A stretch of 64,000 bases of DNA from positions 1,456,921 through 1,520,920 of the forward strand of contig NZ_LSKU01000001.1 in assembly GCF_001561915.1 (NCBI RefSeq). Direction: 5' to 3'. The notes under the pieces are model-generated. The model was not told the DNA's origin, did not search any database, and was given only the letters and a program-made list of their open reading frames with translations. The stretch's first letter is position 1; each line of letters begins with the position of its first letter. This document shows, piece after piece, positions 1 to 64,000 of this stretch. The position numbers and the translations under genes are program-made. This DNA is from Tepidibacillus decaturensis. GTDB lineage: Bacteria; Bacillota; Bacilli; Tepidibacillales; Tepidibacillaceae.

Positions 1-606
1 TTTATATAAATTTCTTTTCATTCTTGAACCGACTCCAAACAACTCATCAACAGCTAAAGAAGCCGTTTTTTTCATATAATTGGTACTATTTAATTCAAAA
101 ATTCCTTCAAGATTTTTCTTGGCAAATCGATCACATGCCATCTTTGCTTGGATTTTATTTTCACCAATTCCTACCCTTGCCCTGACACCTACTTCGTCCC
201 AGATTCGTTTTTGAATCATTTTTGCCATATGCTGAGGGGACCCAAACAAGCTTTGGCTTGCTGTTACATCCATAAATTGCTCGTCGATAGAAAAAGGCTC
301 AACTTGATCAGTAAATTCATACAAAATTTCCGTAATTTGAAGAGATGCTTCAATATATTTCCCCATATGTGGCCTTACAAATTGAGCCTGTGGACAAACA
401 CTTTTCACTTCCCAAAGAGGCATTGCTGTTTTTACTCCTGCCTTTTTGGCCAAAGGATTTGCAGCTAAAGTAATTCCATGCCTTTTTTCCGGATCTCCAC
501 AAACCACAACAGGCTTTCCGACTAATTCAGGGTTGGAGGCTATTTCAACAGAGGCATAAAAGCTTTCCATATCCACTAAAAAAATAACCCTTTTCTTTTT
601 GTCCAT
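1..606 (-). CDS. Y-family DNA polymerase (UvrX/YqjW/ImpB type), 3' end outside window
   Basis: Translesion DNA polymerase of the DinB/UmuC superfamily. The visible 202 codons begin MDKKKRVIFLVDMESFYASVE, carrying the first metal-binding Asp and the steric-gate aromatic region, followed by a Y-family fingers/palm stretch with the SIDEQFMDV motif (catalytic Asp-Glu pair) near residue 115. The reading frame is open to base 1, so the C-terminal thumb and little-finger domains lie off the window. The ATG at 606 has a clear AGGTGT ribosome site 6 nt upstream. Two LexA-type boxes upstream indicate SOS control, which matches the plasmid/phage-derived UvrX and chromosomal YqjW subgroup better than housekeeping DinB. 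The family call is firm; the subgroup is an inference. Confidence 0.9.
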   Translation of the reverse strand, partial: MDKKKRVIFLVDMESFYASVEIASNPELVGKPVVVCGDPEKRHGITLAANPLAKKAGVKTAMPLWEVKSVCPQAQFVRPHMGKYIEASLQITEILYEFTDQVEPFSIDEQFMDVTASQSLFGSPQHMAKMIQKRIWDEVGVRARVGIGENKIQAKMACDRFAKKNLEGIFELNSTNYMKKTASLAVDELFGVGSRMKRNLYK

Positions 607-646
607 TATGTTACACCTCCAATATACCCACAAAAGTGATTAAAAA

Positions 647-703
647 GAACTAATGTTCTTACTTTATTATACCTCAATTCTTCGTTTTTTAGAACATATA
701 TTC
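647..703 (-). promoter_or_regulatory. SOS promoter/operator with two LexA (DinR) boxes
   Basis: GAACTAATGTTC at 647-658 is a perfect GAAC-N4-GTTC dyad, the core of the Bacillus LexA box. A second, weaker copy, GAACATATATTC, lies at 692-703. Between them on the minus strand is a TATAAT -10 hexamer (666-671), so the upstream box overlaps the -35 region and the perfect box lies just downstream of the likely start site. This is the classic repressor arrangement for the polymerase gene starting at 606. Confidence 0.75.
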
Positions 704-736
704 CCTTTATTTATTTTTAATTTATTCTATAGCAAA

Positions 737-775
737 AACCCTCCACATTGGAGAGTTTCTCCAGTGTAGAGGGTT
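737..775 (-). terminator. Rho-independent terminator after the DUF1292 gene
   Basis: Long near-perfect hairpin (arms AACCCTCCACATTGGAG and CTCCAGTGTAGAGGGTT, loop AGTTT), followed on the minus strand by a T-rich stretch. It lies 5 bases after the stop codon at 780. Confidence 0.8.
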
Positions 776-779
776 TCTT

Positions 780-1091
780 TTAGTCTTCTTGAATTAACTG
801 TTCGTAGACAGATAATACTTTTTCCCATTCTTCGTCATCTTCAATATCTACAAGAAATTCTTCGCCATTTTCTTCTTGAACTTTTAAGATGACCCCTTCT
901 TGATCATCATCGGCATCAGCAGAAACTAAAACGACATATTCTTGAGATTCTACTTCAAACCAAGTAACAATGTCAAATTCTTTTTCTTGTCCATTTTCAT
1001 CAACTAATACCACTTTATGCTCATGGTCGTGATCGTGGTTATGATGGTGGTCATGGTCATGATGGTTATGGTTGTGATCGTGTTCACTCAT
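780..1091 (-). CDS. DUF1292 family protein (YrzB-like) with His-rich N-terminus
   Basis: Small acidic protein of 103 residues. Residues 1-25 are almost entirely His, Asp and Asn with His-Asp repeats; from about residue 26 comes the DUF1292 fold (KVVLVDENGQEKEFDIV, then EYVVLVSADADDDQEGVIL), the beta-rich domain of YrzB. I place the start at 1091 because an AGAGG ribosome site lies 9 nt upstream of that ATG; an in-frame extension to 1157 has no ribosome site and lacks family similarity. DUF1292 proteins have no settled function. The histidine tract suggests Ni/Zn/Co binding or storage, which is an inference from composition only. Confidence 0.85.
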   Translation of the reverse strand: MSEHDHNHNHHDHDHHHNHDHDHEHKVVLVDENGQEKEFDIVTWFEVESQEYVVLVSADADDDQEGVILKVQEENGEEFLVDIEDDEEWEKVLSVYEQLIQED

Positions 1092-1190
1092 CTCAATCAA
1101 TCCTCTTTTCTTATCAATTAGCTGTTTAATCGTATCATTACAAATAACAGCAGTCAAGGAAAAACTTTCGAAGCTAAAATTCCTAAGAAA

Positions 1191-1670
1191 TTAGCCTCTT
1201 TTCATATAGGATAACTGTATTTTTTGTAATTCAACAATTTCAGCCTTTTTCATATAAAGTTGATACTTAGCAGCTAAATAAGTGGCTTCATTAAAGGTCT
1301 TGCGAGGGTGGCAGACAACTCCTTCAGTTGAAAAGGGGTTATCAAACAAAACTTGCCATTCTCCATCCCTTTGCTCTTTAGGAATTTCCATGAAATACCC
1401 TACTTTTACATCATAAATCTTTGCTAAGTCTTGCCATGTATTTTCCCAAGAAGGACTAATAACACTCAAATTCGGGAAAAGTTCACTCCCCCATTGTAAC
1501 CATTTTTTTATTTGATCAAACTCTAATTCGTCCATATTTTTTAGTTTTTCATAAAAATCTTGAATCAATTGATTCATGGCAGTAAAACCAACTGCCTCTA
1601 ATTTGTTTTTAAATTCTATTTTTTCTTCTTCTAGTGAAAGTTGAGTAAATTGTTCAAACCATTTGTTCAT
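1191..1670 (-). CDS. Hypothetical protein, 159 aa
   Basis: I do not recognise this protein. It is predicted soluble and mostly helical: residues 1-60 are charged and heptad-like (FTQLSLEEEKIEFKNKLEAVG), the middle carries a Trp-rich stretch (WLQWGSELFPNL, then WENTWQDLAKIYDVKVGYF), and the C-terminus is helical and basic. A single CHPRKTF segment is present but no recognisable catalytic motif. There is no signal peptide or membrane segment. It lies between the DUF1292 gene and the KamA-like gene on the same strand with gaps of about 60-100 nt, so loose co-transcription is possible. The start ATG at 1670 is preceded by the purine-rich AAGGATG. Confidence 0.6.
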   Translation of the reverse strand: MNKWFEQFTQLSLEEEKIEFKNKLEAVGFTAMNQLIQDFYEKLKNMDELEFDQIKKWLQWGSELFPNLSVISPSWENTWQDLAKIYDVKVGYFMEIPKEQRDGEWQVLFDNPFSTEGVVCHPRKTFNEATYLAAKYQLYMKKAEIVELQKIQLSYMKRG

Positions 1671-1729
1671 CCATCAACATCCTTCCAGTATCATTTACAG
1701 TCACAACAAATACCATTATACTATTGTTT

Positions 1730-3520
1730 TTAGTAATAATACCAGATGGATTGATAATCCTTAAGGTTTTCCCCTTTATGGGCTAATTGTTGAAGAAAAG
1801 TAAAAATAGGAACATCTCGATATAGAAATGACCTTTTGTTGAATAAATTGACGTCTGAAGGATAAAATTCATATACTCTTGAACCATCGCCTAGGATCAT
1901 AATCAGTTCATGCTCTTGGGAAGCTTTTAAGTAGTTTTTTCCCATTCCTGGTATATCAAATACCGCCTCATCGGAACGATCGATTCCTGGCGCCAAACGG
2001 GACTCTTCGTTTTGTTCTTGGATCATCCGTGCAATAGGTACTCTTTCTTCAGGAATATCCTTTTTAGCATTAAAGGAATAATAAGGATCCACGCCAATTA
2101 GACGCAATTGCTTTCTTAATGCAGACATTTCAAACCTTCTAGCATTCTCTACCGTATAAATGGATTGATTACAAACCTGAACTCCAGTTTTTCTTAATTT
2201 TTGGATAGCTTTCATCGCTTCAAGCGTAACCTCATAAGGATGTTCAAAATGGGTCATTAAAGAGATTTCTCTTCTACCTGAAATTTGATATGAGCTTAGA
2301 AGATGTACTAGTGAGTCTGTAATCCTCATAGGTAAAATCATTGGAATTCTTGTCGATACGCGAATCCGCTGTATATGAGAAATATCCGCCAGACGGGATA
2401 AGATCTCTTCTATCATTGGATCATCATAGATCATAATATCCCCTGAAATCAATACTTCAGTTACACCTGGATGACGATTAAACCAGCGAATGGCTCGATC
2501 TATTTTATCCAATTCTACTTGATCTTGTCTCCATAGAGCATGATTGATCGCCCAGCTTCGCTCACAATATAAGCAATACCTTACCTTTTGGCGGATCGGT
2601 TTAAAAATAGCAATCATAGGATAACCCCTTGTGATTGAAATTTCTGTAGGTATTTGCCGAGTTTGAGATAATGACATGTTCATATGGTGTTTTTTTACCT
2701 CTACTAAGCGTTGAATATATCGGAGTGGAGGGAAGGCTTGTGCACGTATCGCATGATCATATTTGCTTTCTGGATCATTTAAATCCAATAAAGATAAGAA
2801 AAAAGGAGTAATCCCAAAAGGAAGTTGGTGATGATTTGCTAAATCAATCGCCTCTTTTTCCTCTTCAGTCAGAGAAATGAACTTTTCTAATTCTTTTCGG
2901 TCTCTTATCACATTTTGGCATTGCCATTTCCAGTTATCCCATTCTTTATTAGTAATTTTGTAGCTTGATTTTATCGATTCTCGGTTTTCAATCCTTTGCA
3001 GGATAATCGAATTATCTAACCCACTTGGATATCGGCTCATCCAATCATTTACTTCCTTAGATAAATGATCTAACAGACTCCATTCAGGCATCTTAGACAT
3101 AGGTTTTTCTTCTTGAAGTTGTTCTAACCCTGTGGTTCCCTTTAAAGCCCTAAACAAAAATAAAATTTCATAGGCAAATCCTAAACCTACTTCATGGTAA
3201 TCTTGGTTTAAACATTTTTTTAAGTTCTTAAGTACTGAGAAATGTGTAATCGCCTCATGGCGTGGAGAAAATAAGTTTTTCAAAACGCGTAAAGCTTGTT
3301 GAGATTGATAGCGTTGTAAAGCATTCATATGACAAGATTGTAGACAATGAATTTCGAAACGATAAAAGTATTGATAAATCTTTTCACGTAATTCATCATC
3401 ATCCTTAGATTGCATGACAATTTCACAAAATCCAGGATTTTCCTTTTTTATTAAATCAATAACTTCCTCAATTTTTTCTATTTCCACCATTACATCTGCT
3501 TTATCAATATGAAAAATCAC
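1730..3520 (-). CDS. KamA-like (lysine 2,3-aminomutase family) radical-SAM homologue lacking the first cluster cysteine
   Basis: 596 residues, GTG start with GGGGAG 5 nt upstream. The C-terminal half has the KamA-family layout: the cluster region at residues 310-325, VLISGDIMIYDDPMIEEIL (the GGDPL-like SAM-binding strand), RIRVSTRIPMILPMRI, and a late segment like the family's PLP/substrate region. The N-terminal ~280 residues are helical and less conserved. In KamA the cluster motif is CxxxCxxC; here the aligned segment is KVRYCLYCERSW, so C316 and C319 are present but the first position (312) is Lys. Either the cluster is bound differently or the protein has lost radical chemistry. Lysine aminomutase activity is therefore not supported. 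It is monocistronic. Confidence 0.8.
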   Translation of the reverse strand: MIFHIDKADVMVEIEKIEEVIDLIKKENPGFCEIVMQSKDDDELREKIYQYFYRFEIHCLQSCHMNALQRYQSQQALRVLKNLFSPRHEAITHFSVLKNLKKCLNQDYHEVGLGFAYEILFLFRALKGTTGLEQLQEEKPMSKMPEWSLLDHLSKEVNDWMSRYPSGLDNSIILQRIENRESIKSSYKITNKEWDNWKWQCQNVIRDRKELEKFISLTEEEKEAIDLANHHQLPFGITPFFLSLLDLNDPESKYDHAIRAQAFPPLRYIQRLVEVKKHHMNMSLSQTRQIPTEISITRGYPMIAIFKPIRQKVRYCLYCERSWAINHALWRQDQVELDKIDRAIRWFNRHPGVTEVLISGDIMIYDDPMIEEILSRLADISHIQRIRVSTRIPMILPMRITDSLVHLLSSYQISGRREISLMTHFEHPYEVTLEAMKAIQKLRKTGVQVCNQSIYTVENARRFEMSALRKQLRLIGVDPYYSFNAKKDIPEERVPIARMIQEQNEESRLAPGIDRSDEAVFDIPGMGKNYLKASQEHELIMILGDGSRVYEFYPSDVNLFNKRSFLYRDVPIFTFLQQLAHKGENLKDYQSIWYYY

Positions 3521-3634
3521 GATTACTCCCCCTCACCCATTACAACCCTTAAAACAAAGATGATAAGATAATATATTAGATTGTATCAAATCCATGAGCA
3601 AAAAAGGTAAGAAACAAAAAAATTCAATAAATTG

Positions 3635-4456
3635 TTAGAAAAAGATCGCTTTTAAAACTTGCCTTATTTGCTCTTTATCTAAATTTTCCCAAAATAGGTG
3701 GTTATAAATCAAAATATCTGTATGAAGGTGCAGTCCCCGATCATTTCCAAGGACACCATCACTCGTGCCAGAATTACCAACATAGCCTAAGACTTCTCCT
3801 GTTTTTAACCCTTTTCCAACGACTACATTCTTAGAAATAGCACTTAGATGGGCATAACGAACAAGTACTCCTTTTGGATATTGCACCCAAACTGTTCTTC
3901 CTCTTAAACGATCTAAAATATATTCAGGTGTTTGGTTAGAATTCTTTGCAATGTTTAATAGCTCTGTCCTTTCTTTTTTGGTTAATTCAACGAAATCATG
4001 ATCAACTCTCACTACAATTCCATCAGCCATAGATAAAACAGGCGTCGTCTGATTAACCGTTATTCCAGTTACTCCAGTATACCAATCAATTCCCTCATGA
4101 AATCCGTTTCGATAACTTCTTAAAGCACCAGGCAAATGGGAATCACGTGAACTAACCTTTGCTCCTTTTAATGGTGGTGAGAGAAAATCTAAATAAGAAA
4201 TAAGCTCATCACTTGACATCTCAGAAAAATGTTGCTCAAATTTACGCTTTTCCCATTCAAAAATTTGAGTAAGTAAAGAAAGAGTAAGCTTTTCATCAAA
4301 TGGGTACGAGAAAGATAGACCGGCAGTGGAATTGGGTATTTGCACTTCATCAGTCGATTTTTTTTCATACTTCACCTTATTTTGTTGGAGCCACAAATAC
4401 TGACCTGATAGAACGATGATAAGGGCAAGTGCTACTAAGAACAAATGTCTTTTCAC
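3635..4456 (-). CDS. M23 family zinc metallopeptidase (LytM-type), membrane-anchored
   Basis: 273 residues with an N-terminal uncleaved signal anchor (LFLVALALIIVLSGQYLWL) and an extracytoplasmic M23 domain in the C-terminal 170 residues. Zinc ligands of the LytM fold are visible: HEGID (His...Asp) and the late HLH in GLHLHTDI, plus the VGNSGTSDG loop typical of the family. These proteins cut peptide bridges of peptidoglycan or act as lytic-enzyme regulators; with an intact HxxxD/HxH set this one is probably active. The start is GTG at 4456 with AGGAG 9 nt upstream. It could be a sporulation M23 (SpoIIQ-like), but no SpoIIQ-specific feature settles this. Confidence 0.85.
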   Translation of the reverse strand: MKRHLFLVALALIIVLSGQYLWLQQNKVKYEKKSTDEVQIPNSTAGLSFSYPFDEKLTLSLLTQIFEWEKRKFEQHFSEMSSDELISYLDFLSPPLKGAKVSSRDSHLPGALRSYRNGFHEGIDWYTGVTGITVNQTTPVLSMADGIVVRVDHDFVELTKKERTELLNIAKNSNQTPEYILDRLRGRTVWVQYPKGVLVRYAHLSAISKNVVVGKGLKTGEVLGYVGNSGTSDGVLGNDRGLHLHTDILIYNHLFWENLDKEQIRQVLKAIFF

Positions 4457-4493
4457 AATAGTAAACTCCTATCTTTTTATTTTATCTAAAAAG

Positions 4494-4522
4494 AAAAGCC
4501 GTCTAACAACAAGACGACTTTT
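4494..4522 (-). terminator. Terminator after the stalk-domain protein gene
   Basis: Hairpin AAAAGCCGTCT / AGACGACTTTT with a 7-nt loop. The single mismatch on the plus strand becomes a G-U pair in minus-strand RNA, so it belongs to the gene ending at 4572. Confidence 0.75.
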
Positions 4523-4571
4523 TAGTAGGGCACTTTACTATTATTGACAATCTTACCCCTATTCAAACGAT

Positions 4572-5204
4572 TTACTTAACCAAGATTAGTTTTTCACCTA
4601 TTTTAAGAAACTCACCACGAGTAGCTTCGCTTTTCAATAGAAACTCTACACGATAATTACCGGTTTTAATAAAATCAATATTTTTGAAGGGAGTAACATA
4701 CTGCAAGCTATCTTCATTTGTTGCATCAAAGGTTTTGGTTTCCCCTTCTTCTACAAGTTTTCCATCTGGATCTTTAAGCACTACTTTAATTTGAAGCTTT
4801 TCATTTGGTAGATTATCCACTTCACTATAAACAGAGAAATTAAATCCAGAACGTCTGTTTGTAGGGATTTTCCCAAAAGGACTATAAATAACATAGTTCC
4901 CATTATCCAAAACCGGGTTTGCAGTAAGCTGCATATTCACATTAGGTTTTATCATTTTTACAAGGCTTTTTCCCTCATCCCAATAAACAATCGCTCCCAT
5001 AGACTCTGCAATCGTTTTAAGAGGTAGAACTGTGGTATTTTCAATGATAAATCCTGGGATTTTGGATACCATCTGCTCTCCATTAAGGAGAACTTTTACC
5101 TTCTCATAACCATTAAAATAACCATAAATCGCATTCCCTGCATAAACTGTAACGGCACTAAATAGAAGAATCATCGTTAGAATAATCACAACTCTCTTTT
5201 TCAT
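4572..5204 (-). CDS. Secreted copper-amine-oxidase-N-like stalk domain protein
   Basis: 210 residues with a signal peptide (KKRVVIILTMILLFSAVTVYAG). Residues 35-90 are a typical stalk (CuAO_N1-like) domain: VKVLLNGEQM, then ENTTVLPLKTIAESMGAIVYWDE, then a strand ending SLVKMIK. Residues 110-210 form a beta-rich domain (FNFSVYSEVDNLPNEKLQIKVVLKDPDG) resembling an Ig-like or stress-protein domain. Stalk domains are non-catalytic, cell-surface or spore-associated modules in Firmicutes. The ATG has a strong GGAGGT site. It is monocistronic with its own terminator. No enzymatic residues are visible, so a structural or ligand-binding role is more likely than amine oxidation. Confidence 0.8.
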   Translation of the reverse strand: MKKRVVIILTMILLFSAVTVYAGNAIYGYFNGYEKVKVLLNGEQMVSKIPGFIIENTTVLPLKTIAESMGAIVYWDEGKSLVKMIKPNVNMQLTANPVLDNGNYVIYSPFGKIPTNRRSGFNFSVYSEVDNLPNEKLQIKVVLKDPDGKLVEEGETKTFDATNEDSLQYVTPFKNIDFIKTGNYRVEFLLKSEATRGEFLKIGEKLILVK

Positions 5205-5332
5205 TATGTTACCTCCGCACCATATTACACGTTTGAAGTTATCTTTATTTCTTTATACCTTTTACATTTCAAAATGTTGCGGGTAAAATGAAAAAAAGAA
5301 ATGCGTTCTTCGAAAAAACTCTCTAAAAATAG

Positions 5333-5367
5333 AAATACCTACTTCTAAATATGAAAAGTAGGGATTT
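5333..5367 (-). terminator. Terminator of the tatA-FeS-torD operon
   Basis: Arms AAATACCTACTT and AAGTAGGGATTT with an 11-nt loop, followed in minus-strand sense by CTATTTTT. It lies directly after the torD stop codon. Confidence 0.75.
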
Positions 5368-5373
5368 TCAACC

Positions 5374-5991
5374 CTATGGCCTCTTTTCGTTGTTTATGAA
5401 ACTGATGATGATGTCAGTTACATCGATATAAAAGGAACTATCATTTACTTTTAATAATTCCTGTTTAAAATCTTCTAACCAATCAAGATGATCAGCAACG
5501 AATTGATTTACATGTTCTTCACTCGTTTCTTTGATCAAAAATGCTAGAAACTCTAATAAGAGTGTCAAATGATCAGGCATTTTTGCATAATCATCTGGGA
5601 TTTCTAAATGGAATTGTTCGAAGAGGTGCCTGATGTGTAGAGCTGCATCACCAAACAGATACCCTTTGCTCTTTGCAATAGATAGTCCAGCAGTTGGATC
5701 AGTTGTCCATACCTTGTAGACTGATTCAATCGGTGGGGCATAAGGTTTAATCACACCCATAAAACAACGCATATAGGTTTGTTTCATTTCAGAAAAATTT
5801 GGAAATCTACCTTTTAACTGAACAGTTGGTTTGGTGTAATTTGCTTCTTTCGCCATTTCTACTAGTAGTTGATCAACTGTTCCATTCATAACATCTTGAT
5901 AAAAGTCTTCAGTTGGAAACTTAAAAAATTCAGCTAGGGTTAAATAGATTTCAACTTTTGCTTGTTTGTTTTGTGACACATGATTCTGCAC
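5374..5991 (-). CDS. TorD/DmsD-family redox enzyme maturation chaperone
   Basis: About 205 residues, all-helical. It shows TorD-family signatures: an N-terminal LTLAEFFKFPTEDFYQ segment, the central YMRCFMGV block (family E/YxxLF), the PPIESVYKVW motif and MPDHLTLLLEFLAFL, which matches the P-D-H-L-x-x-E-L core. Such chaperones bind the twin-arginine signal of a molybdo/tungsto-oxidoreductase and hold the apoenzyme until cofactor insertion. I choose GTG at 5991 because AGAGGAGG lies 7 nt upstream; an ATG at 6015 lies upstream of that ribosome site. It is third in an apparent operon after tatA and a multi-cluster ferredoxin. No cognate catalytic subunit is encoded here. Confidence 0.88.
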   Translation of the reverse strand: MQNHVSQNKQAKVEIYLTLAEFFKFPTEDFYQDVMNGTVDQLLVEMAKEANYTKPTVQLKGRFPNFSEMKQTYMRCFMGVIKPYAPPIESVYKVWTTDPTAGLSIAKSKGYLFGDAALHIRHLFEQFHLEIPDDYAKMPDHLTLLLEFLAFLIKETSEEHVNQFVADHLDWLEDFKQELLKVNDSSFYIDVTDIIISFINNEKRP

Positions 5992-6062
5992 AAAGACTCC
6001 TCCTCTAGACAACATACTTTTTATCTAAATCTGTAAGAGTGATTTTGCTCTTTTGTGTGAAG

Positions 6063-7178
6063 TTAAAGAGCGAAGAAGCGGGATGAATCTTTATCTTGTT
6101 TTACTTTACAAAATTCACAAGTTTCTTCTTCTGTCACAGTCTTAAATGCCTGGCCACATTGACTACACTCTTTCAACCATAATGTGATTAATACCTTTGG
6201 TTCTTGCATATATTCATCAAGCTTAACACTTTGGTATGTGATAGATTGTTCTGGACATGCGCTGCATCTTTGGCAAGCAATGCAATCTTGAGTAGAAAAA
6301 ACGAGTTTACTTTGATTCCCCTCATTTTCCCATTTAATCGCTTCTGTGGGACAAATTTGTTCACAAATTGTACAACCTCTACATTTGTCTATCGATTCAA
6401 TTTTTAAAAATTGACCAAAGGGTAAGGTTGTTTTATTATGTCTTGATGTGCTTAGTAGCTGCAGATATTGATTCAATTTCTTCCTTTTAAATAGATTCCT
6501 TTCTTTTTTACCCTGTTCCTCGGAATCAGTCACTCTTTTCAATTCTTCGTTTTGGTCTTTCTCTGCAAACATCATCTTCCGAATATTACGGATAGAAAAA
6601 TTCTGTAGTAATTCCCTTCTTGTTATTCCTTGAAAAACAACATCATCGGCTTCTTGTATTTCTTCTGCTGTAAGATCAATTTTCACTTTCCTAAAAACCA
6701 ATGCTAGTTCTTGTTCCAATCTTGCAAAATGTTTTTGGATCAGGTCAAACCCTACTTTCTCACATGTTTGACATTTTCCAATATAAAAACTTACCTTCTC
6801 TTTTCCTTTTGTAAATGCTAAAAGAAGATGCTGATCAAGATAAAGATAACAAGGTAGTTTAATTCCCTTTTGTATATTTTCTGCTTGATCACAAGTGATC
6901 TTAGATAAGGGAAATTCTTCAATCTGCCTATAAATCTCTTGGTATGGCTTTTGGATGTGGTCGATTGCAAAAACAGGACAGGCACCAATACATGCTCCAC
7001 AATTGACACATTTTGAATGATTCAACTCTGGAACTTGGTCATTCAATTGGATCGCATTTGTTGGACAATTTGCCACACACTCGTTACAAACCTTTTTTCG
7101 ATTTGCATAGTTGATGCAACTCTTTTTCTGAATTTGAACTACTTCAAATTGAAAAAAGTTCTTTAAATCCTGACGCAT
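6063..7178 (-). CDS. Multi-[4Fe-4S] cluster ferredoxin-like protein
   Basis: 371 residues with at least four ferredoxin half-motifs. CNECVANCPTNAI and CVNCGACIGACP lie in the first 80 residues; CRGCTICEQICPTEAI and CIACQRCSACPEQSI follow around 265-310; a C-terminal CSQCGQ...CEFC pair looks like a rubredoxin-like or zinc knuckle. The middle (90-240) is lysine- and glutamate-rich with a CQTCEKVGFD segment. There is no Tat or Sec signal, so it is probably cytoplasmic. The order of cluster motifs resembles the FeS accessory proteins encoded beside TorD and Tat genes for periplasmic molybdoenzymes, perhaps an electron donor or maturation factor. ATG at 7178 is chosen because GGGGGAG is well spaced from it; an upstream GTG abuts the ribosome site. 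Confidence 0.85.
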   Translation of the reverse strand: MRQDLKNFFQFEVVQIQKKSCINYANRKKVCNECVANCPTNAIQLNDQVPELNHSKCVNCGACIGACPVFAIDHIQKPYQEIYRQIEEFPLSKITCDQAENIQKGIKLPCYLYLDQHLLLAFTKGKEKVSFYIGKCQTCEKVGFDLIQKHFARLEQELALVFRKVKIDLTAEEIQEADDVVFQGITRRELLQNFSIRNIRKMMFAEKDQNEELKRVTDSEEQGKKERNLFKRKKLNQYLQLLSTSRHNKTTLPFGQFLKIESIDKCRGCTICEQICPTEAIKWENEGNQSKLVFSTQDCIACQRCSACPEQSITYQSVKLDEYMQEPKVLITLWLKECSQCGQAFKTVTEEETCEFCKVKQDKDSSRFFAL

Positions 7179-7241
7179 TTGCACTCCCCCAGCTAAAGTT
7201 TCACCTCCCCAGAGGATGAACCTCTCATAAATAAAAATCTA

Positions 7242-7421
7242 TTATTTTTCTTTAGAATTGGATTCATTCTCATCAATCAATTCCTTCGTTGCACTTTTAA
7301 ATTCCTTTAGTGTTTTGCCAGCTGCTCTTCCAAGCTCAGGTAATTTATTAGGTCCAAAAATAACTAAGGCAATGATTAAAATGAGAATCAATCCAGGTAC
7401 TCCGATATTAGCAAAGGACAT
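7242..7421 (-). CDS. tatA: Sec-independent translocase subunit TatA
   Basis: 59 residues. One N-terminal transmembrane helix ([16 protein letters not shown]) is followed by the hallmark [15 protein letters not shown] hinge and amphipathic helix, then a charged tail. This is the pore-forming TatA/E subunit of the twin-arginine translocase, which exports folded cofactor-loaded proteins. ATG at 7421 follows an AAAGGAGGG ribosome site. It leads an operon with the multi-FeS protein and TorD; tatC is not in the window. A dedicated tatA beside a TorD chaperone suggests a system specialised for one exported redox enzyme. Confidence 0.93.
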
Positions 7422-7661
7422 CCTCGTTCCCTCCTTTCTATGATAACTATTTCACAAAGTCTCTTTTACCTAACCAGTTAAAAAATATAATTATTCCTCT
7501 TTTACAGTTATTATTTTATAGGAAGATAAGGGCAAAAAGTCAGCGTAAATTTGAAAATTTAGCGAACACCTTGACAAAAGTGATTACAGAACTGAAACAG
7601 AAAAACGTAATCAATACTTTAAAGGAATAGAACAATTTGTAGATAAAATTGGTGACCACTG

Positions 7662-8216
7662 TTAGTTTTCTTCATACAACTGTGGGTTTAAAAATCTGGC
7701 AAAAGCAGAAATGGTTACATCACGGAACATATCTTTTCGAGTGATGAGCTGGTTTGTTAAAATCCCAATTGTACCTTCTTTTTTCTTCACATTGTGTTTT
7801 CCTGTAAAATCATCAATAATATCTCCCAACTCTTTCCCCATACGTAAATGGTTTGCAATTTCTTCAGGGAGCTGTACACGGAGTCCACCACCGATTCCCA
7901 CATTCCCTTCTTTATCAACTACTACACCCCAATTACATAAAAACATACCAAACGGAGATTCAATTACTCCTCCTTCTAACCCTATACAGTAATCAAAGAA
8001 ATGCGATTCCTTTTCCGCAAACATTACGTTATTTGCGCGATTAATTGCTCCTTGAATCGTTTCTTCATCTGAAAAAGGTTGTTCAGACACTTGCGATTCT
8101 ACATCTAATCCAATCACTTCTGCTTCAAACCCCATTTCAGCAAATGCTGATCGAACCGCCTCAATTTTTGCAGGATTCTTTGACCCTACTCCAATATGTA
8201 ACACCAATTTCCACAC
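7662..8216 (-). CDS. DUF84 family inosine/xanthosine triphosphatase (YjjX-like)
   Basis: 184 residues. The family fingerprint is clear: HIGVGSKNPAKIEAVRSAF at the N-terminus, VSEQPFSDEETIQGAINRA (the QPxsDeEt block), DYCIGLEGGVIE and a C-terminal GTIGILTNQLITR. YjjX-type enzymes hydrolyse non-canonical ITP/XTP to monophosphates, protecting nucleic acids from deaminated purines. The GTG start at 8216 has an AAGGAAAG site upstream. It is single in its transcription unit, with a structured repeat upstream. The chemical role comes from the family; this copy carries the expected acidic metal-binding residues. Confidence 0.88.
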   Translation of the reverse strand: MWKLVLHIGVGSKNPAKIEAVRSAFAEMGFEAEVIGLDVESQVSEQPFSDEETIQGAINRANNVMFAEKESHFFDYCIGLEGGVIESPFGMFLCNWGVVVDKEGNVGIGGGLRVQLPEEIANHLRMGKELGDIIDDFTGKHNVKKKEGTIGILTNQLITRKDMFRDVTISAFARFLNPQLYEEN

Positions 8217-8296
8217 TTCTTTCCTTCACAATATGGTTTAATCCTAACTATAGTAAAACATTCTCTTTCCCAAATCGCAAGAATAGAATAAGAAAA

Positions 8297-8439
8297 GGTT
8301 TGTATATTCCATCGCGCTCCGTCATCCGTTCCCTTCTATAAGAGAGAAGGGCACTTGAAAGCACACAAAGTGTACAAGTCGTGCTACACAGCTAAAGCTG
8401 TTCGTCACGCTATGTCGCAGCTTATGGAATATACAAACC
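8297..8439. repeat. 143-bp intergenic element with 16-bp perfect terminal inverted repeats
   Basis: GGTTTGTATATTCCAT at 8297-8312 is repeated inverted at 8424-8439; the arms stay similar for a further ~10 bp with mismatches (GCTCCGTCAT against GCTGCGACAT). Inside lie further short dyads: CCCTTCT/AGAAGGG, ACTTG/CAAGT and ACAGCT/AGCTGT. There is no coding capacity. It resembles a MITE or other palindromic dispersed repeat, or the template for a strongly folded RNA. I see no convincing target duplication and no second copy in the window. Confidence 0.6.
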
Positions 8440-8496
8440 CCTAAATGACAACGGAAAATTCAACAAACATTTGTTGTCAGGTAATCTATGTTTAAT

Positions 8497-9273
8497 TTAT
8501 CTAGCAAGTTTGGCCGTTGGATAATCCGTAATGAGCATGTGCCCTGGGGCATGAGTAATCGTGATATCTGGTTTGCTATTTAATAGAGCGACTTGAGGCG
8601 TCACACCACATGCCCAAAACACAGGTACTTCATTTTCTGCGATGTCAATAGAATCGCCAAAGTCTGGTGAATGGATGTCTTTGATACCAATTTGGGTAGG
8701 ATCTCCTATATGAATAGGGGAACCATGTGCACTAGGAAACCTAGAAGTAATTTCGAGAACACGAGGGATTAAAGAATAATGAAATGGTCTCATACTTACA
8801 ACTTGATTTCCTCTAAAAGATCCTGCTGGTTCAGTCTCAATATTCGTAATATACATCGCCACGTTTTTCCCTTGGTTGATGTGTTTTACGGGTATTCCAT
8901 TATTTATTAATTCATTTTCAAAAGTGAAACTGCATCCTAGAAGAAAGGTTACAAAATCATCTTGCCAAATATCCTTTATATCCAATGGTTCATCAACGAA
9001 TTCACCATTTTTAAATACTCGGTATTTAGGAACATCGGTTCTTATATCAATGATATCATCTGAATATTTTTTTATATAAGGTGAACCGGTATCCGTAATC
9101 TCTAATATTGGACAAGGTTTGGGATTTCTGATACAAAATAAAAGAAAATCATAAGCGTATTTTTTCGGTAGAATGACTACGTTTGCTTGTAATCGATCCA
9201 TCCCATAACCTGTTGTAGGTTTCGTAAATTCATTGGCTCTAATTTTCATTCTTAATTGTTGAACATTTTCCAT
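8497..9273 (-). CDS. DUF1445/YcsI-family putative hydro-lyase
   Basis: 258 residues. The sequence follows the family from MRxxIRxxxFxxPTxGY (here MKIRANEFTKPTTGYGMD) through LQANVVILPKKYAYDFLLFC, DFVTFLLGCSFTFENEL, MYITNIETEPAGSFRGN, VVSMRP and IHIGDPTQIGI to the C-terminal FWACGVTPQVAL and HAPGHMLITD. Relatives are annotated as putative hydro-lyases and the fold occurs as the N-terminal part of D-glutamate cyclase. ATG at 9273 follows GGGGTGAT; an upstream in-frame ATG at 9321 has no ribosome site. It is probably co-transcribed with the carbon-nitrogen hydrolase gene upstream. Substrate unknown. Confidence 0.85.
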   Translation of the reverse strand: MENVQQLRMKIRANEFTKPTTGYGMDRLQANVVILPKKYAYDFLLFCIRNPKPCPILEITDTGSPYIKKYSDDIIDIRTDVPKYRVFKNGEFVDEPLDIKDIWQDDFVTFLLGCSFTFENELINNGIPVKHINQGKNVAMYITNIETEPAGSFRGNQVVSMRPFHYSLIPRVLEITSRFPSAHGSPIHIGDPTQIGIKDIHSPDFGDSIDIAENEVPVFWACGVTPQVALLNSKPDITITHAPGHMLITDYPTAKLAR

Positions 9274-9329
9274 CTCATCACCCCATCTTTTAAATAAATG
9301 GTATGTAATATTATCGAACAAAAGAAGCT

Positions 9330-9365
9330 CTATTCGGAAAATAAGTCGTTACCAATACCACTCAT
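9330..9365 (-). other. 11-codon mini-ORF with strong ribosome site
   Basis: ATG at 9365 preceded by GAAGGAGGATTAAG opens an 11-residue ORF (MSGIGNDLFSE). It lies between the carbon-nitrogen hydrolase and the DUF1445 gene. It could be a leader peptide, a translation-coupling site or the start of a lost gene; nothing else supports function. Confidence 0.25.
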
Positions 9366-9389
9366 CTTAATCCTCCTTCTTTTATTTGA

Positions 9390-10181
9390 CTAAAAATAAA
9401 ATTCTTCTTTACGGTCTTTAAATACAGGAATTCTGTTCCTTATCTCTGGAACAATGGACAAATCAAGTTCTGCCGTAATAATTTCTTCCTCTTCTGTACC
9501 TTCAGCAATCACCTCTCCCCATGGATCAATAATCATCGAATGGCCAAAGAATGTATTATTCGGGTCACTTCCCACACGATTCGTTGCAACCACAAACATT
9601 TGGTTCTCAATTGCTCGAGCAATAAGGAGACTTCTCCAATGATATAAGCGAGGATGTGGCCATTCTGCTGGGACAAATAATACTTCCATCCCATCTAATG
9701 CCATCGAACGTATTAACTCTGGAAAACGAATATCATAACAAATGACGATTCCGGCTTTATGGCCATATAAATCAAAAGTGAAACGTTTGTTGCCGGATTC
9801 AAGATACTTTTCTTCATTCATGAGTCGAAATAGATGAATTTTATCATAGTAGCCTCGTACATCACCATGATTATCAATGACATAAGTAGTATTAAAGACC
9901 TTAATATTCCTCACATTCGCCACCGAACCTGGGATGATATAGGAACCATATTGCTTAGCGATTGCCGTGAAGGAGGATTTAACCATTTCTCCATCTCGAT
10001 CTCCATTTTTAAGAGCGTTTTCAAGATCATACCCCAAATTCCACATTTCGGGAGCAAGCACCACATTGGATTGCTGCTGCTTGAGAGCCCTATGCATCGT
10101 GTCTACTAACCGTTGTCTATTTACTTCAGATTGGCCAAATTGAATATCCATTTGGATTGCAGAAACTTTTATTTTATCCAT
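9390..10181 (-). CDS. Carbon-nitrogen hydrolase (nitrilase superfamily, omega-amidase-like)
   Basis: 263 residues covering a complete nitrilase-superfamily domain. The Glu-Lys-Cys triad is visible: Glu in VLAPEMWNLGYD, Lys in YYDKIHLF and Cys in GIVICYDIRFPEL. The C-terminal MFVVATNRVGSDP...FFGHSMIIDPWGEV is typical of the YafV/NIT2-like branch that hydrolyses omega-amides such as alpha-ketoglutaramate, a methionine-salvage or amino-acid repair step. No signal peptide. The gene starts at ATG 10181 and the DUF1445 gene follows about 115 nt downstream. The family is certain; the exact amide is an inference. Confidence 0.9.
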   Translation of the reverse strand: MDKIKVSAIQMDIQFGQSEVNRQRLVDTMHRALKQQQSNVVLAPEMWNLGYDLENALKNGDRDGEMVKSSFTAIAKQYGSYIIPGSVANVRNIKVFNTTYVIDNHGDVRGYYDKIHLFRLMNEEKYLESGNKRFTFDLYGHKAGIVICYDIRFPELIRSMALDGMEVLFVPAEWPHPRLYHWRSLLIARAIENQMFVVATNRVGSDPNNTFFGHSMIIDPWGEVIAEGTEEEEIITAELDLSIVPEIRNRIPVFKDRKEEFYF

Positions 10182-10463
10182 TACTATTCAATCCCCTTAC
10201 TATTATCGTGTGAGTTTCTCTATGACTAATGTCATCATACAACAAAAACTACCAAGTGTCATGCGGCATTTCGTCTAATTTTGTAAGTTTTTACAATTCT
10301 TAGCTAAGGTAAAAACCTTAATATATTCAATTTTGTACATTTGCTTAAATTTTAAAAAAATTTTATGTAAAAATTGTGAATTTGTTTATAGTCAGCTAAT
10401 AAAAATTATGTTATTATTTGTCATGTTGTGTAAAAACATCCACTGAAAGGCGTTTGATATATT

Positions 10464-10628
10464 TTGTCTGAACAACTTATAGAACAATTTGAAAATTTGC
10501 GAGAAGAAATGATTCAATCTGCTATGAAATATGGTTTGACCCATCCAGTCGTTATCAAGTTAAGCCAATCTTTAGACAAATTACATATCGAAATATTGAG
10601 AGAACAGCAACAAAAAAAGAACATTTAA
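10464..10628 (+). CDS. Spo0E-like aspartyl-phosphate phosphatase
   Basis: 54 residues, TTG start (10464-10466) with GAAAGG about 13 nt upstream. The Spo0E-family signature is complete: a first helix (LIEQFENLREEMIQSA), then THPVVIKLSQSLDKLH, containing the SQxLD core that inserts into the phosphoryl site of Spo0A-P. Such proteins dephosphorylate Spo0A and delay sporulation. An in-frame TGA lies just upstream, so this start region is forced. The stop overlaps the stop of the convergent gene ending at 10625. This small gene is good evidence for a spore-former. Confidence 0.85.
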   Translation: MSEQLIEQFENLREEMIQSAMKYGLTHPVVIKLSQSLDKLHIEILREQQQKKNI

Positions 10629-11755
10629 TCAGTAAACAGTTCCTCAAAATCAATTATCCATCGATCTGTAACTGAATTTCTTTTTAGTAGAAAATTCATT
10701 TTCCTTTTTTCTCTTCCCCCTTCTTTCCAATATAAGTTTACTTCTATGGGAATTTCAAATGACATTAGATTGAATGTGTTCGTCTTATCAAAAATAGTCG
10801 TTCTTGAGATTGTATCGATTTTATCCATTTCAACCAATAGTGAAGGTATTTCCTTATATTTATTTTTCGAAAGCAACATTTTAAACAACTGTTTATCATT
10901 TTGATTTAAAGACATCAAAAATACATCAACAAGATCATATGGGTTGAGTGTGATTAAATATTGCTCTATTTTTCCTGCTGCTTTATATACCATGACTTGA
11001 TGGCCAGGATCTAGATTTCTAGTTATATGCGTAATGCTCCCTTTAAAGTGGATACAAAAGTGTCCAGGGAACCCATTCCTAAGTGCACCGAACCCATGAG
11101 GCATTCCATTCATTGATGCAGCAATCCGTTGATTACCAATTTGGATCAGAATCGCTCTCCTATCCCAACTCCATTTCCCTTCATATATCTCTCTCATAAT
11201 TTTAGTATCCTCTTTTGATAATGGTTGCACATCAGCATGATGACTTCCTGCTCTTCGTTGAACATTGAAACGTAGTCCTGTCTCTAAGTCGATCACTTGG
11301 AATTTTGTTTTCCTAGGGATAATCGTATCGACCTCTTCCCATGGTAACAATTCTCCATAGTGCTTTCTTTTTATGATTTCTATGTATGTAAATAATTGCT
11401 CTTGAAGATGAGCTGGCAAATGAACCTTTTTAAGCTGTCGAACATCAAATAAGTTACCATATTGATCTGCTAAGTAACGACGAACACCACTTTGTTGATT
11501 TATAGTGATATAGGTGTCTGTAAAAGGAAGAACTACCTTAGAGGGATATAAAGGACTTTTTACAATTTCTTTTATTATTTTACTTTGATAGATGGTTAGT
11601 TTTGTTTCATTAATTGCTTCAGGTGACGATTTGATGGAAATGGTTATTTTACTTGCTTCTTTTGAGGAAACATTGTGAGAAAATGATGCAAAAAATACGA
11701 AACTAAAAACGAGAGTGAAAAGAATTAAAATAATGACCCTGTTTCCTTTTTCCAA
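10625..11755 (-). CDS. Membrane-anchored conserved protein with L,D-transpeptidase-like His/Cys segment
   Basis: 376 residues with one N-terminal membrane anchor (VIILILFTLVFSFVFFASF); the rest is extracytoplasmic. The central block (about residues 165-275) is strongly patterned: FNVQRRAGSHHADVQPL, KWSWDRRAILI, IAASMNGMPHGFG, then GFPGHFCIHFKGSITH and DPGHQ. I recall this block from clostridial and bacillar peptidoglycan-binding or stalk-domain proteins of unknown activity. The GHFCIHF segment, with Cys and nearby His, is reminiscent of the SHGC(I/V)R site of L,D-transpeptidases, but homology is not shown. I choose TTG at 11755 (GGAG 9 nt upstream). Function unknown, probably cell-wall or spore related. 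Confidence 0.65.
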   Translation of the reverse strand: MEKGNRVIILILFTLVFSFVFFASFSHNVSSKEASKITISIKSSPEAINETKLTIYQSKIIKEIVKSPLYPSKVVLPFTDTYITINQQSGVRRYLADQYGNLFDVRQLKKVHLPAHLQEQLFTYIEIIKRKHYGELLPWEEVDTIIPRKTKFQVIDLETGLRFNVQRRAGSHHADVQPLSKEDTKIMREIYEGKWSWDRRAILIQIGNQRIAASMNGMPHGFGALRNGFPGHFCIHFKGSITHITRNLDPGHQVMVYKAAGKIEQYLITLNPYDLVDVFLMSLNQNDKQLFKMLLSKNKYKEIPSLLVEMDKIDTISRTTIFDKTNTFNLMSFEIPIEVNLYWKEGGREKRKMNFLLKRNSVTDRWIIDFEELFTD

Positions 11756-11869
11756 TACAACCAGCTCCAATCGAATATTTCTCAGTTATATTCTTTGTAT
11801 TGGAAAAAAAGATATACAAATATCACCATTTTGCATTGGCGTGAAGATTACTAGGTGTGTAATAAAAAA

Positions 11870-11894
11870 ACCTTGAAATATTAAAACTTTCAAG
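11870..11894 (-). terminator. Terminator after the nitronate monooxygenase gene
   Basis: CCTTGAAA / TTTCAAGG hairpin with a 9-nt loop, followed on the minus strand by seven T. Confidence 0.8.
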
Positions 11895-11914
11895 GATTTT
11901 TAGTACTAATATCT

Positions 11915-12988
11915 TTACATAGACATCACCAGTTCAGCTTCTTGAACGAGCTCTTTCATCAATTTTTTAACAGTAATAATCTCATTTAATCGATACCCAT
12001 TTGAACCGGTAAAAATCAATCCGTTTGAAATATTCCCTTTCACTGCCTCGATAAGTGCTTTTGATATACAATAAGGAGTCGTTTTAGGGTCGCAAGTGAC
12101 TAAACAATCATAGCACTTTTTTACAGGTATTCTTTCTCCTTCAACAGTTTTAACAAACTCATTATGGATGGCTCTTCCAGGAAGACCAACAGGACTTTTT
12201 ACAAGGTTGATATCCTCTTGTTTTGAACGAATAAATGCCTGTTTGTAATTAACATCTGCATCACATTCTTCTGTAGCAATAAAGCGAGTTCCCATCTGTA
12301 CTCCGGAGACACCTAATTTTAAATATTTTGCAATATCTTGACCATTAAAAATACCTCCTGCAGCAATAATAGGGATACGTTTTTTATATTTTTCTTCAAA
12401 TGAATGTAACGCTTCTTTTACATCACTTAAGATTTGAGAAAGATTTATTTTAGATTTTAATTCATCAATGGAAAAACCCAAATGTCCACCTGCTTCAGGT
12501 CCTTCAACAATCATTAAATCAGGTAAATATTCATACCTTTTGTCCCATAGCTTCGTCATTAGATATGCTGCTTTTCCTGAAGAGACAATCGGTGCGATTT
12601 TCGTTTTTGTGCCTTTAATAAATTCAGGTAATTCCTTAGGTAACCCGGCTCCAGAAACAATAATGTCTATTTTTTCCTCTACCGCGGTTCTTACCATTTC
12701 CTTATAATGGTTCATGGCCACCATAAGGTTAACCCCTATAATGCCTTTGGGACTTAACTCCCGTGCCTTACTAATTTCTTTTCTTAGAGCTCTTATATTA
12801 GCAAGAAGAGCATTGTTTTCGAAATCTGGTTCATTAAAACCAATTTGCACCCCAGAAATGATCCCAATTCCTCCCTCATTTGCTACAGCTGAGGCTAACC
12901 TAGAACGAGAAACACCTACGCCCATTCCTCCTTGAATAATAGGTACTGACGCTATTAAATCTCCTAACGAGAGTGAAGGTAATTTCAT
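11915..12988 (-). CDS. Nitronate monooxygenase family FMN protein (NPD/NMO-like)
   Basis: 357 residues, TIM barrel. PIIQGGMGVGVS at the N-terminus, NEGGIGIISG, then GVNLMVAMNHYKEMVRTA, IVSGAGLPKELPEF, VEGPEAGGHLGF (the H/G-rich FMN loop), IIAAGGIFNGQDIAKYLKLGVSGVQMGTRFIAT and a Cys-bearing C-terminal segment (KKCYDCLVTCDPKTTPYC). The extra four-Cys segment near residue 300 is seen in the larger anaerobe-type members, some linked to fatty-acid enoyl reductase FabK-like proteins. The reaction is nitronate oxidation in characterised relatives; a FabK-like role cannot be excluded. ATG at 12988 has CAAGGAGT upstream; the longer in-frame start at 13033 has none. Confidence 0.88.
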   Translation of the reverse strand: MKLPSLSLGDLIASVPIIQGGMGVGVSRSRLASAVANEGGIGIISGVQIGFNEPDFENNALLANIRALRKEISKARELSPKGIIGVNLMVAMNHYKEMVRTAVEEKIDIIVSGAGLPKELPEFIKGTKTKIAPIVSSGKAAYLMTKLWDKRYEYLPDLMIVEGPEAGGHLGFSIDELKSKINLSQILSDVKEALHSFEEKYKKRIPIIAAGGIFNGQDIAKYLKLGVSGVQMGTRFIATEECDADVNYKQAFIRSKQEDINLVKSPVGLPGRAIHNEFVKTVEGERIPVKKCYDCLVTCDPKTTPYCISKALIEAVKGNISNGLIFTGSNGYRLNEIITVKKLMKELVQEAELVMSM

Positions 12989-13119
12989 AAAATCGACTCC
13001 TTGAATTTGTTTAATGATTATCATTGTTTGCATTATAACGTTTTAAACCTTTAAAGTAAATATTTCACTTGAATTAGTTAGTATAAGTTTGAGAATTTTG
13101 GAGATTTCGTAAGCAAAAA

Positions 13120-13144
13120 AAACCTTCCTATAATAGAAAGGTTT
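13120..13144 (-). terminator. Terminator downstream of the 49-aa protein gene
   Basis: AAACCTT...AAGGTTT hairpin followed in minus-strand sense by eight T. It lies about 100 nt after the stop at 13241. Confidence 0.7.
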
Positions 13145-13240
13145 GTTTCCATATCTTTAATATCTCTTCCACTAGGTTGAATAGTTCTTTTATATGAACT
13201 CAGTATCTTACTGTATTATAAATAAAATAATTGCAAGTTC

Positions 13241-13390
13241 TTACTTTTTGGCTAGATAAAAATCCCAAACAGCTTCTTGTTCTTTTTTTGTTAAATACTC
13301 TTCAAAGCTCATCATTTTACCTTTATAGTTTACAACGTAATCTAATAAATCTTTTTGACGAGCTACCTCTTCCACTTTGTAGATTGCCAT
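13241..13390 (-). CDS. Hypothetical protein, 49 aa
   Basis: Short soluble protein beginning MAIYKVEEVARQKDLL and ending WDFYLAKK; charged, probably one or two helices. ATG at 13390 is preceded by AAGAGGTGATTGGG, a convincing ribosome site, so I reject the longer in-frame start at 13432. I do not recognise a family. It has its own downstream terminator and an AT-rich upstream region with a catabolite-responsive-element-like site about 200 nt away. Confidence 0.55.
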   Translation of the reverse strand: MAIYKVEEVARQKDLLDYVVNYKGKMMSFEEYLTKKEQEAVWDFYLAKK

Positions 13391-13587
13391 CCCAATCACC
13401 TCTTTTTTAATTTCAATCTCATTATACAACATTTTTTAGTCTGTGATTGTGAAAATTATAACAAAAATTTGAACATCATTAAAGTTTAAATCTTTAGAAA
13501 AATCAATTAAATACTTTAACAGTGGCAAATTTTATTATATTTCCATAATTTAATATCTAATAAAAATTTTATGACTATTTTATATTG

Positions 13588-13601
13588 TGAAAACGATAAC
13601 A
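13588..13601. promoter_or_regulatory. cre-like site (CcpA operator consensus match)
   Basis: TGAAAACGATAACA matches the TGWAANCGNTNWCA catabolite-responsive element at every position. It lies in a 277-bp intergenic region, roughly 200 nt upstream of the 49-aa ORF start at 13390 and 70 nt downstream of the stop of the 48-aa ORF. No clear promoter hexamers could be paired with it, so its target is uncertain. Confidence 0.4.
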
Positions 13602-13638
13602 ATTTATTATTATGTATTACGGGATAGCAATAAAGAAC

Positions 13639-13664
13639 AACAGCTACGTTTGTTTGTAGCTGTT
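13639..13664 (-). terminator. Terminator after the 48-aa ORF
   Basis: AACAGCTAC / GTAGCTGTT stem with an 8-nt loop immediately after the stop at 13668; the T-run after it is short. Confidence 0.55.
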
Positions 13665-13667
13665 AGT

Positions 13668-13814
13668 TTATCGACGATCACTTACTAATTTAACCACCCT
13701 TGTATATTTCCCCTTTTTTACCTCTTCAGGAGTTGCATCTTCATCTAGTGCATCCATCTCCATACTTGGTGCAATGGTAGGCTCCTTTTCTTTAGGACTG
13801 ATTTTCTTATCCAC
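13668..13814 (-). CDS. Hypothetical small acidic protein, 48 aa
   Basis: GTG at 13814 preceded by AAAAGGAGATGAATCATC opens a 48-residue ORF. The N-terminus is Lys/Glu/Pro-rich (DKKISPKEKEPTIAPSMEMD), and the C-terminus is basic (KYTRVVKLVSDRR). There are no Cys, His or membrane segments; it is probably disordered. The strong ribosome site and the hairpin right after the stop support a real gene. No family recognised. Confidence 0.5.
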   Translation of the reverse strand: MDKKISPKEKEPTIAPSMEMDALDEDATPEEVKKGKYTRVVKLVSDRR

Positions 13815-13986
13815 GATGATTCATCTCCTTTTCTTTACCTTATGTTCATTATGCTTCATAAATTGGATTTCATTCTTTATAAAAAATAAATCCAAATACT
13901 ACTAACCCCATATCATCCATTTACTTATCACCTCTGTACCCTTTCAGGAATAACATCTTGAAAGATGGTGGTCTAAAAAATAAAAA

Positions 13987-14042
13987 AAGGGTTTATATCC
14001 GACCATCAACTTTCCAAAATCTTTTATGGCCTTCAAACCCTT
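13987..14042 (-). terminator. Terminator of the tRNA operon
   Basis: AAGGGTTT / AAACCCTT outer arms with an inner GGCCAT/ATGGTC pairing, followed on the minus strand by TTTTTATTTTTT. It lies just after the last tRNA of the cluster. Confidence 0.75.
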
Positions 14043-14055
14043 GATATATAAAGTA

Positions 14056-14131
14056 TGGTGACCCCGACTGGGTTCGAACCAGCGACCCCCACCCTGTCAA
14101 GATGGTGCTCTCCCGGCTGAGCTACGGAGTC
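14056..14131 (-). tRNA. tRNA-Val (GAC)
   Basis: Complete 76-nt cloverleaf with acceptor GACTCCG pairing CGGGGTC, anticodon loop TTGACAG (anticodon GAC), GGTTCGA T-arm and encoded CCA. It closely resembles Bacillus tRNA-Val(GAC). Last gene of a five-tRNA operon. Confidence 0.95.
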
Positions 14132-14164
14132 ACATATATTCGACGTTGTTACACTCAATTTAGA

Positions 14165-14253
14165 TGGTGCCGAGGACCGGACTTGAACCGGTACGGTAGT
14201 CACCTACCGCAGGATTTTAAGTCCTGTGCGTCTGCCAATTCCGCCACCCCGGC
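14165..14253 (-). tRNA. tRNA-Leu (TAA)
   Basis: 89-nt type II tRNA with a long variable arm (GCGGTAGGTGACTACCGT), anticodon loop CTTAAAA (anticodon TAA) and encoded CCA. Confidence 0.95.
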
Positions 14254-14265
14254 AGGACTTTTAAA

Positions 14266-14341
<76 letters not shown>

Positions 14342-14377
14342 CTACTAATTTAACTTTAAACAAATACTTTTTTAAAA

Positions 14378-14454
14378 TGGCGGAGCTGACGGGATTCGAA
14401 CCCGCGGTCTCCTGCGTGACAGGCAGGCATGTTAGGCCTCTACACCACAGCTCC
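14378..14454 (-). tRNA. tRNA-Asp (GTC)
   Basis: 77-nt cloverleaf; acceptor GGAGCTG/CAGCTCC, anticodon arm CCTGCCTGTCACGCAGG with GTC, discriminator G and encoded CCA, all as expected for tRNA-Asp. Confidence 0.95.
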
Positions 14455-14496
14455 ATAATATAAATGGGAATATTCGACGTAGTGCAAATAGTTTAT

Positions 14497-14572
<76 letters not shown>

Positions 14573-14818
14573 TCATTACATAATAAAATTAGCGACAAAA
14601 ATTATTATATATGATTTATAACATTTATGCAACAATTTTTAAAAATAGTTTTATCCCTTAAACCACTTGGTATTTGGGACAAAAGTAATTTTACCTAGAG
14701 TACAATAATTTGTCAATAGTATTGTCACATATATTTAGCGAATTGGGTTTACAATAACATTGTCAATGTATACATGAATACCATTGACTTGAACCATGGT
14801 TAAGGAGAGTGTTGCAAT

Positions 14819-15304
14819 TTGGCAAAACAATTAAAAGACAGACAAATCGCTTATGTAAATAAAGAAACAAATCAGTTGGTGTCACAAATCGTAAGTGGAA
14901 CTCAATCACTACTACAGCAGACTAAACAATTACAGAGCAATCCATCATTAGTTGTACCTATACAACAACCTCAACTTGCGTCGTCCACTGCATCTAACAA
15001 CATGCAAATGTCTCAACAAAATTTCAAAACGCAACAACTTGGGCAGGCACAACAACATACTAGCGTCCCTGAAATGCAGCATTTAGATCAAATGCTACAA
15101 AAATTTTATAACGAGATTGGTAAGATGGAAACGGAATACACCCAATTGAAATCTGCCAATATGAATCCTTTACATCTTCAGCAATTGATGCAACAAAAAG
15201 CAAATGCGCTCCAATCATTTAGTAATCAAATACAACAAACAATCAATCAGGTTCAATTATCAAGTCAAACGAATCAAATTTATGAATCAGGCCATGGTTT
15301 CTAA
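14819..15304 (+). CDS. Gln-rich hypothetical protein, 161 aa
   Basis: Very glutamine-rich, low-complexity protein with helical ends. Residues 1-40 (RQIAYVNKETNQLVSQIVSGTQSLLQ) and 95-155 look amphipathic or coiled-coil (LDQMLQKFYNEIGKMETEY); residues 40-90 are a Gln/Ser/Pro linker. No signal peptide or membrane helix. The TTG start at 14819 follows TAAGGAG at a rather long 11-nt spacing. A hairpin terminator follows the stop. Its isolation next to the tRNA operon and its composition recall small spore-coat or structural proteins, but no family is recognised and no function is proposed. Confidence 0.6.
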   Translation: MAKQLKDRQIAYVNKETNQLVSQIVSGTQSLLQQTKQLQSNPSLVVPIQQPQLASSTASNNMQMSQQNFKTQQLGQAQQHTSVPEMQHLDQMLQKFYNEIGKMETEYTQLKSANMNPLHLQQLMQQKANALQSFSNQIQQTINQVQLSSQTNQIYESGHGF

Positions 15305-15312
15305 AAAGTTTT

Positions 15313-15336
15313 GGCTGTTGAAATTCATCAACAGCC
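15313..15336 (+). terminator. Terminator after the Gln-rich protein gene
   Basis: GGCTGTTGA / TCAACAGCC perfect 9-bp stem with loop AATTCA, followed by a T-rich stretch. It lies 9 nt after the stop at 15304. Confidence 0.7.
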
Positions 15337-15357
15337 TCTCATATTTTCATACAAAGC

Positions 15358-15912
15358 TCATTTCTCTCGTTCATTTAAAAACTCTTTAGTTAAAATAGGT
15401 TGATATTTTACCCCAGAAACCGTAAAAACTGATTGGTATAAAGTTAGAGAAGTTACTTGCCATACAGAAGACGTTAGTTTAAAATTTTCCTTTTTAAAGG
15501 GAACATTCACCTTTCTTGCTAATGTTACATGAGGAGTATACTTAGGCTTTGCATCGAATGTAATCTTTGTTTTTGTCAATGCTTCAACAAAATTTTGGTA
15601 AAGTTTGTTTAACATTTGCAAGTCTCCATGAACACCAGCCCATAAAATATTAGGCTTATTTTCGCTAGGAAAGGCACTTATATTCTTTAACTGTAATTGA
15701 AAAGGGACTACATTTTTTACGGCCTCATTTAATGCTTGGTCTAACGATTCCATCTCTTTTTCATCGACTTCCCCTAAAAAAAGAAGAGTAATATGCCAAT
15801 TTTCTTCTGGTACCCATTTTCCCAATTGTAAGCTGTTGCGAATAATTGGCAATTGTTGTTTAAGTTCATTTTTTACATGTTCAGCTAGCTTAAGTGCAAC
15901 AAATAATCTCAT
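15358..15912 (-). CDS. thpR: RNA 2',3'-cyclic phosphodiesterase (ThpR/LigT family)
   Basis: 184 residues of the 2H phosphoesterase fold. Two catalytic HxTL motifs are present: HITLLFLGEV (residues ~41-50) and HVTLARKV (~130). The N-terminal MRLFVALKL and the LGKWVPEENWHITL block are typical of bacterial ThpR, which opens 2',3'-cyclic phosphate ends of RNA. ATG at 15912 sits 2 nt after the stop of the upstream PgpA-type gene (15915), so the two are translationally coupled. The physiological substrate is not established for the family. Confidence 0.9.
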   Translation of the reverse strand: MRLFVALKLAEHVKNELKQQLPIIRNSLQLGKWVPEENWHITLLFLGEVDEKEMESLDQALNEAVKNVVPFQLQLKNISAFPSENKPNILWAGVHGDLQMLNKLYQNFVEALTKTKITFDAKPKYTPHVTLARKVNVPFKKENFKLTSSVWQVTSLTLYQSVFTVSGVKYQPILTKEFLNEREK

Positions 15913-15914
15913 AG

Positions 15915-16463
15915 CTAAACCACATTATCCTCAGTCATTTGTTCTTCTATTTCTTCCACCATTTCTTGCACATCTCTTAATCGATGGGCAATACGTCCTG
16001 CCGCTGAAGCAGCGATTCCAGCAACAAGGTCATCCAAAAACGTATGAACACCTTTACCGTTTTTTGTATCCAACTTTTTAATTATTCCCACTTTATCTTT
16101 ATCTAAATATCCAAAAGTGGTCACTGCAATGCTTCCATAACCAAAGACAGAGCCTAATGCCATTGTTTCATCAATTCCAAAAAGTCCTTCATCAGACTCA
16201 ACAAGAGATTGCAATGGTTCAGTTAACAAACCTTTTTCAGCCAATACGTCTAACTCGATCCCAACAAGTAATGCATGTTGAACTTCACGTTTTTCTAATA
16301 CTTTGTTTACACTTTCCAGGCAAAGCTCCATGGTTAAATCTTTATTATATGGCAATTGTAATTCATAGACGATTTCTGCAATATCTTCCAATGTAACACC
16401 GCGTTCTCTTAATCTCTGTAACGCTGCAGCTTTTACCTCTTTACTTGGTACCCTTCTTTTCAA
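15915..16463 (-). CDS. Phosphatidylglycerophosphatase A-like protein (YutG type)
   Basis: 182 residues. After a Bacillus-specific N-terminal helical region (residues 1-75: KAAALQRLRERGVTLEDIAEIVYELQ) follows the PgpA fold with ELDVLAEKGLL, FGIDETMALGSVFGYGSIAVTTFGYLDKDKVG, KNGKGVHTFLDDLVAGIAASAAGRIAHRL. The family removes phosphate from phosphatidylglycerophosphate; the short YutG branch lacks the transmembrane spans of E. coli PgpA and its activity is inferred. It is upstream of and coupled with thpR. Confidence 0.85.
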   Translation of the reverse strand: MKRRVPSKEVKAAALQRLRERGVTLEDIAEIVYELQLPYNKDLTMELCLESVNKVLEKREVQHALLVGIELDVLAEKGLLTEPLQSLVESDEGLFGIDETMALGSVFGYGSIAVTTFGYLDKDKVGIIKKLDTKNGKGVHTFLDDLVAGIAASAAGRIAHRLRDVQEMVEEIEEQMTEDNVV

Positions 16464-16556
16464 TACCTGTCACCTCCAAAAATATCTTTCTCCATCATAT
16501 CACTTTCTCTACATATACAAAATAAACTTCATTATATATATTATTAAAAAAAATGA

Positions 16557-16585
16557 GTAGCAGTGAATCATGCTTACACTGCCAC
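16557..16585 (-). terminator. Terminator after the small membrane-protein gene
   Basis: GTAGCAGTG / CACTGCCAC arms (one G-U in RNA) with an 11-nt loop, followed on the minus strand by eight T. Confidence 0.75.
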
Positions 16586-16619
16586 CCTTATCAAAATATA
16601 AAATAAAAATAGATAAAGA

Positions 16620-16723
16620 TTATTGATTTTGATGCTGATCCAGTCTTTGAATTAAATAGGCTAAACCATAACTCATTCCAACTAAAAAAGCAAAGCAATA
16701 AAAACAATAAAAATGACTGCCAT
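16620..16723 (-). pseudogene. Small membrane protein, frame broken at a T6 tract
   Basis: ATG at 16723 follows a textbook GAAGGAGGAATAAA ribosome site and encodes MAVIFIVFIALLF, then meets TAG. Inserting one T in the run at 16684-16689 restores a 34-residue protein: a hydrophobic helix continuing into LVGMSYGLAYLIQRLDQHQNQ. The combined length (104 nt, one short of 35 codons), the ribosome site and the downstream terminator all argue that the unbroken frame is the real gene. This is one of four genes here that are one A/T short in a homopolymer. No family name is assigned. Confidence 0.55.
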
Positions 16724-16881
16724 TTTATTCCTCCTTCATATAAAAAAACTCTTTCTTAGTTTATACAGAAAAAAGGCAATTTATTCTTTCATTGTATTTA
16801 CCAAAATATTTCATATTTCAAATTCTTTTGATAAAATAGGTTTATGAACCTAATGATAGGTTGAAAAAGGAGGAAAAAGGT

Positions 16882-17388
16882 ATGAAATATGGTATTGTGA
16901 TTTACCCCCAAAAGGAAATACAGGATTGGGCGAATTCATTACGAAAACGTTATGATTCTCATTACACATTAATTCCGCCCCATATTACAATTAAAGAGGC
17001 TTTTGAGATAGAAAATATAAACGAGGCTATTCAATATATTGAAAACATTACAAGTCAAATTCCTCCTTTTACATTAAAACTAAGCAAAGTCGGTACTTTT
17101 CTTCCTATCTCTCCTGTTGTATATGTAGGGTTTGAAAAAAATCCTGTTATTTATGAATTACAAGAAAAACTAAACGCTGACATCTTAAAGCGGCCATTAA
17201 AACATCAATTTATTCCACATATGACCATTGCTCAAGATTTGCATGAACAAGAAATACATGATGTATATGGTAGATTGAAATTGGAAAATTTAAATAAGTC
17301 TATACTGGTCGATCGAATTCATTTGTGTTATCAGATTGAGAATCAATCATGGACAGTTTATCAAACTTTTTTATTAACAGGAAAATAA
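16882..17388 (+). CDS. yjcG: 2H phosphoesterase YjcG
   Basis: 168 residues, close in layout to B. subtilis YjcG: MKYGIVIYPQKEIQDWANSL, then LIPPHITIKEAFE with the first HxT motif, SPVVYVGFEKNP, and the second HMTIA motif, ending with QIENQSWTVYQTFLL. This is the LigT/2'-5' RNA-ligase-like fold; the enzyme's substrate is unknown. ATG at 16882 has AAGGAGG 8 nt upstream, which excludes a TTG at 16861 lying before the ribosome site. yjcF follows 43 nt downstream, the same order as in Bacillus. Confidence 0.92.
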   Translation: MKYGIVIYPQKEIQDWANSLRKRYDSHYTLIPPHITIKEAFEIENINEAIQYIENITSQIPPFTLKLSKVGTFLPISPVVYVGFEKNPVIYELQEKLNADILKRPLKHQFIPHMTIAQDLHEQEIHDVYGRLKLENLNKSILVDRIHLCYQIENQSWTVYQTFLLTGK

Positions 17389-17431
17389 TAGCAGTGAATT
17401 TAAATATTCGTAGCAAATTTGAGGTGAGTTT

Positions 17432-17869
17432 ATGCAAAAGTTGATATACAAACTCGTAACAAATCAACAAGAATTAAAGGATGCTTTTTCTATTAGAGAA
17501 GTTGTTTTTATCGATGAGCAACAAGTTCCAAAAGAACTAGAAATGGATGAATACGATAATACAGCAACTCACTTTATTGTCTATGATGATAAACGTCCTG
17601 TAGCAACTGCAAGAATGAGGGAATACCATGACCCCTCCACCGTCAAGATTGAGAGAGTCGCAGTCCTAAAGGATGAGCGAGGTAAAGGTATTGGAAAAAA
17701 ATTAATGACTTTTATTGAACAAGAAGCCTTAAAAATGGGATTTAAAACCCTAAGATTAAACGCTCAACGACATGCCGAAACGTTTTATAAAGACCTAGGA
17801 TATATGACCATCAGCGAAGCGTTCGATGAGGCCGGTATTGAACATGTTACCATGGAAAAGAAAAGTTAA
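17432..17869 (+). CDS. yjcF: GNAT-family N-acetyltransferase YjcF
   Basis: 145 residues. GNAT fold: FSIREVVFIDEQQVPKELEMDEYDNTATHF (ElaA/YjcF-type N-terminus), the acetyl-CoA P-loop VAVLKDERGKGIGKKLM (R/QxxGxG/A) near residue 85, and the C-terminal RLNAQRHAETFYKDLGYMTISEAFDEAGIEHVTM. The ElaA/YjcF branch has unknown acceptor specificity. The ATG has a GAGGTGAG site and follows yjcG in an operon. Confidence 0.92.
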   Translation: MQKLIYKLVTNQQELKDAFSIREVVFIDEQQVPKELEMDEYDNTATHFIVYDDKRPVATARMREYHDPSTVKIERVAVLKDERGKGIGKKLMTFIEQEALKMGFKTLRLNAQRHAETFYKDLGYMTISEAFDEAGIEHVTMEKKS

Positions 17870-17939
17870 GGTTTTTTAAAATGTACCTCATCCTTCGTGA
17901 TATCTCATTAACATGTATGTCGAAAGAGTAGAGATATTC

Positions 17940-18776
17940 CTATCTTCTTAAATTTTTTAAACGTTCCACAACCTGATAGGGAACCATTTTTGTCCCTATT
18001 GGCGCGTGGAACATCTCGCCATTCCTTGAACCATGAAAATCAGAACCAGCGGTTACAATTATTCCGTAAGTTTCTCCCATTTCTTGATACCGTTTTTCTG
18101 CCTCTTCATCGTGATCAGGATGAAAAGCCTCAATTCCTTTAAGCCCATATTTAATCAATCTAACAACCATTTCATCATCATCGTATAATCCTGGATGGGC
18201 TAATACTGGGACTCCTCCAGCTTTTTTAATAATATCAATTCCTTCCTCTGGAGAAATTCGAATCGGATTTACGTAGGCCTTTCCCTTTTTTCCAAGGTAC
18301 AAATCAAAAGCTTCTTCCATGGTATCAACCACTTTCTTCTCGATCAATACTTCAGCAATATGAGGTCGACCAACATTAGCCCCTTCTCTTCTAATTTTCT
18401 TTTTCACTTCATCTAATGTGATCTGTATGCCAAGCTCATTTAATTTGACTATTATCATTTCATTTCGTTTATCCCTTGCTTTTTGCAGTTCATCAAGCGT
18501 ATTTAAAAATTCCTTATCTTTGTAGCGAATAAAATAACCAAGAACATGAATATCTTGTCCTTTTTCTACAGTACTCATCTCAATTCCAGGAACAACCTCA
18601 ATTCCTATTTTTTCAGCCATTTTAATCGCTTCATCAATTCCACTTACTGAATCGTGATCTGTGACGCCTAAAGCAGCCAATCCTGCTTCTTTTGCTAATT
18701 TGACGTTATCTGCAGGTGCATTTAGACCATCTGATGCAGTGCTATGCGAATGCAAATCTGCTCTCATCCTTTTCAC
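17940..18776 (-). CDS. PHP-domain phosphoesterase (TrpH/RnaAM-like)
   Basis: 278 residues. PHP motifs in order: DLHSHSTASDG (metal-binding HxH), GVTDHDSVSGI, EVVPGIEMST, GRPHIAEVLI (insert), VPVLAHPGLY, IEAFHPDHDEE and TAGSDFHG. All metal-binding His/Asp residues of the family are present. Relatives hydrolyse 3',5'-nucleoside bisphosphates and act as a 5'-3' exonuclease on short RNA (E. coli RnaAM/TrpH). The ATG at 18776 is preceded by AAGGAGTG. A divergent hypothetical gene starts at 18868. Confidence 0.9.
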   Translation of the reverse strand: MKRMRADLHSHSTASDGLNAPADNVKLAKEAGLAALGVTDHDSVSGIDEAIKMAEKIGIEVVPGIEMSTVEKGQDIHVLGYFIRYKDKEFLNTLDELQKARDKRNEMIIVKLNELGIQITLDEVKKKIRREGANVGRPHIAEVLIEKKVVDTMEEAFDLYLGKKGKAYVNPIRISPEEGIDIIKKAGGVPVLAHPGLYDDDEMVVRLIKYGLKGIEAFHPDHDEEAEKRYQEMGETYGIIVTAGSDFHGSRNGEMFHAPIGTKMVPYQVVERLKNLRR

Positions 18777-18867
18777 TCCTTAAAAAAATTCACAAAAATA
18801 ACAGGTATTTTGAACAAGGCATCCCTCATAAACGTTTTAATACAATAAAGTTAAAGGAGGCCGTTTT

Positions 18868-19215
18868 GTGCACATTAACGTAAAGTCTGGATTTAAAATT
18901 GTAAAACCCTCTTCAAGAATTGATAAAGTATTTGAATCTCAAGGGTTCAAGAAAAAAGGGGGCAAAGACTTTCCCTACTATCGTCTAAGAATAGATGATA
19001 TTTGCACACGAACGAGTTATGAATTACAGATACCCATACAGGAAATCTATTTAAGTCCAAAAGAATCTCTATATAAATTTCAGGAGATGATTATTCATAC
19101 CCGATCTCCAGTAAAACCCCATCAAATTCCGGAGGCGATTATTCAAGCGGCAAAGGAAAAAATGAATGAGGTATTTTCTACTCTTTCTGAATCTAAACCA
19201 AGTATAAAAATCTAA
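18868..19215 (+). CDS. Hypothetical protein, 115 aa
   Basis: Soluble, basic protein; GTG start with a strong AAAGGAGG 7 nt upstream. It begins HINVKSGFKIVKPSSRIDKVFESQGFKKKGG, has a central YYRLRIDDICTRTSYELQIPIQEIYLSP stretch with predicted beta strands, and ends with a helix (IPEAIIQAAKEKMNEVFSTL). I do not recognise a family or catalytic motif. It faces the PHP phosphoesterase gene divergently with a 91-bp shared upstream region. Confidence 0.6.
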   Translation: MHINVKSGFKIVKPSSRIDKVFESQGFKKKGGKDFPYYRLRIDDICTRTSYELQIPIQEIYLSPKESLYKFQEMIIHTRSPVKPHQIPEAIIQAAKEKMNEVFSTLSESKPSIKI

Positions 19216-19265
19216 CATGTCTATTTTACCCTTTTTATCTTTTTATCATGAAAAAGAAAATATGA

Positions 19266-19290
19266 AAAGGCTGCGAGTTTTGCAGCCTTT
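19266..19290. terminator. Bidirectional terminator between convergent genes
   Basis: AAAGGCTGC / GCAGCCTTT perfect stem with a 7-nt loop; it lies between the plus-strand hypothetical gene (ends 19215) and the minus-strand MATE gene (ends 19303). Confidence 0.75.
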
Positions 19291-19302
19291 ACTTCATTAT
19301 TC

Positions 19303-20667
19303 TCACACCATTTCAGCACTATGTTTAACCAATACTTTCTTCTGCCAAATTCGACTTTTCCAGCGAAAGAACATAAAAATACCTCTAAACCATTCATCTG
19401 CTGCAAACCCTAACCAAGCGCCGATTAAACCAAGGCCAAAGTGAATTCCTAAAACATAGGTTAAGGTTACACTTACACCGAACATTGAGATCACTCCCAT
19501 GATAACAGGAAAATTCACATCCCCTGCCGCACGAAGAGAACTAATCAAGACTAAATTAAACGTTCGTCCTGCTTCTAGTAAAATATTAATCATCAATAAA
19601 GTTGAACCTAATTCTATAATCGAAGGGTCAACAGTGAAAATTCGGAATAAGTATTTGCTTAGCACAGAAAATAAAATAGCAACTGAAACCGAAACGATAA
19701 AGCTAATTTTTAAACTACGTAATGCTGTATGATAAGCATCGTCATTCTTTTTTGCGCCAACTAAATGTCCAACAAGAATTTGTGTACCTTGAGCAACGGA
19801 AACGGAGAATAAAAAGATAAAACTACTAAGATTTTGAGCATACACTTTTGTGGTTAATGCCAGCGTTCCCATCATCGTAATAAAATACGTATTTAAAATT
19901 TGCGAAGTATTATAGGCTAAATGTTCCCCTGCAGCAGGTAAACCAACCGATAAAATTCCTTTAATGTAGTACTTTTTAAAATTAAAAAATTCACTAACTG
20001 TATAGCGATGGTTTAATCGATTAGACAAGATCATCATAATTGCAATAAAACCAATGATTCGTGTAATTGTAGTTGAGATCGCCACTCCGGTTACTCCGAG
20101 CTTTGGAAAACCAAAAAGACCAAAAATAAAAATGGAGTTACCAATGATATTCATCACATTCATCGAAAGGCTTACATACATGGCATCCCTAGTAAAACCA
20201 TTACTCCTTAATACCGCACCTGCAGAATTTAATGCAGCCTGAACAAATAAAAAGCCACCGACAATCAACATATATGATTTAGAATAAGCTTGTAGTTCAA
20301 TTGGTACATTCATAATGTCTAAGAAAACGGGTGAAAAGAAAGCCATCATTCCACTTAATAGGATCCCAAATAGGAAATTAACGCCAATTGCAACAGCTCC
20401 AATTTTTAATGCATCATAATATTGTTTTGCTCCTAAATTCTGAGCCACGACAATACTTGCCCCAGCGGAAACGAAACCAAACATCACAATGGCAATAGAA
20501 ATAATTTGATTGGTAACTCCTACTGCGGCAACAGCATCATCGGATACTTTACTGAGCATCATCGTATCTATATTTCCCATCAACATAAAAAGGAACACTT
20601 CAATAAAAATAGGCCAAGTAATTGAAAAAAGCGAAAGTTTTTGCTGTGCAGATTCCTCTAATACCAT
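19303..20667 (-). CDS. MATE family efflux transporter
   Basis: 454 residues with twelve predicted membrane helices in two homologous halves. The N-terminal FLFMLMGNIDTMMLSKVSDDAVAAVGVTNQ and the second-half SVAQGTQILVGHLVGAKKNDDAY match the multi-antimicrobial extrusion family. Such pumps export cationic drugs or metabolites using Na+ or H+ gradients. The ATG at 20667 has GGGGGAAGAG upstream. It is monocistronic, flanked by its terminator and a 99-bp upstream region that holds a cre-like TGCAAACGTTTTCT with two mismatches. Substrate unknown. Confidence 0.9.
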   Translation of the reverse strand: MVLEESAQQKLSLFSITWPIFIEVFLFMLMGNIDTMMLSKVSDDAVAAVGVTNQIISIAIVMFGFVSAGASIVVAQNLGAKQYYDALKIGAVAIGVNFLFGILLSGMMAFFSPVFLDIMNVPIELQAYSKSYMLIVGGFLFVQAALNSAGAVLRSNGFTRDAMYVSLSMNVMNIIGNSIFIFGLFGFPKLGVTGVAISTTITRIIGFIAIMMILSNRLNHRYTVSEFFNFKKYYIKGILSVGLPAAGEHLAYNTSQILNTYFITMMGTLALTTKVYAQNLSSFIFLFSVSVAQGTQILVGHLVGAKKNDDAYHTALRSLKISFIVSVSVAILFSVLSKYLFRIFTVDPSIIELGSTLLMINILLEAGRTFNLVLISSLRAAGDVNFPVIMGVISMFGVSVTLTYVLGIHFGLGLIGAWLGFAADEWFRGIFMFFRWKSRIWQKKVLVKHSAEMV

Positions 20668-20766
20668 ACTCTTCCCCCATCAGCTTTATGAATCAATATT
20701 AGTGCAAACGTTTTCTTTAAAACGGATAAATCTAGTATAGTACGTTTACATTAGAATAGGAAGAGT

Positions 20767-21384
20767 TTATTTTTTTCCTTTTTTCAACATGTATCGTTTG
20801 AATAAAGTTTCAATGATAAAGGAGCGAATAACTTGATAATCCTTTGAATTCGTATCTATAAATTTGGCACCATAATAAAACTTTTTATCTTTTTTAGAAA
20901 ATGTACTCTTCATAATTTCAACCTCTAGATGAAGAAATTGGTCAAATAGCCTAAAAGAAAGAAGAGCAATTCCATTTTCTCGAATATAGCATTTAGTAGA
21001 AAAGCCAATTCCTCCCTCACTGACATCATGAAGCTCTATTTGACAGAGTTGATTTAAATCAATTAAGGGCTTCGAACCAGAAAAAGAGACAGCGGTAATT
21101 TTGCCTTTTGCATCAATTCGAATTCGAGGGTTTTCTCTAGAAATAATCCATTTGTCTCGTAAGATCAGCGGAACCAGCGTGATCAAGGAGTTCTCAGTTT
21201 TACCCATGACTGTTGTCTCGAAGGATTCAATGATTCCGTCTTCATTTAATGTGCAAGAAATCTTATCACCAACATTTAGCTGCACTACTGAGGTTTGGAT
21301 TTCTAGAAAGTCACTTTCTACATACCGGATCACCCCAGGACGTTTAAACGAAGCACCTTGTATAACAATTTGATTTCCAATCAA
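20767..21384 (-). CDS. PilZ-domain c-di-GMP receptor (YcgR/YpfA-like)
   Basis: 205 residues. The N-terminal half is a YcgR-type flagellar-brake domain; the C-terminal half is PilZ with both c-di-GMP signatures: RENPR (R83xxxR87) and DVSEGG (D120xSxxG125). It is therefore expected to bind c-di-GMP and, like B. subtilis YpfA/DgrA, to slow motility. TTG at 21384 with GGAGG 9-10 nt upstream is the best start. It sits alone between the MATE gene and the moaB end, and it links the motility/c-di-GMP theme here with the riboswitches at 51.8 and 55.6 kb. Confidence 0.88.
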   Translation of the reverse strand: MIGNQIVIQGASFKRPGVIRYVESDFLEIQTSVVQLNVGDKISCTLNEDGIIESFETTVMGKTENSLITLVPLILRDKWIISRENPRIRIDAKGKITAVSFSGSKPLIDLNQLCQIELHDVSEGGIGFSTKCYIRENGIALLSFRLFDQFLHLEVEIMKSTFSKKDKKFYYGAKFIDTNSKDYQVIRSFIIETLFKRYMLKKGKK

Positions 21385-21407
21385 AGTTATTAGCCTCCAT
21401 CGTCATC

Positions 21408-21941
21408 TTATTCCATTGATTTGTGAGACTTACTCATTTGTGCCTCAAAATTCTTTGGATGCTCTCCCATTTTTCCTTGTAAGATTTGCAAAGCATGGGG
21501 AAGAATTTCAATAATCGCTTCTAGATTTTCCCGTACTCCCTTTGGACTCCCAGGAAGATTAACGATGATGCTATCTCCTCTTGCACCCACCACAGCACGA
21601 GAAAGGGTAGCAAAAGGGGTTTTTACCCGTGAAACCCGACGCATTTCTTCGGCAAGACCAGGAATTTCTTTATCTATAACAGCTAAAGTTGCTTCAGGTG
21701 TCACATCTCTTTTTGCCAAACCTGTTCCTCCTGTTGTAATCACTAGATCAAGCTGTAACTCATCCGTATATCGTATCAAGTACTTTTCGATCAGTTGCCG
21801 TTCATCGGGAATAACGTCATATTGCTTTACTTCTCCCTGAATCGTTGCTACGATTTCTTTAATCACTTTTCCGCTAATATCTTCTCGTTCACCACGAGAA
21901 CCTTTATCACTTAATGTCAAAATCCCAACTGACCAATTCAC
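21408..21941 (-). CDS. moaB: Molybdopterin adenylyltransferase-like protein MoaB/MogA
   Basis: 177 residues. MogA/MoaB fold with [20 protein letters not shown] at the start, [21 protein letters not shown] (the TGGTG pterin/nucleotide loop) and [19 protein letters not shown]. It adenylylates metal-free molybdopterin before metal insertion by MoeA. GTG at 21941 overlaps the moaC stop by 4 nt, so translation is coupled. It is last in the moaA-moaC-moaB operon. Confidence 0.92.
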
Positions 21942-22428
21942 GATGATATCTCCCCTTTGTTTCTGACATACTCCCCACTTTTGCCCCCTGTTTTAGAGAC
22001 GAGATAGGTTTCCCCTAATACCATTCCTTTGTCTACTGCTTTACACATATCATAGATGGTTAACATGGCAACACTTACAGCGGTTAGTGCTTCCATCTCT
22101 ACCCCTGTCACATTCGTGGTTTTAACGGTGGACTCTACAATAATTGTATTTTCACCTGATTCTTCAAAGGAGATATCCACTCCAGTGAGTGGAATAGGGT
22201 GGCACATAGGAATAAGCTCTGATGTTTTTTTGCTGCCATGATCCCAGCGATTTGGGCAACAGCTAAAACATCTCCTTTCCCAATCTTTCCTTGCCGAATT
22301 AGTTGCAAGGTTTCTGGCTTCATAATGATTGTGCCTCTAGCCACAGCTGTTCGTTTAGTCACGTTTTTTTCACTTACATCAACCATTTTGGCTCGGCCTT
22401 GATTATTAAAGTGGGTTAATTCGCTCAT
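21938..22428 (-). pseudogene. moaC: Cyclic pyranopterin monophosphate synthase MoaC, split by a -1 frameshift
   Basis: Two overlapping frames together make a full-length MoaC of 163 residues. Frame one (22428 to about 22226) has [20 protein letters not shown] and [17 protein letters not shown]; frame two then continues with [45 protein letters not shown] and VSKTGGKSG. The break is at an A7 run (22225-22231 on the plus strand); one extra A restores [17 protein letters not shown] exactly. MoaC converts the MoaA product to cPMP and is indispensable for every pyranopterin enzyme. No second moaC is seen here, while AOR and nitrate reductase genes are intact, so a sequencing error or slippage rescue is more likely than gene loss. 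Start ATG two nt from the moaA stop. Confidence 0.85.
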
Positions 22429-22429
22429 C

Positions 22430-23431
22430 TTAACCTCCTATTTGCGACATTCTTCTTTGGGTTGGTATATGTGATAACTCTTCGTTATTTAATGTTTTTG
22501 CCATCTCATGATTTTCTGGTTTCATATTTAACGCTTTATAATAAAGCTGTTTTAGTCCTTCCTCATCTCCCAAATACGGTTTAACATTTAATTCTTCCTG
22601 CCAATAAAGACAAGGCTTGATATAACCATCAGAAGTTAACCGAAGGCGATTACAGTTAGCGCAGAAATGATCACTAATTGGATGAATAAATCCGATTGAT
22701 CCTTTTGCTCCTTTAATTCGGAAGTTTTCCGATGGGCCATTGCCAAAAACTTCTCCAGATTCCTCTAATTCAAAACCCAATTCTTTCGCTTTTTCCTTTA
22801 CAAGTTCTAATGAGAGATAACCACTTTTCCAGGTTTCATCTGCATGACCAATCGGCATATATTCGATAAACCGAACCTGTACAGGTTGATCAATCGTCAT
22901 TCGCAGAAAATCACCAATTTCATCATCATTAAACCCTTTCATCAGAACCGTATTGATTTTAATCGGCGAAAATCCTACACGATAAGCAGCATCAATCCCA
23001 TCTAGTACCTTTTTCAAATCGCCACCTCTTGTAATTTCCTTAAAACGATCATGGCGTAATGAATCTAAGCTAACATTGACCCTAGTTAATCCTGCTTTTT
23101 TAAGTACTTCCGCCTTTTGCGCTAAAAACATTGCATTTGTTGTTAAAGCAATATCTTTTATTCCTTCAATACGACTAAGTTTCTCAACTAATACCTCTAG
23201 ATCTCTACGAACTAGAGGCTCTCCACCTGTTAAGCGGATTTTTCGAATACCTAAACTCGCACCAACTCTCACCACTTCTTCAATTTGTTCATAAGTTAGA
23301 AGCTGATGGTGGTCCATAAATTGAACACCCTCAGGTGGCATACAATAGACACAACGTAAATTACAACGGTCGGTCACAGATATTCTCAAATAATCATGTA
23401 CACGGTTAAATCGATCTACTAATTGGCTCAT
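22430..23431 (-). CDS. moaA: GTP 3',8-cyclase MoaA (radical SAM)
   Basis: 333 residues. Radical-SAM cluster motif CNLRCVYC near residue 24, [15 protein letters not shown]-binding block, [40 protein letters not shown], and a C-terminal second [4Fe-4S] site [19 protein letters not shown]. The usual GG C-terminal tail is present (QIGG). MoaA catalyses the first committed step of molybdenum/tungsten cofactor synthesis. The ATG at 23431 has an AGGAGG site; moaC and moaB follow in one operon. Confidence 0.95.
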
Positions 23432-23511
23432 TTATAAAGCCTCCTCTCCCTGATTCAATCCCCTCTAGTCTGAATAACTCTATTTTACAACAAATTCATG
23501 GTAAATAAGTG

Positions 23512-24225
23512 CTAAAAATGTACTTCACCTAAAATAAACTTTTTCGTTAGTTCATGAATAGGATTTTCAAACATTCTTCTCGTTGCCTGGGATTCAATCA
23601 AATAACCACTATGTAAAAAAAGAGTCTCATCAGCAATCCGTTTTGCTTGAAACATATTATGAGTCACCATGATCACCGTCATTTGAAATTGGTTCTTTAA
23701 CTTTAAAATAAGTTGTTCAATCTCAAGCACATTTTGAGGATCTAAACTTGCAGTAGGTTCATCTAAAATAAGAACTTGTGGTGAAGTAATAATGGCTCTA
23801 GCAATGGCCACCTTTGCCATTTCTCCTCCAGATAAGCTTTTTGCCTTTTGATCAATCAAATGATCAATTTGAAATTGTTTCAGGATTTCCAAAACCTGTT
23901 CTTTTCTTTCTTTTCTAGGTACACCACGTACTTTTAAACCGTATGCAACATTTTGAAAAACATTCGTCTGAAACATATATGGCTTTTGCCAGACTACCGC
24001 TATTCTTTTGTCTGGTTCTGTTAACACTTTTCCATGGAAATAAATTTCCCCAGAAGTTGGTGTTAAAAATCCTGAGATGATCTTTAACAAGGTGCTTTTC
24101 CCTGCCCCGTTTGGTCCGATTATCCCATACACCTTTTCATTTTCAAATCGATAACTAATTGGCTTTAATATCGTTTTTCCATCGATTTCAACCGTTGCAT
24201 TTTTTACTTGGATCAAGATTTCCAT
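23512..24225 (-). CDS. tupC: Tungstate ABC transporter ATP-binding protein TupC
   Basis: 237 residues with Walker A GPNGAGKST, signature LSGGEMAK and Walker B VLILDEPTA. It overlaps tupB by 13 nt and is the third gene of tupABC. The short C-terminus without a TOBE domain fits TupC better than ModC. It powers tungstate import from the periplasmic-side binding protein. Downstream lies the moaA operon, consistent with cofactor supply. Confidence 0.9.
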   Translation of the reverse strand: MEILIQVKNATVEIDGKTILKPISYRFENEKVYGIIGPNGAGKSTLLKIISGFLTPTSGEIYFHGKVLTEPDKRIAVVWQKPYMFQTNVFQNVAYGLKVRGVPRKERKEQVLEILKQFQIDHLIDQKAKSLSGGEMAKVAIARAIITSPQVLILDEPTASLDPQNVLEIEQLILKLKNQFQMTVIMVTHNMFQAKRIADETLFLHSGYLIESQATRRMFENPIHELTKKFILGEVHF

Positions 24226-24914
24226 CCTCCTTGCTGCCAGGAGAATAAAACAGAGTTAATCAGAAAAGAAACAAAAAGAAGAATCATTCCTAATGCAATC
24301 GCCATATCAAAGTTTCCTTTTCTTGTTTCTAAAACAATGGCAGTAGTGAGCACCCTTGTTTTTCCCGCAATATCTCCACCTACTAACATCACGGCTCCTA
24401 CTTCAGCAATCACTCTGCCAAAAGCAGAGATTAAAGCAGCAATCGCTGGAAATCGAATCTCTTTGATCAAGGTGAATAACGTATATATTCGATTTGCTCC
24501 CAACCCTCTTGCTGTCATCATGACGACTGGGGCTTTTCCTTCTGCTGCAACATAGATCAAGCCTATGACAATGGGTAAAGCTAACATCAACTGAGCTAAA
24601 ATCATCGCTATCGGGGTATAAAGAAGATAGATATAAGGAGCAATTGGGCCACTCCTCGATAAAAGTAAAAATAGAATAAGTCCAGCCAATACAGGGGGTA
24701 ATCCCATCAAAACATAAATCAATCGGATGAAAACATATTTAAAGGGAAAAGATCGAGTTCCCAGCCAGGTACCAATGGGAACTCCGATCAATCCTGCAAT
24801 CATCACAGCGATACTAGAGATATAAAGTGAACGAAATGTAACTTCATATAATTCTCTATTTCCAGTTAAGATTAAAGAAACAGCTCGTTCAAATCCTTGC
24901 AAATAGATTTCCAT
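24213..24914 (-). CDS. tupB: Tungstate ABC transporter permease TupB
   Basis: 233 residues with five or six membrane helices and the binding-protein-dependent transport signature in ARGLGANRIYTLFTLIKEIRFPAIAALISAFGRVIAEVGAVMLVGG. The motif GRVIAEVGA is characteristic of the TupB/ModB/WtpB group. Gene order tupA-tupB-tupC with tight spacing supports the assignment. Confidence 0.9.
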   Translation of the reverse strand: MEIYLQGFERAVSLILTGNRELYEVTFRSLYISSIAVMIAGLIGVPIGTWLGTRSFPFKYVFIRLIYVLMGLPPVLAGLILFLLLSRSGPIAPYIYLLYTPIAMILAQLMLALPIVIGLIYVAAEGKAPVVMMTARGLGANRIYTLFTLIKEIRFPAIAALISAFGRVIAEVGAVMLVGGDIAGKTRVLTTAIVLETRKGNFDMAIALGMILLFVSFLINSVLFSWQQGGWKS

Positions 24915-24928
24915 ATTGCTACAAGCCC

Positions 24929-25762
24929 CTATTTTTCATAAGTAAAGAACAATTGTTGACCATTTACTTTATAGTCCTTAATCAGTTGTTGCCCTTCATC
25001 AGAAAGAATAAAATCAATCAATTTTTGTGCATCCTCGTGATTAATTCCTTGATGTTTCTCAGGGTTAACAGCAATGATTCCATAGGGGTTAAGCAACCCT
25101 TTGTCTCCTTCAACTAAAATATCAAGATTGCTCAATTTATCTTTCATGAAGGAATAGGTAGCACGATCTGTTAGAGTATACCCTTGCTGCTCATTGGCCA
25201 TGATTAAAGTATCTCCCATTCCTTTGCCTACAGAAAGATACCAGTCCCCTTTTGGTTTTATCCCTAACTTTTGCCAAATTTCTAGTTCTTTTTTATTTGT
25301 CCCAGAGTCGTCCCCTCTTGATAAAAAAGGAGCTTGCCCATTTGTAAAAAGGGTAAATGCTTCATCTAATGATTTACCTTTAATCCCATCAGGATCATTT
25401 TTAGGTCCAACAATGACAAAATCGTTGTACATCACATCATAACGCTTGCTTCCATGCCCATCTGCGACAAACTTTTCTTCCGCTTTTCGTGCATGAACTA
25501 AGATCACGTCAGCATCGCCTCTTGAAGCGGTTTCGATCGCTTGGCCTGTTCCTTGTGCAAGCACATCTACTTTTACATGATATTTTTCTTCAAAAACAGG
25601 AAGCAAATAGTCTAATAAACCCGAATCTTGCGTACTTGTCGTTGTAGCAAGGCGTAAAGTTGTTGGTTGTTCACTAGTTGTCTGTTCTCCCCCACAAGCC
25701 ACTAGTATAAACATAAGGAATACGAAAAGGATTCCAACAAATAATCTCATTCTTTTTCTCAT
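24929..25762 (-). CDS. tupA: Tungstate-binding lipoprotein TupA
   Basis: 277 residues; lipobox FILVACGG (lipidated Cys23). The mature N-terminus carries the TupA hallmark TTTSTQDSGLLDYLLPVFEE, whose TTTS residues bind tungstate, and later SRGDADVILVHARKAEE, DFVIVGPKNDP and SRGDDSGTNKKE. This distinguishes tungstate-selective TupA from molybdate ModA. It sits 15 nt upstream of tupB and 20 nt downstream of the MoeA-PBP fusion gene, so the operon probably reads moeA fusion, tupA, tupB, tupC. Confidence 0.93.
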   Translation of the reverse strand: MRKRMRLFVGILFVFLMFILVACGGEQTTSEQPTTLRLATTTSTQDSGLLDYLLPVFEEKYHVKVDVLAQGTGQAIETASRGDADVILVHARKAEEKFVADGHGSKRYDVMYNDFVIVGPKNDPDGIKGKSLDEAFTLFTNGQAPFLSRGDDSGTNKKELEIWQKLGIKPKGDWYLSVGKGMGDTLIMANEQQGYTLTDRATYSFMKDKLSNLDILVEGDKGLLNPYGIIAVNPEKHQGINHEDAQKLIDFILSDEGQQLIKDYKVNGQQLFFTYEK

Positions 25763-25782
25763 TTATTATTCCTCCTAGTCAA

Positions 25783-27705
25783 CTACTTTCCTGTAACTTC
25801 ATTTTTATACAAAATTTTTCCAGTATCTCGACAACTATATCCACCCATTGATTCTACCTCTGATTTGAATTCATCTGAGGTGATCACTTGTATTAAGAGT
25901 TGACCGGCTTCACTTTGATAAAACTCTTTTGTCATGATTAAATCATATCTTTCTTCTGCAACAGGAATAAAATCTAGATCAAGAACCTTAGCTGCTGAAT
26001 AAATTCCCAAACCAACGTCCGCATTGCCTCCTTTAATCGCTGCTGCTAGACTTAGATGGGAAAAATCCTCTCGTGTATACCCGTAAATATCATCAGGAGA
26101 AAGATTAACTTGTTTTAGTAAATAATCAAAGAGAATTCTTGTTCCTGCTCCCCGTTGACGGTTGATATAGCGAATTCCTTCTTTTGTAAGATCCTCAATC
26201 GTTTGAATTTGCTTTGGATTACCTTTCTGAACGATCCAACCTTGCTGTCGATAAACTAAATTGATCAATACAACAGGTGTATTGGATAAATATTGCTCTA
26301 TATAAGAAAGGTTATACTCCCCTGTTTTCTCATCTAAAAGATGGGTTCCTGCTACATGGTTTTCTCCTTTGCGAATGGCCAAAATTCCAGCAAGGCTTCC
26401 TATATGTGCAGAACTTAATGAATATGAAGAATCTTGCTTTCTAATTGCAGACGCCAATAGATCTAAAATAAGATCATGACTTCCCGCAAAGACGATCGTT
26501 CGGTCAATTTGTTCAAGCGATCGATATAATTCAACCTCTACCTCTTCCCCTTGTTCATAACCTTGGCTTTGAATAGGGATACGAAGTAATCCATCAGCCC
26601 GTACAAGTGACATCGTTACCCCTGCAGAACGGCTTAATGGGTTAGCAACATATTGTTCATTTACCTTTCCGAGGGTTAAGCGAATAAAATCCTCTGCTCC
26701 CATTTTTGATACAATTCTTCTACCTAGCTTTACTTTAATCTTTCTTCGTTCAGGTGAAGCGAGTCCAAGAAATTGATGCATCAATGGTTTGAGAAACCAA
26801 TCTAAAGCTAAATAAGCTGAAACAGGATACCCGGGAACGCCAATAATCGGCTTGCCATTGTAGGCTTTTCCTAGAACAACTGGCTTACCTGGTCTTGTTG
26901 CAACACCATGGACAATCACTTCTCCTAAGGAAGCAATCACAGATGAGGTAAAATCTTCTCTCCCTGCCGATGAACCAGCATTCATTAAAACAATATCAGC
27001 TTCTTCTAAGGCTTCCTTTACTTTTTGCTGAATCAGATTGAAATCGTCAATCACAATTCCTTTATAAATCGGTTTTCCTCCCCATTCTTTCACGTAACTA
27101 GCAAAAACCGTTCCGTTAAATTCAATAATGTCCCCTGGTTTTAAATTCAACGTTGGCTCAACGATTTCTGTTCCCGTTGGAATAATAGCGACCTTTGGCA
27201 TAGCAATGACAGGAACCTCTAAGACTCCACCAGCTAAAAGGGCGCCTTGATCAACAGGACGAATTTTATGATAAATCGGTAAAATCATCTCTCCTGCAAC
27301 AATATCCTCACCAATTTGACGAATATGTTTCCAAGGACTAGCTGGCTCAATAATTTCAACCGTTTCTTCATCAATTTGATGGAGATATTCAACCATAATC
27401 ACTGCATTGAATGGTTCTGGAATAGGGTCACCTGTGTCTACCACTTCATAATCAACATGCAGTTTTAAACGAAGGGGATTTGTTTCATGAGCAGAATATG
27501 TTTTTTCTGCTTTTACTGCAATTCCATCCATAGCTGATGCATGAAAATGAGGCATAGAAACATTTGCGAAAATTGCTTGTGCAGTAACCCGACCTAAACT
27601 TTCAGTTGTTGGTACCATTTCCACATTCGGTTTGAGATCAAAGAGTTGCAAAAATTTAACTTGTGCTTCATGTAAAGGTGTGTCTTCCAAATAGATTTTT
27701 CTCAT
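25783..27705 (-). CDS. moeA: MoeA with C-terminal PBP-like (molybdate/tungstate-sensing type) domain
   Basis: 640 residues. Residues 1-410 are a complete MoeA: HFHASAMDGIAVKA, VDTGDPIPEPFNAVIMVE, PIYHKIRPVDQGALLAGG, IIPTGTEIVEP, LMNAGSSAGREDFTSSVI, GVATRPGKPVVLG and GVPGYPVSAY. Residues 420-640 form a periplasmic-binding-protein-like domain (GSHDLILDLLASAIR, GNADVGLGIYSAAKVLDLDFIPVAEERYDLIM) as in the LysR-type/MoeA fusion group. MoeA inserts Mo or W into adenylylated molybdopterin; the extra domain is thought to bind oxyanion or cofactor. Upstream of tupABC, which points to tungsten. Confidence 0.9.
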   Translation of the reverse strand: MRKIYLEDTPLHEAQVKFLQLFDLKPNVEMVPTTESLGRVTAQAIFANVSMPHFHASAMDGIAVKAEKTYSAHETNPLRLKLHVDYEVVDTGDPIPEPFNAVIMVEYLHQIDEETVEIIEPASPWKHIRQIGEDIVAGEMILPIYHKIRPVDQGALLAGGVLEVPVIAMPKVAIIPTGTEIVEPTLNLKPGDIIEFNGTVFASYVKEWGGKPIYKGIVIDDFNLIQQKVKEALEEADIVLMNAGSSAGREDFTSSVIASLGEVIVHGVATRPGKPVVLGKAYNGKPIIGVPGYPVSAYLALDWFLKPLMHQFLGLASPERRKIKVKLGRRIVSKMGAEDFIRLTLGKVNEQYVANPLSRSAGVTMSLVRADGLLRIPIQSQGYEQGEEVEVELYRSLEQIDRTIVFAGSHDLILDLLASAIRKQDSSYSLSSAHIGSLAGILAIRKGENHVAGTHLLDEKTGEYNLSYIEQYLSNTPVVLINLVYRQQGWIVQKGNPKQIQTIEDLTKEGIRYINRQRGAGTRILFDYLLKQVNLSPDDIYGYTREDFSHLSLAAAIKGGNADVGLGIYSAAKVLDLDFIPVAEERYDLIMTKEFYQSEAGQLLIQVITSDEFKSEVESMGGYSCRDTGKILYKNEVTGK

Positions 27706-27762
27706 TCCAATGTCTCCTTTTGCTTTCTTCCCAGTTATCCCTATTCTAGCATTAAAAAATAA

Positions 27763-27814
27763 CCCACAAAAGTGACGTTTTTCTTTCGTAGCATATTCCG
27801 ACTACTTTTGCGGG
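27763..27814. repeat. Dispersed 52-bp hairpin element, copy 1
   Basis: Plus-strand arms CCCACAAAAGT and ACTTTTGCGGG enclose a 30-nt centre. The reverse complement aligns over its whole length with the element at 34871-34922, including the central TCGGAAT and CGAA blocks. It lies between the two moeA genes, and in minus-strand RNA it is followed by TTATTTTTT, so it may also act as a terminator for the gene ending at 27836. Confidence 0.6.
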
Positions 27815-27835
27815 ATCCCATTATAATAAAAGTCA

Positions 27836-29104
27836 TTAAGAAAACAATATGACATTTACCCATTCACCAGCTATAATGCCTTCTTTATATTGTGAAATTT
27901 CTATCATCCCATCACTTTTTACTAGATTGGTAATTAGACCTGATTTACCAAAAACAGGGTTGGCCCATAATTCATGATCACGAATCTCCAATTGTACCCG
28001 AACATAATCGGTGCGACCTACTTGAGAAGCAATATTTCTTGATATTCTTGCTCTCAATTGTTTGGCAAAAGGATTTTCGTTTACATGATGAAGCTGGTTC
28101 ATGATTTGCCTACCAAATAATTCAAATAAGACCATGGCAGACACAGGGTGTCCTGGTAAACCCATCACAGGTTTCCCATTACAATTAGCGATTATGGTTG
28201 GTTTGCCCGGTTTTATAGATATCCCATGTACAAAAACACCTGGTGAACCTAATTGGTTCATCACTTGACTTGTATAATCCTTTGTCCCCATTGAACTCCC
28301 ACCAGATAGAATCAAAAAATCTACCTGTTGAAACAGCTCTTGTGATTTTGAAAGATATTGGTCAAACTGGTCTTTAACGATTCCTCCATAGATGATTTGA
28401 CCACCTAGTGCTTGTACAGCTGCTGCAATCGATATCCCATTAATATCTCTAATCTGCCCGGGTAACAATTCTTCAGTTTCTGGTGGGACAATTTCATCAC
28501 CAGTAGATAATAGGCCAACCTTTAATTTTGTATAGACAGGAACTTTGGTTACTCCAATTGCGGCTAAGCCACCTAAATCTTGTGGTCTTAAACGATGCCC
28601 CTTTTTCAACACCACTTCGCCATCATAGACGTCTTCTCCTTTGAAAATCACGTTCTCTCTGGGGGCTACTTGTTCAAAGACATTTAATAGATCTCCTACA
28701 ACTTCTACATCTTCAATCATCACCACTGCATCTGCACCTTCAGGTAACATCCCGCCAGTAGGAACATACATCGCTTGTCCTTCTTGAATGGTTTGATTGA
28801 CATCTTTCCCCATTTCAACCGAACCAGTAATATGAAAAAAAGTAGGCATTGATTCTGTAGAGCCATAGGTATTTCTTGCCTTCACAGCATATCCGTCAAC
28901 CGTCGAACGATGAAATCCTGGAACATCTTCCTTTGAAACCATGTCATGAGCTAGAACTCTCCCTACAGCTTCTATAATCGAAATTTCTTCAACCGAATCA
29001 ATTGCTTGAAACTGCTTTTTGATCTTTTCTGCCACTTCTTGTACTTGTTGGACATCTAGTAATTCGATTCTAGGTCCATTTTGATGAAGGTTTAATGGTT
29101 CCAT
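27836..29104 (-). CDS. moeA: Molybdopterin molybdenumtransferase MoeA (single domain set)
   Basis: 422 residues. All MoeA blocks are present: PGFHRSTVDGYAVKA, GGMLPEGADAVVMIEDVE, GHRLRPQDLGGLAAIG, VGLLSTGDEIVPP, ILSGGSSMGTKDYTSQV, GISIKPGKPTIIANC and GLPGHPVSAMVLFELFG. The catalytic Asp of the DExxP-type loop (TGDE) is present. It inserts metal into adenylylated molybdopterin. The second, fused paralogue lies immediately downstream on the same strand with the 52-bp repeat between. Duplicated MoeA genes often divide Mo and W insertion; which copy does which cannot be read here. Confidence 0.93.
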   Translation of the reverse strand: MEPLNLHQNGPRIELLDVQQVQEVAEKIKKQFQAIDSVEEISIIEAVGRVLAHDMVSKEDVPGFHRSTVDGYAVKARNTYGSTESMPTFFHITGSVEMGKDVNQTIQEGQAMYVPTGGMLPEGADAVVMIEDVEVVGDLLNVFEQVAPRENVIFKGEDVYDGEVVLKKGHRLRPQDLGGLAAIGVTKVPVYTKLKVGLLSTGDEIVPPETEELLPGQIRDINGISIAAAVQALGGQIIYGGIVKDQFDQYLSKSQELFQQVDFLILSGGSSMGTKDYTSQVMNQLGSPGVFVHGISIKPGKPTIIANCNGKPVMGLPGHPVSAMVLFELFGRQIMNQLHHVNENPFAKQLRARISRNIASQVGRTDYVRVQLEIRDHELWANPVFGKSGLITNLVKSDGMIEISQYKEGIIAGEWVNVILFS

Positions 29105-29154
29105 ACTTCTTTTCCTCCTTTGATGTACATTCCTTTTACAAATGCTCTCCTATT

Positions 29155-29184
29155 TTGAAAGATGGCATATAAAGATGATATAAT
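29155..29184 (+). promoter_or_regulatory. Sigma-A-type promoter for the MoaD-like gene
   Basis: TTGAAA (29155-29160) and TATAAT (29179-29184) separated by 18 bp, ahead of a leader with three TTGAA repeats. The downstream gene starts at 29240. Confidence 0.5.
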
Positions 29185-29239
29185 AGGATTAAATTGAATT
29201 GAATTGAAAATAGACTAGATTGGCTTCGGGGGTGAAACT

Positions 29240-29524
29240 ATGCAAATCCAATTATTCGCTACCTATCGTGATATTGTTAACGCTAAGACTGTCGATGTAC
29301 CTGTGACAGAATCAATGACTACAATAAAAGAACTTTTACAATCATTAATCAACTTATTTCCAGCATTTCAAAAAGAACTTTTTCTTGATGAAACACAATT
29401 ATCATTAAAACCTCATGTCCATATTTTTGTAAACGGTCGTAACATCATTCATCTACAAGGGCTAAATACGCCTTTTACGTTCAAAGATGAAATCGCTTTA
29501 ATCCCTCCTGTTGGAGGTGGTTGA
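29240..29524 (+). CDS. MoaD/ThiS-family sulfur-carrier protein
   Basis: 94 residues with a beta-grasp ubiquitin-like fold: MQIQLFATYRDIVN, a helix (IKELLQSLINLFP), HVHIFVNGRNIIHL, FKDEIALIPPVGGG at the C-terminus. The terminal Gly-Gly is the site of adenylylation and thiocarboxylation by MoeB. It sits beside the tungsten aldehyde oxidoreductase gene (convergent), a frequent pairing. ATG at 29240 follows GGGGGTGAAA. The downstream small gene starts 2 nt after this stop. A second MoaD is fused to MoaE at 31980, so this copy may be dedicated to AOR. Confidence 0.87.
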   Translation: MQIQLFATYRDIVNAKTVDVPVTESMTTIKELLQSLINLFPAFQKELFLDETQLSLKPHVHIFVNGRNIIHLQGLNTPFTFKDEIALIPPVGGG

Positions 29525-29525
29525 T

Positions 29526-29810
29526 ATGTATGAGACCCAGCTTGAATTTAGGGGTATTTCTCGTGAATTAGTCATTGAATATTTACTAAGCATTGCCGAG
29601 TTAACAACTACTTCCATTATATCAAACGCTGATGGCAGCGTAACAATTCCTTCTAAAGATTGGATGGTTACTTTATCGGAAGTGGAGTCTTTTTCCATTG
29701 TTCCAACAGTTGTGATTCCAAGATTTTTTATTTCTTTTAAAGGAGATGAAACAAAAATTCTAGATACCATCCAAAAGCTAAGAGTTAGAACCTTACGTAC
29801 GGGTGGATAA
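29526..29810 (+). CDS. Small protein downstream of MoaD, C-terminal Gly-Gly
   Basis: 94 residues beginning MYETQLEFRGISRELVIEYL and ending VRTLRTGG. Predicted alpha/beta, with the late strand FFISFKGDETKILDTIQKLR. It starts 2 nt after the MoaD-like stop with GGAGGTGG upstream, so the pair is co-translated. A MoaD-related C-terminal domain of similar size is fused to MoaD in Thermus (DUF1952); this may be its stand-alone counterpart, which I offer from memory and not from an alignment. A bare Gly-Gly end also suggests a second carrier-like tail. Function not established. Confidence 0.6.
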   Translation: MYETQLEFRGISRELVIEYLLSIAELTTTSIISNADGSVTIPSKDWMVTLSEVESFSIVPTVVIPRFFISFKGDETKILDTIQKLRVRTLRTGG

Positions 29811-29820
29811 TTTTTTTAAA

Positions 29821-29857
29821 GAATAATCCAGCTTTCCTGTTGGAAGCTGGATTATTC
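29821..29857. terminator. Bidirectional terminator between the MoaD pair and AOR
   Basis: GAATAATCCAGCTT / AAGCTGGATTATTC near-perfect 14-bp stem, T-rich on both sides, between the plus-strand pair and the minus-strand aor gene. Confidence 0.85.
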
Positions 29858-29898
29858 TTTTTCAACATTTAAAACCAAACATTCTCAAATGGTAGGGA

Positions 29899-31701
29899 TT
29901 AGAGAATTTCTAATTCCTTTAATTTCTCTTCTGGAACTACACCATCGACCCAACCACGAAGTTGATAATATTCTTCTAACATTTCAGCAAGGTTTGAAAC
30001 AACACCTTCGCTATGTTTAGTTGCCCCTTCTGTTAAGAAACGTTTTGGTAAGGTATCGTCTTTTCGATCAAATCCATTCAGGTTGTTATAAAAACGCTCT
30101 AGATTAACGATTCTTTCTCCTGTCTTCATCACTTCTTCAGCTGTCATATCTCTTCCAATCATCGTTGCAAGCTGTGCTGCATATTCTTCTGCTCCTTCAG
30201 CAAAAGAAGAGAACTTACAAATATCCATTGAATCTCCAAAAGCAGCAAGATCTTGGAACACCTTGGTTAAATTACCTTTTCCTTTTACCTGAAGACGATC
30301 CATTGGTTCAGGAATTCCCAACATTTCACTTGCAATGGTATACCCATTGACATGGCAAGCACCACGGTTACTTGTTGCATAGGTTAAACCGATTCCTTGT
30401 ACACCACGAGGATCGTAAGCGGGAATCGATTGATCTTTAACAGACATAGATAACTCTGGCGCCCCAAGTTTTTTGGAGGCTTTACCACCACCTTCTGCTA
30501 AAAGATCGCCAAGCCCTTCTCGAACTGCAATTTTATCAAGAAGTTCGATCATTTTATCCGCATCGCCCCACTTGATTTCTTCTTCAATGAGGCCTTTTTC
30601 TGAAGCTTCCATAGCCATAGCAAGTGTATTTCCAGCTTCAATCGTATCCATGCCATAATCATTACATTGGTAAAGCATATAGGCCATCGCTTCTCGATTA
30701 AAGTTTCCACTCATTGCACCTAGAGCCCAAGCCGTTTCATACTCCATGGATTCAACTTTAACCTTATACTTACCATCCTTAACTTCAAGCTCTTTCTTAC
30801 ATGCAACAGGACAAGCATGACAAGTTGGTTCAGATACTAATAAGGTTGCTCTAAATGTTTCCCCACTAATCTCATCTGCTTGATCAAAATGGGATTGTTT
30901 CCCGTTATAGGCAGGGAAAGCACTAACAGCATTCATCATATTGGTTAACACATTTGTTCCATAAACAGATAGCCCACCTTTTCCAGGTGAAGTCACAGGA
31001 TTATCCATGATCAGTTTTAATGCCTTTTGCCTTGCTGCTTTATGTTCATCAGGCTGTACCGGTTTTAACATATTTTTCTGTGAACCGCGTATGACGATGG
31101 CTTTCAAATTTTTACTCCCCATCACTGCCCCAACGCCACCACGACCATTTGCTCTATCATTTTCATTCATAATAGAAGCAAATTTCACTAGATTTTCTCC
31201 AGCTTTACCAATGGTCATCACACTAAGATCCTCTTCACCGTAGCGATTTCTCATGATTTTAACAACTTCATGAACATTTTTTCCCCATAAGTCACTAGCG
31301 TCTTTGATTTCTACTTGACCATTTTCCACATAAAGGTAAACAGGATGATCTGCTTTTCCTTTCACAGTTAATCCATCAAAACCTGACCAACGAATTCTTG
31401 AACCTGCCCAGCCGCCAGCATGCGAGTTCGTTATTGTTCCAGTTAAAGGAGATTTGGTTACGACCGCAACCCGGTTACCCATAGTGACTTGTGTCCCTGT
31501 TGTCGGACCAGTCATAATGGCCAACATATTGTCAGGAGAGAGCGCTTCCACTAATGGCCCGTTGTCAAAGACATATTTGGTACCAAGTCCTCTCCCACCA
31601 ATATATTTTCTAGCATCTTCTTCGTCGATTTCTTTGTAATCCACTGTCCCATTTGTTAAGTCAATCCATGCAACTTTGTTTAAATATCCCCCAAATTTCA
31701 T
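29899..31701 (-). CDS. aor: Tungsten-containing aldehyde:ferredoxin oxidoreductase (AOR family)
   Basis: 600 residues, the usual AOR length. N-terminal domain with GGYLNKVAWIDLTNG and YIGGRGLGTKYVFD; bis-pyranopterin-binding region TGPTTGTQVTMGNRV and NSHAGGWAGSRIRWSGFDGLTVKGKA; [4Fe-4S] ligands CHACPVACKK with a late Cys in GDSMDICKF; and the NRGACHVNGYTIA block. It oxidises aldehydes to acids with ferredoxin, or runs in reverse. Surrounded by tupABC, MoaD, moeA and moeB genes. Start ATG at 31701 with AGGAGGAAACAG. It faces the MoaD-MoaE fusion divergently. Which aldehyde is used is not determinable; other AOR-family members (FOR, GAPOR-like, WOR) remain possible. Confidence 0.93.
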   Translation of the reverse strand: MKFGGYLNKVAWIDLTNGTVDYKEIDEEDARKYIGGRGLGTKYVFDNGPLVEALSPDNMLAIMTGPTTGTQVTMGNRVAVVTKSPLTGTITNSHAGGWAGSRIRWSGFDGLTVKGKADHPVYLYVENGQVEIKDASDLWGKNVHEVVKIMRNRYGEEDLSVMTIGKAGENLVKFASIMNENDRANGRGGVGAVMGSKNLKAIVIRGSQKNMLKPVQPDEHKAARQKALKLIMDNPVTSPGKGGLSVYGTNVLTNMMNAVSAFPAYNGKQSHFDQADEISGETFRATLLVSEPTCHACPVACKKELEVKDGKYKVKVESMEYETAWALGAMSGNFNREAMAYMLYQCNDYGMDTIEAGNTLAMAMEASEKGLIEEEIKWGDADKMIELLDKIAVREGLGDLLAEGGGKASKKLGAPELSMSVKDQSIPAYDPRGVQGIGLTYATSNRGACHVNGYTIASEMLGIPEPMDRLQVKGKGNLTKVFQDLAAFGDSMDICKFSSFAEGAEEYAAQLATMIGRDMTAEEVMKTGERIVNLERFYNNLNGFDRKDDTLPKRFLTEGATKHSEGVVSNLAEMLEEYYQLRGWVDGVVPEEKLKELEIL

Positions 31702-31979
31702 CTGTTTCCTCCTCCTTTTTTATTTCATCCATTTAAAATCATAGATTGGAAGATATAGCCAACCTATATTTATTATTCTATCATGATCTTTATAAAAATA
31801 AAATAAATTCTCATTACTAATTTCTAAAAATTGTTATTTTTATATCAATTTTAATATACAAAATTTGTACACTTCCACAAACTATCAAAGATAGAAAACG
31901 ATTTTCCTTTTCCATCGGTCAAATATAGTGGTAAAATAAATATAAAATGAAAACGTTTAGTAGTGAAAGGAAGAACCAT

Positions 31980-32663
31980 ATGCAAATCAAAATTAAGTTT
32001 TTCGCTGGGATTGCTGAAGCAACTAGAAAAAGGGAACATACTTTACATCTTGACCACACTCCTACTGTAAAAGATCTAATTCACTTATTAACAAATGAAT
32101 TTCCAATAGCAGCTGAAATGATTAAAAGATCGATGGTATCTATAAATCATGACTATGCAAAACCAGACCAAAACATTACTGAAACAGATGAAATTGCTTT
32201 AATTCCTCCTGTAAGTGGAGGAGAAGAGCCTCTTTTTGAAGTGACGACAGAACCCTTGTACGCTGATCAATTGATTGCTAAGGTTTCAAATCCAATGGCT
32301 GGAGCAATTCTTACATTTGTTGGAACGGTACGAGAATTTACATATGGGAAAAGAACCACTTATTTGGAATATGAAGCCTATCCAGAAATGGCAATTAAAA
32401 AAATGGAGGAAATTGCTAAGGAAATCAAGGAAAAGTGGCCAAATACCAAAGTAGCCATGTCCCATCGTATCGGTAAATTAGCGATTGAAGAAATAAGTGT
32501 GATTATTGCCGTAGCTACTCCTCATCGTGATGCTGGATTTGAAGCAGGACGTTATGCGATTGAACGATTAAAACAAATCGTCCCTGTATGGAAAAAAGAG
32601 ATTTGGGAAAATGGCGAAGAATGGATAGGGCATCAAGAAGGTCCATGGAAGAAGGATGAATGA
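31980..32663 (+). CDS. MoaD-MoaE fusion (molybdopterin synthase small and large subunits)
   Basis: 227 residues. Residues 1-83 are MoaD (MQIKIKFFAGIAEATRK to IALIPPVSGG), then an EEPLFEVTTEPLY linker leads directly into MoaE (ADQLIAKVSNPMAGAILTFVGTVREFTYGKRTTYLEYEAY, VAMSHRIGKLAIEEISVII, HRDAGFEAGRYAIERLKQIVPVWKKEIWENGEEWIGH). The MoaE active-site Lys/Arg blocks are intact. The normal MoaD needs a free C-terminal Gly-Gly thiocarboxylate, so either the fusion is cleaved after GG, as shown for mycobacterial MoaX, or it is supplied by the separate MoaD. ATG at 31980 has AAAGGAAG upstream; the longer in-frame ATG at 31947 has no site. moeB overlaps its end by 8 nt. Confidence 0.9.
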   Translation: MQIKIKFFAGIAEATRKREHTLHLDHTPTVKDLIHLLTNEFPIAAEMIKRSMVSINHDYAKPDQNITETDEIALIPPVSGGEEPLFEVTTEPLYADQLIAKVSNPMAGAILTFVGTVREFTYGKRTTYLEYEAYPEMAIKKMEEIAKEIKEKWPNTKVAMSHRIGKLAIEEISVIIAVATPHRDAGFEAGRYAIERLKQIVPVWKKEIWENGEEWIGHQEGPWKKDE

Positions 32664-33702
32664 GTTTATGAATCTAAACGAAATCAGATATTCCAGACAA
32701 CATCTATTTCCTTTTATCGGCAAATCTGGTCAAGAAAGACTTGGTAAATCGCGAGTCGCTATTGTTGGAATGGGGGCACTTGGTACCGCATTAGCTAATC
32801 ACATGGTACGTTCTGGCATCGGTTATATCAGAATCATAGATCGCGATTTTGTAGAATATAGTAACCTGCAAAGGCAGATGCTTTTTGATGAAAAAGATGC
32901 AGAGCAAGGTCTTCCCAAAGCATTGGCTGCAAAGGAAAAATTAAATTTGATCAACTCATCAGTTATGGTTGATGCCCATATAACAGACCTTACATGGAAA
33001 AATGCAGAACAGCTTTTAGCTGATGTAGACCTTATCTTAGATGGAACGGATAATTTTGAAGTGCGTTATTTAATCAACGATGTTGCTGTAAAATATAAGA
33101 TCCCATGGATTTACGGTGGAGCTGTTAGTTCAAGAGGAATGTCCGTAACGATTTTACCAGAAAAAACACCATGCTTTCGCTGCCTATTCCCTCAAGCACC
33201 TGCACCAGGAACAACACAAACTTGTGATACAGCTGGAGTGATCGGCCCAATTATCCAAGTCGTTGCCGCTTACCAAGCAACCGAAGCTTTAAAACTGCTT
33301 GTAGGCGATCATGAACATCTTAGCCCTTCTTTACGAAACTTTGAATTATGGCAAAATGACTATTCTGAAATCAATGTAAGAAATGCGAAAAATGAGGACT
33401 GCCCAACTTGTGTTCATCACCAATATGATTACCTAGATCCAAAAGACAAATCAGATCGTGTTGTTTCCCTATGTGGAAGAGATACCATTCAAATATCTCC
33501 TGCACAGGACACTGCTTTTGATTTGAAACGATTAGCCTCTAACTTATCATCTATAGGTAAAGTGGAGGAAACTCCCTTTCTACTCCGTTTTTATATTGAT
33601 GATTATAAATTGACGATTTTCCCCGATGGTCGCGTACTTATTCAGGGAACAGATGACCCGATCACTGCAAAAAATTTATTTACAAAATATATTGGAAATT
33701 AA
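32656..33702 (+). CDS. moeB: MoeB/ThiF-family sulfur-carrier adenylyltransferase
   Basis: 348 residues. E1-like Rossmann fold: RQHLFPFIGKSGQERLGKSRVAIVGMGALGTALANHM, DRDFVEYSNLQRQMLF, the CxxC zinc pairs CFRC and CPTC, and a Cys in TCDTAGVIGP typical of the catalytic or crossover loop. A ~95-residue C-terminal domain (VSLCGRDTIQISP to the end) is the non-rhodanese type found in Bacillus relatives. It adenylates the MoaD C-terminal glycine, and would serve both MoaD proteins here. It overlaps the fusion gene by 8 nt; ATG at 32656 or 32668 are both possible. Confidence 0.92.
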   Translation: MNEFMNLNEIRYSRQHLFPFIGKSGQERLGKSRVAIVGMGALGTALANHMVRSGIGYIRIIDRDFVEYSNLQRQMLFDEKDAEQGLPKALAAKEKLNLINSSVMVDAHITDLTWKNAEQLLADVDLILDGTDNFEVRYLINDVAVKYKIPWIYGGAVSSRGMSVTILPEKTPCFRCLFPQAPAPGTTQTCDTAGVIGPIIQVVAAYQATEALKLLVGDHEHLSPSLRNFELWQNDYSEINVRNAKNEDCPTCVHHQYDYLDPKDKSDRVVSLCGRDTIQISPAQDTAFDLKRLASNLSSIGKVEETPFLLRFYIDDYKLTIFPDGRVLIQGTDDPITAKNLFTKYIGN

Positions 33703-33703
33703 A

Positions 33704-33736
33704 AGAATGCCGTCAATAATGTGGCATTCTTTTTTT
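33704..33736 (+). terminator. Terminator after moeB
   Basis: AGAATGCC / GGCATTCT stem with an 11-nt loop, followed by seven T. Confidence 0.85.
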
Positions 33737-33815
33737 GAATAAATAGTTTCAACTTTTTTTTGGTTGAAATCACCCTATATTAGTAAAATGATTTATAAAA
33801 ATTTTATGTATAAAT

Positions 33816-34841
33816 CTATTTCTTCGCTCTTGAATAGGGCACTGGCCAAGAAACAACGGCATTTAATTTTGATGCCGCATGAAGTGGCCAATAAGGATTT
33901 CTCAATAATTCCCTACCTAGTGCAACAAGATCTGCACGTTCATTAAAGAGAATTTCTTCTGCCATTTCTGGTTCAGTAATCAGTCCAACTGCTACAGTTG
34001 GGATTCCCACTTCTTTTTTGATTTGTTCAGCAAACTTGACCTGATACCCTGGTCCCAATTGAATTTTGGCTGGAACTAATCCACCAGAGCTCACATCAAT
34101 TACATCAACCCCCCAACTCTTAACAATCTTTAACATTTCAATCATTTCCTTAATGTCAATACCGTCATGTTTATAATCAGAGGCTGAGACACGAAGAAAG
34201 ATTGATTTGTCTGATGGCCACACCCGTTTGATCCCACTGATCATTTCCTTTAAAAATCTTAACCTTCCTTCCCTATTTATGCCATAAGCATCATTTCTTT
34301 GGTTAGAAAGAGGGGACAAAAATTCATGAATTAAATAACCATGTGCACCATGAATTTCAATTAGATCAAATCCAGCTTGATGGGCACGTTTTGCTGCTTT
34401 GACAAAAGCATCCACTACCTCTTTAATCGTATCCTCTGTGATTTCATTTGGTACTGTCCAACCCTCATCAAACGCAATGGGACTTGGAGCGATAACAGTA
34501 GATTTATCAGAGATCTCTGCTTTTCTTCCAGCATGGGCCAATTGAATTCCTATTCTACTTCCATATTGGTGTACAAAATCAACAATTTCTTTTAGACCAT
34601 CGATCTGATCATCATTCCAAATTCCTAAATCTTTTTCAGTAATTCTTCCCCTCGCTTCTACCGCAGTAGCTTCTACAATAATTAAACCTACTTGTCCAAT
34701 GGCGCGAGTTCCATAATGAATGCGATGCCAATCTGTTATCTTTCCATCTGACTCAGCCATATATTGACACATAGGTGGCATCATTACACGATTTTTTAAG
34801 GTGATATTTTTTATTGTAATGGGTGTAAAAAGAACTGCCAT
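33816..34841 (-). CDS. namA: NADPH dehydrogenase NamA (old yellow enzyme)
   Basis: 341 residues, very like B. subtilis YqjM: MAVLFTPITIKNITLKNRVMMPPMCQYMAE (active-site Cys and start), HYGTRAIGQVGLIIVEATAV, GIQLAHAGRKAEI, FDLIEIHGAHGYLIHEFLSPLSNQR (HAAH-type substrate pair), VRVSASDYKHDGID, SSGGLVPAKI and LVALGRELLRNPYWP. FMN-dependent reduction of activated alkenes, linked to xenobiotic detoxification. ATG at 34841 has TTGGAGGTTGTTAAA upstream; an extended frame to 34913 runs through a repeat. Copy 2 of the hairpin element lies directly upstream. Confidence 0.93.
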   Translation of the reverse strand: MAVLFTPITIKNITLKNRVMMPPMCQYMAESDGKITDWHRIHYGTRAIGQVGLIIVEATAVEARGRITEKDLGIWNDDQIDGLKEIVDFVHQYGSRIGIQLAHAGRKAEISDKSTVIAPSPIAFDEGWTVPNEITEDTIKEVVDAFVKAAKRAHQAGFDLIEIHGAHGYLIHEFLSPLSNQRNDAYGINREGRLRFLKEMISGIKRVWPSDKSIFLRVSASDYKHDGIDIKEMIEMLKIVKSWGVDVIDVSSGGLVPAKIQLGPGYQVKFAEQIKKEVGIPTVAVGLITEPEMAEEILFNERADLVALGRELLRNPYWPLHAASKLNAVVSWPVPYSRAKK

Positions 34842-34870
34842 TTTAACAACCTCCAAAGTATTTAGTGGGT

Positions 34871-34922
34871 CCCCACAAAAGTAATCGGAATTCACTTCGA
34901 AGGAGATCATCACTTTTGTTGG
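34871..34922. repeat. Dispersed 52-bp hairpin element, copy 2
   Basis: Arms CCCCACAAAAGT and ACTTTTGTTGG enclose TAATCGGAATTCACTTCG and neighbouring bases. In this strand it aligns with the reverse complement of the element at 27763-27814 over all of the length, including a GGG(A)TCCC leader. It lies 30 nt upstream of the namA start. Confidence 0.6.
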
Positions 34923-34962
34923 TTTTCTTGTCTTATTTTACCACATTTTTTTATGATGAAAA

Positions 34963-34996
34963 AACACCAAATGGCTATTAAACCCCAATTGGTGTT
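34963..34996 (-). terminator. Terminator after the peroxiredoxin gene
   Basis: AACACCAA / TTGGTGTT arms with an 18-nt loop, followed on the minus strand by six T. Confidence 0.7.
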
Positions 34997-35019
34997 TTCG
35001 AAAAACTTTAATTTCAATA

Positions 35020-35568
35020 CTATTTTGCAGTGAGATGTGTTTCTCCTGGTTTCCAGTTTGCTGGACATAACCCACCAGATTGAAGGGCTTGTAAAACTCT
35101 TAAGGTTTCCTCAACACTTCGTCCGATGTCATTATGATGAACAACTGCATATTTAAGAATCCCATCAGGGTCAATGATAAATAAACCGCGTAAAGCTATT
35201 CCCTCTTCTTCAATTAAGATTCCATATTCCCAACTAACTTCCTTTGTAATGTCTGAAGCAAGGGGAAAGTTTAATTTACCAATTCCATTCTCTTCTAAAG
35301 GCGTATTCATCCATGCACGATGAGAATATATGCTATCCGTACTGCAACCTAGTACTTCACAACCAAGTTTTTTAAACTCTTCATAAGCATTACTCAATGC
35401 GGTAATCTCTGTAGGACATACAAAGGTAAAGTCTAAGGGGTAAAAGAAGAAAACAAGCCACTTACCCTTATAATCCGATAAAGAAACCCGTCCAAAATTT
35501 ACACCATCTCCTAGTGCAGTCTGCATGGAAAATTCCGGTGCAGGTTGACCTACTAAACGTTCTGCCAT
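35020..35568 (-). CDS. 2-Cys peroxiredoxin (AhpC/TSA, Prx1-type)
   Basis: 182 residues. Thioredoxin fold with [32 protein letters not shown] (peroxidatic Cys), [16 protein letters not shown], and the C-terminal [10 protein letters not shown] resolving Cys. The second Cys and the FVCPTE motif place it in the AhpC/Prx1 group, which reduces H2O2 and organic peroxides using a disulfide reductase. The ATG at 35568 has TTAGGAGGAAT. No ahpF neighbour. A PerR-like box could not be identified confidently in the upstream region. Confidence 0.93.
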
Positions 35569-35922
35569 GATATATTCCTCCTAAAGCAAATAAATTTTTT
35601 CCTCACAATTGATAAAATAACCATTTTTTCTACCTTCCATACCAATATGATTTATTTTATATTCTCCAAGCAACTATGATTTGTCTTATTGCATTAAATA
35701 AATGTCTTTTCCATAAGGACAAAATAGCTAAACAATCCTCAAATGTCTATTTGTATTGATTCAAAAAGCAAGGATATAAGAAGAAATGTAAGCATAATGA
35801 AAGCATGGACAGATGATGAATGTCTGCCTCTTTTCATCATATTCGACAAAACTTGCTTATTTGTTGTAAATTTTTAAACATTAAGTAGACTCTCATACAA
35901 CTGATGAAAAGGAGGAATAACA
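35569..35922. other. 354-bp divergent intergenic region
   Basis: Between the peroxiredoxin start and the nhaC start. It is AT-rich with no ORF of note; the 3' half carries the structured nhaC leader described separately. No recognised riboswitch class. Confidence 0.5.
35813..35915 (+). promoter_or_regulatory. Candidate structured leader of nhaC with anti-Shine-Dalgarno
   Basis: CCTCTTTTCATC (35827-35838) can pair with GATGAAAAGGAGG (35903-35915), which contains the nhaC ribosome site, with a single bulged G. The same upstream segment can instead pair locally: ATGATGAA (35813-35820) with TTCATCAT (35833-35840). The two helices are mutually exclusive, which is the arrangement of a translational switch or thermosensor. 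It is a prediction from base-pairing only. Confidence 0.4.
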
Positions 35923-37401
35923 GTGAGGGACCATGGATTTAATCAACAAATTGAAGAAGTGGTGGCTAATGCGACCAATAGTAAACAAATAGATCGCTTA
36001 GATTTCTATTTTGGGCCAATAGGCGCGACCGTACCCATGTTATTTTTTGTGATCTGGGCAATCACTACCAGCATTTTAAAGATTTCTACTGAGACAGGTC
36101 TCATTATGGGAATGCTTTTTGGTTTAGCCTTAGGCATGTTTATGTCTAAAAGTTCTTGGACTGATTATGCACAAGGAATCTTCGACGGGATGTCCCAATC
36201 GATTGGAGTAGTTGCCATTGTTGCCTGGTTTTGGGCAGGAATGTTTGCAGAGATTTTAAAAACGGGTGGTCTTGTTGAAGGCTTGGTATGGCTTGGGACT
36301 ACTACAGGGGTACATGGGGGATGGTTTGTAGCTATTACCTTTTTCTTAGCTGCTATCTTCTCATCTGCAGTAGGTACAGGCTATGGAACGGTAGTTGCCT
36401 TTACAACCCTACTTTACCCTGCAGGTATTCTATTAAACGCTGATCCTGTTTTTCTATTTGCTGCCATCCTATCAGGAGCTGCATTTGGAGATAATTTGGC
36501 ACCTGTTTCTGATACGACAATTGTATCTGCCGTTACCCAAGATGCCGATGTTCCAGGGGTTGTTCGTTCAAGATTTAAGTATAGTGTCATGGCAGGTATT
36601 CCTGCTTTTATTCTTTTTGCTATTTTTGGGAGTGGTAATGGAGTCATTCAAACCAATGGACTTTCTGCACTCAATATTACGGTGTCACCAAATGGCCTCC
36701 TTTTACTCATTCCTTTTACCTTAGTCATTGTTTTAGCATTGTCAGGACGTCATTTAATTACTTCTTTAACTGGGGGGATCATTACGGCAACAGTGATCAT
36801 TCCACTTGCAAGATTAGGAAGCTTATCTCAGATCTTAAACTTTAATTTTGAAAAGAAAAGTATTGAGGGAGCTTTAGTAAATGGTTTTACTGGATACATG
36901 AATATGGCAATATTGATTCTCCTTATTGTGGCAGCTTCACATATCATGAGTCTTGGCGGAACGATGGAAGCGATGAAAGAAGCGTTAAATAAAAAGATCA
37001 ATGGTGTTATTCGCAGAGCTGAACTAGCCATTGTATCGATTGTAACAGTATTAAATGTATTTATCACGATCAATACTGCCGCAGAAATCGCTGCAGCGCC
37101 ATTTGTAAGACAAATAGGCGAACAATTCAAAATTCATCCTTACCGTAGAGCAAATCTACTTGACGCCATTACTTCAGCCTTAGGATATATTTTCCCTTGG
37201 AGTGCAGCCGTCCTTTTAGGTTGGAGTACAATCTCCAATCTTCATGAAAAGTATGATTGGGTAACAGTTGTTGACCCTGCCACAGTCTTCCCATTTGTCT
37301 TTCATGGTTGGTTCTTAGTCTTTATCATGTTCTTTGCAGCATTTACTGGATGGGGACTACGTTTGATAGGTAAAAATGGAGAAGAAGTAAAACCAAAGTA
37401 A
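35923..37401 (+). CDS. nhaC: Na+/H+ antiporter NhaC family
   Basis: 492 residues, about 11-12 membrane helices. Core features: LIMGMLFGLALGMFMSKSSWTDYAQGIFDGM, SSAVGTGYGTVVAFTTLL (GTGxGTV), AAILSGAAFGDNLAPVSDTTIVSAV, NVFITINTAAEIAAAPFVRQ and SALGYIFPWSAAVLLGWST. The GDNLAPVSDT block is the NhaC signature. It exchanges cytoplasmic Na+ for external H+, or acts as an amino-acid/Na+ exchanger in some paralogues (MleN-like). GTG at 35923 has AAGGAGG. It is preceded by an extended leader. Confidence 0.9.
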   Translation: MRDHGFNQQIEEVVANATNSKQIDRLDFYFGPIGATVPMLFFVIWAITTSILKISTETGLIMGMLFGLALGMFMSKSSWTDYAQGIFDGMSQSIGVVAIVAWFWAGMFAEILKTGGLVEGLVWLGTTTGVHGGWFVAITFFLAAIFSSAVGTGYGTVVAFTTLLYPAGILLNADPVFLFAAILSGAAFGDNLAPVSDTTIVSAVTQDADVPGVVRSRFKYSVMAGIPAFILFAIFGSGNGVIQTNGLSALNITVSPNGLLLLIPFTLVIVLALSGRHLITSLTGGIITATVIIPLARLGSLSQILNFNFEKKSIEGALVNGFTGYMNMAILILLIVAASHIMSLGGTMEAMKEALNKKINGVIRRAELAIVSIVTVLNVFITINTAAEIAAAPFVRQIGEQFKIHPYRRANLLDAITSALGYIFPWSAAVLLGWSTISNLHEKYDWVTVVDPATVFPFVFHGWFLVFIMFFAAFTGWGLRLIGKNGEEVKPK

Positions 37402-37437
37402 ACTCGTCAATCTATGCTTGAACGTATTTCTTCAACA

Positions 37438-37472
37438 AAAAAAGAGGGAAAGTCTGTCTTCTCCTCTTTTTT
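37438..37472 (+). terminator. Terminator after nhaC
   Basis: AAAAAGAGG / CCTCTTTTT stem with a 15-nt loop and trailing T-run. Confidence 0.7.
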
Positions 37473-37557
37473 GTTTACTATTTTTAAATGGACAAGACTG
37501 TCTATTTTAAAAAATTTTTCGTATAATGAGAACAGAATTATACGAGGGGGTTTTTCA

Positions 37558-38358
37558 TTGAAATTCTCTATTATAAATCGAGGAGACCAGCAATCTACTG
37601 AAATGACAAATCTGTTTTACCAGTACGCAAAACAATACCAATTGGTCGAAGATCAAGATTCCCCTGATTTGATCATTTCAATTGGTGGGGACGGTACCAT
37701 GTTAGAAGCATTTCATTCTAACCAACATCGATTACATAAAGTGGCTTTCCTTGGAATTCATACGGGACATTTGGGTTTTTATGCTGATTGGCAACCAAAT
37801 GAGTTGGAAAACTTAGTATCCTTAATCGCAAATGAACCTCTAAAAACAATTGAATATCCTTTACTGCATGTTAAAATAAAAACAAATGATTATCAGGAAA
37901 TCAACTATCTTGCTTTAAATGAATTTACTGTGAAAAGTACAGAAAAAACTTTGGTCATGAAAGTTAAACTAAATCATCAAGATTTTGAAACCTTTCGTGG
38001 TGACGGGTTATGTATCTCAACTCCTTCTGGCAGTACAGGCTATAATAAGAGTTTGGGTGGGGCATTGATACATCCTTCATTAGAGTCGATTCAAGTAAGT
38101 GAAATGGCTTCGATCAATAATCGAGTCTATCGGACAATTGGTGCATCTTTATTATTACCAAAACATCATTATATTGATCTTTTTCCTGAAAGTGATCAAG
38201 AGATTCGTTTTACACTTGATCATCTTAATTTTACGATGAGCAATGTATATTCAATTCAAGGGTTTGTTGCAGACGAAAAAATTCTATTTGCTCGTTATCG
38301 GCCATTTCCGTTTTGGAATCGGGTAAGGGATGCATTTATTGGAAATGAACATAGATAA
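37558..38358 (+). CDS. nadK: NAD kinase
   Basis: 266 residues, the exact size of Bacillus NadF. GGDGTMLEAF near residue 45, FLGIHTGHLGFYADW, LNEFTVKSTEK and RGDGLCISTPSGSTGYNKSLGGALIHP (ATP/NAD-binding). It phosphorylates NAD to NADP using ATP or polyphosphate. TTG at 37558 is preceded by GAGGGGG at good spacing and gives the family-typical start; a longer frame to 37414 is excluded. A TATAAT-like -10 lies about 40 nt upstream. Confidence 0.93.
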   Translation: MKFSIINRGDQQSTEMTNLFYQYAKQYQLVEDQDSPDLIISIGGDGTMLEAFHSNQHRLHKVAFLGIHTGHLGFYADWQPNELENLVSLIANEPLKTIEYPLLHVKIKTNDYQEINYLALNEFTVKSTEKTLVMKVKLNHQDFETFRGDGLCISTPSGSTGYNKSLGGALIHPSLESIQVSEMASINNRVYRTIGASLLLPKHHYIDLFPESDQEIRFTLDHLNFTMSNVYSIQGFVADEKILFARYRPFPFWNRVRDAFIGNEHR

Positions 38359-38557
38359 TCATCATGATAAGAAGAACAAACTAAGTTGAACACCCAATAT
38401 ATAAACGAAAGGGTTATTTATATGGGAGATAAACTAGATCTAATTTTAGAGGTTTAGATTCTAATCAACTTACTTTTTTAAAAAGAATTGCATGAACAGC
38501 GATTAGAAAATCAAACAAGAGAACGGATTTTCTTAAACGATCGACGTATATCTGTAT
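38359..38557 (+). pseudogene. Possible decayed short coding remnant
   Basis: A fragment with a ribosome-site-like AACGAAAGGG and an ATG opens MGDKLDLILE, then stops. In other frames of the next 150 nt, coding-like stretches reappear, for example ELHEQRLENQTRERIFLNDRR. This looks like a gene broken by several indels. The original family is not recognised, and random coincidence cannot be excluded. Confidence 0.3.
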
Positions 38558-39601
38558 CTATTTTTTCATTCTAATCATTACATAATTTTTGCTTCTTTTT
38601 CCAAAAACGGCTCGTCCTAATATCAATAGCAGATTGACAAAAGCAAATCCACTACCAAAATAAAAGACAAATGAGATAGCATTGGCATACTGATTAAATG
38701 CAGTTACCGTATCCAAACCCATCTGCAACAAAAAGATAGCTAGAGCTGCACCTGAAACCCGCCCAAAATTTCTTATAGTAGCGATAATCCCACCTGTCAC
38801 ACCAGTTTTTTCAACCGGAACGCTTTCGATCACGGCGACATTATTTGGTGATTGGAATAATCCCATACCAATCCCAAAAATCATAAGTGCAAAAATAATA
38901 TCAAATTGACTTGTTGCTACATTAAAATTACCCATCAACCAAAGTCCTAATGAACTGAGTCCCATTCCTATTAATGACGGTATATCATAACCAATTCGAT
39001 CAGTAAACCAACCGCTAATTGGAGAAACAATCAACATGGTTACCGCCTGAGAGGTCATTAAAAAACCAATTTGTAAAACCTCCAAATGAGTTACATTATA
39101 TAAAAACAAAGGAAGCAAAATAGATGGAAACATAATGAGGGCATAAGAAGAAAGCCCTGTAATATTCCCAATCGTAAAAATAGGATTTTTAAATAATGTA
39201 AGCTCGATCAGTGGATCCTCTACCAAAAACTCCCGTATAATAAAACCTATCCAACTGATGATCGATACGGTTATATAGGTAAGGGTAATCGGACTTTTCC
39301 ATCCCCAGGTATGCCACAACACTACCAATTAAACCCATAGCCTTACCTCTTGATCCCGGTGGAAAAGTATAAGCGATAATCGACATGACATTTGCCTGCA
39401 TAATCGCACCACCAATCCCTTGAATCACTCGATAAGCAATTAACTGTCCTATCGTCGCAGAGATCGCCGATAAAATAGAACCGATTGTAAAAATGGCTAA
39501 ACCGAGAATAAAAATCCCTTTTCTTCCTCGTAGATCAGATATTTTTCCCACTGTTGGCAAAATACCCGTAATAATCAGTAAATAGCTTTCCTATTTGCCA
39601 T
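38558..39601 (-). pseudogene. MFS (DHA2/EmrB-type) multidrug efflux pseudogene
   Basis: The ATG at 39601 (AAAGAAAGGG upstream) starts MANRKAIY and then hits TGA. Three pieces of a DHA2 transporter follow. One encodes LLIITGILPTVGKISDLRGRKGIFILGLAIF through MGLIGSVVA. The second frame resumes with WGWKSPITL, then VEDPLIELTLFKNP and the C-terminal half through MIFGIGMGLFQSPNNVAVIESVP. Compared with full-length members of 14 helices, the N-terminal segment and the ~90 residues between GLIGSVVA and WGWKSP are missing. These are real deletions, not single-base errors. The gene is dead, yet its promoter and leader hairpin remain. Confidence 0.85.
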
Positions 39602-39627
39602 CCCTTTCTTTACAGCTAAAAAGAAAA

Positions 39628-39666
39628 CACCCACGCGGGGAGAAGCGCAGATGTTTCCCTTGGGTG
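39628..39666 (-). promoter_or_regulatory. Leader terminator/attenuator of the MFS pseudogene
   Basis: CACCCA (39628-39633) pairs with TGGGTG (39661-39666); inside, GGGGA pairs with TTCCC. In minus-strand RNA this hairpin is followed by TTTTCTTTTT and lies about 60 nt downstream of the promoter and 27 nt upstream of the start codon. This is the layout of an antibiotic-inducible attenuator ahead of efflux genes. Confidence 0.55.
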
Positions 39667-39732
39667 AATCATGTATTCATTTAACAAATGGGGAGTAAAA
39701 GAAATTTACCATTGATAAGGTAACTTAAGTTT

Positions 39733-39761
39733 ATTATAAGGGAATAAATAAAAAATTGCAA
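39733..39761 (-). promoter_or_regulatory. Sigma-A promoter of the MFS pseudogene
   Basis: TTGCAA (39756-39761) and TATAAT (39733-39738), read on the minus strand, separated by exactly 17 bp. Confidence 0.6.
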
Positions 39762-39802
39762 TATTATAATTATATTTATGGTAAAAACCATCTTGACTAT
39801 TA

Positions 39803-40828
39803 CTATTCAATCGTTAATGGATTTTTGTAGCTCCATACAGGTAATTGCATGACAAAATGAATTTGATTTTCCTCTAAGTAAGAACTAATAGATCCCCCAA
39901 CTTCTCCTATCCGTTTATAAATATTCTTGAATACCTCTTTTGTAGAAGAGATAGAACGGTTACTTTTGCATTCTACCAATAGGTGACTATCTGATCGCCC
40001 GATGCTGATCTCCACTTGATCTTCTTGATTCTGGTTGACAATCTCAAAGATCTCTTCTAGATTTTGAACTAATATCTTCTGAATTGATACAGGTATCTCG
40101 ATCATCGATTGGTCTAAAACTTCAAATTTTAATGTTCCTTTATTATCTTGTAAAAATTGTTGCTGTTTCTCCGCCAAAAAACGAATGAGCAAGGAATCAT
40201 TGATCCTAGTTTGTGCATTTTTTATTTCATTTACCTCATATAAAATTCTTTCATAAACATTGGCAGTCTCTAATTCTTTAGCAATTTGTAGACCAACTGA
40301 TAAAGTTACCTCTTCATCATGATCTGTGAAGATTCGATTACTGCGCTGGCCTATGAGAAGTACACCATGAATTCGGTTTTGATAAGAAACAGGAACAGCC
40401 AAAACACTGACCAAATGTTCTACTAACAAAATTGGATATTCAATCGGATCACCCAATAACTGATTGGGGAAATTTTCAATTTTAACGGTTCGGTTCAACT
40501 GAACCACTTCACCAGCAATTCCTTTTCCCATCCGGATAACAATTCGCTTATAACGTTCATTAAGCGCTCCAACAGCTAAGCGCCATCTTATTTCTTCATT
40601 CATAGAATCATAGAGGGCAAGACCAATGAAATCCGTTTTAGTTTTTTTACGCAGCTCTTCCATTCTTTCTTGAACCAAATGGCGAATGTTCTGATCGCGT
40701 TCGCCATTTTCATTATAATGATAATTTAGGGGCATGTTTTTTCCATAACGATAACCTAAAAAGATACCGATCATGATTGCAATAATAAAAATAAGTCCAA
40801 CTATTAATAGTTGGTCAAAAGACCACAT
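39803..40828 (-). CDS. Membrane-anchored GAF-domain sensor with degenerate kinase-like C-terminus
   Basis: About 341 residues. One N-terminal membrane helix (LLIVGLIFIIAIMIGIFLGY), a linker with RMEELRKKT, a GAF domain (residues 60-190: DFIGLALYDSMNEEIRWRLAVGALNERY, GKGIAGEVVQLN, VLAVPVSYQNRIHGVLLIGQ) and a C-terminal domain (FEVLDQSMIEIPVSIQKILVQNLEEIFEI...) that resembles a HATPase-like fold without obvious N-, G1- and G2-boxes. No H-box is visible. It is therefore a sensor lacking evident catalysis. Nitrate-sensing GAF proteins such as NreA exist in relatives, and a respiratory nitrate reductase is 20 kb away, but no direct link is seen. ATG at 40828 is preferred over 40837. Confidence 0.65.
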   Translation of the reverse strand: MWSFDQLLIVGLIFIIAIMIGIFLGYRYGKNMPLNYHYNENGERDQNIRHLVQERMEELRKKTKTDFIGLALYDSMNEEIRWRLAVGALNERYKRIVIRMGKGIAGEVVQLNRTVKIENFPNQLLGDPIEYPILLVEHLVSVLAVPVSYQNRIHGVLLIGQRSNRIFTDHDEEVTLSVGLQIAKELETANVYERILYEVNEIKNAQTRINDSLLIRFLAEKQQQFLQDNKGTLKFEVLDQSMIEIPVSIQKILVQNLEEIFEIVNQNQEDQVEISIGRSDSHLLVECKSNRSISSTKEVFKNIYKRIGEVGGSISSYLEENQIHFVMQLPVWSYKNPLTIE

Positions 40829-40955
40829 AAAAACCACTCTTTCGTCATTATATGTTTCTTCTTCATTTTACATAAAAATAATAAAATCGCAAATTAGGGA
40901 ATTCCCCTATCTTTTTATCCCTCAGAAAAGTAATGACACCTTTTAAAAATTATTA

Positions 40956-40986
40956 AAAAAACTGCCACAATAAAGGCAGCTTTTTT
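40956..40986 (-). terminator. Terminator after oppC
   Basis: CTGCC / GGCAG stem extended by A/T pairs (AAAAAA and TTTTTT), loop ACAATAAA, overlapping the oppC stop by 2 nt. Confidence 0.75.
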
Positions 40987-41899
40987 ATCTAGCAGATTTT
41001 GGATTAAAGGCATCTTTTAAACCTTCACCAACAAAGTTAATAGAGAGTATCGTTAGCGTAAGTACAAGCCCAGGTGGCAACCAGATCCATGGCTTGTTTT
41101 GAATCACATCGGGTGATCTTGCATCAGAGATCATATTTCCCCAACTAGGAATGTTAGCCGGTACCCCAAAACCAAGAAAGGTTAAACCAGTTTCAACGAC
41201 AATCATTGCAGCCAACAATATAGTTGCCTGGACAATAACGGTAGATAAAACATTAGGTATCAAGTGTCTAAGAATCACTTTGGTAGGTGAACAACCAATT
41301 GAAACAGCACTTAGAATATACTCATTCTCTTTCTCAGCTAGAACTTTACTTCGAACCATTCTAGCAGTTCCACCCCACGACAGAACACTAATCGTAAAGA
41401 TTAACGTGATTACCCCTGATTCGGTAAAGATGGAGTTAAGTACGATCACAAAAATGAGAAAAGGGAATACCAAAATAAAATCTGTAAACCGCATCAATAA
41501 CGAATCAATTCTTCCACCGAAATATCCAGCGATGGAACCAATGATCGTACCAATGAGCACCACAAAGAAAGTAATTGAAAAACCAATCGTTAGTGAAATC
41601 CGACCACCATAAAGTAAACGAGTAAAGACATCACGTCCTCCTTTATCTGTACCAAACCAATGGTCTGTTGAGGGAGGTTTTGCAATACTTTTGATGTCAA
41701 CACGTGTAGGGTCATAGGTTGTGATATAAGGTGCCAAAAAAGAGATGGTTACAACAATAAAAATAAAAACCAATCCAGCTATTGCTAGCTTATTGCGAAA
41801 AAATTTGCGCCTAGCGATCGTCCACGGAGAAGGGCTTTTAGGTACTTTCGACCCGGATTGAAGATTTTGACGTTGAGTTACTACTGGTTCCATAATCAA
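40985..41899 (-). CDS. oppC: Oligopeptide ABC transporter permease OppC
   Basis: 304 residues, six membrane helices, N-terminal soluble extension (RKFFRNKLAIAGLVFI). DPP/Opp family signature is in AVSIGCSPTKVILRHLIPNVLSTVIVQATI, and GTDKGGRDVFTRLLYGGRISLTIG is the N-terminal hallmark of OppC/DppC. Together with OppB it forms the pore. Last gene of oppDFABC; it ends with a terminator. Confidence 0.92.
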   Translation of the reverse strand: MIMEPVVTQRQNLQSGSKVPKSPSPWTIARRKFFRNKLAIAGLVFIFIVVTISFLAPYITTYDPTRVDIKSIAKPPSTDHWFGTDKGGRDVFTRLLYGGRISLTIGFSITFFVVLIGTIIGSIAGYFGGRIDSLLMRFTDFILVFPFLIFVIVLNSIFTESGVITLIFTISVLSWGGTARMVRSKVLAEKENEYILSAVSIGCSPTKVILRHLIPNVLSTVIVQATILLAAMIVVETGLTFLGFGVPANIPSWGNMISDARSPDVIQNKPWIWLPPGLVLTLTILSINFVGEGLKDAFNPKSAR

Positions 41900-41907
41900 T
41901 CCCCTCC

Positions 41908-42876
41908 CTAATCTAAACGAATCCGTGGGTCTACGACACCATACAATAAATCAGCGATTAAATTCCCTAATAGGGTCATCACTGATAACATCATTGTAAT
42001 TGTCATCATCACTGAATAATCTCGGTTGCTCACCGAATCAATGAATAACTGCCCAATCCCTGGATAGGTGAAGATCGTTTCTGTGATTACTGCTCCACCT
42101 AGCAATCCACCGATATCAAAACCTAAAAAGGTGATCAAGGGAATAATCGAATTACGTAATATATGTTTGTTATAAATCACAGATTCTTTTGTACCCTTTG
42201 CCCTTGCTGTTCTGACATAATCTTTACGACTGCTTTCAATAATATCATTGCGTAAAAATTGGGTATAGGCTGCAGTACTTAACATCCCTAACACCATCGC
42301 TGGTAAAATGGTATGCTTTAATTTACTTAGAAAATAGATAAATGTTCCTCCATCGCCAATTCCCGTATCAATCGTCCCACTTGCTGGTACCCATCCTAAT
42401 TGAATAGCAAAGATGTAGATTGCAACTAGTGCTGCAAAAAAAGATGGAATCGCAAATGCAAGATAGTTAAAAGTTGCAATGAAATGATCACCTAAAGTAT
42501 ATGGATGTTTACCTGCATACATTCCCATAAAAAAGGCAACAAAATAAGTAATAAAGAGAGATAAAAGAGCTAAAAAAAGAGTGTTTAGAATTCTCTGACC
42601 CAAAAGTTCACTTACTGGCATTTTATGAATAAAGGACTCTCCAAAGTCCCCTTTTAACATATTTTTCACCCAGCGTGCATACTGGATGTAAACAGGATCA
42701 TTTAGTCCTAACTTTTCTCTCATTTCCGCAATATATTTCGGATCGGAATTGTTGGGATCAATTCTTCCTGAAAGGGCATCCCCTGGCATCATTTTTGCCA
42801 GGGAGAATACCACAATTGAAACTAAAATCAGGAGGGGGATCATTCCAGCAAGTCTTCGTAATGTATAAGTTAGCAT
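41908..42876 (-). CDS. oppB: Oligopeptide ABC transporter permease OppB
   Basis: 322 residues, six membrane helices; N-terminal YTLRRLAGMIPLLILVSIVVFSLAKMMPGD, DPNNSDPKYIAEMREKLGLNDPVYIQYARWVKNMLKGDFGES (periplasmic loop) and the permease loop DYVRTARAKGTKESVIYNKHILRNSIIP. All are as expected for OppB/DppB. Start ATG 42876 with AAGGGGAAATGA. Confidence 0.93.
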   Translation of the reverse strand: MLTYTLRRLAGMIPLLILVSIVVFSLAKMMPGDALSGRIDPNNSDPKYIAEMREKLGLNDPVYIQYARWVKNMLKGDFGESFIHKMPVSELLGQRILNTLFLALLSLFITYFVAFFMGMYAGKHPYTLGDHFIATFNYLAFAIPSFFAALVAIYIFAIQLGWVPASGTIDTGIGDGGTFIYFLSKLKHTILPAMVLGMLSTAAYTQFLRNDIIESSRKDYVRTARAKGTKESVIYNKHILRNSIIPLITFLGFDIGGLLGGAVITETIFTYPGIGQLFIDSVSNRDYSVMMTITMMLSVMTLLGNLIADLLYGVVDPRIRLD

Positions 42877-42913
42877 CGTTCATTTCCCCTTTTAGATCTT
42901 AATGCAATCACTG

Positions 42914-44647
42914 TTACTTTTGATCAACCCACCATAAATGAGTATCTACTTGGTTAGTAAAGGAATTTGTATGAACTCCATGTAAACGTTTATTTACTGC
43001 CGTTACATCAATTGGCTGGAACATAAAGATCGTTGGCAATTCTTCGTTTACAAGTTGTTGCCACTTATAATAGACTTCTTTACGATAATTTTCATCAAAG
43101 GCTTTTTCACTAATTCCTTCTTCGATAAGTTTATCAGATTCTTCATTATACCAGCGCTGGAAGTTCCAATAGTCGGTACTCTTCCAAAGACCGGTTGGAT
43201 CTGGGTCAGAAGCTAAGCCCCATGCACCATAGAATAATTCAACAGATGGATCATCTTTCATGACGACATCATAGAAAAGGTTAAATTCTTTTAAAGCTCC
43301 GCCATTAAGTTTTACATTTAATCCTACATCTTTCCACATTTGCATAATTGCTTGTGCACGCGGTTCCGCGATTTCAGTTCCTGACATCGCGTCAAAGTTG
43401 ATCACAAATTTCTTACCCTTTGGATCTTCACGGAAACCGTCTCCATCTACATCTTTATATCCAGCTTCGTCTAATAATTGTTTAGCTTTTTCAGGATTAT
43501 ATTCATATTTTGTAATTTTGGAATCGTCAATTTTTGCCCAGCTCACATCAGGTACTGGTACATCTAAAGGCATACCAAGCCCATTTGCGAAAGCATCTAA
43601 CAAGCTTTGACGATCTAATGCATAGGCCATCGCTTGACGTAGTCTCTTATCTTGGAATTTCGGATTATTCATCACGACTTTACCTTCAGATTCAGTTCCT
43701 TCCCATTTACCTAATTTAAATCCAATATAGCTATAGGAAAGAGCAGGTTCCTTAATTAATTCAACATTAGGTAATTGAGAAATTTCTTGATACTGGCTAC
43801 TTGGAATCATCATAATATCTACTTCACCATTCTTTAATAACCCACTTGCTAAAGATCCATCAATCACTTTATATACGACACCATCTAGATAAGGCTTCCC
43901 TTTCCAATAATCATCAAAACGCTCAAGTTCAACGAATTCTCCGGGTTGAATCGTCTTTACTTTAAATGGTCCAAGACCAATAGGATTCTTACGTACTTTA
44001 TCAGAGTTAGGTAAATCTTTCACAGCAATTCCCTCATAATATTTCTTAGGCATTGGATAAGACCATAATTGGTCTAAGAAGTTAACCATTGGTTTTTTTG
44101 CTGTGATTTTAATCATATAAGGGTCAACCACCTCAATACCAGAGATCGATTTTGCTTCTCCCTTGTGATAAGCTTCTGCCCCTTCTACAATTTCAACGTT
44201 GGTATAACGTGGACCTGTATAATCTGGATCTGCAAGGACTTCCAAAGCATACTTCCAATCCTCTACCGTTAACTCTTCGCCATTATGCCATTTTACCCCT
44301 TGTTTTATTTTGAATGTGTAAGTTTTGTGATCATCAGAAACTTCCCAAGTCCCAATCCCTGGTTTTGGTTTAAGATCATCACCAGTTTCTATAATACTGT
44401 CCATCATGAAGTTTAAGATGAGATCATCATCTTCCCCTTCATAAAAAGCTCTGTCAAGAAGGCCTTTAAATGGTTGTATAAAAGCATAGGTTACTTTCCC
44501 ACCATATTGTGGTTCTACCTTTGTTTCCTCTTTAGGCTGATCAGCATTTTCTTTTGGTGGAGCTTCTGTTGTTTGACTACTACAAGCGACTAAGAACATA
44601 GATATGGCAAGAATCAGTGACAACAAAACAAATATTGACTTTTTCAA
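42914..44647 (-). CDS. oppA: Oligopeptide-binding lipoprotein OppA
   Basis: 577 residues with lipobox FLVACSS (lipidated Cys at about 22). Family-5 solute-binding protein: YGGKVTYAFIQPFKGLLDRAFYEG, GIGTWEVSDDHKTYTFKIKQGVKWHNGEELTVEDWKYALEVLAD (SBP_bac_5 signature), RQAMAYALDRQSLLDAF, ending with QLVNEELPTIFMFQP. It captures oligopeptides or nickel-like ligands outside the membrane and delivers them to OppBC. Located inside the operon between oppF and oppB. Peptide specificity is not readable. Confidence 0.93.
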   Translation of the reverse strand: MKKSIFVLLSLILAISMFLVACSSQTTEAPPKENADQPKEETKVEPQYGGKVTYAFIQPFKGLLDRAFYEGEDDDLILNFMMDSIIETGDDLKPKPGIGTWEVSDDHKTYTFKIKQGVKWHNGEELTVEDWKYALEVLADPDYTGPRYTNVEIVEGAEAYHKGEAKSISGIEVVDPYMIKITAKKPMVNFLDQLWSYPMPKKYYEGIAVKDLPNSDKVRKNPIGLGPFKVKTIQPGEFVELERFDDYWKGKPYLDGVVYKVIDGSLASGLLKNGEVDIMMIPSSQYQEISQLPNVELIKEPALSYSYIGFKLGKWEGTESEGKVVMNNPKFQDKRLRQAMAYALDRQSLLDAFANGLGMPLDVPVPDVSWAKIDDSKITKYEYNPEKAKQLLDEAGYKDVDGDGFREDPKGKKFVINFDAMSGTEIAEPRAQAIMQMWKDVGLNVKLNGGALKEFNLFYDVVMKDDPSVELFYGAWGLASDPDPTGLWKSTDYWNFQRWYNEESDKLIEEGISEKAFDENYRKEVYYKWQQLVNEELPTIFMFQPIDVTAVNKRLHGVHTNSFTNQVDTHLWWVDQK

Positions 44648-44665
44648 TACATTTTCCCCCTTTAT

Positions 44666-45670
44666 TTATTTTGAATATAGATGGCATGCAACGTAATGTC
44701 CTGATTTCACCTCCTTCATTACTGGTCTTATCTCTTGACACTCAGGCATTGCATATCGACATCTTGGATGAAATGCACAACCCTTTGGTGGGTTTTCTGG
44801 GCTTGGAACATCACCCGTCAATACAATTCTTTCTTTTCGTCTTCCCGGATTGGGAACAGGAATCGCAGATAATAGTGCTTGTGTATATGGATGTAAAGGT
44901 TCTTGATATAATGTACGTTTATCTGTTAATTCCACAATGCGCCCCAGATACATGACACCTATACGATCACTCACATGTTTGACCACACTCAAATTATGAG
45001 CGATAAAAAGGTAAGTGAGTTGAAACTCCTCTTGTAGATCTTGCAGTAGATTTAATACTTGAGACTGTACTGAAACATCTAAGGCAGAGACCGGTTCGTC
45101 AGCGATGATTAACTTTGGCCGCAATGCTAAAGCCCTAGCAATTCCTATTCGCTGTCTTTGGCCACCTGAGAATTCGTGTGGATACTTATAATATGTATCT
45201 GCTGGTAATCCTACCTTTTCTAACAACTCCATCACTTGATCTTTCAATGCTTTATCTGATTGATTTGTATAATTGCGAATGGGTTCTGATATCAGACTAC
45301 CTACCATCATCTTTGGATTTAAAGAAGCATAGGGATCTTGGAAAACCATTTGCATATCTTTTCGAATATCCCTTAATTGCTTTCCTCGAATTGTTGTAAT
45401 ATCTTTCCCTTGAAAAACGATCGATCCAGATGTCGGGTCTTGTAGACGCAAAATCGTTCGGCCTGCTGAAGACTTCCCACAGCCAGATTCACCCACTAGA
45501 CCGATCGTCTCACCATATTTTAACTGCAGAGAAATATCATCGACTGCCTTTACCTCGCCAATTTGTTTACGAAAGAATCCGCCAAAGATCGGGTAATATT
45601 TTTTTAAATTTTTTACCTCTAGTAAATATTCCGGATTTTTTCGTTGTAGTGTATTTGAATTTGAACTCAT
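44666..45670 (-). CDS. oppF: Oligopeptide ABC transporter ATPase OppF
   Basis: 334 residues. Walker [14 protein letters not shown]-loop [13 protein letters not shown], signature [15 protein letters not shown], Walker [13 protein letters not shown], and the C-terminal oligopeptide-transporter extension with [14 protein letters not shown], a [4Fe-4S]-like Cys pattern (two CxxxxxC type pairs) seen in OppD/F. It follows oppD by 3 nt. Confidence 0.93.
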
Positions 45671-45673
45671 GAT

Positions 45674-46696
45674 CTAGACCCCCGTTTTCTTAGGATAGCT
45701 TTCTTGATATAGTAAACAGCGTACAGTATGATTCGTATCTACCTCACCTAAGACTGGGGTAATTTGAGTACACTCTTCTTTAGCTACTGGACAACGATCT
45801 ACAAACCTACAGCCTGTTCTTGGTAGATTTACAAGCGAAGGAACAATTCCTTTAATTGAATCTAGTCTTTCACGATCTTCATCTAATTTAGGAATCGATT
45901 GTAATAATAGTTTTAAATATGGGTGTTTTGGGGTGTTGAATATGAGTTCTACACTCCCTTGTTCCACGATTTGCCCTGCGTACATGACCACTACTTCATC
46001 AGCCATTTCGGCAACGACACCTAAATCATGAGTAATCAATAAAACAGCCATATCCATCTTTTGTTGAATATCTTTAATCAATTCAAGGATTTGAGCTTGA
46101 ATCGTTACATCCAACGCAGTTGTTGGTTCATCGACAATTAACAATTTAGGGTTACAAGCGATCGCCATAGCGATCATCACCCGTTGGCGCATTCCCCCGG
46201 AAAGTTGGTGAGGGTATTCATCAATCACCTTTTCTGCCCTAGGAATACCTACTTGTTTTAACAATTGTATACTTCTTTTGCGTGCCTCATCCTTTGAAAG
46301 ATCGAAATGGTTAAGTAGTGCTTCTTCAAGTTGAAATCCTATAGAAAAGACAGGGTTTAGAGAAGTCATCGGTTCCTGAAAAATCATTCCTATATCTTTA
46401 CCACGTATATCGTTCATTTCCTCTTGGGAAAGTTTGGTTAAATCTTGACCATTAAAAATGATTTCTCCGCCAACTACCTTACCGATCCCTTTTGGCAGCA
46501 AGTTCATTATAGAAAGGGCTAATACACTTTTGCCGCAACCTGATTCACCTACGATACATATAACCTTTCCAGGTGTAACATCTAATGAAATATCTTCTAT
46601 AGCATTATAAAATTTTCCCCCAATAAGAAATCCTGTGTTCAACTTTTTAACCTTTAATACGGTTGATGCTGTTAAGTTGTTCTCTCTCTGGTTCAT
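45674..46696 (-). CDS. oppD: Oligopeptide ABC transporter ATPase OppD
   Basis: 340 residues. Walker [13 protein letters not shown], signature [15 protein letters not shown], Walker [13 protein letters not shown] and the Cys-rich end [15 protein letters not shown]. First gene of the operon; the ATG has AGAGGTG upstream and a good sigma-A promoter at 46747-46775. Confidence 0.93.
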
Positions 46697-46746
46697 GTTT
46701 CACCTCTTGGAATACAAAATATCGGAATTCGAAATAATTATAAAAA

Positions 46747-46775
46747 TTATCACAATAAATTAAAAAAACTGTCAA
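46747..46775 (-). promoter_or_regulatory. Sigma-A promoter of the opp operon
   Basis: On the minus strand, TTGACA (46770-46775) and TGATAA (46747-46752) are separated by 17 bp, about 50 nt upstream of the oppD start. Confidence 0.65.
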
Positions 46776-46800
46776 TAAGTTTTTAATATTCTAACAATAA

Positions 46801-46814
46801 TGAAAACGCTTACT
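46801..46814. promoter_or_regulatory. cre-like site upstream of the opp promoter
   Basis: TGAAAACGCTTACT matches the CcpA consensus TGWAANCGNTNWCA except at the last position. It lies 25 bp upstream of the -35, a position more typical of activation or weak binding than of repression. Confidence 0.4.
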
Positions 46815-46861
46815 TTTTTCTAATTAATCTCTATGCTCTCATTTAAAATAAGTTTACAAAC

Positions 46862-46891
46862 AAAATGGATACCTAATTTTGGTATCCATTT
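46862..46891 (-). terminator. Terminator of the response-regulator operon
   Basis: AAAATGGATACC / GGTATCCATTT stem with a 7-nt loop just after the stop codon at 46895, followed on the minus strand by TTTG. Confidence 0.75.
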
Positions 46892-46894
46892 GGA

Positions 46895-47935
46895 TCATGA
46901 TTTTGTAAATTCAAGCTGGATCTTAGTATATAACATCCCATTCATTTCATAGATAATAAAATCACGATGTATGTTATTTGCTAACTCTTGCAAAAACAAA
47001 CGAATTAAATGAAGATGATCTAAATCAATAGGTTCCTTTAGAGTTATTGATGAAAAACAATCTAATTTTATTGTTTGAGGAGACTCTTCTATCGTTAAAG
47101 TAACTGGAAGCTCATCCGTATTTTGATATTCAATAACATATTTATAAAAAGAAAACAAAATAAAGATTAAAAGTTTATAATTTCCTCGTAAACTTAAATT
47201 GGCGTTCCCTTTTATTGTCGTTTGTAAATGTTTCGTTCGACTTTCACTAAAAATAAATTGATCAAGATCATGAGTTAATTGATTGATATCAAACACTTCG
47301 TATGTACTTGGTAAGGTCTTTACATACCCTAAATATAAATCTTTATAGATATCCAAAGCACGTACCATCTTATTTTTTTCGCCCGTATCCTTTAAAGCAA
47401 TCTCCTTGATGTTCCTAAAAATATAGGTTGCCATTTCACCAACTTTTAGCATATTTTCTTGGAAAAGATCGTATTTATTTTTTGTTGTTTCAATGATTCG
47501 ACGATAGGAATCATTCTTTCTTTCCAAATCTTTCCTTAATAACTCTTTCTCTTTCATCATATTATAGTTCTCTATCGCTTCTTGAATAACAGGAATAAAT
47601 TCGTCATCTAAATTCCATGGTTTTGTTATAAATTTAAAAATTTCTCCTTGATTAATGGCAGCCAAAACCTGGGGTAATTGCGTATAGCCAGATAAAACAA
47701 TTCTCACAATTTGGGGGTAAGATGCTTTTACTTTTTTAAGCAATTCCAAACCGTTAATCTCGGGCATTTTCATATCTGATACAATTACACTAATCTCTTC
47801 TTTCTCTAAAATATCAAAAACATCTTTTGCCCTCTCAACAAATATGCATCGAAAGTTTTCATCCAATAATGCTCTTTTTAAAGAGTTTAATACTTTTACA
47901 TCATCATCTACAATTAATACAGTATTTTGTTGCAC
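46895..47935 (-). CDS. Response regulator with atypical C-terminal kinase-like domain
   Basis: 346 residues. Residues 1-125 are a receiver domain: VLIVDDDVKVLNSL, phospho-acceptor Asp in VSDMKMPEINGLELL, the Thr/Ser of IVLSGY and the Lys of FKFITKPWN. Then a coiled-coil (MKEKELLRKDLERKND) and a C-terminal domain (GNYKLLIFILFSFYKY, then LEFTK) that weakly recalls a HATPase fold but lacks recognisable N and G boxes. No DNA-binding domain. GTG start at 47935 with GGGGTG. It is the last of four genes in a signalling operon. Confidence 0.75.
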   Translation of the reverse strand: MQQNTVLIVDDDVKVLNSLKRALLDENFRCIFVERAKDVFDILEKEEISVIVSDMKMPEINGLELLKKVKASYPQIVRIVLSGYTQLPQVLAAINQGEIFKFITKPWNLDDEFIPVIQEAIENYNMMKEKELLRKDLERKNDSYRRIIETTKNKYDLFQENMLKVGEMATYIFRNIKEIALKDTGEKNKMVRALDIYKDLYLGYVKTLPSTYEVFDINQLTHDLDQFIFSESRTKHLQTTIKGNANLSLRGNYKLLIFILFSFYKYVIEYQNTDELPVTLTIEESPQTIKLDCFSSITLKEPIDLDHLHLIRLFLQELANNIHRDFIIYEMNGMLYTKIQLEFTKS

Positions 47936-47949
47936 AGTTTCACCCCTTC

Positions 47950-49143
47950 CTACAAATCCCTTTTTTGTTTTTCCTCTATAAAAGTTATGGCGATCTTATG
48001 AACCATTTGTTCTAAGTTTCTTTCTTTCAGACCTAATAAATCAAATACTTTACGATTTAGTTCATAAGGAACAAGCCCGAAAAATTTCCATGAATAATAA
48101 TTTGCTAGATGCAGGATATAAACCAATTCTTTATTTCTAATATTGTCACACAATGGTTTGTGAAGGTAAGATGCTGATTCAATCAAAGGATCAGGAAGCC
48201 CCCACCAGCTTAATAAGTAACCTCCTACTTCTTGAGATGTCATTTTAAAAGTCTTTTCTTCCAATTTTTCTATCGTTTCTTTTTTCTCCTTAGCATCAGT
48301 TATTAAATCCGTATATTCATTTGTAAAAGCAGATTGTAAAATTAAACCCCCAATATTACACAATAAACCTACTGAGTCATATTGAAGGTCAATGTTCTTA
48401 CACAGTAGTTCTTGATAGATATAATGAACAATTTTATTTGTTAGTATTGAATGATTTACTATCAATCCAATATTTTTCTGAGTAATGGCATCATCCAAGC
48501 TATCATACCAATCTCTAAATAAAATATTTTCTAAATCATTCAAGTTCAAATAATTTAGTGCTTTCTTTACTGAACCTGTTTTGATACCATATGCAGAATT
48601 CACAAAGTACAATACTCTCAACGTTGTCGAAGGATCTCTTTCAATAATTTTGATGATTTCTTCAATTTCTGCCTTATCCACTAATTTTAATCTTAATTCT
48701 TTTTCATTACTGTACAAAGAAGGAAATGCATCTCCATAAATTTCAACAAATCTTAATAGGTTCTTTTGTTCCAAAATATCTTTCAGATAGAATAATCGAT
48801 TGATTAGGTTGATCATATGATCATTATCCCAGGGCTTTAATAGGTAAAAGAATGCTAAATTTTCCCTAATTGACTTCATAATTATTTCTTTTTCTGCAAA
48901 ACCACTTAAAATGATTCGGATCAGCTTAGGGTATTTTTTATAAACTTCTTTTAATAGTTCATAGCCATTCATCACTGGCATTTTCATATCTGTAATCAAT
49001 AAATCAATATTTTCACTTGCCAAAATAGAAAGGGCTTCATTTCCGTTTTCCGCTAAAAAAACACCGTACTCTTCATGAATAAATAATCTTCTTAATGAAT
49101 TTAGGATACTTTTTTCATCATCTACAAAGAGGATATTTTTCAT
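47950..49143 (-). CDS. Response regulator with HDOD output domain
   Basis: 397 residues. Receiver domain 1-120 (ILFVDDEKSILNSLRRL, ITDMKMPVMNGYELL, IILSGF, FYLLKPWDND) followed by an HDOD module (from ~150: IIKIIERDPSTTLRVLYFVNSAYGIKTGSVKKALNYL). The region SILTNKIVHYIYQELLCKNIDL...DSVGLLCNIGGLIL shows the degenerate HD pattern. HDOD proteins bind nucleotides or partners without metal-dependent phosphodiesterase activity. Overlaps the preceding HD-GYP gene by 26 nt, so they are translationally coupled. Confidence 0.85.
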   Translation of the reverse strand: MKNILFVDDEKSILNSLRRLFIHEEYGVFLAENGNEALSILASENIDLLITDMKMPVMNGYELLKEVYKKYPKLIRIILSGFAEKEIIMKSIRENLAFFYLLKPWDNDHMINLINRLFYLKDILEQKNLLRFVEIYGDAFPSLYSNEKELRLKLVDKAEIEEIIKIIERDPSTTLRVLYFVNSAYGIKTGSVKKALNYLNLNDLENILFRDWYDSLDDAITQKNIGLIVNHSILTNKIVHYIYQELLCKNIDLQYDSVGLLCNIGGLILQSAFTNEYTDLITDAKEKKETIEKLEEKTFKMTSQEVGGYLLSWWGLPDPLIESASYLHKPLCDNIRNKELVYILHLANYYSWKFFGLVPYELNRKVFDLLGLKERNLEQMVHKIAITFIEEKQKRDL

Positions 49144-50158
49144 TTAACAATCCCCCTATAAAAGTGTCAACTATGTTCTTATCAAACTGCTTTCCTCTTC
49201 CATTTTGTAAAACCTCAAGTACTTCTTTTTGGGACATCCCTTTTCGATAGATACGATTCGCACGCATAGCATCATATGCATCAGCAACTGAAAGGATTTT
49301 GGCTTCAAATAATATTTCATCATTAGTTAGGCCAAGGGGATACCCAAGACCATCAATTCTTTCATGATGTTGACGAATGATTTCTACGACTTCTTTCATA
49401 AAATCAATTTCATCTAATATATAAGAACTTACCAAAGGATGATATTTCATTGCTGTATATTCTTCTTCGGTTAATCTATCAGGTTTAAATAATATATGAT
49501 CCCTAAGTACTATTTTCCCTATGTCATGAAACAAACCTGCATATTTAAGTGTTAATTTTTGCTTATATGATAGATTTAGTAAATCAGCAATATATAATGA
49601 ATAATGAGCTACATTTTTGGAATGTGTAAATAGTTCCATATCTTTTGCTTGTATAACCCTAAGTAAAGTTTTTTCTATCTGTCTATTTGTTTTGACAAGC
49701 TTATTTCTTAATTGTTGTATCATATTTTCATATTCATTATTCTTTGTTAATAATTGATTTAAAATCGTATCTTTCTGGTCCATTCTTTGTTTATAATCAA
49801 TTGACTCTTCTATTATTTTTACAAGATCATCATTTTTCCAGGGCTTTGATATATATCGATGGATAGAACCTTCATTGATAGCAGAAACGAGCACATCTAG
49901 ATCAGAATAACCAGTAACTAATATTCTAACCGTATTATGAGACACTTTTTTTGTATACTTTAATATATCGATCCCTAATACTTTTGGCATTCTTTGATCC
50001 GTTATCACAAGATCAAATTGATAGGTATTCAATAAATCATAAGCTTTTTCAGGATAGGTTGTATAATATAAATGATAATTTAAACCATCTAAAACACGCT
50101 TAATAGAATTAATCACATTGATCTCGTCGTCAACTAAAAGGATCTTATATTTTCTCAA
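49118..50158 (-). CDS. Response regulator with HD-GYP c-di-GMP phosphodiesterase domain
   Basis: 346 residues. Receiver 1-120 with Asp54 in VITDQRMPKVLGIDIL and the KPW loop; coiled-coil linker 125-175; HD-GYP domain 175-346 with FHDIGK (H211, D212), LRDHILFKPDRLTEEEYTAMKYHPLVSSYIL, HHERIDGLGYP, LSVADAYDAMRANRIYRKG and the late KQFDKNIV. All metal-ligand His/Asp residues and the GYP motif are intact, so hydrolysis of c-di-GMP is expected, under control of phosphorylation. TTG start with AGGTG upstream. Encoded downstream of a riboswitch-controlled kinase gene. Confidence 0.92.
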   Translation of the reverse strand: MRKYKILLVDDEINVINSIKRVLDGLNYHLYYTTYPEKAYDLLNTYQFDLVITDQRMPKVLGIDILKYTKKVSHNTVRILVTGYSDLDVLVSAINEGSIHRYISKPWKNDDLVKIIEESIDYKQRMDQKDTILNQLLTKNNEYENMIQQLRNKLVKTNRQIEKTLLRVIQAKDMELFTHSKNVAHYSLYIADLLNLSYKQKLTLKYAGLFHDIGKIVLRDHILFKPDRLTEEEYTAMKYHPLVSSYILDEIDFMKEVVEIIRQHHERIDGLGYPLGLTNDEILFEAKILSVADAYDAMRANRIYRKGMSQKEVLEVLQNGRGKQFDKNIVDTFIGGLLNEKYPLCR

Positions 50159-50209
50159 CTTGTTTCACCTACTTTCAAATATAAATATTAAATCATCACT
50201 TCTTTGAGA

Positions 50210-51681
50210 TTAATTGAATGCTTGATGAATGGGGAGTTTAATCATAAATTTAGTTCCGACACCTTTTGTGCTTTCCACAGTTATTGCTCCATGATGTTTA
50301 TTAGTGATAATATCATAAGCTATACTTAGTCCTAACCCTGTTCCTTCTCCTACAGGTTTTGTTGTAAAAAAGGGATCAAAGATTGATGATATGTTTTTTT
50401 CTTCTATTCCGATTCCATTATCCTCAAGCTCACAATATACATCATCATCTTTAGCGAAGGTTCGAATTTTTATCAAACCAATCTCTGGTTGTTTCTCTTT
50501 AATTGCATAAGTGGCATTTAATAATAAATTGAGCAATACTTGGTTTATTTCTCCACCTATGGCATGAATAATCGGTATTTCTTCTAGGTATTCTTCAACT
50601 TGCACTTGATATTTTAAGATATTTCTAGCAACAACTAATGTATTTTTTATTCCTTCATTTAAATCATAATCTTCAAAAATATCTGTTTGTCCTCTTCTGG
50701 AGAACATCCTTAACTCTTTTATAATTTCATTTACTCGATCAATTCCTTCATTTGAATCTCTAAATAATTCTTCTAAATCTTCGTTAATAAACGAAATATT
50801 ATTTTTCCTTTCAATACTTTCAATTTCTTCTATGATCAAATTAATATTCTCCAATTTCAATTGTTCTTCTTCTCTCAAATTGCCCTTGAATCTTTGATAG
50901 ACTTCGATCACTTCTTTATATTTATAGAAATATTTCTCTAAGGTATCGAAGTTACTTTTAATAAAAGCTAAAGGATTATTGATTTCATGAGCGACCCCAG
51001 CTGCTATCTGTCCAATCGCAGCAAGTTTCTCTTGGTGGATTACTTGGGATTGGGCGCTTTTTAATTTCTCTTCCATCTGCTTTCTCATTGTAATATCCTC
51101 AATCTGAGCAATATAGCGAGCAATCTTTTTCTCCTCATTTTGGATAGAGGAAATAGATACATGCCCCCAAAATAATTCTCCATTTTTTTCTTGCTTTGAA
51201 ATTCACCTTGCCAATTCTGGCTTAATGTAATTGAATCATGAAAAATACTATAATGTTTGCCTAACATTTCTTCATATGTATATCCTGTTAGTTGGGTACA
51301 TTGTGGATTTACATCTTCTATCTTTCCGTTTTCATCCATAATAATAATACTTATTGGACTCTGTTCAATGATCTTAGATAACATACAAAGGTCTAATTCA
51401 TCTTTTCTTAGTTTTAAGCGATTATAATAAATGAACAGAAAAACAAATAGTGAAGTAAATATAATTGCAATCAGGTATTTAAAATCATGTAAAGCCAAAA
51501 TAGAGTGTATAGTGTTGTCATCCTTGAGTTGAGTAACAAAATTAGCTAGCAATAGGAAAGCGTTAGCTATTATAAAATAGAGAAAAGTAATTTTTAAAGA
51601 ACTTACTTTCTCTTTTCTATAGTTGGTTGTAAGTTCAGTAGTAAAACCAATCGATGAATTATGATTATTTAGTTTAACCAT
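50210..51681 (-). pseudogene. Membrane PAS-domain histidine kinase, frame broken at an A7 run
   Basis: The upstream part (51681 to about 51190) has one or two membrane helices (ITFLYFIIANAFLLLANFV; IAIIFTSLFVFLFIYYNRL) and a PAS domain (IIEQSPISIIIMDENGKIEDVNPQCTQLTGYTYEEMLGKHYSIFHD). The frame breaks at an A7 run (51183-51189, plus strand); adding one A continues the PAS end and PAC. Then come HisKA (EKLAAIGQIAAGVAHEINNPLAF) and HATPase_c (EINQVLLNLLLNATYAIKEKQPE, ELEDNGIGI, FDPFFTTKPVGEGTGLGLSI). The whole is 490 residues. ATG at 51681 follows GGGGGAGG. It heads the operon below a c-di-GMP riboswitch and its terminator. Confidence 0.8.
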
Positions 51682-51739
51682 CAGAATCCTCCCCCTTGAA
51701 ATAGTGATTATCAAAAAATTCGGCTTATTGCTTTTACTA

Positions 51740-51781
51740 AAAAAAGATCTATGTACACCAAGTGCACATAGATCTTTTTTA
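51740..51781 (-). terminator. Riboswitch-associated terminator
   Basis: Long perfect hairpin AGATCTATGTACAC / GTGCACATAGATCT with adjoining A and T runs on both sides, between the c-di-GMP riboswitch and the kinase start codon. It fits transcription control by the riboswitch. Confidence 0.8.
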
Positions 51782-51782
51782 C

Positions 51783-51862
51783 AAGTGCAACCTGGCAACC
51801 ATAGTTAATCCCTTAGGCCCATAGCTTTGCGTCCCTACCTTTCAATAGGTTTGCCAAAATAT
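51783..51862 (-). ncRNA. Cyclic-di-GMP-I riboswitch (GEMM-I), copy 1
   Basis: In minus-strand RNA the conserved core appears in order: GGCAAACC, a short stem with a GAAA tetraloop, GGGACGCAAAGC, the GGCCTAA block, then GGTTGCCAGGTTGC closing the second helix. These are the invariant elements of the class I c-di-GMP aptamer, including the tetraloop and its receptor. It lies upstream of the PAS kinase operon that encodes an HD-GYP phosphodiesterase. Confidence 0.9.
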
Positions 51863-51909
51863 ATCGTTTTTTATCGTTTATTGAATTATACTGAAATATA
51901 TGATGAGAT

Positions 51910-54207
51910 TCAATTAAGAATAGACACCCTACCTTTAATAGGCAGTTTTACCACAAATTTAGATCCTATTCCTTCTTTACTTTCTACAGATATTTCCCCT
52001 TGATGTTTGTTTACAACGATATCATAAGAAATACTTAATCCAAGACCCGTTCCTGTTCCAACAGGCTTTGTAGTAAAAAAAGGTTCATAGATTCTATTGA
52101 TAAGCTCTTCTTTTATTCCGATCCCATTATCCTCTATTTCACAGTATACATATTCTTCTTTTTGATAAGTCCTAATCGTAATCATCCCTTCATTACTATC
52201 CTGTTTCATTTCTATTGCATAAGCAGCATTCAGAATTAAATTTAAAATCACTTGATTGATTTCGGCACCAATGGCAATGATGTTGGGGATATCTGTCAGC
52301 TCTTCATTGATATTCGTATCATATGTAATTTTACTTTTGGCGATAATTAAAGCGGTTTTAATTCCTTCATTAAGATCGTAAGGACTAAATTCATTTAATT
52401 GATCAATACTGGAAAAAGCCCTTAGTGCATTTACAATCATTTTAATCCGTTCTAATCCTTCATTTGTATCATTTAATAGTTCAAAAAGATCTTCCATTAC
52501 AAAGGCAATCTTGTTATTCTTTTCATATTCTATAATATCATCCAATATTTTTTCTTTTTTCTCAGTTGAAAGTTCTGAGAAATTGAGCAAGGCATCTTTA
52601 TACTTTTGTAAGAGTTCCTCTATTTTTAAAGTATATTTTTTAAATGTATGGTAATTACTCGTAATAAAACCCAAGGGGTTATTGATTTCATGAGCGATTC
52701 CTGCCGCCAGTTGACCGATTCCTGCCATTTTTTCTTTTTGAATCAATTGAGATTGTGCGTCATTTAACTTCCTAATGGTTTTCTGAAGCACTATATTTTG
52801 TTCTTCTATTTTTTTATAAAGTATTTTCTTTTCAGTAATATCCTCTCTCACTGATATAAAATATTTAATTGTACCGTTTTCATCCTTTATTGAGGAAACA
52901 GAGGTCGATTCCCAATACAACTCTCCATTCTTTTTCTTATTATAAAATTCACCAGACCATTCTTTACCTGAAAGTATAGTCTTCCAAAAATCAATATACA
53001 TTTCTTTAGGATGTATTCCGGATTTAAGAATGCTTACATTTTTCCCTATCACTTCTTTATACGTATAACCACTAACTTGCGTAAATTTTGGATTTATGTA
53101 TTGGATGTACCCGTTTATATCTGTAATAATTACAGATGAAGGACTATGTTCAATCGCACTAAGCAACTTATTAATCTCTTCATCAGCCTGTTTTCTTTTG
53201 GTTATTTCATCAGATATCGTCAATCTATTTTTTTCCAATAACTCTTCCATATTTTTGTAGATGATATTATTTTCAATAATGACTGCTGCTTGTCCTGCCA
53301 AAGAATAAATAATCATTTCATCTTTATCACTAAAAGAAATAACCTTATTTGCTTTCATTTTATTAATAAGCTGTATCACGCCTAACACACGATCTCGGTG
53401 ATCCTTCATCGGCACCGTTAAGATTGACTTTGTTCTATAACCAGTAACTTGATCAAAACCAGAATTAAACTGGTATTCAACATCACTTGGCAAATCATAA
53501 GCATCATCAATTCGTAATGATTGACCAGTAATCACAGCGTAACCAGAAATTCCATTTTTTGAAATCGGCGACGTTGTTGATTCTAGTTCTACCTTCAGGC
53601 TATTATTTCTCGCTAATACAAATTTTAATAATTGATTTTTAGAATTTCTTTCATAAGTAGTCCAATCGAGATTATCTTGGTTAACAACTATATAAATCGT
53701 TCCAGCATCAGCAGAAGTCATTTCCATCGATGAATCCATAATTTGTTGTAATAGCTTATTAATATCTTTCTCAGCGGATAATTCTTTTCCTATATTATAG
53801 AAACGTTGTACTTCCTTTTCTAAAGTATCCAATTTTTGTTGACGTGTCAGATTATTCTTAAGCTTATAAAGGAATTTACTTATTGTAAACTTACTCTTGC
53901 ACACAAGAATATCATCAAGAAAAGCTTCTCTTGAAAGTAAGTCTATGTTATCTTGAAATAAACCAATCGTTTTATTCTGTGGCTTTCTTAGAATTTGGAA
54001 AAGCTGCTCTTCCATTTGATTTAGGAATATATGGTCAATAAAGATAATGGTATCATCGGGATCTTGGTTTAATCTTAATTCCTTTTCCAATTGGATTAAA
54101 TCTGTAATGATAAGTATCGGTTCAAATTCATTTTTAATGACATCCAAAAACTCTTCGTATTTTTTGATAGATTCTATACAGATGATCGTTTTTAAATTCG
54201 TCAACAA
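51910..54207 (-). CDS. GAF-PAS sensor histidine kinase
   Basis: 765 residues, no membrane segment. Residues 1-120 are receiver-like but lack the usual phospho-Asp context; 140-310 are a GAF domain (LLQQIMDSSMEMTSADAGTIYIVV, ISGYAVITGQSLRIDDAYDLPSDVEYQFN, ILTVPMKDHRDRVLGVIQLIN); 340-460 are PAS/PAC (IEHSPSSVIITDINGYIQYINPKFTQVSGYTYKEVIGKN); then HisKA (EKMAGIGQLAAGIAHEINNPLGF, phospho-His in AHEINNP) and HATPase_c (EINQVILNLILNAAYAIEMKQ, EDNGIGI, GTGTGLGLSISYDIVVNKHQG). TTG start with GAGGTG. Strongly similar to the kinase in the next operon, probably a paralogue, and a candidate partner for the orphan receivers. Confidence 0.9.
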   Translation of the reverse strand: MLTNLKTIICIESIKKYEEFLDVIKNEFEPILIITDLIQLEKELRLNQDPDDTIIFIDHIFLNQMEEQLFQILRKPQNKTIGLFQDNIDLLSREAFLDDILVCKSKFTISKFLYKLKNNLTRQQKLDTLEKEVQRFYNIGKELSAEKDINKLLQQIMDSSMEMTSADAGTIYIVVNQDNLDWTTYERNSKNQLLKFVLARNNSLKVELESTTSPISKNGISGYAVITGQSLRIDDAYDLPSDVEYQFNSGFDQVTGYRTKSILTVPMKDHRDRVLGVIQLINKMKANKVISFSDKDEMIIYSLAGQAAVIIENNIIYKNMEELLEKNRLTISDEITKRKQADEEINKLLSAIEHSPSSVIITDINGYIQYINPKFTQVSGYTYKEVIGKNVSILKSGIHPKEMYIDFWKTILSGKEWSGEFYNKKKNGELYWESTSVSSIKDENGTIKYFISVREDITEKKILYKKIEEQNIVLQKTIRKLNDAQSQLIQKEKMAGIGQLAAGIAHEINNPLGFITSNYHTFKKYTLKIEELLQKYKDALLNFSELSTEKKEKILDDIIEYEKNNKIAFVMEDLFELLNDTNEGLERIKMIVNALRAFSSIDQLNEFSPYDLNEGIKTALIIAKSKITYDTNINEELTDIPNIIAIGAEINQVILNLILNAAYAIEMKQDSNEGMITIRTYQKEEYVYCEIEDNGIGIKEELINRIYEPFFTTKPVGTGTGLGLSISYDIVVNKHQGEISVESKEGIGSKFVVKLPIKGRVSILN

Positions 54208-54216
54208 AATTGCACC

Positions 54217-54912
54217 TCATTCCTGAATCAATAAGAAGATAAAACCGATCATAGATATCAATACATCCATGAAAAGTTTTGCTATAAAATAGTTTAGGCT
54301 CATCCATGTACGCCATTTTCTATTATAATAAATAATTAATCCTATGATAATAGCCAATAATCCGATTAAAAAATATATAGAAAAAGAAAAGCTTAGATAA
54401 AAAATAAAAAAAGAAACAATCCTTGTTAATTGGCCAACACCCTTTTCATTTCCATTAAAAAATTTTTTCTGGTATGCAGGAAAAATAGCTTTCAGTATAA
54501 ACTGAATCAAAATTGCGGAAAAAGATGAGATAAAGACCAGAATAATAAGAAACTTGATGATTTGCACATCAATAAGTAATGGTGGAGAAATTTTAACAAT
54601 TATAGTAGATAACCAATATAGGATCATGATGTGCACGACTTGGTCCAAAATAAAATAGAGAAATGAACCTAAAGAACTCTTAATGGATAGTTTTGATTTA
54701 AATGAGTCGATCATAAAATGGAGAATCCCGTTTAATAAAATAAATCCCAATATGTAAGAATTAAATGGGAATAGAAGAATCAGCATGCAAATTGTTATAA
54801 TTGATGAATGAAGTAAATTCCATCTCCAATATTTTAGTTTATTTTCTGCAATTTTACCTGTTTGAAATGTAAAATCACCTAGCAGGTGGCCTAATAGTAA
54901 GTAATAGAACAC
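54217..54912 (-). CDS. DUF3307 family multi-pass membrane protein
   Basis: 231 residues with about six or seven hydrophobic helices (LLLGHLLGDFTFQTGKIAENK at the start matches the DUF3307 pattern, L-L-x-H-x-x-x-D-F-x-x-Q). The central FMIDSFKSKL...DQVVHIMILYW carries the conserved His/Asp pair of the family. Function unknown. It is 9 nt upstream of the sensor kinase gene, in one operon, so it might be a membrane partner or input module. GTG start with GAGGGG upstream. Confidence 0.75.
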   Translation of the reverse strand: MFYYLLLGHLLGDFTFQTGKIAENKLKYWRWNLLHSSIITICMLILLFPFNSYILGFILLNGILHFMIDSFKSKLSIKSSLGSFLYFILDQVVHIMILYWLSTIIVKISPPLLIDVQIIKFLIILVFISSFSAILIQFILKAIFPAYQKKFFNGNEKGVGQLTRIVSFFIFYLSFSFSIYFLIGLLAIIIGLIIYYNRKWRTWMSLNYFIAKLFMDVLISMIGFIFLLIQE

Positions 54913-54970
54913 ATCATTTACCCCTCTGTCTTATTTTAATATGCGAATGTATACATACTTTAAAAGATAG

Positions 54971-55005
54971 ATGAAAACCCTCTTAAATTTTAAGAGGGTT
55001 TTCAT
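54971..55005. terminator. Terminator between the secreted protein and DUF3307 genes
   Basis: GAAAACCCTCTTAA / TTAAGAGGGTTTTC almost perfect stem with a tiny loop; can act in both directions, mainly for the gene ending at 55012. Confidence 0.8.
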
Positions 55006-55011
55006 GGATGA

Positions 55012-55410
55012 TTACAAGTCCCAAGCATAACGTGAAAAATGCTCAGCCAAAATTTGTTGTTTCTTAACATGAACCTCAATATTTTCCCCTGTTGCCTGAT
55101 CGTAAAGAAGTCCATCGTATTTGTCTATTCTAATGTGAACCTTTTTATAGAAATTTGGTGTGTCCGGGGCAAATTCAACATATCCTACCCCATTCTCAGC
55201 ATAAACCTTGACATCAAAAGTGGCCGGCAACTTCGCTGGATCGATAAAATCCTTTTTAAACTCAACATTGACAAAGCCAACTTGATATCTGCCACCATCT
55301 TCTGTTACCGTAATCGTATCCGTATAAATCACTGGATTCTCAGCTGCCACAACTGGTATGCTTGAAAGCAAGAGTACAACTGCTGTGATGATAAACATCA
55401 TTCTTTTCAT
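55012..55410 (-). CDS. Small secreted protein under c-di-GMP riboswitch
   Basis: 132 residues with a signal peptide (MMFIITAVVLLLSSIPVVAAENP). The mature part is beta-rich: VIYTDTITVTEDGGRYQVGFVNVEFKKDFIDP, then TFDVKVYAENGVGYVEFAPDTP, FYKKVHIRIDKYDGLLYDQATGENIEVHVKKQQILAEHFSRYAWDL. No Cys; no recognised catalytic residues or LPXTG. I do not recognise a family. ATG at 55410 follows AAAGGAGGTGAGACGA; a frame to 55518 overlaps the terminator and is excluded. It is a direct target of the second riboswitch, so it may be a biofilm or surface component. Confidence 0.75.
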   Translation of the reverse strand: MKRMMFIITAVVLLLSSIPVVAAENPVIYTDTITVTEDGGRYQVGFVNVEFKKDFIDPAKLPATFDVKVYAENGVGYVEFAPDTPNFYKKVHIRIDKYDGLLYDQATGENIEVHVKKQQILAEHFSRYAWDL

Positions 55411-55449
55411 TCGTCTCACCTCCTTTCGAACCTTATCGCTAAAAGAAAA

Positions 55450-55478
55450 GGCACCTATATGAACAAGCCATAGGCGCC
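55450..55478 (-). terminator. Riboswitch-associated terminator
   Basis: GGCGCCTAT / ATAGGTGCC stem (minus strand, one G-U) followed by TTTTCTTTT, between the second riboswitch and the secreted-protein gene. Confidence 0.75.
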
Positions 55479-55568
55479 AAGATGATTTGCTTATTAGACA
55501 AATCAATAAATAACTCAAGTCATGCTATTTAAAACGAACAAACGTTAAGCATAACCCTAGTAACTTCG

Positions 55569-55657
55569 TTTCGGCAACCTGGCAATCATAGAATGATTAT
55601 TCCTTAGACCCATGGCTTTGCGTCCTTACCTTTCGATAAGTTTGCTATTATCGACAT
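55569..55657 (-). ncRNA. Cyclic-di-GMP-I riboswitch (GEMM-I), copy 2
   Basis: Minus-strand RNA shows GCAAACTT, the GAAA tetraloop stem, GGACGCAAAGC, GGGTCTAAGG and GATTGCCAGGTTGCC. It shares the architecture of copy 1 but with diverged stem sequences, so these are separate functional units rather than a recent duplication. Confidence 0.9.
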
Positions 55658-55830
55658 CTATTAAGTTTTTTACAAAAAACGACAAAATCGTTTCAATTCT
55701 TATCAATACCGTATATAATAGATTTGGAATGATTTACTAACTTACTTTAAGATAAATAAACCATAAACTTCACTTTTTGTCAATCAAAGAACCTAGTTTT
55801 TATCATTTTTTTACGCTAGGAGGGATTCTT

Positions 55831-58800
55831 ATTCTTTGTTTTAATTGCGGTTATCACTTACCATCAAATTATCCAAAGGAATGTCCTTTATGTGGGATGA
55901 AATTGCCAATAAAATGTTCTTCCTGTGATTCGCCTAACCCCATCATGGCCAAGTTTTGCTTTAATTGTGGACATAAAATATCCCAATCAGAGATTGAAAG
56001 CTCTGTGCAAAACTATGAGATTCTTACGGAAAACAGAAAAAATGTAGCTGTCATCTTTGCTGATGTATCTGGATTTACGGCATTGTCGGAAAAAATGGAT
56101 CCAGAGGAAGTTCGGGAAATCATCAATGAAACTTTTGCTTATATCACCAAACCTGTATATGAATTGGAAGGAACCATCGACAAGTACATCGGTGACTGTG
56201 TGATGATTCTTTTCGGAGCAAAATATCCTCATAGCGATGACCCTTACAGAGCCGTCAGCTGTGGCATGAAGATGATCGACTTAATCCAAGATTTTTCAAA
56301 AGAAAGACTATCCAGTAAAGGGGTAACATTAAATCTTTCCATCGGAATTAATTACGGTCAGGTTGTGACTGGAAGTGTGGGAAACTATTTTGATAAAGAC
56401 TTTACCGTTATGGGAGATGTGGTCAACACAGCGCAAAGACTTCAAACTCAAGCAGCAGCTGGCACGATCCTTGTATCAGAATCTGTCTATCAAGAAACAA
56501 ATGATCAAATTGATTACTCTCCTGAAAAAGAGATCATTGCCAAAAACAAAGAAAAACCAGTAAAATGCTTTAGCCCTCTTCATTTAAAACGAGAAGCAGC
56601 TATTGATTCGCTGTTTTTAATCGAACGGGATGATGAAACGAACTTTCTGCATTCAATCTACAATCAACTAAATAGCACAGAGTATGTCACCATTATCGGG
56701 GAGGCAGGAACTGGTAAAACAAGCCTGCTAAGAAGCTTTACGTCAAAACTAGACAATCAACTTAAAAAACATTGGGTCGATATCAATGTTGGCTACAAAA
56801 ACAGAATCTATTCGGTTCTGTCCAACATAATCTACCAAATGATGAACCTCCATCCTACTGAAAGTGAAAAGATAAAAGAAAACCGCCTAAAGTCGTATCT
56901 TGCTTATCTCTTTCAAAACTCAAGCATTGGTGAGGAGGAGACTCAACGGAACTATCGTTTTTTAAGCTTGGTTATGGGTTTAAAAAGAGACCATGAATTT
57001 CAGAATATCTTGAATGCGATGAACTATGAAGATATCAAAAGAGAAATATTCAATCAGGTTTCTTTATTTATCAGACAGGCCGCTCGTAAAGAACCTTTTG
57101 TTATCATCATTGAGAATATCCACTGGGCAGACGCAGGATCAATGGAAATATTGACAAATCTGGTCAAAACACTGCCAGATGTGAAATCTCTTTTCATTTT
57201 TACTTCAAGATATGAAAGAGAAGAATTAAATAATAGTGGCAAAGATAGCCATTCTATTCTGAAACTCAAACCGCTTAGTCCAACTGGAACAGAGAAACTA
57301 GCTTGCAAACTATTAAATTGTAGCCATCTTGATGAACCATTGCTTCAGGCGATTATTCAATTTACAAAAGGATATCCACTCCATATCAAAGAATATTTGA
57401 TGGCTCTTAAAAGAAGAAAAACATTCTCTATTCAAGACGGAACCGCATCGATCGATGTATCCGAACTTCAGACGATTCCTAACACCATCGAAAGCCTTAT
57501 TTTAGCTAACTTATCTGATTTAGATGAATCGGCGAGAAACTTATTACAACTCGCTTCAGTTATCGGGAAAGAGTTTCATTTATCCTGGTTGACTCATTTA
57601 ATGAATTCAACATCCACTGAAGATATATTAGCGCTACCAGTAAAAATGAATATTATTTCACTGCAATCGGTTCACACCTCTTTAGGGATAGACAAAATCT
57701 ATACCTTTAATCAAGAAACGGTAAGAGAAGTCATTTATCATAGTATGCTAAACAAAACAAAAATGGAATATCATAAAAAAATTGCGGAATGGCTTGAAAT
57801 CAACTATGAAAAAGACCTTGAAAACTATTACGAACAATTAGCCACTCATTTTGAAAAAGCTGGTAGCCTAAGTCAAGCAAAAGAGTATTACTATAAAGCG
57901 GCTTTCAGATTAAAAAAGGATTATCAATATACTAGTGCTTTAGACTTTTTTAAGAAATACCTTGAAATCAACGAGAAAACACAAAATAAAGATACAAATA
58001 AAACGATTCTTTCTCTCATAGAAATGGGAAATATTTATACTATCCTTGCCCAATATGACAATGCATTAGATCATCTTAAAAAAGCGCTTGAGATCGCAAA
58101 TGTATCAGATGATATCTATCAGATTCAAATCATGATTGCGAATCTCTACAAAGCAATGAGCCAGTTTGAAAAGGCATTGGAAGTGTTAGATGAAATCCAA
58201 CCTAAAATCAGACAAAACAGCAATACGTATGGAAAATTCCTACAATTAAAATGCAATGTGTTAATCATCTTAGGAAATCCTGAAGCATTATCAATAGCTG
58301 AAAAATCGGAAGAAATCTTATTAAAAACAAGGGATTATGAAAATCTAGCAGAAACGATGAGACAAGCTGGTATTTTATATTTTATGAATGGAGATACAGA
58401 TAATTCTCTGTTTTATTTAAACAAAGCTTATGATTATGCTGAAAGAGTAAATAACCTGAGAACAATGGTTAAAATTTCAGGAAATTTAGGAATTATTTAT
58501 CATACATCTGGCATGATATCCAAAGCGATTAATTATTTTAACAAAGCGATCGAAATAACAAAAAAATATCAAATATTCATACTTATATCGCCACTCTTAA
58601 CAATTTAGGAATTCTTTATCTGCAAAAAGGCATATTCGCTAAAGCTGAATCATTATTTCAAGAGGCCATTGCAAAAGCTCAAGATGGAGTATCCATCTAT
58701 TTAATGGACATCGCATTATTGAACTTAGGTGACTTAATGTATGAAAAAGGAAAGATAGACCAAGCTTTTGACTACTACAAGCAATCGCTGGAAATAGCAA

Positions 58801-59357
58801 AAACACATGGTTTACCTGTTGAGGAAGGAATTAATTATATAGGGATAGCAAAGCTTTATTTCAAGCAAAAAGCCGATCAAAAAATTCCTGAGCTCTTAGA
58901 AAAATCCAAGCAAATTTTTAATGAAACAAATGAGATCTCCTATCTTAGCGACTATTATCGCTATAAGAGTGTATACGAACTGAATCATCATCATCTTGAT
59001 CTTGCTGTCGAACATTGTGACCAAGCGATTAATTTTGCCGTGAAAACAAAAAACGATTTGAAAAAATTAAAGGCTTTACGGCTTAAGGGAATCCTTTTAG
59101 TGAAGAAAAACATGTACAATGAAGCGATGACACAATATAATGAATCCATCCATTTAGCTGAACAATTAGAATCAGATTATGAAGCAGCAAAGGGATATTA
59201 CAGACGATTTGAAGCCCTTCTCTCTTCAGATCGCTATGAAGATGCGATAAAAGATTTGCAAAAGGCAAAAGAATTGATCGAGAAAGTGGATGGGTCTAGA
59301 TGGACGCCTATCGTTCAACAAGCTTATGAACAATATTGTAATCTAAACCATCAATAA
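55831..59357 (+). pseudogene. Zinc-ribbon / class III nucleotidyl cyclase / AAA ATPase / TPR protein, frame broken at an A7 run
   Basis: About 1175 residues when the break is repaired. Order: two or three zinc ribbons (CFNCGYHLP, CPLCG, CSSCDSPNPIMAKFCFNCG); a cyclase domain (VIFADVSGFTALSEKMDPEEVREI with metal Asp, TIDKYIGDCVMILFGA with adenine-type Lys and second Asp, VMGDVVNTAQRLQ with Asp, Asn and Arg) whose residues fit an active adenylate cyclase; a STAND-type ATPase (GEAGTGKTSLLR; IIIENIHWADAGSMEIL); then about 10 TPR units. The break is an A7 run (58560-58566); one more A links EITKK to ISNIHTYIATLNNLGILYL. No ATG: AGGAGGG is placed 6 nt before an in-frame ATT at 55831; the only other start, TTG at 55777, has no ribosome site. 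Confidence 0.8.
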
Positions 59358-59371
59358 CAATTAAAACAAAA

Positions 59372-59416
59372 AAGGGGCTGTCAATAGATGATTTTATCTA
59401 CTATTGACAGCCCCTT
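59372..59416. terminator. Bidirectional terminator between cyclase and chemoreceptor genes
   Basis: AAGGGGCTGTCAATAG / CTATTGACAGCCCCTT long stem, followed by T-rich flanks on both sides. Confidence 0.85.
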
Positions 59417-59456
59417 GATTTATTTATGGAAAATCAGGGCTTATATGACTTTAAAG

Positions 59457-61241
59457 TTAAACCTTAAATTTTTTGATCATCTCATTTAATCTTTGTGCTA
59501 AATCCGCTTGTGAATTGGCCACTTTACTTACTTCTTCAATCGCAGTTGAAATCTCAATCGAATTGTTGGCAATGTCTTGGGAACTAGCTGCTGATTGTTC
59601 TACAGATGAGGCCACTGATTCAATCGCTGAATTGATTTGGTCAATCGATGTTGAGATTTGTTCTGATTTTGCTGTAAATTCCTCAAATAATTGACCGATT
59701 ACATTAGCATCTTGTTGATATTGTTCGCCAGTCTCAAGCAACATTTTGTAATCAGTAGCTACCTTATCATTTACAAATTGTAAAATATCCTTGGCATTCT
59801 CCGATAAATGATGAAAACCATCTTGTACTTGCTTGACCACTTGTTGAATTTCAGAAACGGTAGAGGTAGATTGCTCAGCCAATTTACGTACTTCATCAGC
59901 AACTACAGCAAAACCTTTGCCATGTTCCCCAGCTCTTGCTGCTTCAATTGCTGCATTTAAGGCTAATAAATTGGTTTGTCCTGCAATTTCTGCGATCACT
60001 TCAGCCATTCTGCCAATTTCTGAAACAACTTTTCCTGCTTCGATGGCTTTAAGGATCCGTTCTTGTTTTTCTTCATAAATTACAGACGCTTCTTTACTTG
60101 AATGTTCTACATTTTCTTTTATTTGTTCGGCTCTCTTCTCAATTTCCTTTGCGATTACATTCCCTTCTCCTGCACTTGTGACGAATTGGTTAGTTGCCGT
60201 TGCTACTTCTTGTCCTGATGCGCTAATCTCCTCGGTAGAGGCGCTGGTTTCTTCCATTCCCGCTGCGATCTGTTGTGTTGCTGCATTAATGGTTTGACTT
60301 TGAGCGGATATTTCCTCCACTGTAGCAGAGAGCTGCTGGCTAGAATCGTCTAACTCCCTTATATTCGTACTAATTTCTTTTATCATCCCTTTTAAATTAG
60401 CAACCATCATATTAAGTACTTTTCCAAGCTCGCCAATTTCATCATTAGACTCAATTGTAACCTCATTAATAGAAAGATCATTATTTGCTATTTTTGTAAT
60501 CTGATTAGCAACAATCAAAATTCGGTTTGATAGTCTATTGCTGAATATATAAACAATGATTCCAGCTAAGAGAATAAGAATCACCATAATCACAAGTTGA
60601 AAGGAGACATTCTTTATCATATTTTCCTTGTACACCTTTTCTTGTTGGCCAACTATTGTATCAATTTCATCGATATAGTTTCCTGTACTTACGATATAAT
60701 TCCATGGTTCAAAGAGTTTTGAATAGACTCTTTTCTCCGTTAGCTTATTTGTTCCTACATCTGTAGGTTTTTCCCACATATATTCGGAAAATCCATTATT
60801 TTCACCGTCTTTAGCAGCTTTAATAATATTTTGGATTAAGTAAGTACCATTCGGATCTTTGATATTAAGTCTGTTGGTACCTTCCTGATCTGGAAGCATT
60901 GGATGTCCAACCAACATACCATCTGTTCGATCAATCCAAAAATAGCCGGAATCTCCATAGCGCAGTTCCTTTACTAGCTTAACACCTAGATTTTTCGCAT
61001 CATCTTCACTCATCGTTCCATTTTGATATTGACTATACGCATAGTTTAATAGAGTGACTGCCGTTTCTACTTCACTTTTAATCATCGTGTCATAATCTCT
61101 TAAAAGATTTTCTTTAAAATGGTTTAGTGATTGATGATTTTGATTGATTGTAGATAAAATATTATATCCACCTAAAAGACCTAAAACAACCAGTACAATA
61201 ATAACAAAAAACATGATTAGTTTATATTTTATTTTTCTCAT
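59457..61241 (-). CDS. Methyl-accepting chemotaxis protein with Cache sensor
   Basis: 594 residues. TM1 near the N-terminus ([19 protein letters not shown]), an extracytoplasmic single-Cache domain ([41 protein letters not shown]...[22 protein letters not shown]), TM2 ([18 protein letters not shown]), a HAMP domain and a long coiled-coil signalling domain with the tip [43 protein letters not shown]. It controls CheA and flagellar rotation. ATG at 61241 follows AAAGGAGCAGGGAA. The ligand is not evident; single-Cache receptors often sense small organic acids. Confidence 0.93.
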
Positions 61242-61420
61242 TTCCCTGCTCCTTTTCGACAAAATCTATTATTTTTGAACTTAGTTTGACAAAATATCAT
61301 AGTAAAGTTTACTAAATTTTGATAGATTTTTGAATAATATTCCCCAAAAATAAGACTAAAAATAGGTCAAAATAACTAGATTGCATTAACACGAAAAGGA
61401 GTTTAGGAAGTGGCTATTGT

Positions 61421-62140
61421 TTATTTTTGTTGCGATTGACTCATTTGCATTACTCTTTGTACATTTCTACTACGGTAAAGAATCGTGCTTCTTTTTAAAT
61501 ACTCTAGCGGAATACTCCAGACATGAACGAGTCGAGTAAATGGCCAAATGCCAAAGATGGCAAAGGCAAAGAGTGTATGCAATTTAAATAGTAAAGGTAC
61601 ATCAACCATTAGTGTTGGATCTGGTCTAAAGAGAAGCAATCCTCTTAACCAAGGTGCAAGGGTTTCTCGATAGTCAAATCCACCAACGAATAAATTAAAT
61701 CCTAGGGTATTATAGACACCTATCGCAATCTCTATAAACAAGAGAACCGCAATTAGAATATCGCTAATATGACTTGTCATACGAACTCGTTTTACATTGA
61801 CTCGACGGAATAATAGGATCATGATCCCAGCTAATGTGATGATTCCAGCAAAACCACCCCCAAAGATCGCTCCAGCATGATACATCTCTTCTGTCATCCC
61901 AAGTGCTTTGGTCCAAGCTTTAGGAACAAGCAATCCAACCAAATGACCACCAAAAACCATCAGAATCCCTAGATGAAAGAGAATGCTTCCCCATTTTAAG
62001 GATTTCTTTTCCATAAATTCGCTTGATTTTGCTGTCCAGCCAAATTGATCCGTATTATAACGATAAATATGACCAACAACAAATATGGTTAATGTTAGAT
62101 AAGGGAATATTACCCACCAAAATTGATTCCAAACGTTCAT
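61421..62140 (-). CDS. narI: Respiratory nitrate reductase gamma subunit NarI
   Basis: 239 residues, five membrane helices with His ligands for the b-type hemes: HIYRYNTDQFGWTAK (N-terminal), FHLGILMVFGGHLVGL (His pair), LLFKLHTLFAFAIFGIWPFTRLVHVWSIPL (second pair). It passes electrons from menaquinol to NarH. ATG 62140 with AGGAGGAGG; last gene of narGHJI in this window, 15 nt after narJ. No terminator seen between it and the chemoreceptor gene. Confidence 0.95.
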   Translation of the reverse strand: MNVWNQFWWVIFPYLTLTIFVVGHIYRYNTDQFGWTAKSSEFMEKKSLKWGSILFHLGILMVFGGHLVGLLVPKAWTKALGMTEEMYHAGAIFGGGFAGIITLAGIMILLFRRVNVKRVRMTSHISDILIAVLLFIEIAIGVYNTLGFNLFVGGFDYRETLAPWLRGLLLFRPDPTLMVDVPLLFKLHTLFAFAIFGIWPFTRLVHVWSIPLEYLKRSTILYRSRNVQRVMQMSQSQQK

Positions 62141-62155
62141 CTTTGCACCTCCTCC

Positions 62156-62686
62156 TTACTCTTCAGAATGAATAGGCAAGATTTGATTTAAAATCGTTAA
62201 ACTCGCTTCTACCAAGTTAGCATATGGACTATCTACCTCTAACAGCTCATCTCTTAGCTTTTCAATGGCTGGTTGAAAGGGAGGTAGTAGTTTTGCAATG
62301 TCCTTCTGATCCGCAATTGCAATAAATTCAAGGAAAAGTGGAAGGTAATCAGGCAATTCTTCCGTTTCCATGACAAGGCCTGCCTGTTCGTAAAATTGCT
62401 TTAATTCCACTAGAACAACTCCACGTTCTCTTTCCTCTTTCAGTTTCGAATAGGACAAATAAAGATTTGTCTTTTCATTGAAATCGAAGGTTTGAACATA
62501 AAGATTCCTTAATTCATCAGAATCTGTTTCTTTTAAAAAGGTTAAAAAGCTTTTTAATTGCTGATAAACTTTAGGGTTAAATTCTGAGACTTCAGCTATT
62601 TCACTTTCTAAGTCAGTTTCAAACCATTCTTGATCAGGATATTGTAATAGAATAGAGATGAGATGCAGCAATTCCCTATTTCCCAT
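62156..62686 (-). CDS. narJ: Nitrate reductase assembly chaperone NarJ
   Basis: 176 residues, helical TorD-like fold: LLHLISILLQYPDQEWFET, YVQTFDFNEKTNLYLSYSK (YVxTFDFxxKxxLYLTY motif) and EELPDYLPLFLEFIAIADQKD (LPDYLPxxLEF). It binds apo-NarG for Mo-cofactor insertion and assembly, and is not part of the mature enzyme. ATG overlaps the narH end by 11 nt. Confidence 0.95.
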   Translation of the reverse strand: MGNRELLHLISILLQYPDQEWFETDLESEIAEVSEFNPKVYQQLKSFLTFLKETDSDELRNLYVQTFDFNEKTNLYLSYSKLKEERERGVVLVELKQFYEQAGLVMETEELPDYLPLFLEFIAIADQKDIAKLLPPFQPAIEKLRDELLEVDSPYANLVEASLTILNQILPIHSEE

Positions 62687-64000
62687 TTTTACCTCCTGTC
62701 ATTAAGAAAAAGCTATGATTGTCTCCATAATAATCCCCAGTCATACAAGTATTGCAATCCCCACCATTAAAATCGAAGCCAGTTGTCCCTTGTTCAGAAT
62801 AGAGATGCATAAATTCTTCTTTGTGAGCGGTTGGAATCACAAAACGGTCTTCATACTTGGCGATGGCAAGTAAACGATACATTTCTTCGATCATGGTTTC
62901 ATTTAAGCCCAACCCTTGTAGAATCGTTTCGTCATATTCTTTTCCAAGATTTTTAGCTCTCATGAATTGTCTCATTGCTGCCATTCGCTTTAAAACTGTG
63001 GTGATTACTTTTTCATCTCCAGCAGATAGCAAATTCGCAAGGTATTGAACAGGAATACGCATTTCGTCAATGGCTGGGAAAATATCGACTGGATCTAACT
63101 CAGATCCTTTTCCTTCAATTCGATTCATAATTGGACTTAATGGCGGAACATACCATACCATTGGCAATGTACGATATTCTGGATGTAAAGGTAGAGCAAT
63201 CCCATATTCAATCGCTAACTTATAAATCGGTGACTTGCGTGCTGCCTCTAACCAATCCTCAGAAATGCCATCACGTTTGGCTTGAGCAATTACTTCTGGA
63301 TCATTTGGATCCAAGAATAAGCTTAAATGAGATTGATATAATTCCTTCTCATCTGCAACGGATGCAGCCTCTTCTACTCGATCCGCATCATACAATAACA
63401 CGCCTATATAGCGAATTCTTCCGGTACAGGTTTCACTACATACAGTAGGCAAGCCAGCTTCAATTCTTGGGAAACAGAATGTACATTTCTCTGCTTTTTG
63501 GGTTTGCCAGTTAAAATACACTTTTTTATAGGGACAGCCTGTCATACAGAAGCGCCAGCCGCGGCATGCCTCTTGATCCACTAAGACGATTCCATCCTCA
63601 TCGCGTTTATACATTGCTCCTGACGGACAGGAAGCAACACAAGAAGGATTTAAACAATGTTCGCAAATTCTTGGTAGATGCATCATAAAGGCTTGCTCAA
63701 ACTCAAAACGAACATCTTCTTCAATTCCTTTTAAGTTGGGGTCTCGCTTCCCTGTTTCATGCGTACCTGCCAAATCATCCTCCCAGTTAGGCCCCCATTT
63801 TAATTCCATATATTCGCCGGTAATCTGTGACTTTGGCCGTGCAACAGGTTGGACTTCTTTATGCGGACTGTTGGTTAACTTCTCATAGTCATAGGTCCAA
63901 GGTTCATAATATTCATCGATTGTCGGTAAATCAGGGTTATGGAAAATATTCGCGAGCTTACTTACACGATTTCCTGCTCTTAATTCCAATTTCCCATTCT
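62676..64000 (-). CDS. narH: Respiratory nitrate reductase beta subunit NarH, 5' end outside window
   Basis: C-terminal 441 residues of about 500. Visible cluster ligands: ICEHCLNPSCVASCPSGAMYKRDEDGIVLVDQEACRGWRFCMTGCPYKKVYFNWQ region with the Trp of CRGWRFC that marks the [3Fe-4S] site, and CTFCFPRIEAGLPTVCSETCTGR. The upstream sequence LELRAGNRVSKLANIFHNPDLP matches NarH and the frame stays open to base 64000, so the annotated start at an internal TTG is not real. narG would lie to the right. Confidence 0.95.
   Translation of the reverse strand, partial: NGKLELRAGNRVSKLANIFHNPDLPTIDEYYEPWTYDYEKLTNSPHKEVQPVARPKSQITGEYMELKWGPNWEDDLAGTHETGKRDPNLKGIEEDVRFEFEQAFMMHLPRICEHCLNPSCVASCPSGAMYKRDEDGIVLVDQEACRGWRFCMTGCPYKKVYFNWQTQKAEKCTFCFPRIEAGLPTVCSETCTGRIRYIGVLLYDADRVEEAASVADEKELYQSHLSLFLDPNDPEVIAQAKRDGISEDWLEAARKSPIYKLAIEYGIALPLHPEYRTLPMVWYVPPLSPIMNRIEGKGSELDPVDIFPAIDEMRIPVQYLANLLSAGDEKVITTVLKRMAAMRQFMRAKNLGKEYDETILQGLGLNETMIEEMYRLLAIAKYEDRFVIPTAHKEEFMHLYSEQGTTGFDFNGGDCNTCMTGDYYGDNHSFFLMTGGKNGK

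Follow-up and report, generated by a model that had tools for sequence, protein, structure and literature searches.

A predicted OFF-type c-di-GMP riboswitch ahead of a phosphorelay operon with a putative HD-GYP phosphodiesterase in Tepidibacillus decaturensis

The analysed window, a 64,000-nucleotide stretch of the T. decaturensis genome, contains a class I c-di-GMP aptamer that is followed by an intrinsic terminator and an operon for a histidine kinase and three response regulators, one of which is a predicted c-di-GMP phosphodiesterase. We put at about two in three the probability that this leader is an OFF riboswitch placing the phosphorelay operon under positive (double-negative) feedback on c-di-GMP. 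At low c-di-GMP, the free 3' half of the aptamer would act as an antiterminator by pairing with the terminator's tip and 3' arm, RNA polymerase would read through, and the kinase core and all three response regulators would be made. The REC-HD-GYP phosphodiesterase, once phosphorylated, would lower c-di-GMP further, with the kinase signal setting whether the enzyme is active. At high c-di-GMP, the occupied aptamer would retain its own 3' half, the terminator would form and the operon would be silent. With an OFF switch and an active HD-GYP enzyme, c-di-GMP would thus shut down production of an enzyme that degrades it, and the loop would stabilise a high or a low c-di-GMP state. The whole scheme is a prediction from sequence. 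Such a loop is plausible because the aptamer is conserved, the HD-GYP residues are intact and the whole gene run is bracketed by the aptamer and a single terminator. The first-pass annotation had proposed a built-in feedback loop and left its direction open; the loop holds up as structurally plausible, and the expression platform points to positive rather than homeostatic control.

Downstream of the aptamer and its terminator, Pfam matches identify in close order a kinase, a REC-HD-GYP protein, a REC-HDOD protein and a receiver protein with an unclassified C-terminus (Table 1). The REC-HD-GYP and REC-HDOD genes overlap, and the gap to the next gene is 14 nt. The elements and gene order described in the first-pass annotation were recovered, including a receiver domain on both the HD-GYP and the HDOD protein and an atypical output region on the last regulator; the kinase, however, is split between two frames. 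Internal promoters may exist within the operon and count against the preferred explanation. The upstream GAF-PAS kinase, a paralogue of the operon kinase, is a candidate partner for the three response regulators. It lies 5' of the aptamer, as does a DUF3307 gene, and both are therefore outside the riboswitch transcript.

Table 1. Features of the riboswitch-operon locus (window coordinates).
Feature	Coordinates	Strand	Evidence
Intrinsic terminator ending the transcription unit	46863..46891	-	
Last regulator, REC + putative histidine-kinase-like core	46895..47935	-	Pfam REC only
REC-HDOD response regulator	47950..49143	-	Pfam HDOD 8e-22, REC 5e-22
REC-HD-GYP response regulator, predicted c-di-GMP phosphodiesterase	49118..50158	-	Pfam HD_5 2e-37, REC 1e-19
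HisKA-HATPase_c kinase core, separate ORF	50210..51088	-	Pfam HisKA 7e-10, HATPase_c 1e-22
Kinase N-terminal part, two predicted membrane helices (by eye) + PAS	51085..51681	-	Pfam PAS
A7 run, kinase frame changes by -1	51183..51189	-	
Intrinsic terminator hairpin + T tract, holds antiterminator partner 51767-51749	51739..51780	-	19 bp, -23.7 kcal/mol
Aptamer 3' half usable as antiterminator strand (ACUAUGGUUGCCAGGUUGCAC)	51785..51805	-	17-bp duplex with 51767-51749
Class I c-di-GMP riboswitch aptamer (RF01051)	51783..51865	-	67.0 bits, gathering cut-off 35, E 6e-11
Candidate promoter TTGAAT-17-TATAAT	51885..51913	-	10/12 consensus matches; ~20 nt 5' of aptamer
Upstream paralogous GAF-PAS histidine kinase, intact, next to riboswitch	51910..54207	-	Pfam

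The REC-HD-GYP protein retains E175, H179, H211, D212, K215, H240, H264, H265 and D293, which we take, after PmGH, to be the metal ligands, and its motif HHERIDGLGYP matches HHExxDGxGYP. The best-scoring solved relatives are PmGH (4mcw) and V-cGAP3 (5z7c). The protein is therefore a predicted c-di-GMP phosphodiesterase. Across the genome, eight GGDEF and seven HD-GYP matches were found and EAL was represented by one partial match only, so that HD-GYP proteins must account for most of the removal of c-di-GMP. The riboswitch could nevertheless gate an operon whose HD-GYP protein is no meaningful c-di-GMP sink, being inactive or acting on another dinucleotide, in which case the operon would be a mere output with no feedback loop. 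The six further HD-GYP matches in the genome would fit this reading, as would the fact that, of the two best-scoring solved relatives, one is a phosphodiesterase for 3'3'-cGAMP and that c-di-GMP riboswitches mostly control output genes (PMC6366702). We regard it as unlikely, since the domain has the full set of metal ligands and the HHExxDGxGYP motif, and PmGH shares the top score.

The aptamer matches RF01051 over the full model length. Its selectivity position is a G directly before CAAA (reading UUGGCAAACC), presumably equivalent to position 20 of Vc2 (G20) and, we assume, a mark of selectivity for c-di-GMP over cGAMP. The C that pairs with the ligand, which we take to be C92, is also present (GUUGCAC). 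We infer that c-di-GMP is the ligand; cGAMP was considered as well, but the selectivity G makes it unlikely. The P1 end is atypical (UGCAC versus the consensus UGCC), which counts against the OFF reading. The candidate promoter overlaps the end of the upstream kinase gene; promoter-like matches occur no more often than in shuffled sequence, and its assignment therefore rests mainly on position. Five c-di-GMP-I aptamers were found in the genome. A second, stronger one than that of the operon (88 bits) is located at 55656-55570, and a riboswitch of this genome (L156) lies about 490 nt ahead of a PAS-GGDEF-HD-GYP gene. The aptamer at 55656-55570, the intact upstream kinase and the sign of regulation had all been missed in the first-pass annotation.

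The strand that closes the aptamer can also serve as the antiterminator strand. It is complementary to the terminator's tip, loop and 3' arm, in a pairing that involves CCAGGUUGCAC and its counterpart GUGCACUUGG. The duplex reaches -22.9 kcal/mol, compared with -10.6 ± 2.7 kcal/mol for shuffled downstream sequence, and one as good arose in 1 of 3000 downstream shuffles and 2 of 3000 shuffles of the aptamer strand. When the leader was folded step by step, the antiterminator had the lowest energy at 110–114 nt, before the 3' arm of the terminator is made, and was outcompeted by the terminator in longer transcripts, which is the order expected of a kinetic switch. The leader (51865-51739) thus combines a terminator with an antiterminator incompatible with the ligand-bound aptamer, as a transcriptional OFF riboswitch does. 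Since the 3' half of the aptamer pairs with the terminator, ligand binding should cause termination, and the riboswitch is most likely of the transcription-terminating OFF type. At full length and with no ligand, the terminated fold beats the read-through fold by 7.7 kcal/mol, which counts against the OFF reading; either kinetic trapping would therefore be needed or the leader would be mostly off. A second weak point is that the same pairing test gave chance level in the four other riboswitches of this genome and in a Clostridia locus (L065, below) taken singly.

An ON-type switch, in which the ligand frees transcription and c-di-GMP induces its own phosphodiesterase, would be homeostatic. The tested class I riboswitches of C. 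difficile are uniformly OFF (PMC6200980), but others of the class are ON or unresponsive, such as Bc1, which is ON in a B. subtilis reporter (PMC11218506); their existence counts against the OFF reading of the locus. Metabolic riboswitches, moreover, commonly give negative feedback (PMC6366702), and weak contact between the U-rich upstream strand of the aptamer and the terminator's A tract is conceivable. Only one strong alternative pairing was found, however; it joins the 3' half of the aptamer with the terminator and predicts ligand-dependent termination, and the terminator does not overlap the aptamer (51780 versus 51783). Homeostatic control thus appears quite improbable.

The operon kinase had been described as a single PAS kinase gene, which is incorrect. 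Its PAS and HisKA-HATPase parts lie in different frames, and the PAS domain is about 13 residues shorter than that of the neighbouring intact paralogue (tblastn). The kinase core ORF has its own GAGG-ATG start, with the ATG overlapping the upstream stop as ATGA, and retains the His and the ATPase domain. The split may reflect fission, decay or slippage, and the kinase may be partly broken; the disrupted frame counts against the preferred explanation. A programmed -1 frameshift was rejected: the in-frame reading of the A7 run is G AAA AAA A, as opposed to the canonical slippery heptamer A AAA AAA/G. Low-level slippage at the run is possible but unsupported, and re-initiation at the overlapping ATGA is simpler than a programmed frameshift. 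The frame change may also be a homopolymer sequencing error, the relatives searched having included no second genome of the genus. The window contains another broken gene, for an MFS transporter, whose break is at no evident homopolymer, and real decay therefore occurs in this genome. A decaying locus, with the kinase a pseudogene and the link between riboswitch and operon vestigial or bypassed by internal promoters, would accommodate the frame split, the shortened PAS domain and the broken MFS gene, but is very improbable given a kinase core with its His, ATPase domain and plausible start, three open and intact response regulators, an adjoining intact paralogous kinase and an antiterminator pairing far above chance.

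The first-pass annotation had suggested examining the arrangement in relatives, and a similar layout was found in one Clostridia MAG (Go_SlDig_bin_83, locus L065): a kinase, a c-di-GMP-I aptamer (73 bits), a terminator, a REC-HD-GYP gene, a REC gene, a REC/HK-like gene and a kinase. As in T. decaturensis, aptamer and terminator precede REC-HD-GYP and further regulators, and the riboswitch is itself preceded by an equivalent kinase. The REC-HD-GYP proteins are 47% identical and the REC/HK-like proteins 36% over the matched stretch. Unlike in our locus, no kinase separates riboswitch and HD-GYP gene, and HDOD has been lost from the second regulator. In Fusibacter and a Peptostreptococcaceae MAG (L066, L068, L070 and L071), homologous genes for a kinase, REC-HDOD and REC/HK-like protein occur in the same order as here, but without REC-HD-GYP, and no c-di-GMP riboswitch was detected in the 14–21 kb fetched. 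Across 398 genomes of the phylum, no riboswitch lay within about 1.5 kb of the closest REC-HD-GYP and HD-GYP matches.

In a survey of related genomes of the class, which covered about 57 c-di-GMP-I loci chosen by best score and not at random, the first downstream gene encoded an HD-GYP or EAL protein in five: HD-GYP in L113, L114, L128 and L141, and EAL-Spo0E in L105. In these and in L156, a predicted phosphodiesterase gene lies behind the riboswitch, as in our operon; unlike there, it stands alone, outside any phosphorelay operon. According to published reviews, the targets of c-di-GMP riboswitches are outputs and rarely c-di-GMP turnover genes; the class-wide sample suggests that phosphodiesterase genes come under such control less rarely than the reviews state. 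Riboswitch control of predicted phosphodiesterase genes is therefore uncommon but not exceptional in this sample, and is a known kind of self-regulation. The C. difficile class I (GEMM-I) OFF riboswitches, such as Cd1 before flgB (PMC6200980, PMC6366702), likewise consist of an aptamer followed by an intrinsic terminator, but control flagella, adhesins or protease instead of a predicted phosphodiesterase and phosphorelay. The C. difficile CmrRST system is a published riboswitch-controlled phosphorelay (PMC8844915). It resembles the present locus in having a c-di-GMP riboswitch ahead of a multi-regulator phosphorelay operon, but its riboswitch is of class II and ON with c-di-GMP, it has an invertible switch and no phosphodiesterase has been described in the operon (PMC8844915). 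The coupling had been called unusual, which is half right: it is uncommon, but the same layout occurs in the unrelated MAG and CmrRST has been published.

Positive feedback created by an RNA in second-messenger signalling would have a compact and testable example in a conserved OFF switch over a phosphodiesterase gated by a phosphorelay. A literature search on riboswitch-based bistable control of c-di-GMP returned no papers. That the locus acts as a bistable memory, in which c-di-GMP blocks production of the enzyme that degrades it, with the phosphorelay as the reset input, is a tentative extension that we consider doubtful; if true, the latch would be RNA-based and common to this genome and a Clostridia lineage.

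The last regulator found no relatives when used as a query against the genome contigs, and only receiver-domain matches in 41 related genomes. By eye, neither a His in the helical hairpin nor an ATP-binding motif could be recognised. In its AlphaFold model (pLDDT 75.6, pTM 0.47), a receiver is accompanied by a helical hairpin and by an alpha/beta domain whose elements are ordered as in a kinase ATPase domain. The top Foldseek match is LvrB, a hybrid regulator of Leptospira, but the TM over the whole chain is only 0.3; the order of secondary structure fits the LvrB-type arrangement REC-DHp-ATP-binding, although the C-terminus has no Pfam match. The model thus weakly suggests a fusion of receiver and pseudokinase core that might pair with the kinases.

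The last gene of the riboswitch operon belongs to a family in which a receiver is joined to a putative kinase-like core that lacks the histidine, with other members encoded in a Clostridia MAG (L065) and in two of the loci from Fusibacter and a Peptostreptococcaceae MAG (L066 and L068). The family genes adjoin genes for a kinase and an HDOD regulator, and Pfam recognises only the receiver in their products, with nothing detected beyond it.

The window contains a second c-di-GMP-I aptamer, which scores 88 bits, stronger than the first, and is followed by a terminator-like hairpin and a gene for a small secreted protein of no known family. A protein with 63% sequence identity to this product is likewise encoded behind a c-di-GMP-I riboswitch in a different genus of the same family (L110). 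Divergent from the second riboswitch is a gene for a large protein containing a zinc ribbon, a class III nucleotide cyclase, an AAA ATPase and TPR repeats.

Coordinates of the features in the window and of the related family members
Feature	Locus	Coordinates	Strand
Receiver/kinase-like gene	window	46895-47935	minus
Receiver/kinase-like gene	L065	7672-8709	
Receiver/kinase-like gene	L066	5702-6706	
Receiver/kinase-like gene	L068	12121-13257	
Second c-di-GMP-I aptamer	window	55656-55570	minus
Terminator-like hairpin	window	55478-55441	minus
Small secreted protein gene	window	55410-55012	minus
Large divergent gene	window	55777-58608	plus
Divided MFS transporter gene	window	38558-39560	minus

Elsewhere in the same genome (L156, C1 94390-104390), a further c-di-GMP-I riboswitch lies ~490 nt ahead of a PAS-PAS-GGDEF-HD-GYP gene, and a related PAS-HD-GYP gene is located downstream of a similar leader in genome G002 (L141). 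On the reverse strand of locus L105 (genome G024), an EAL-Spo0E fusion gene lies behind a c-di-GMP-I riboswitch with a terminator and carries a 29-G tract (285-313 of the reverse complement) about ten codons past its likely start. A tract of this length leaves the EAL domain out of frame; the gene therefore seems to encode a phase-variable phosphodiesterase, provided that the number of Gs is not an assembly error.

Additionally, an MFS transporter gene in the window is divided over two frames, with sequence apparently absent where they join.
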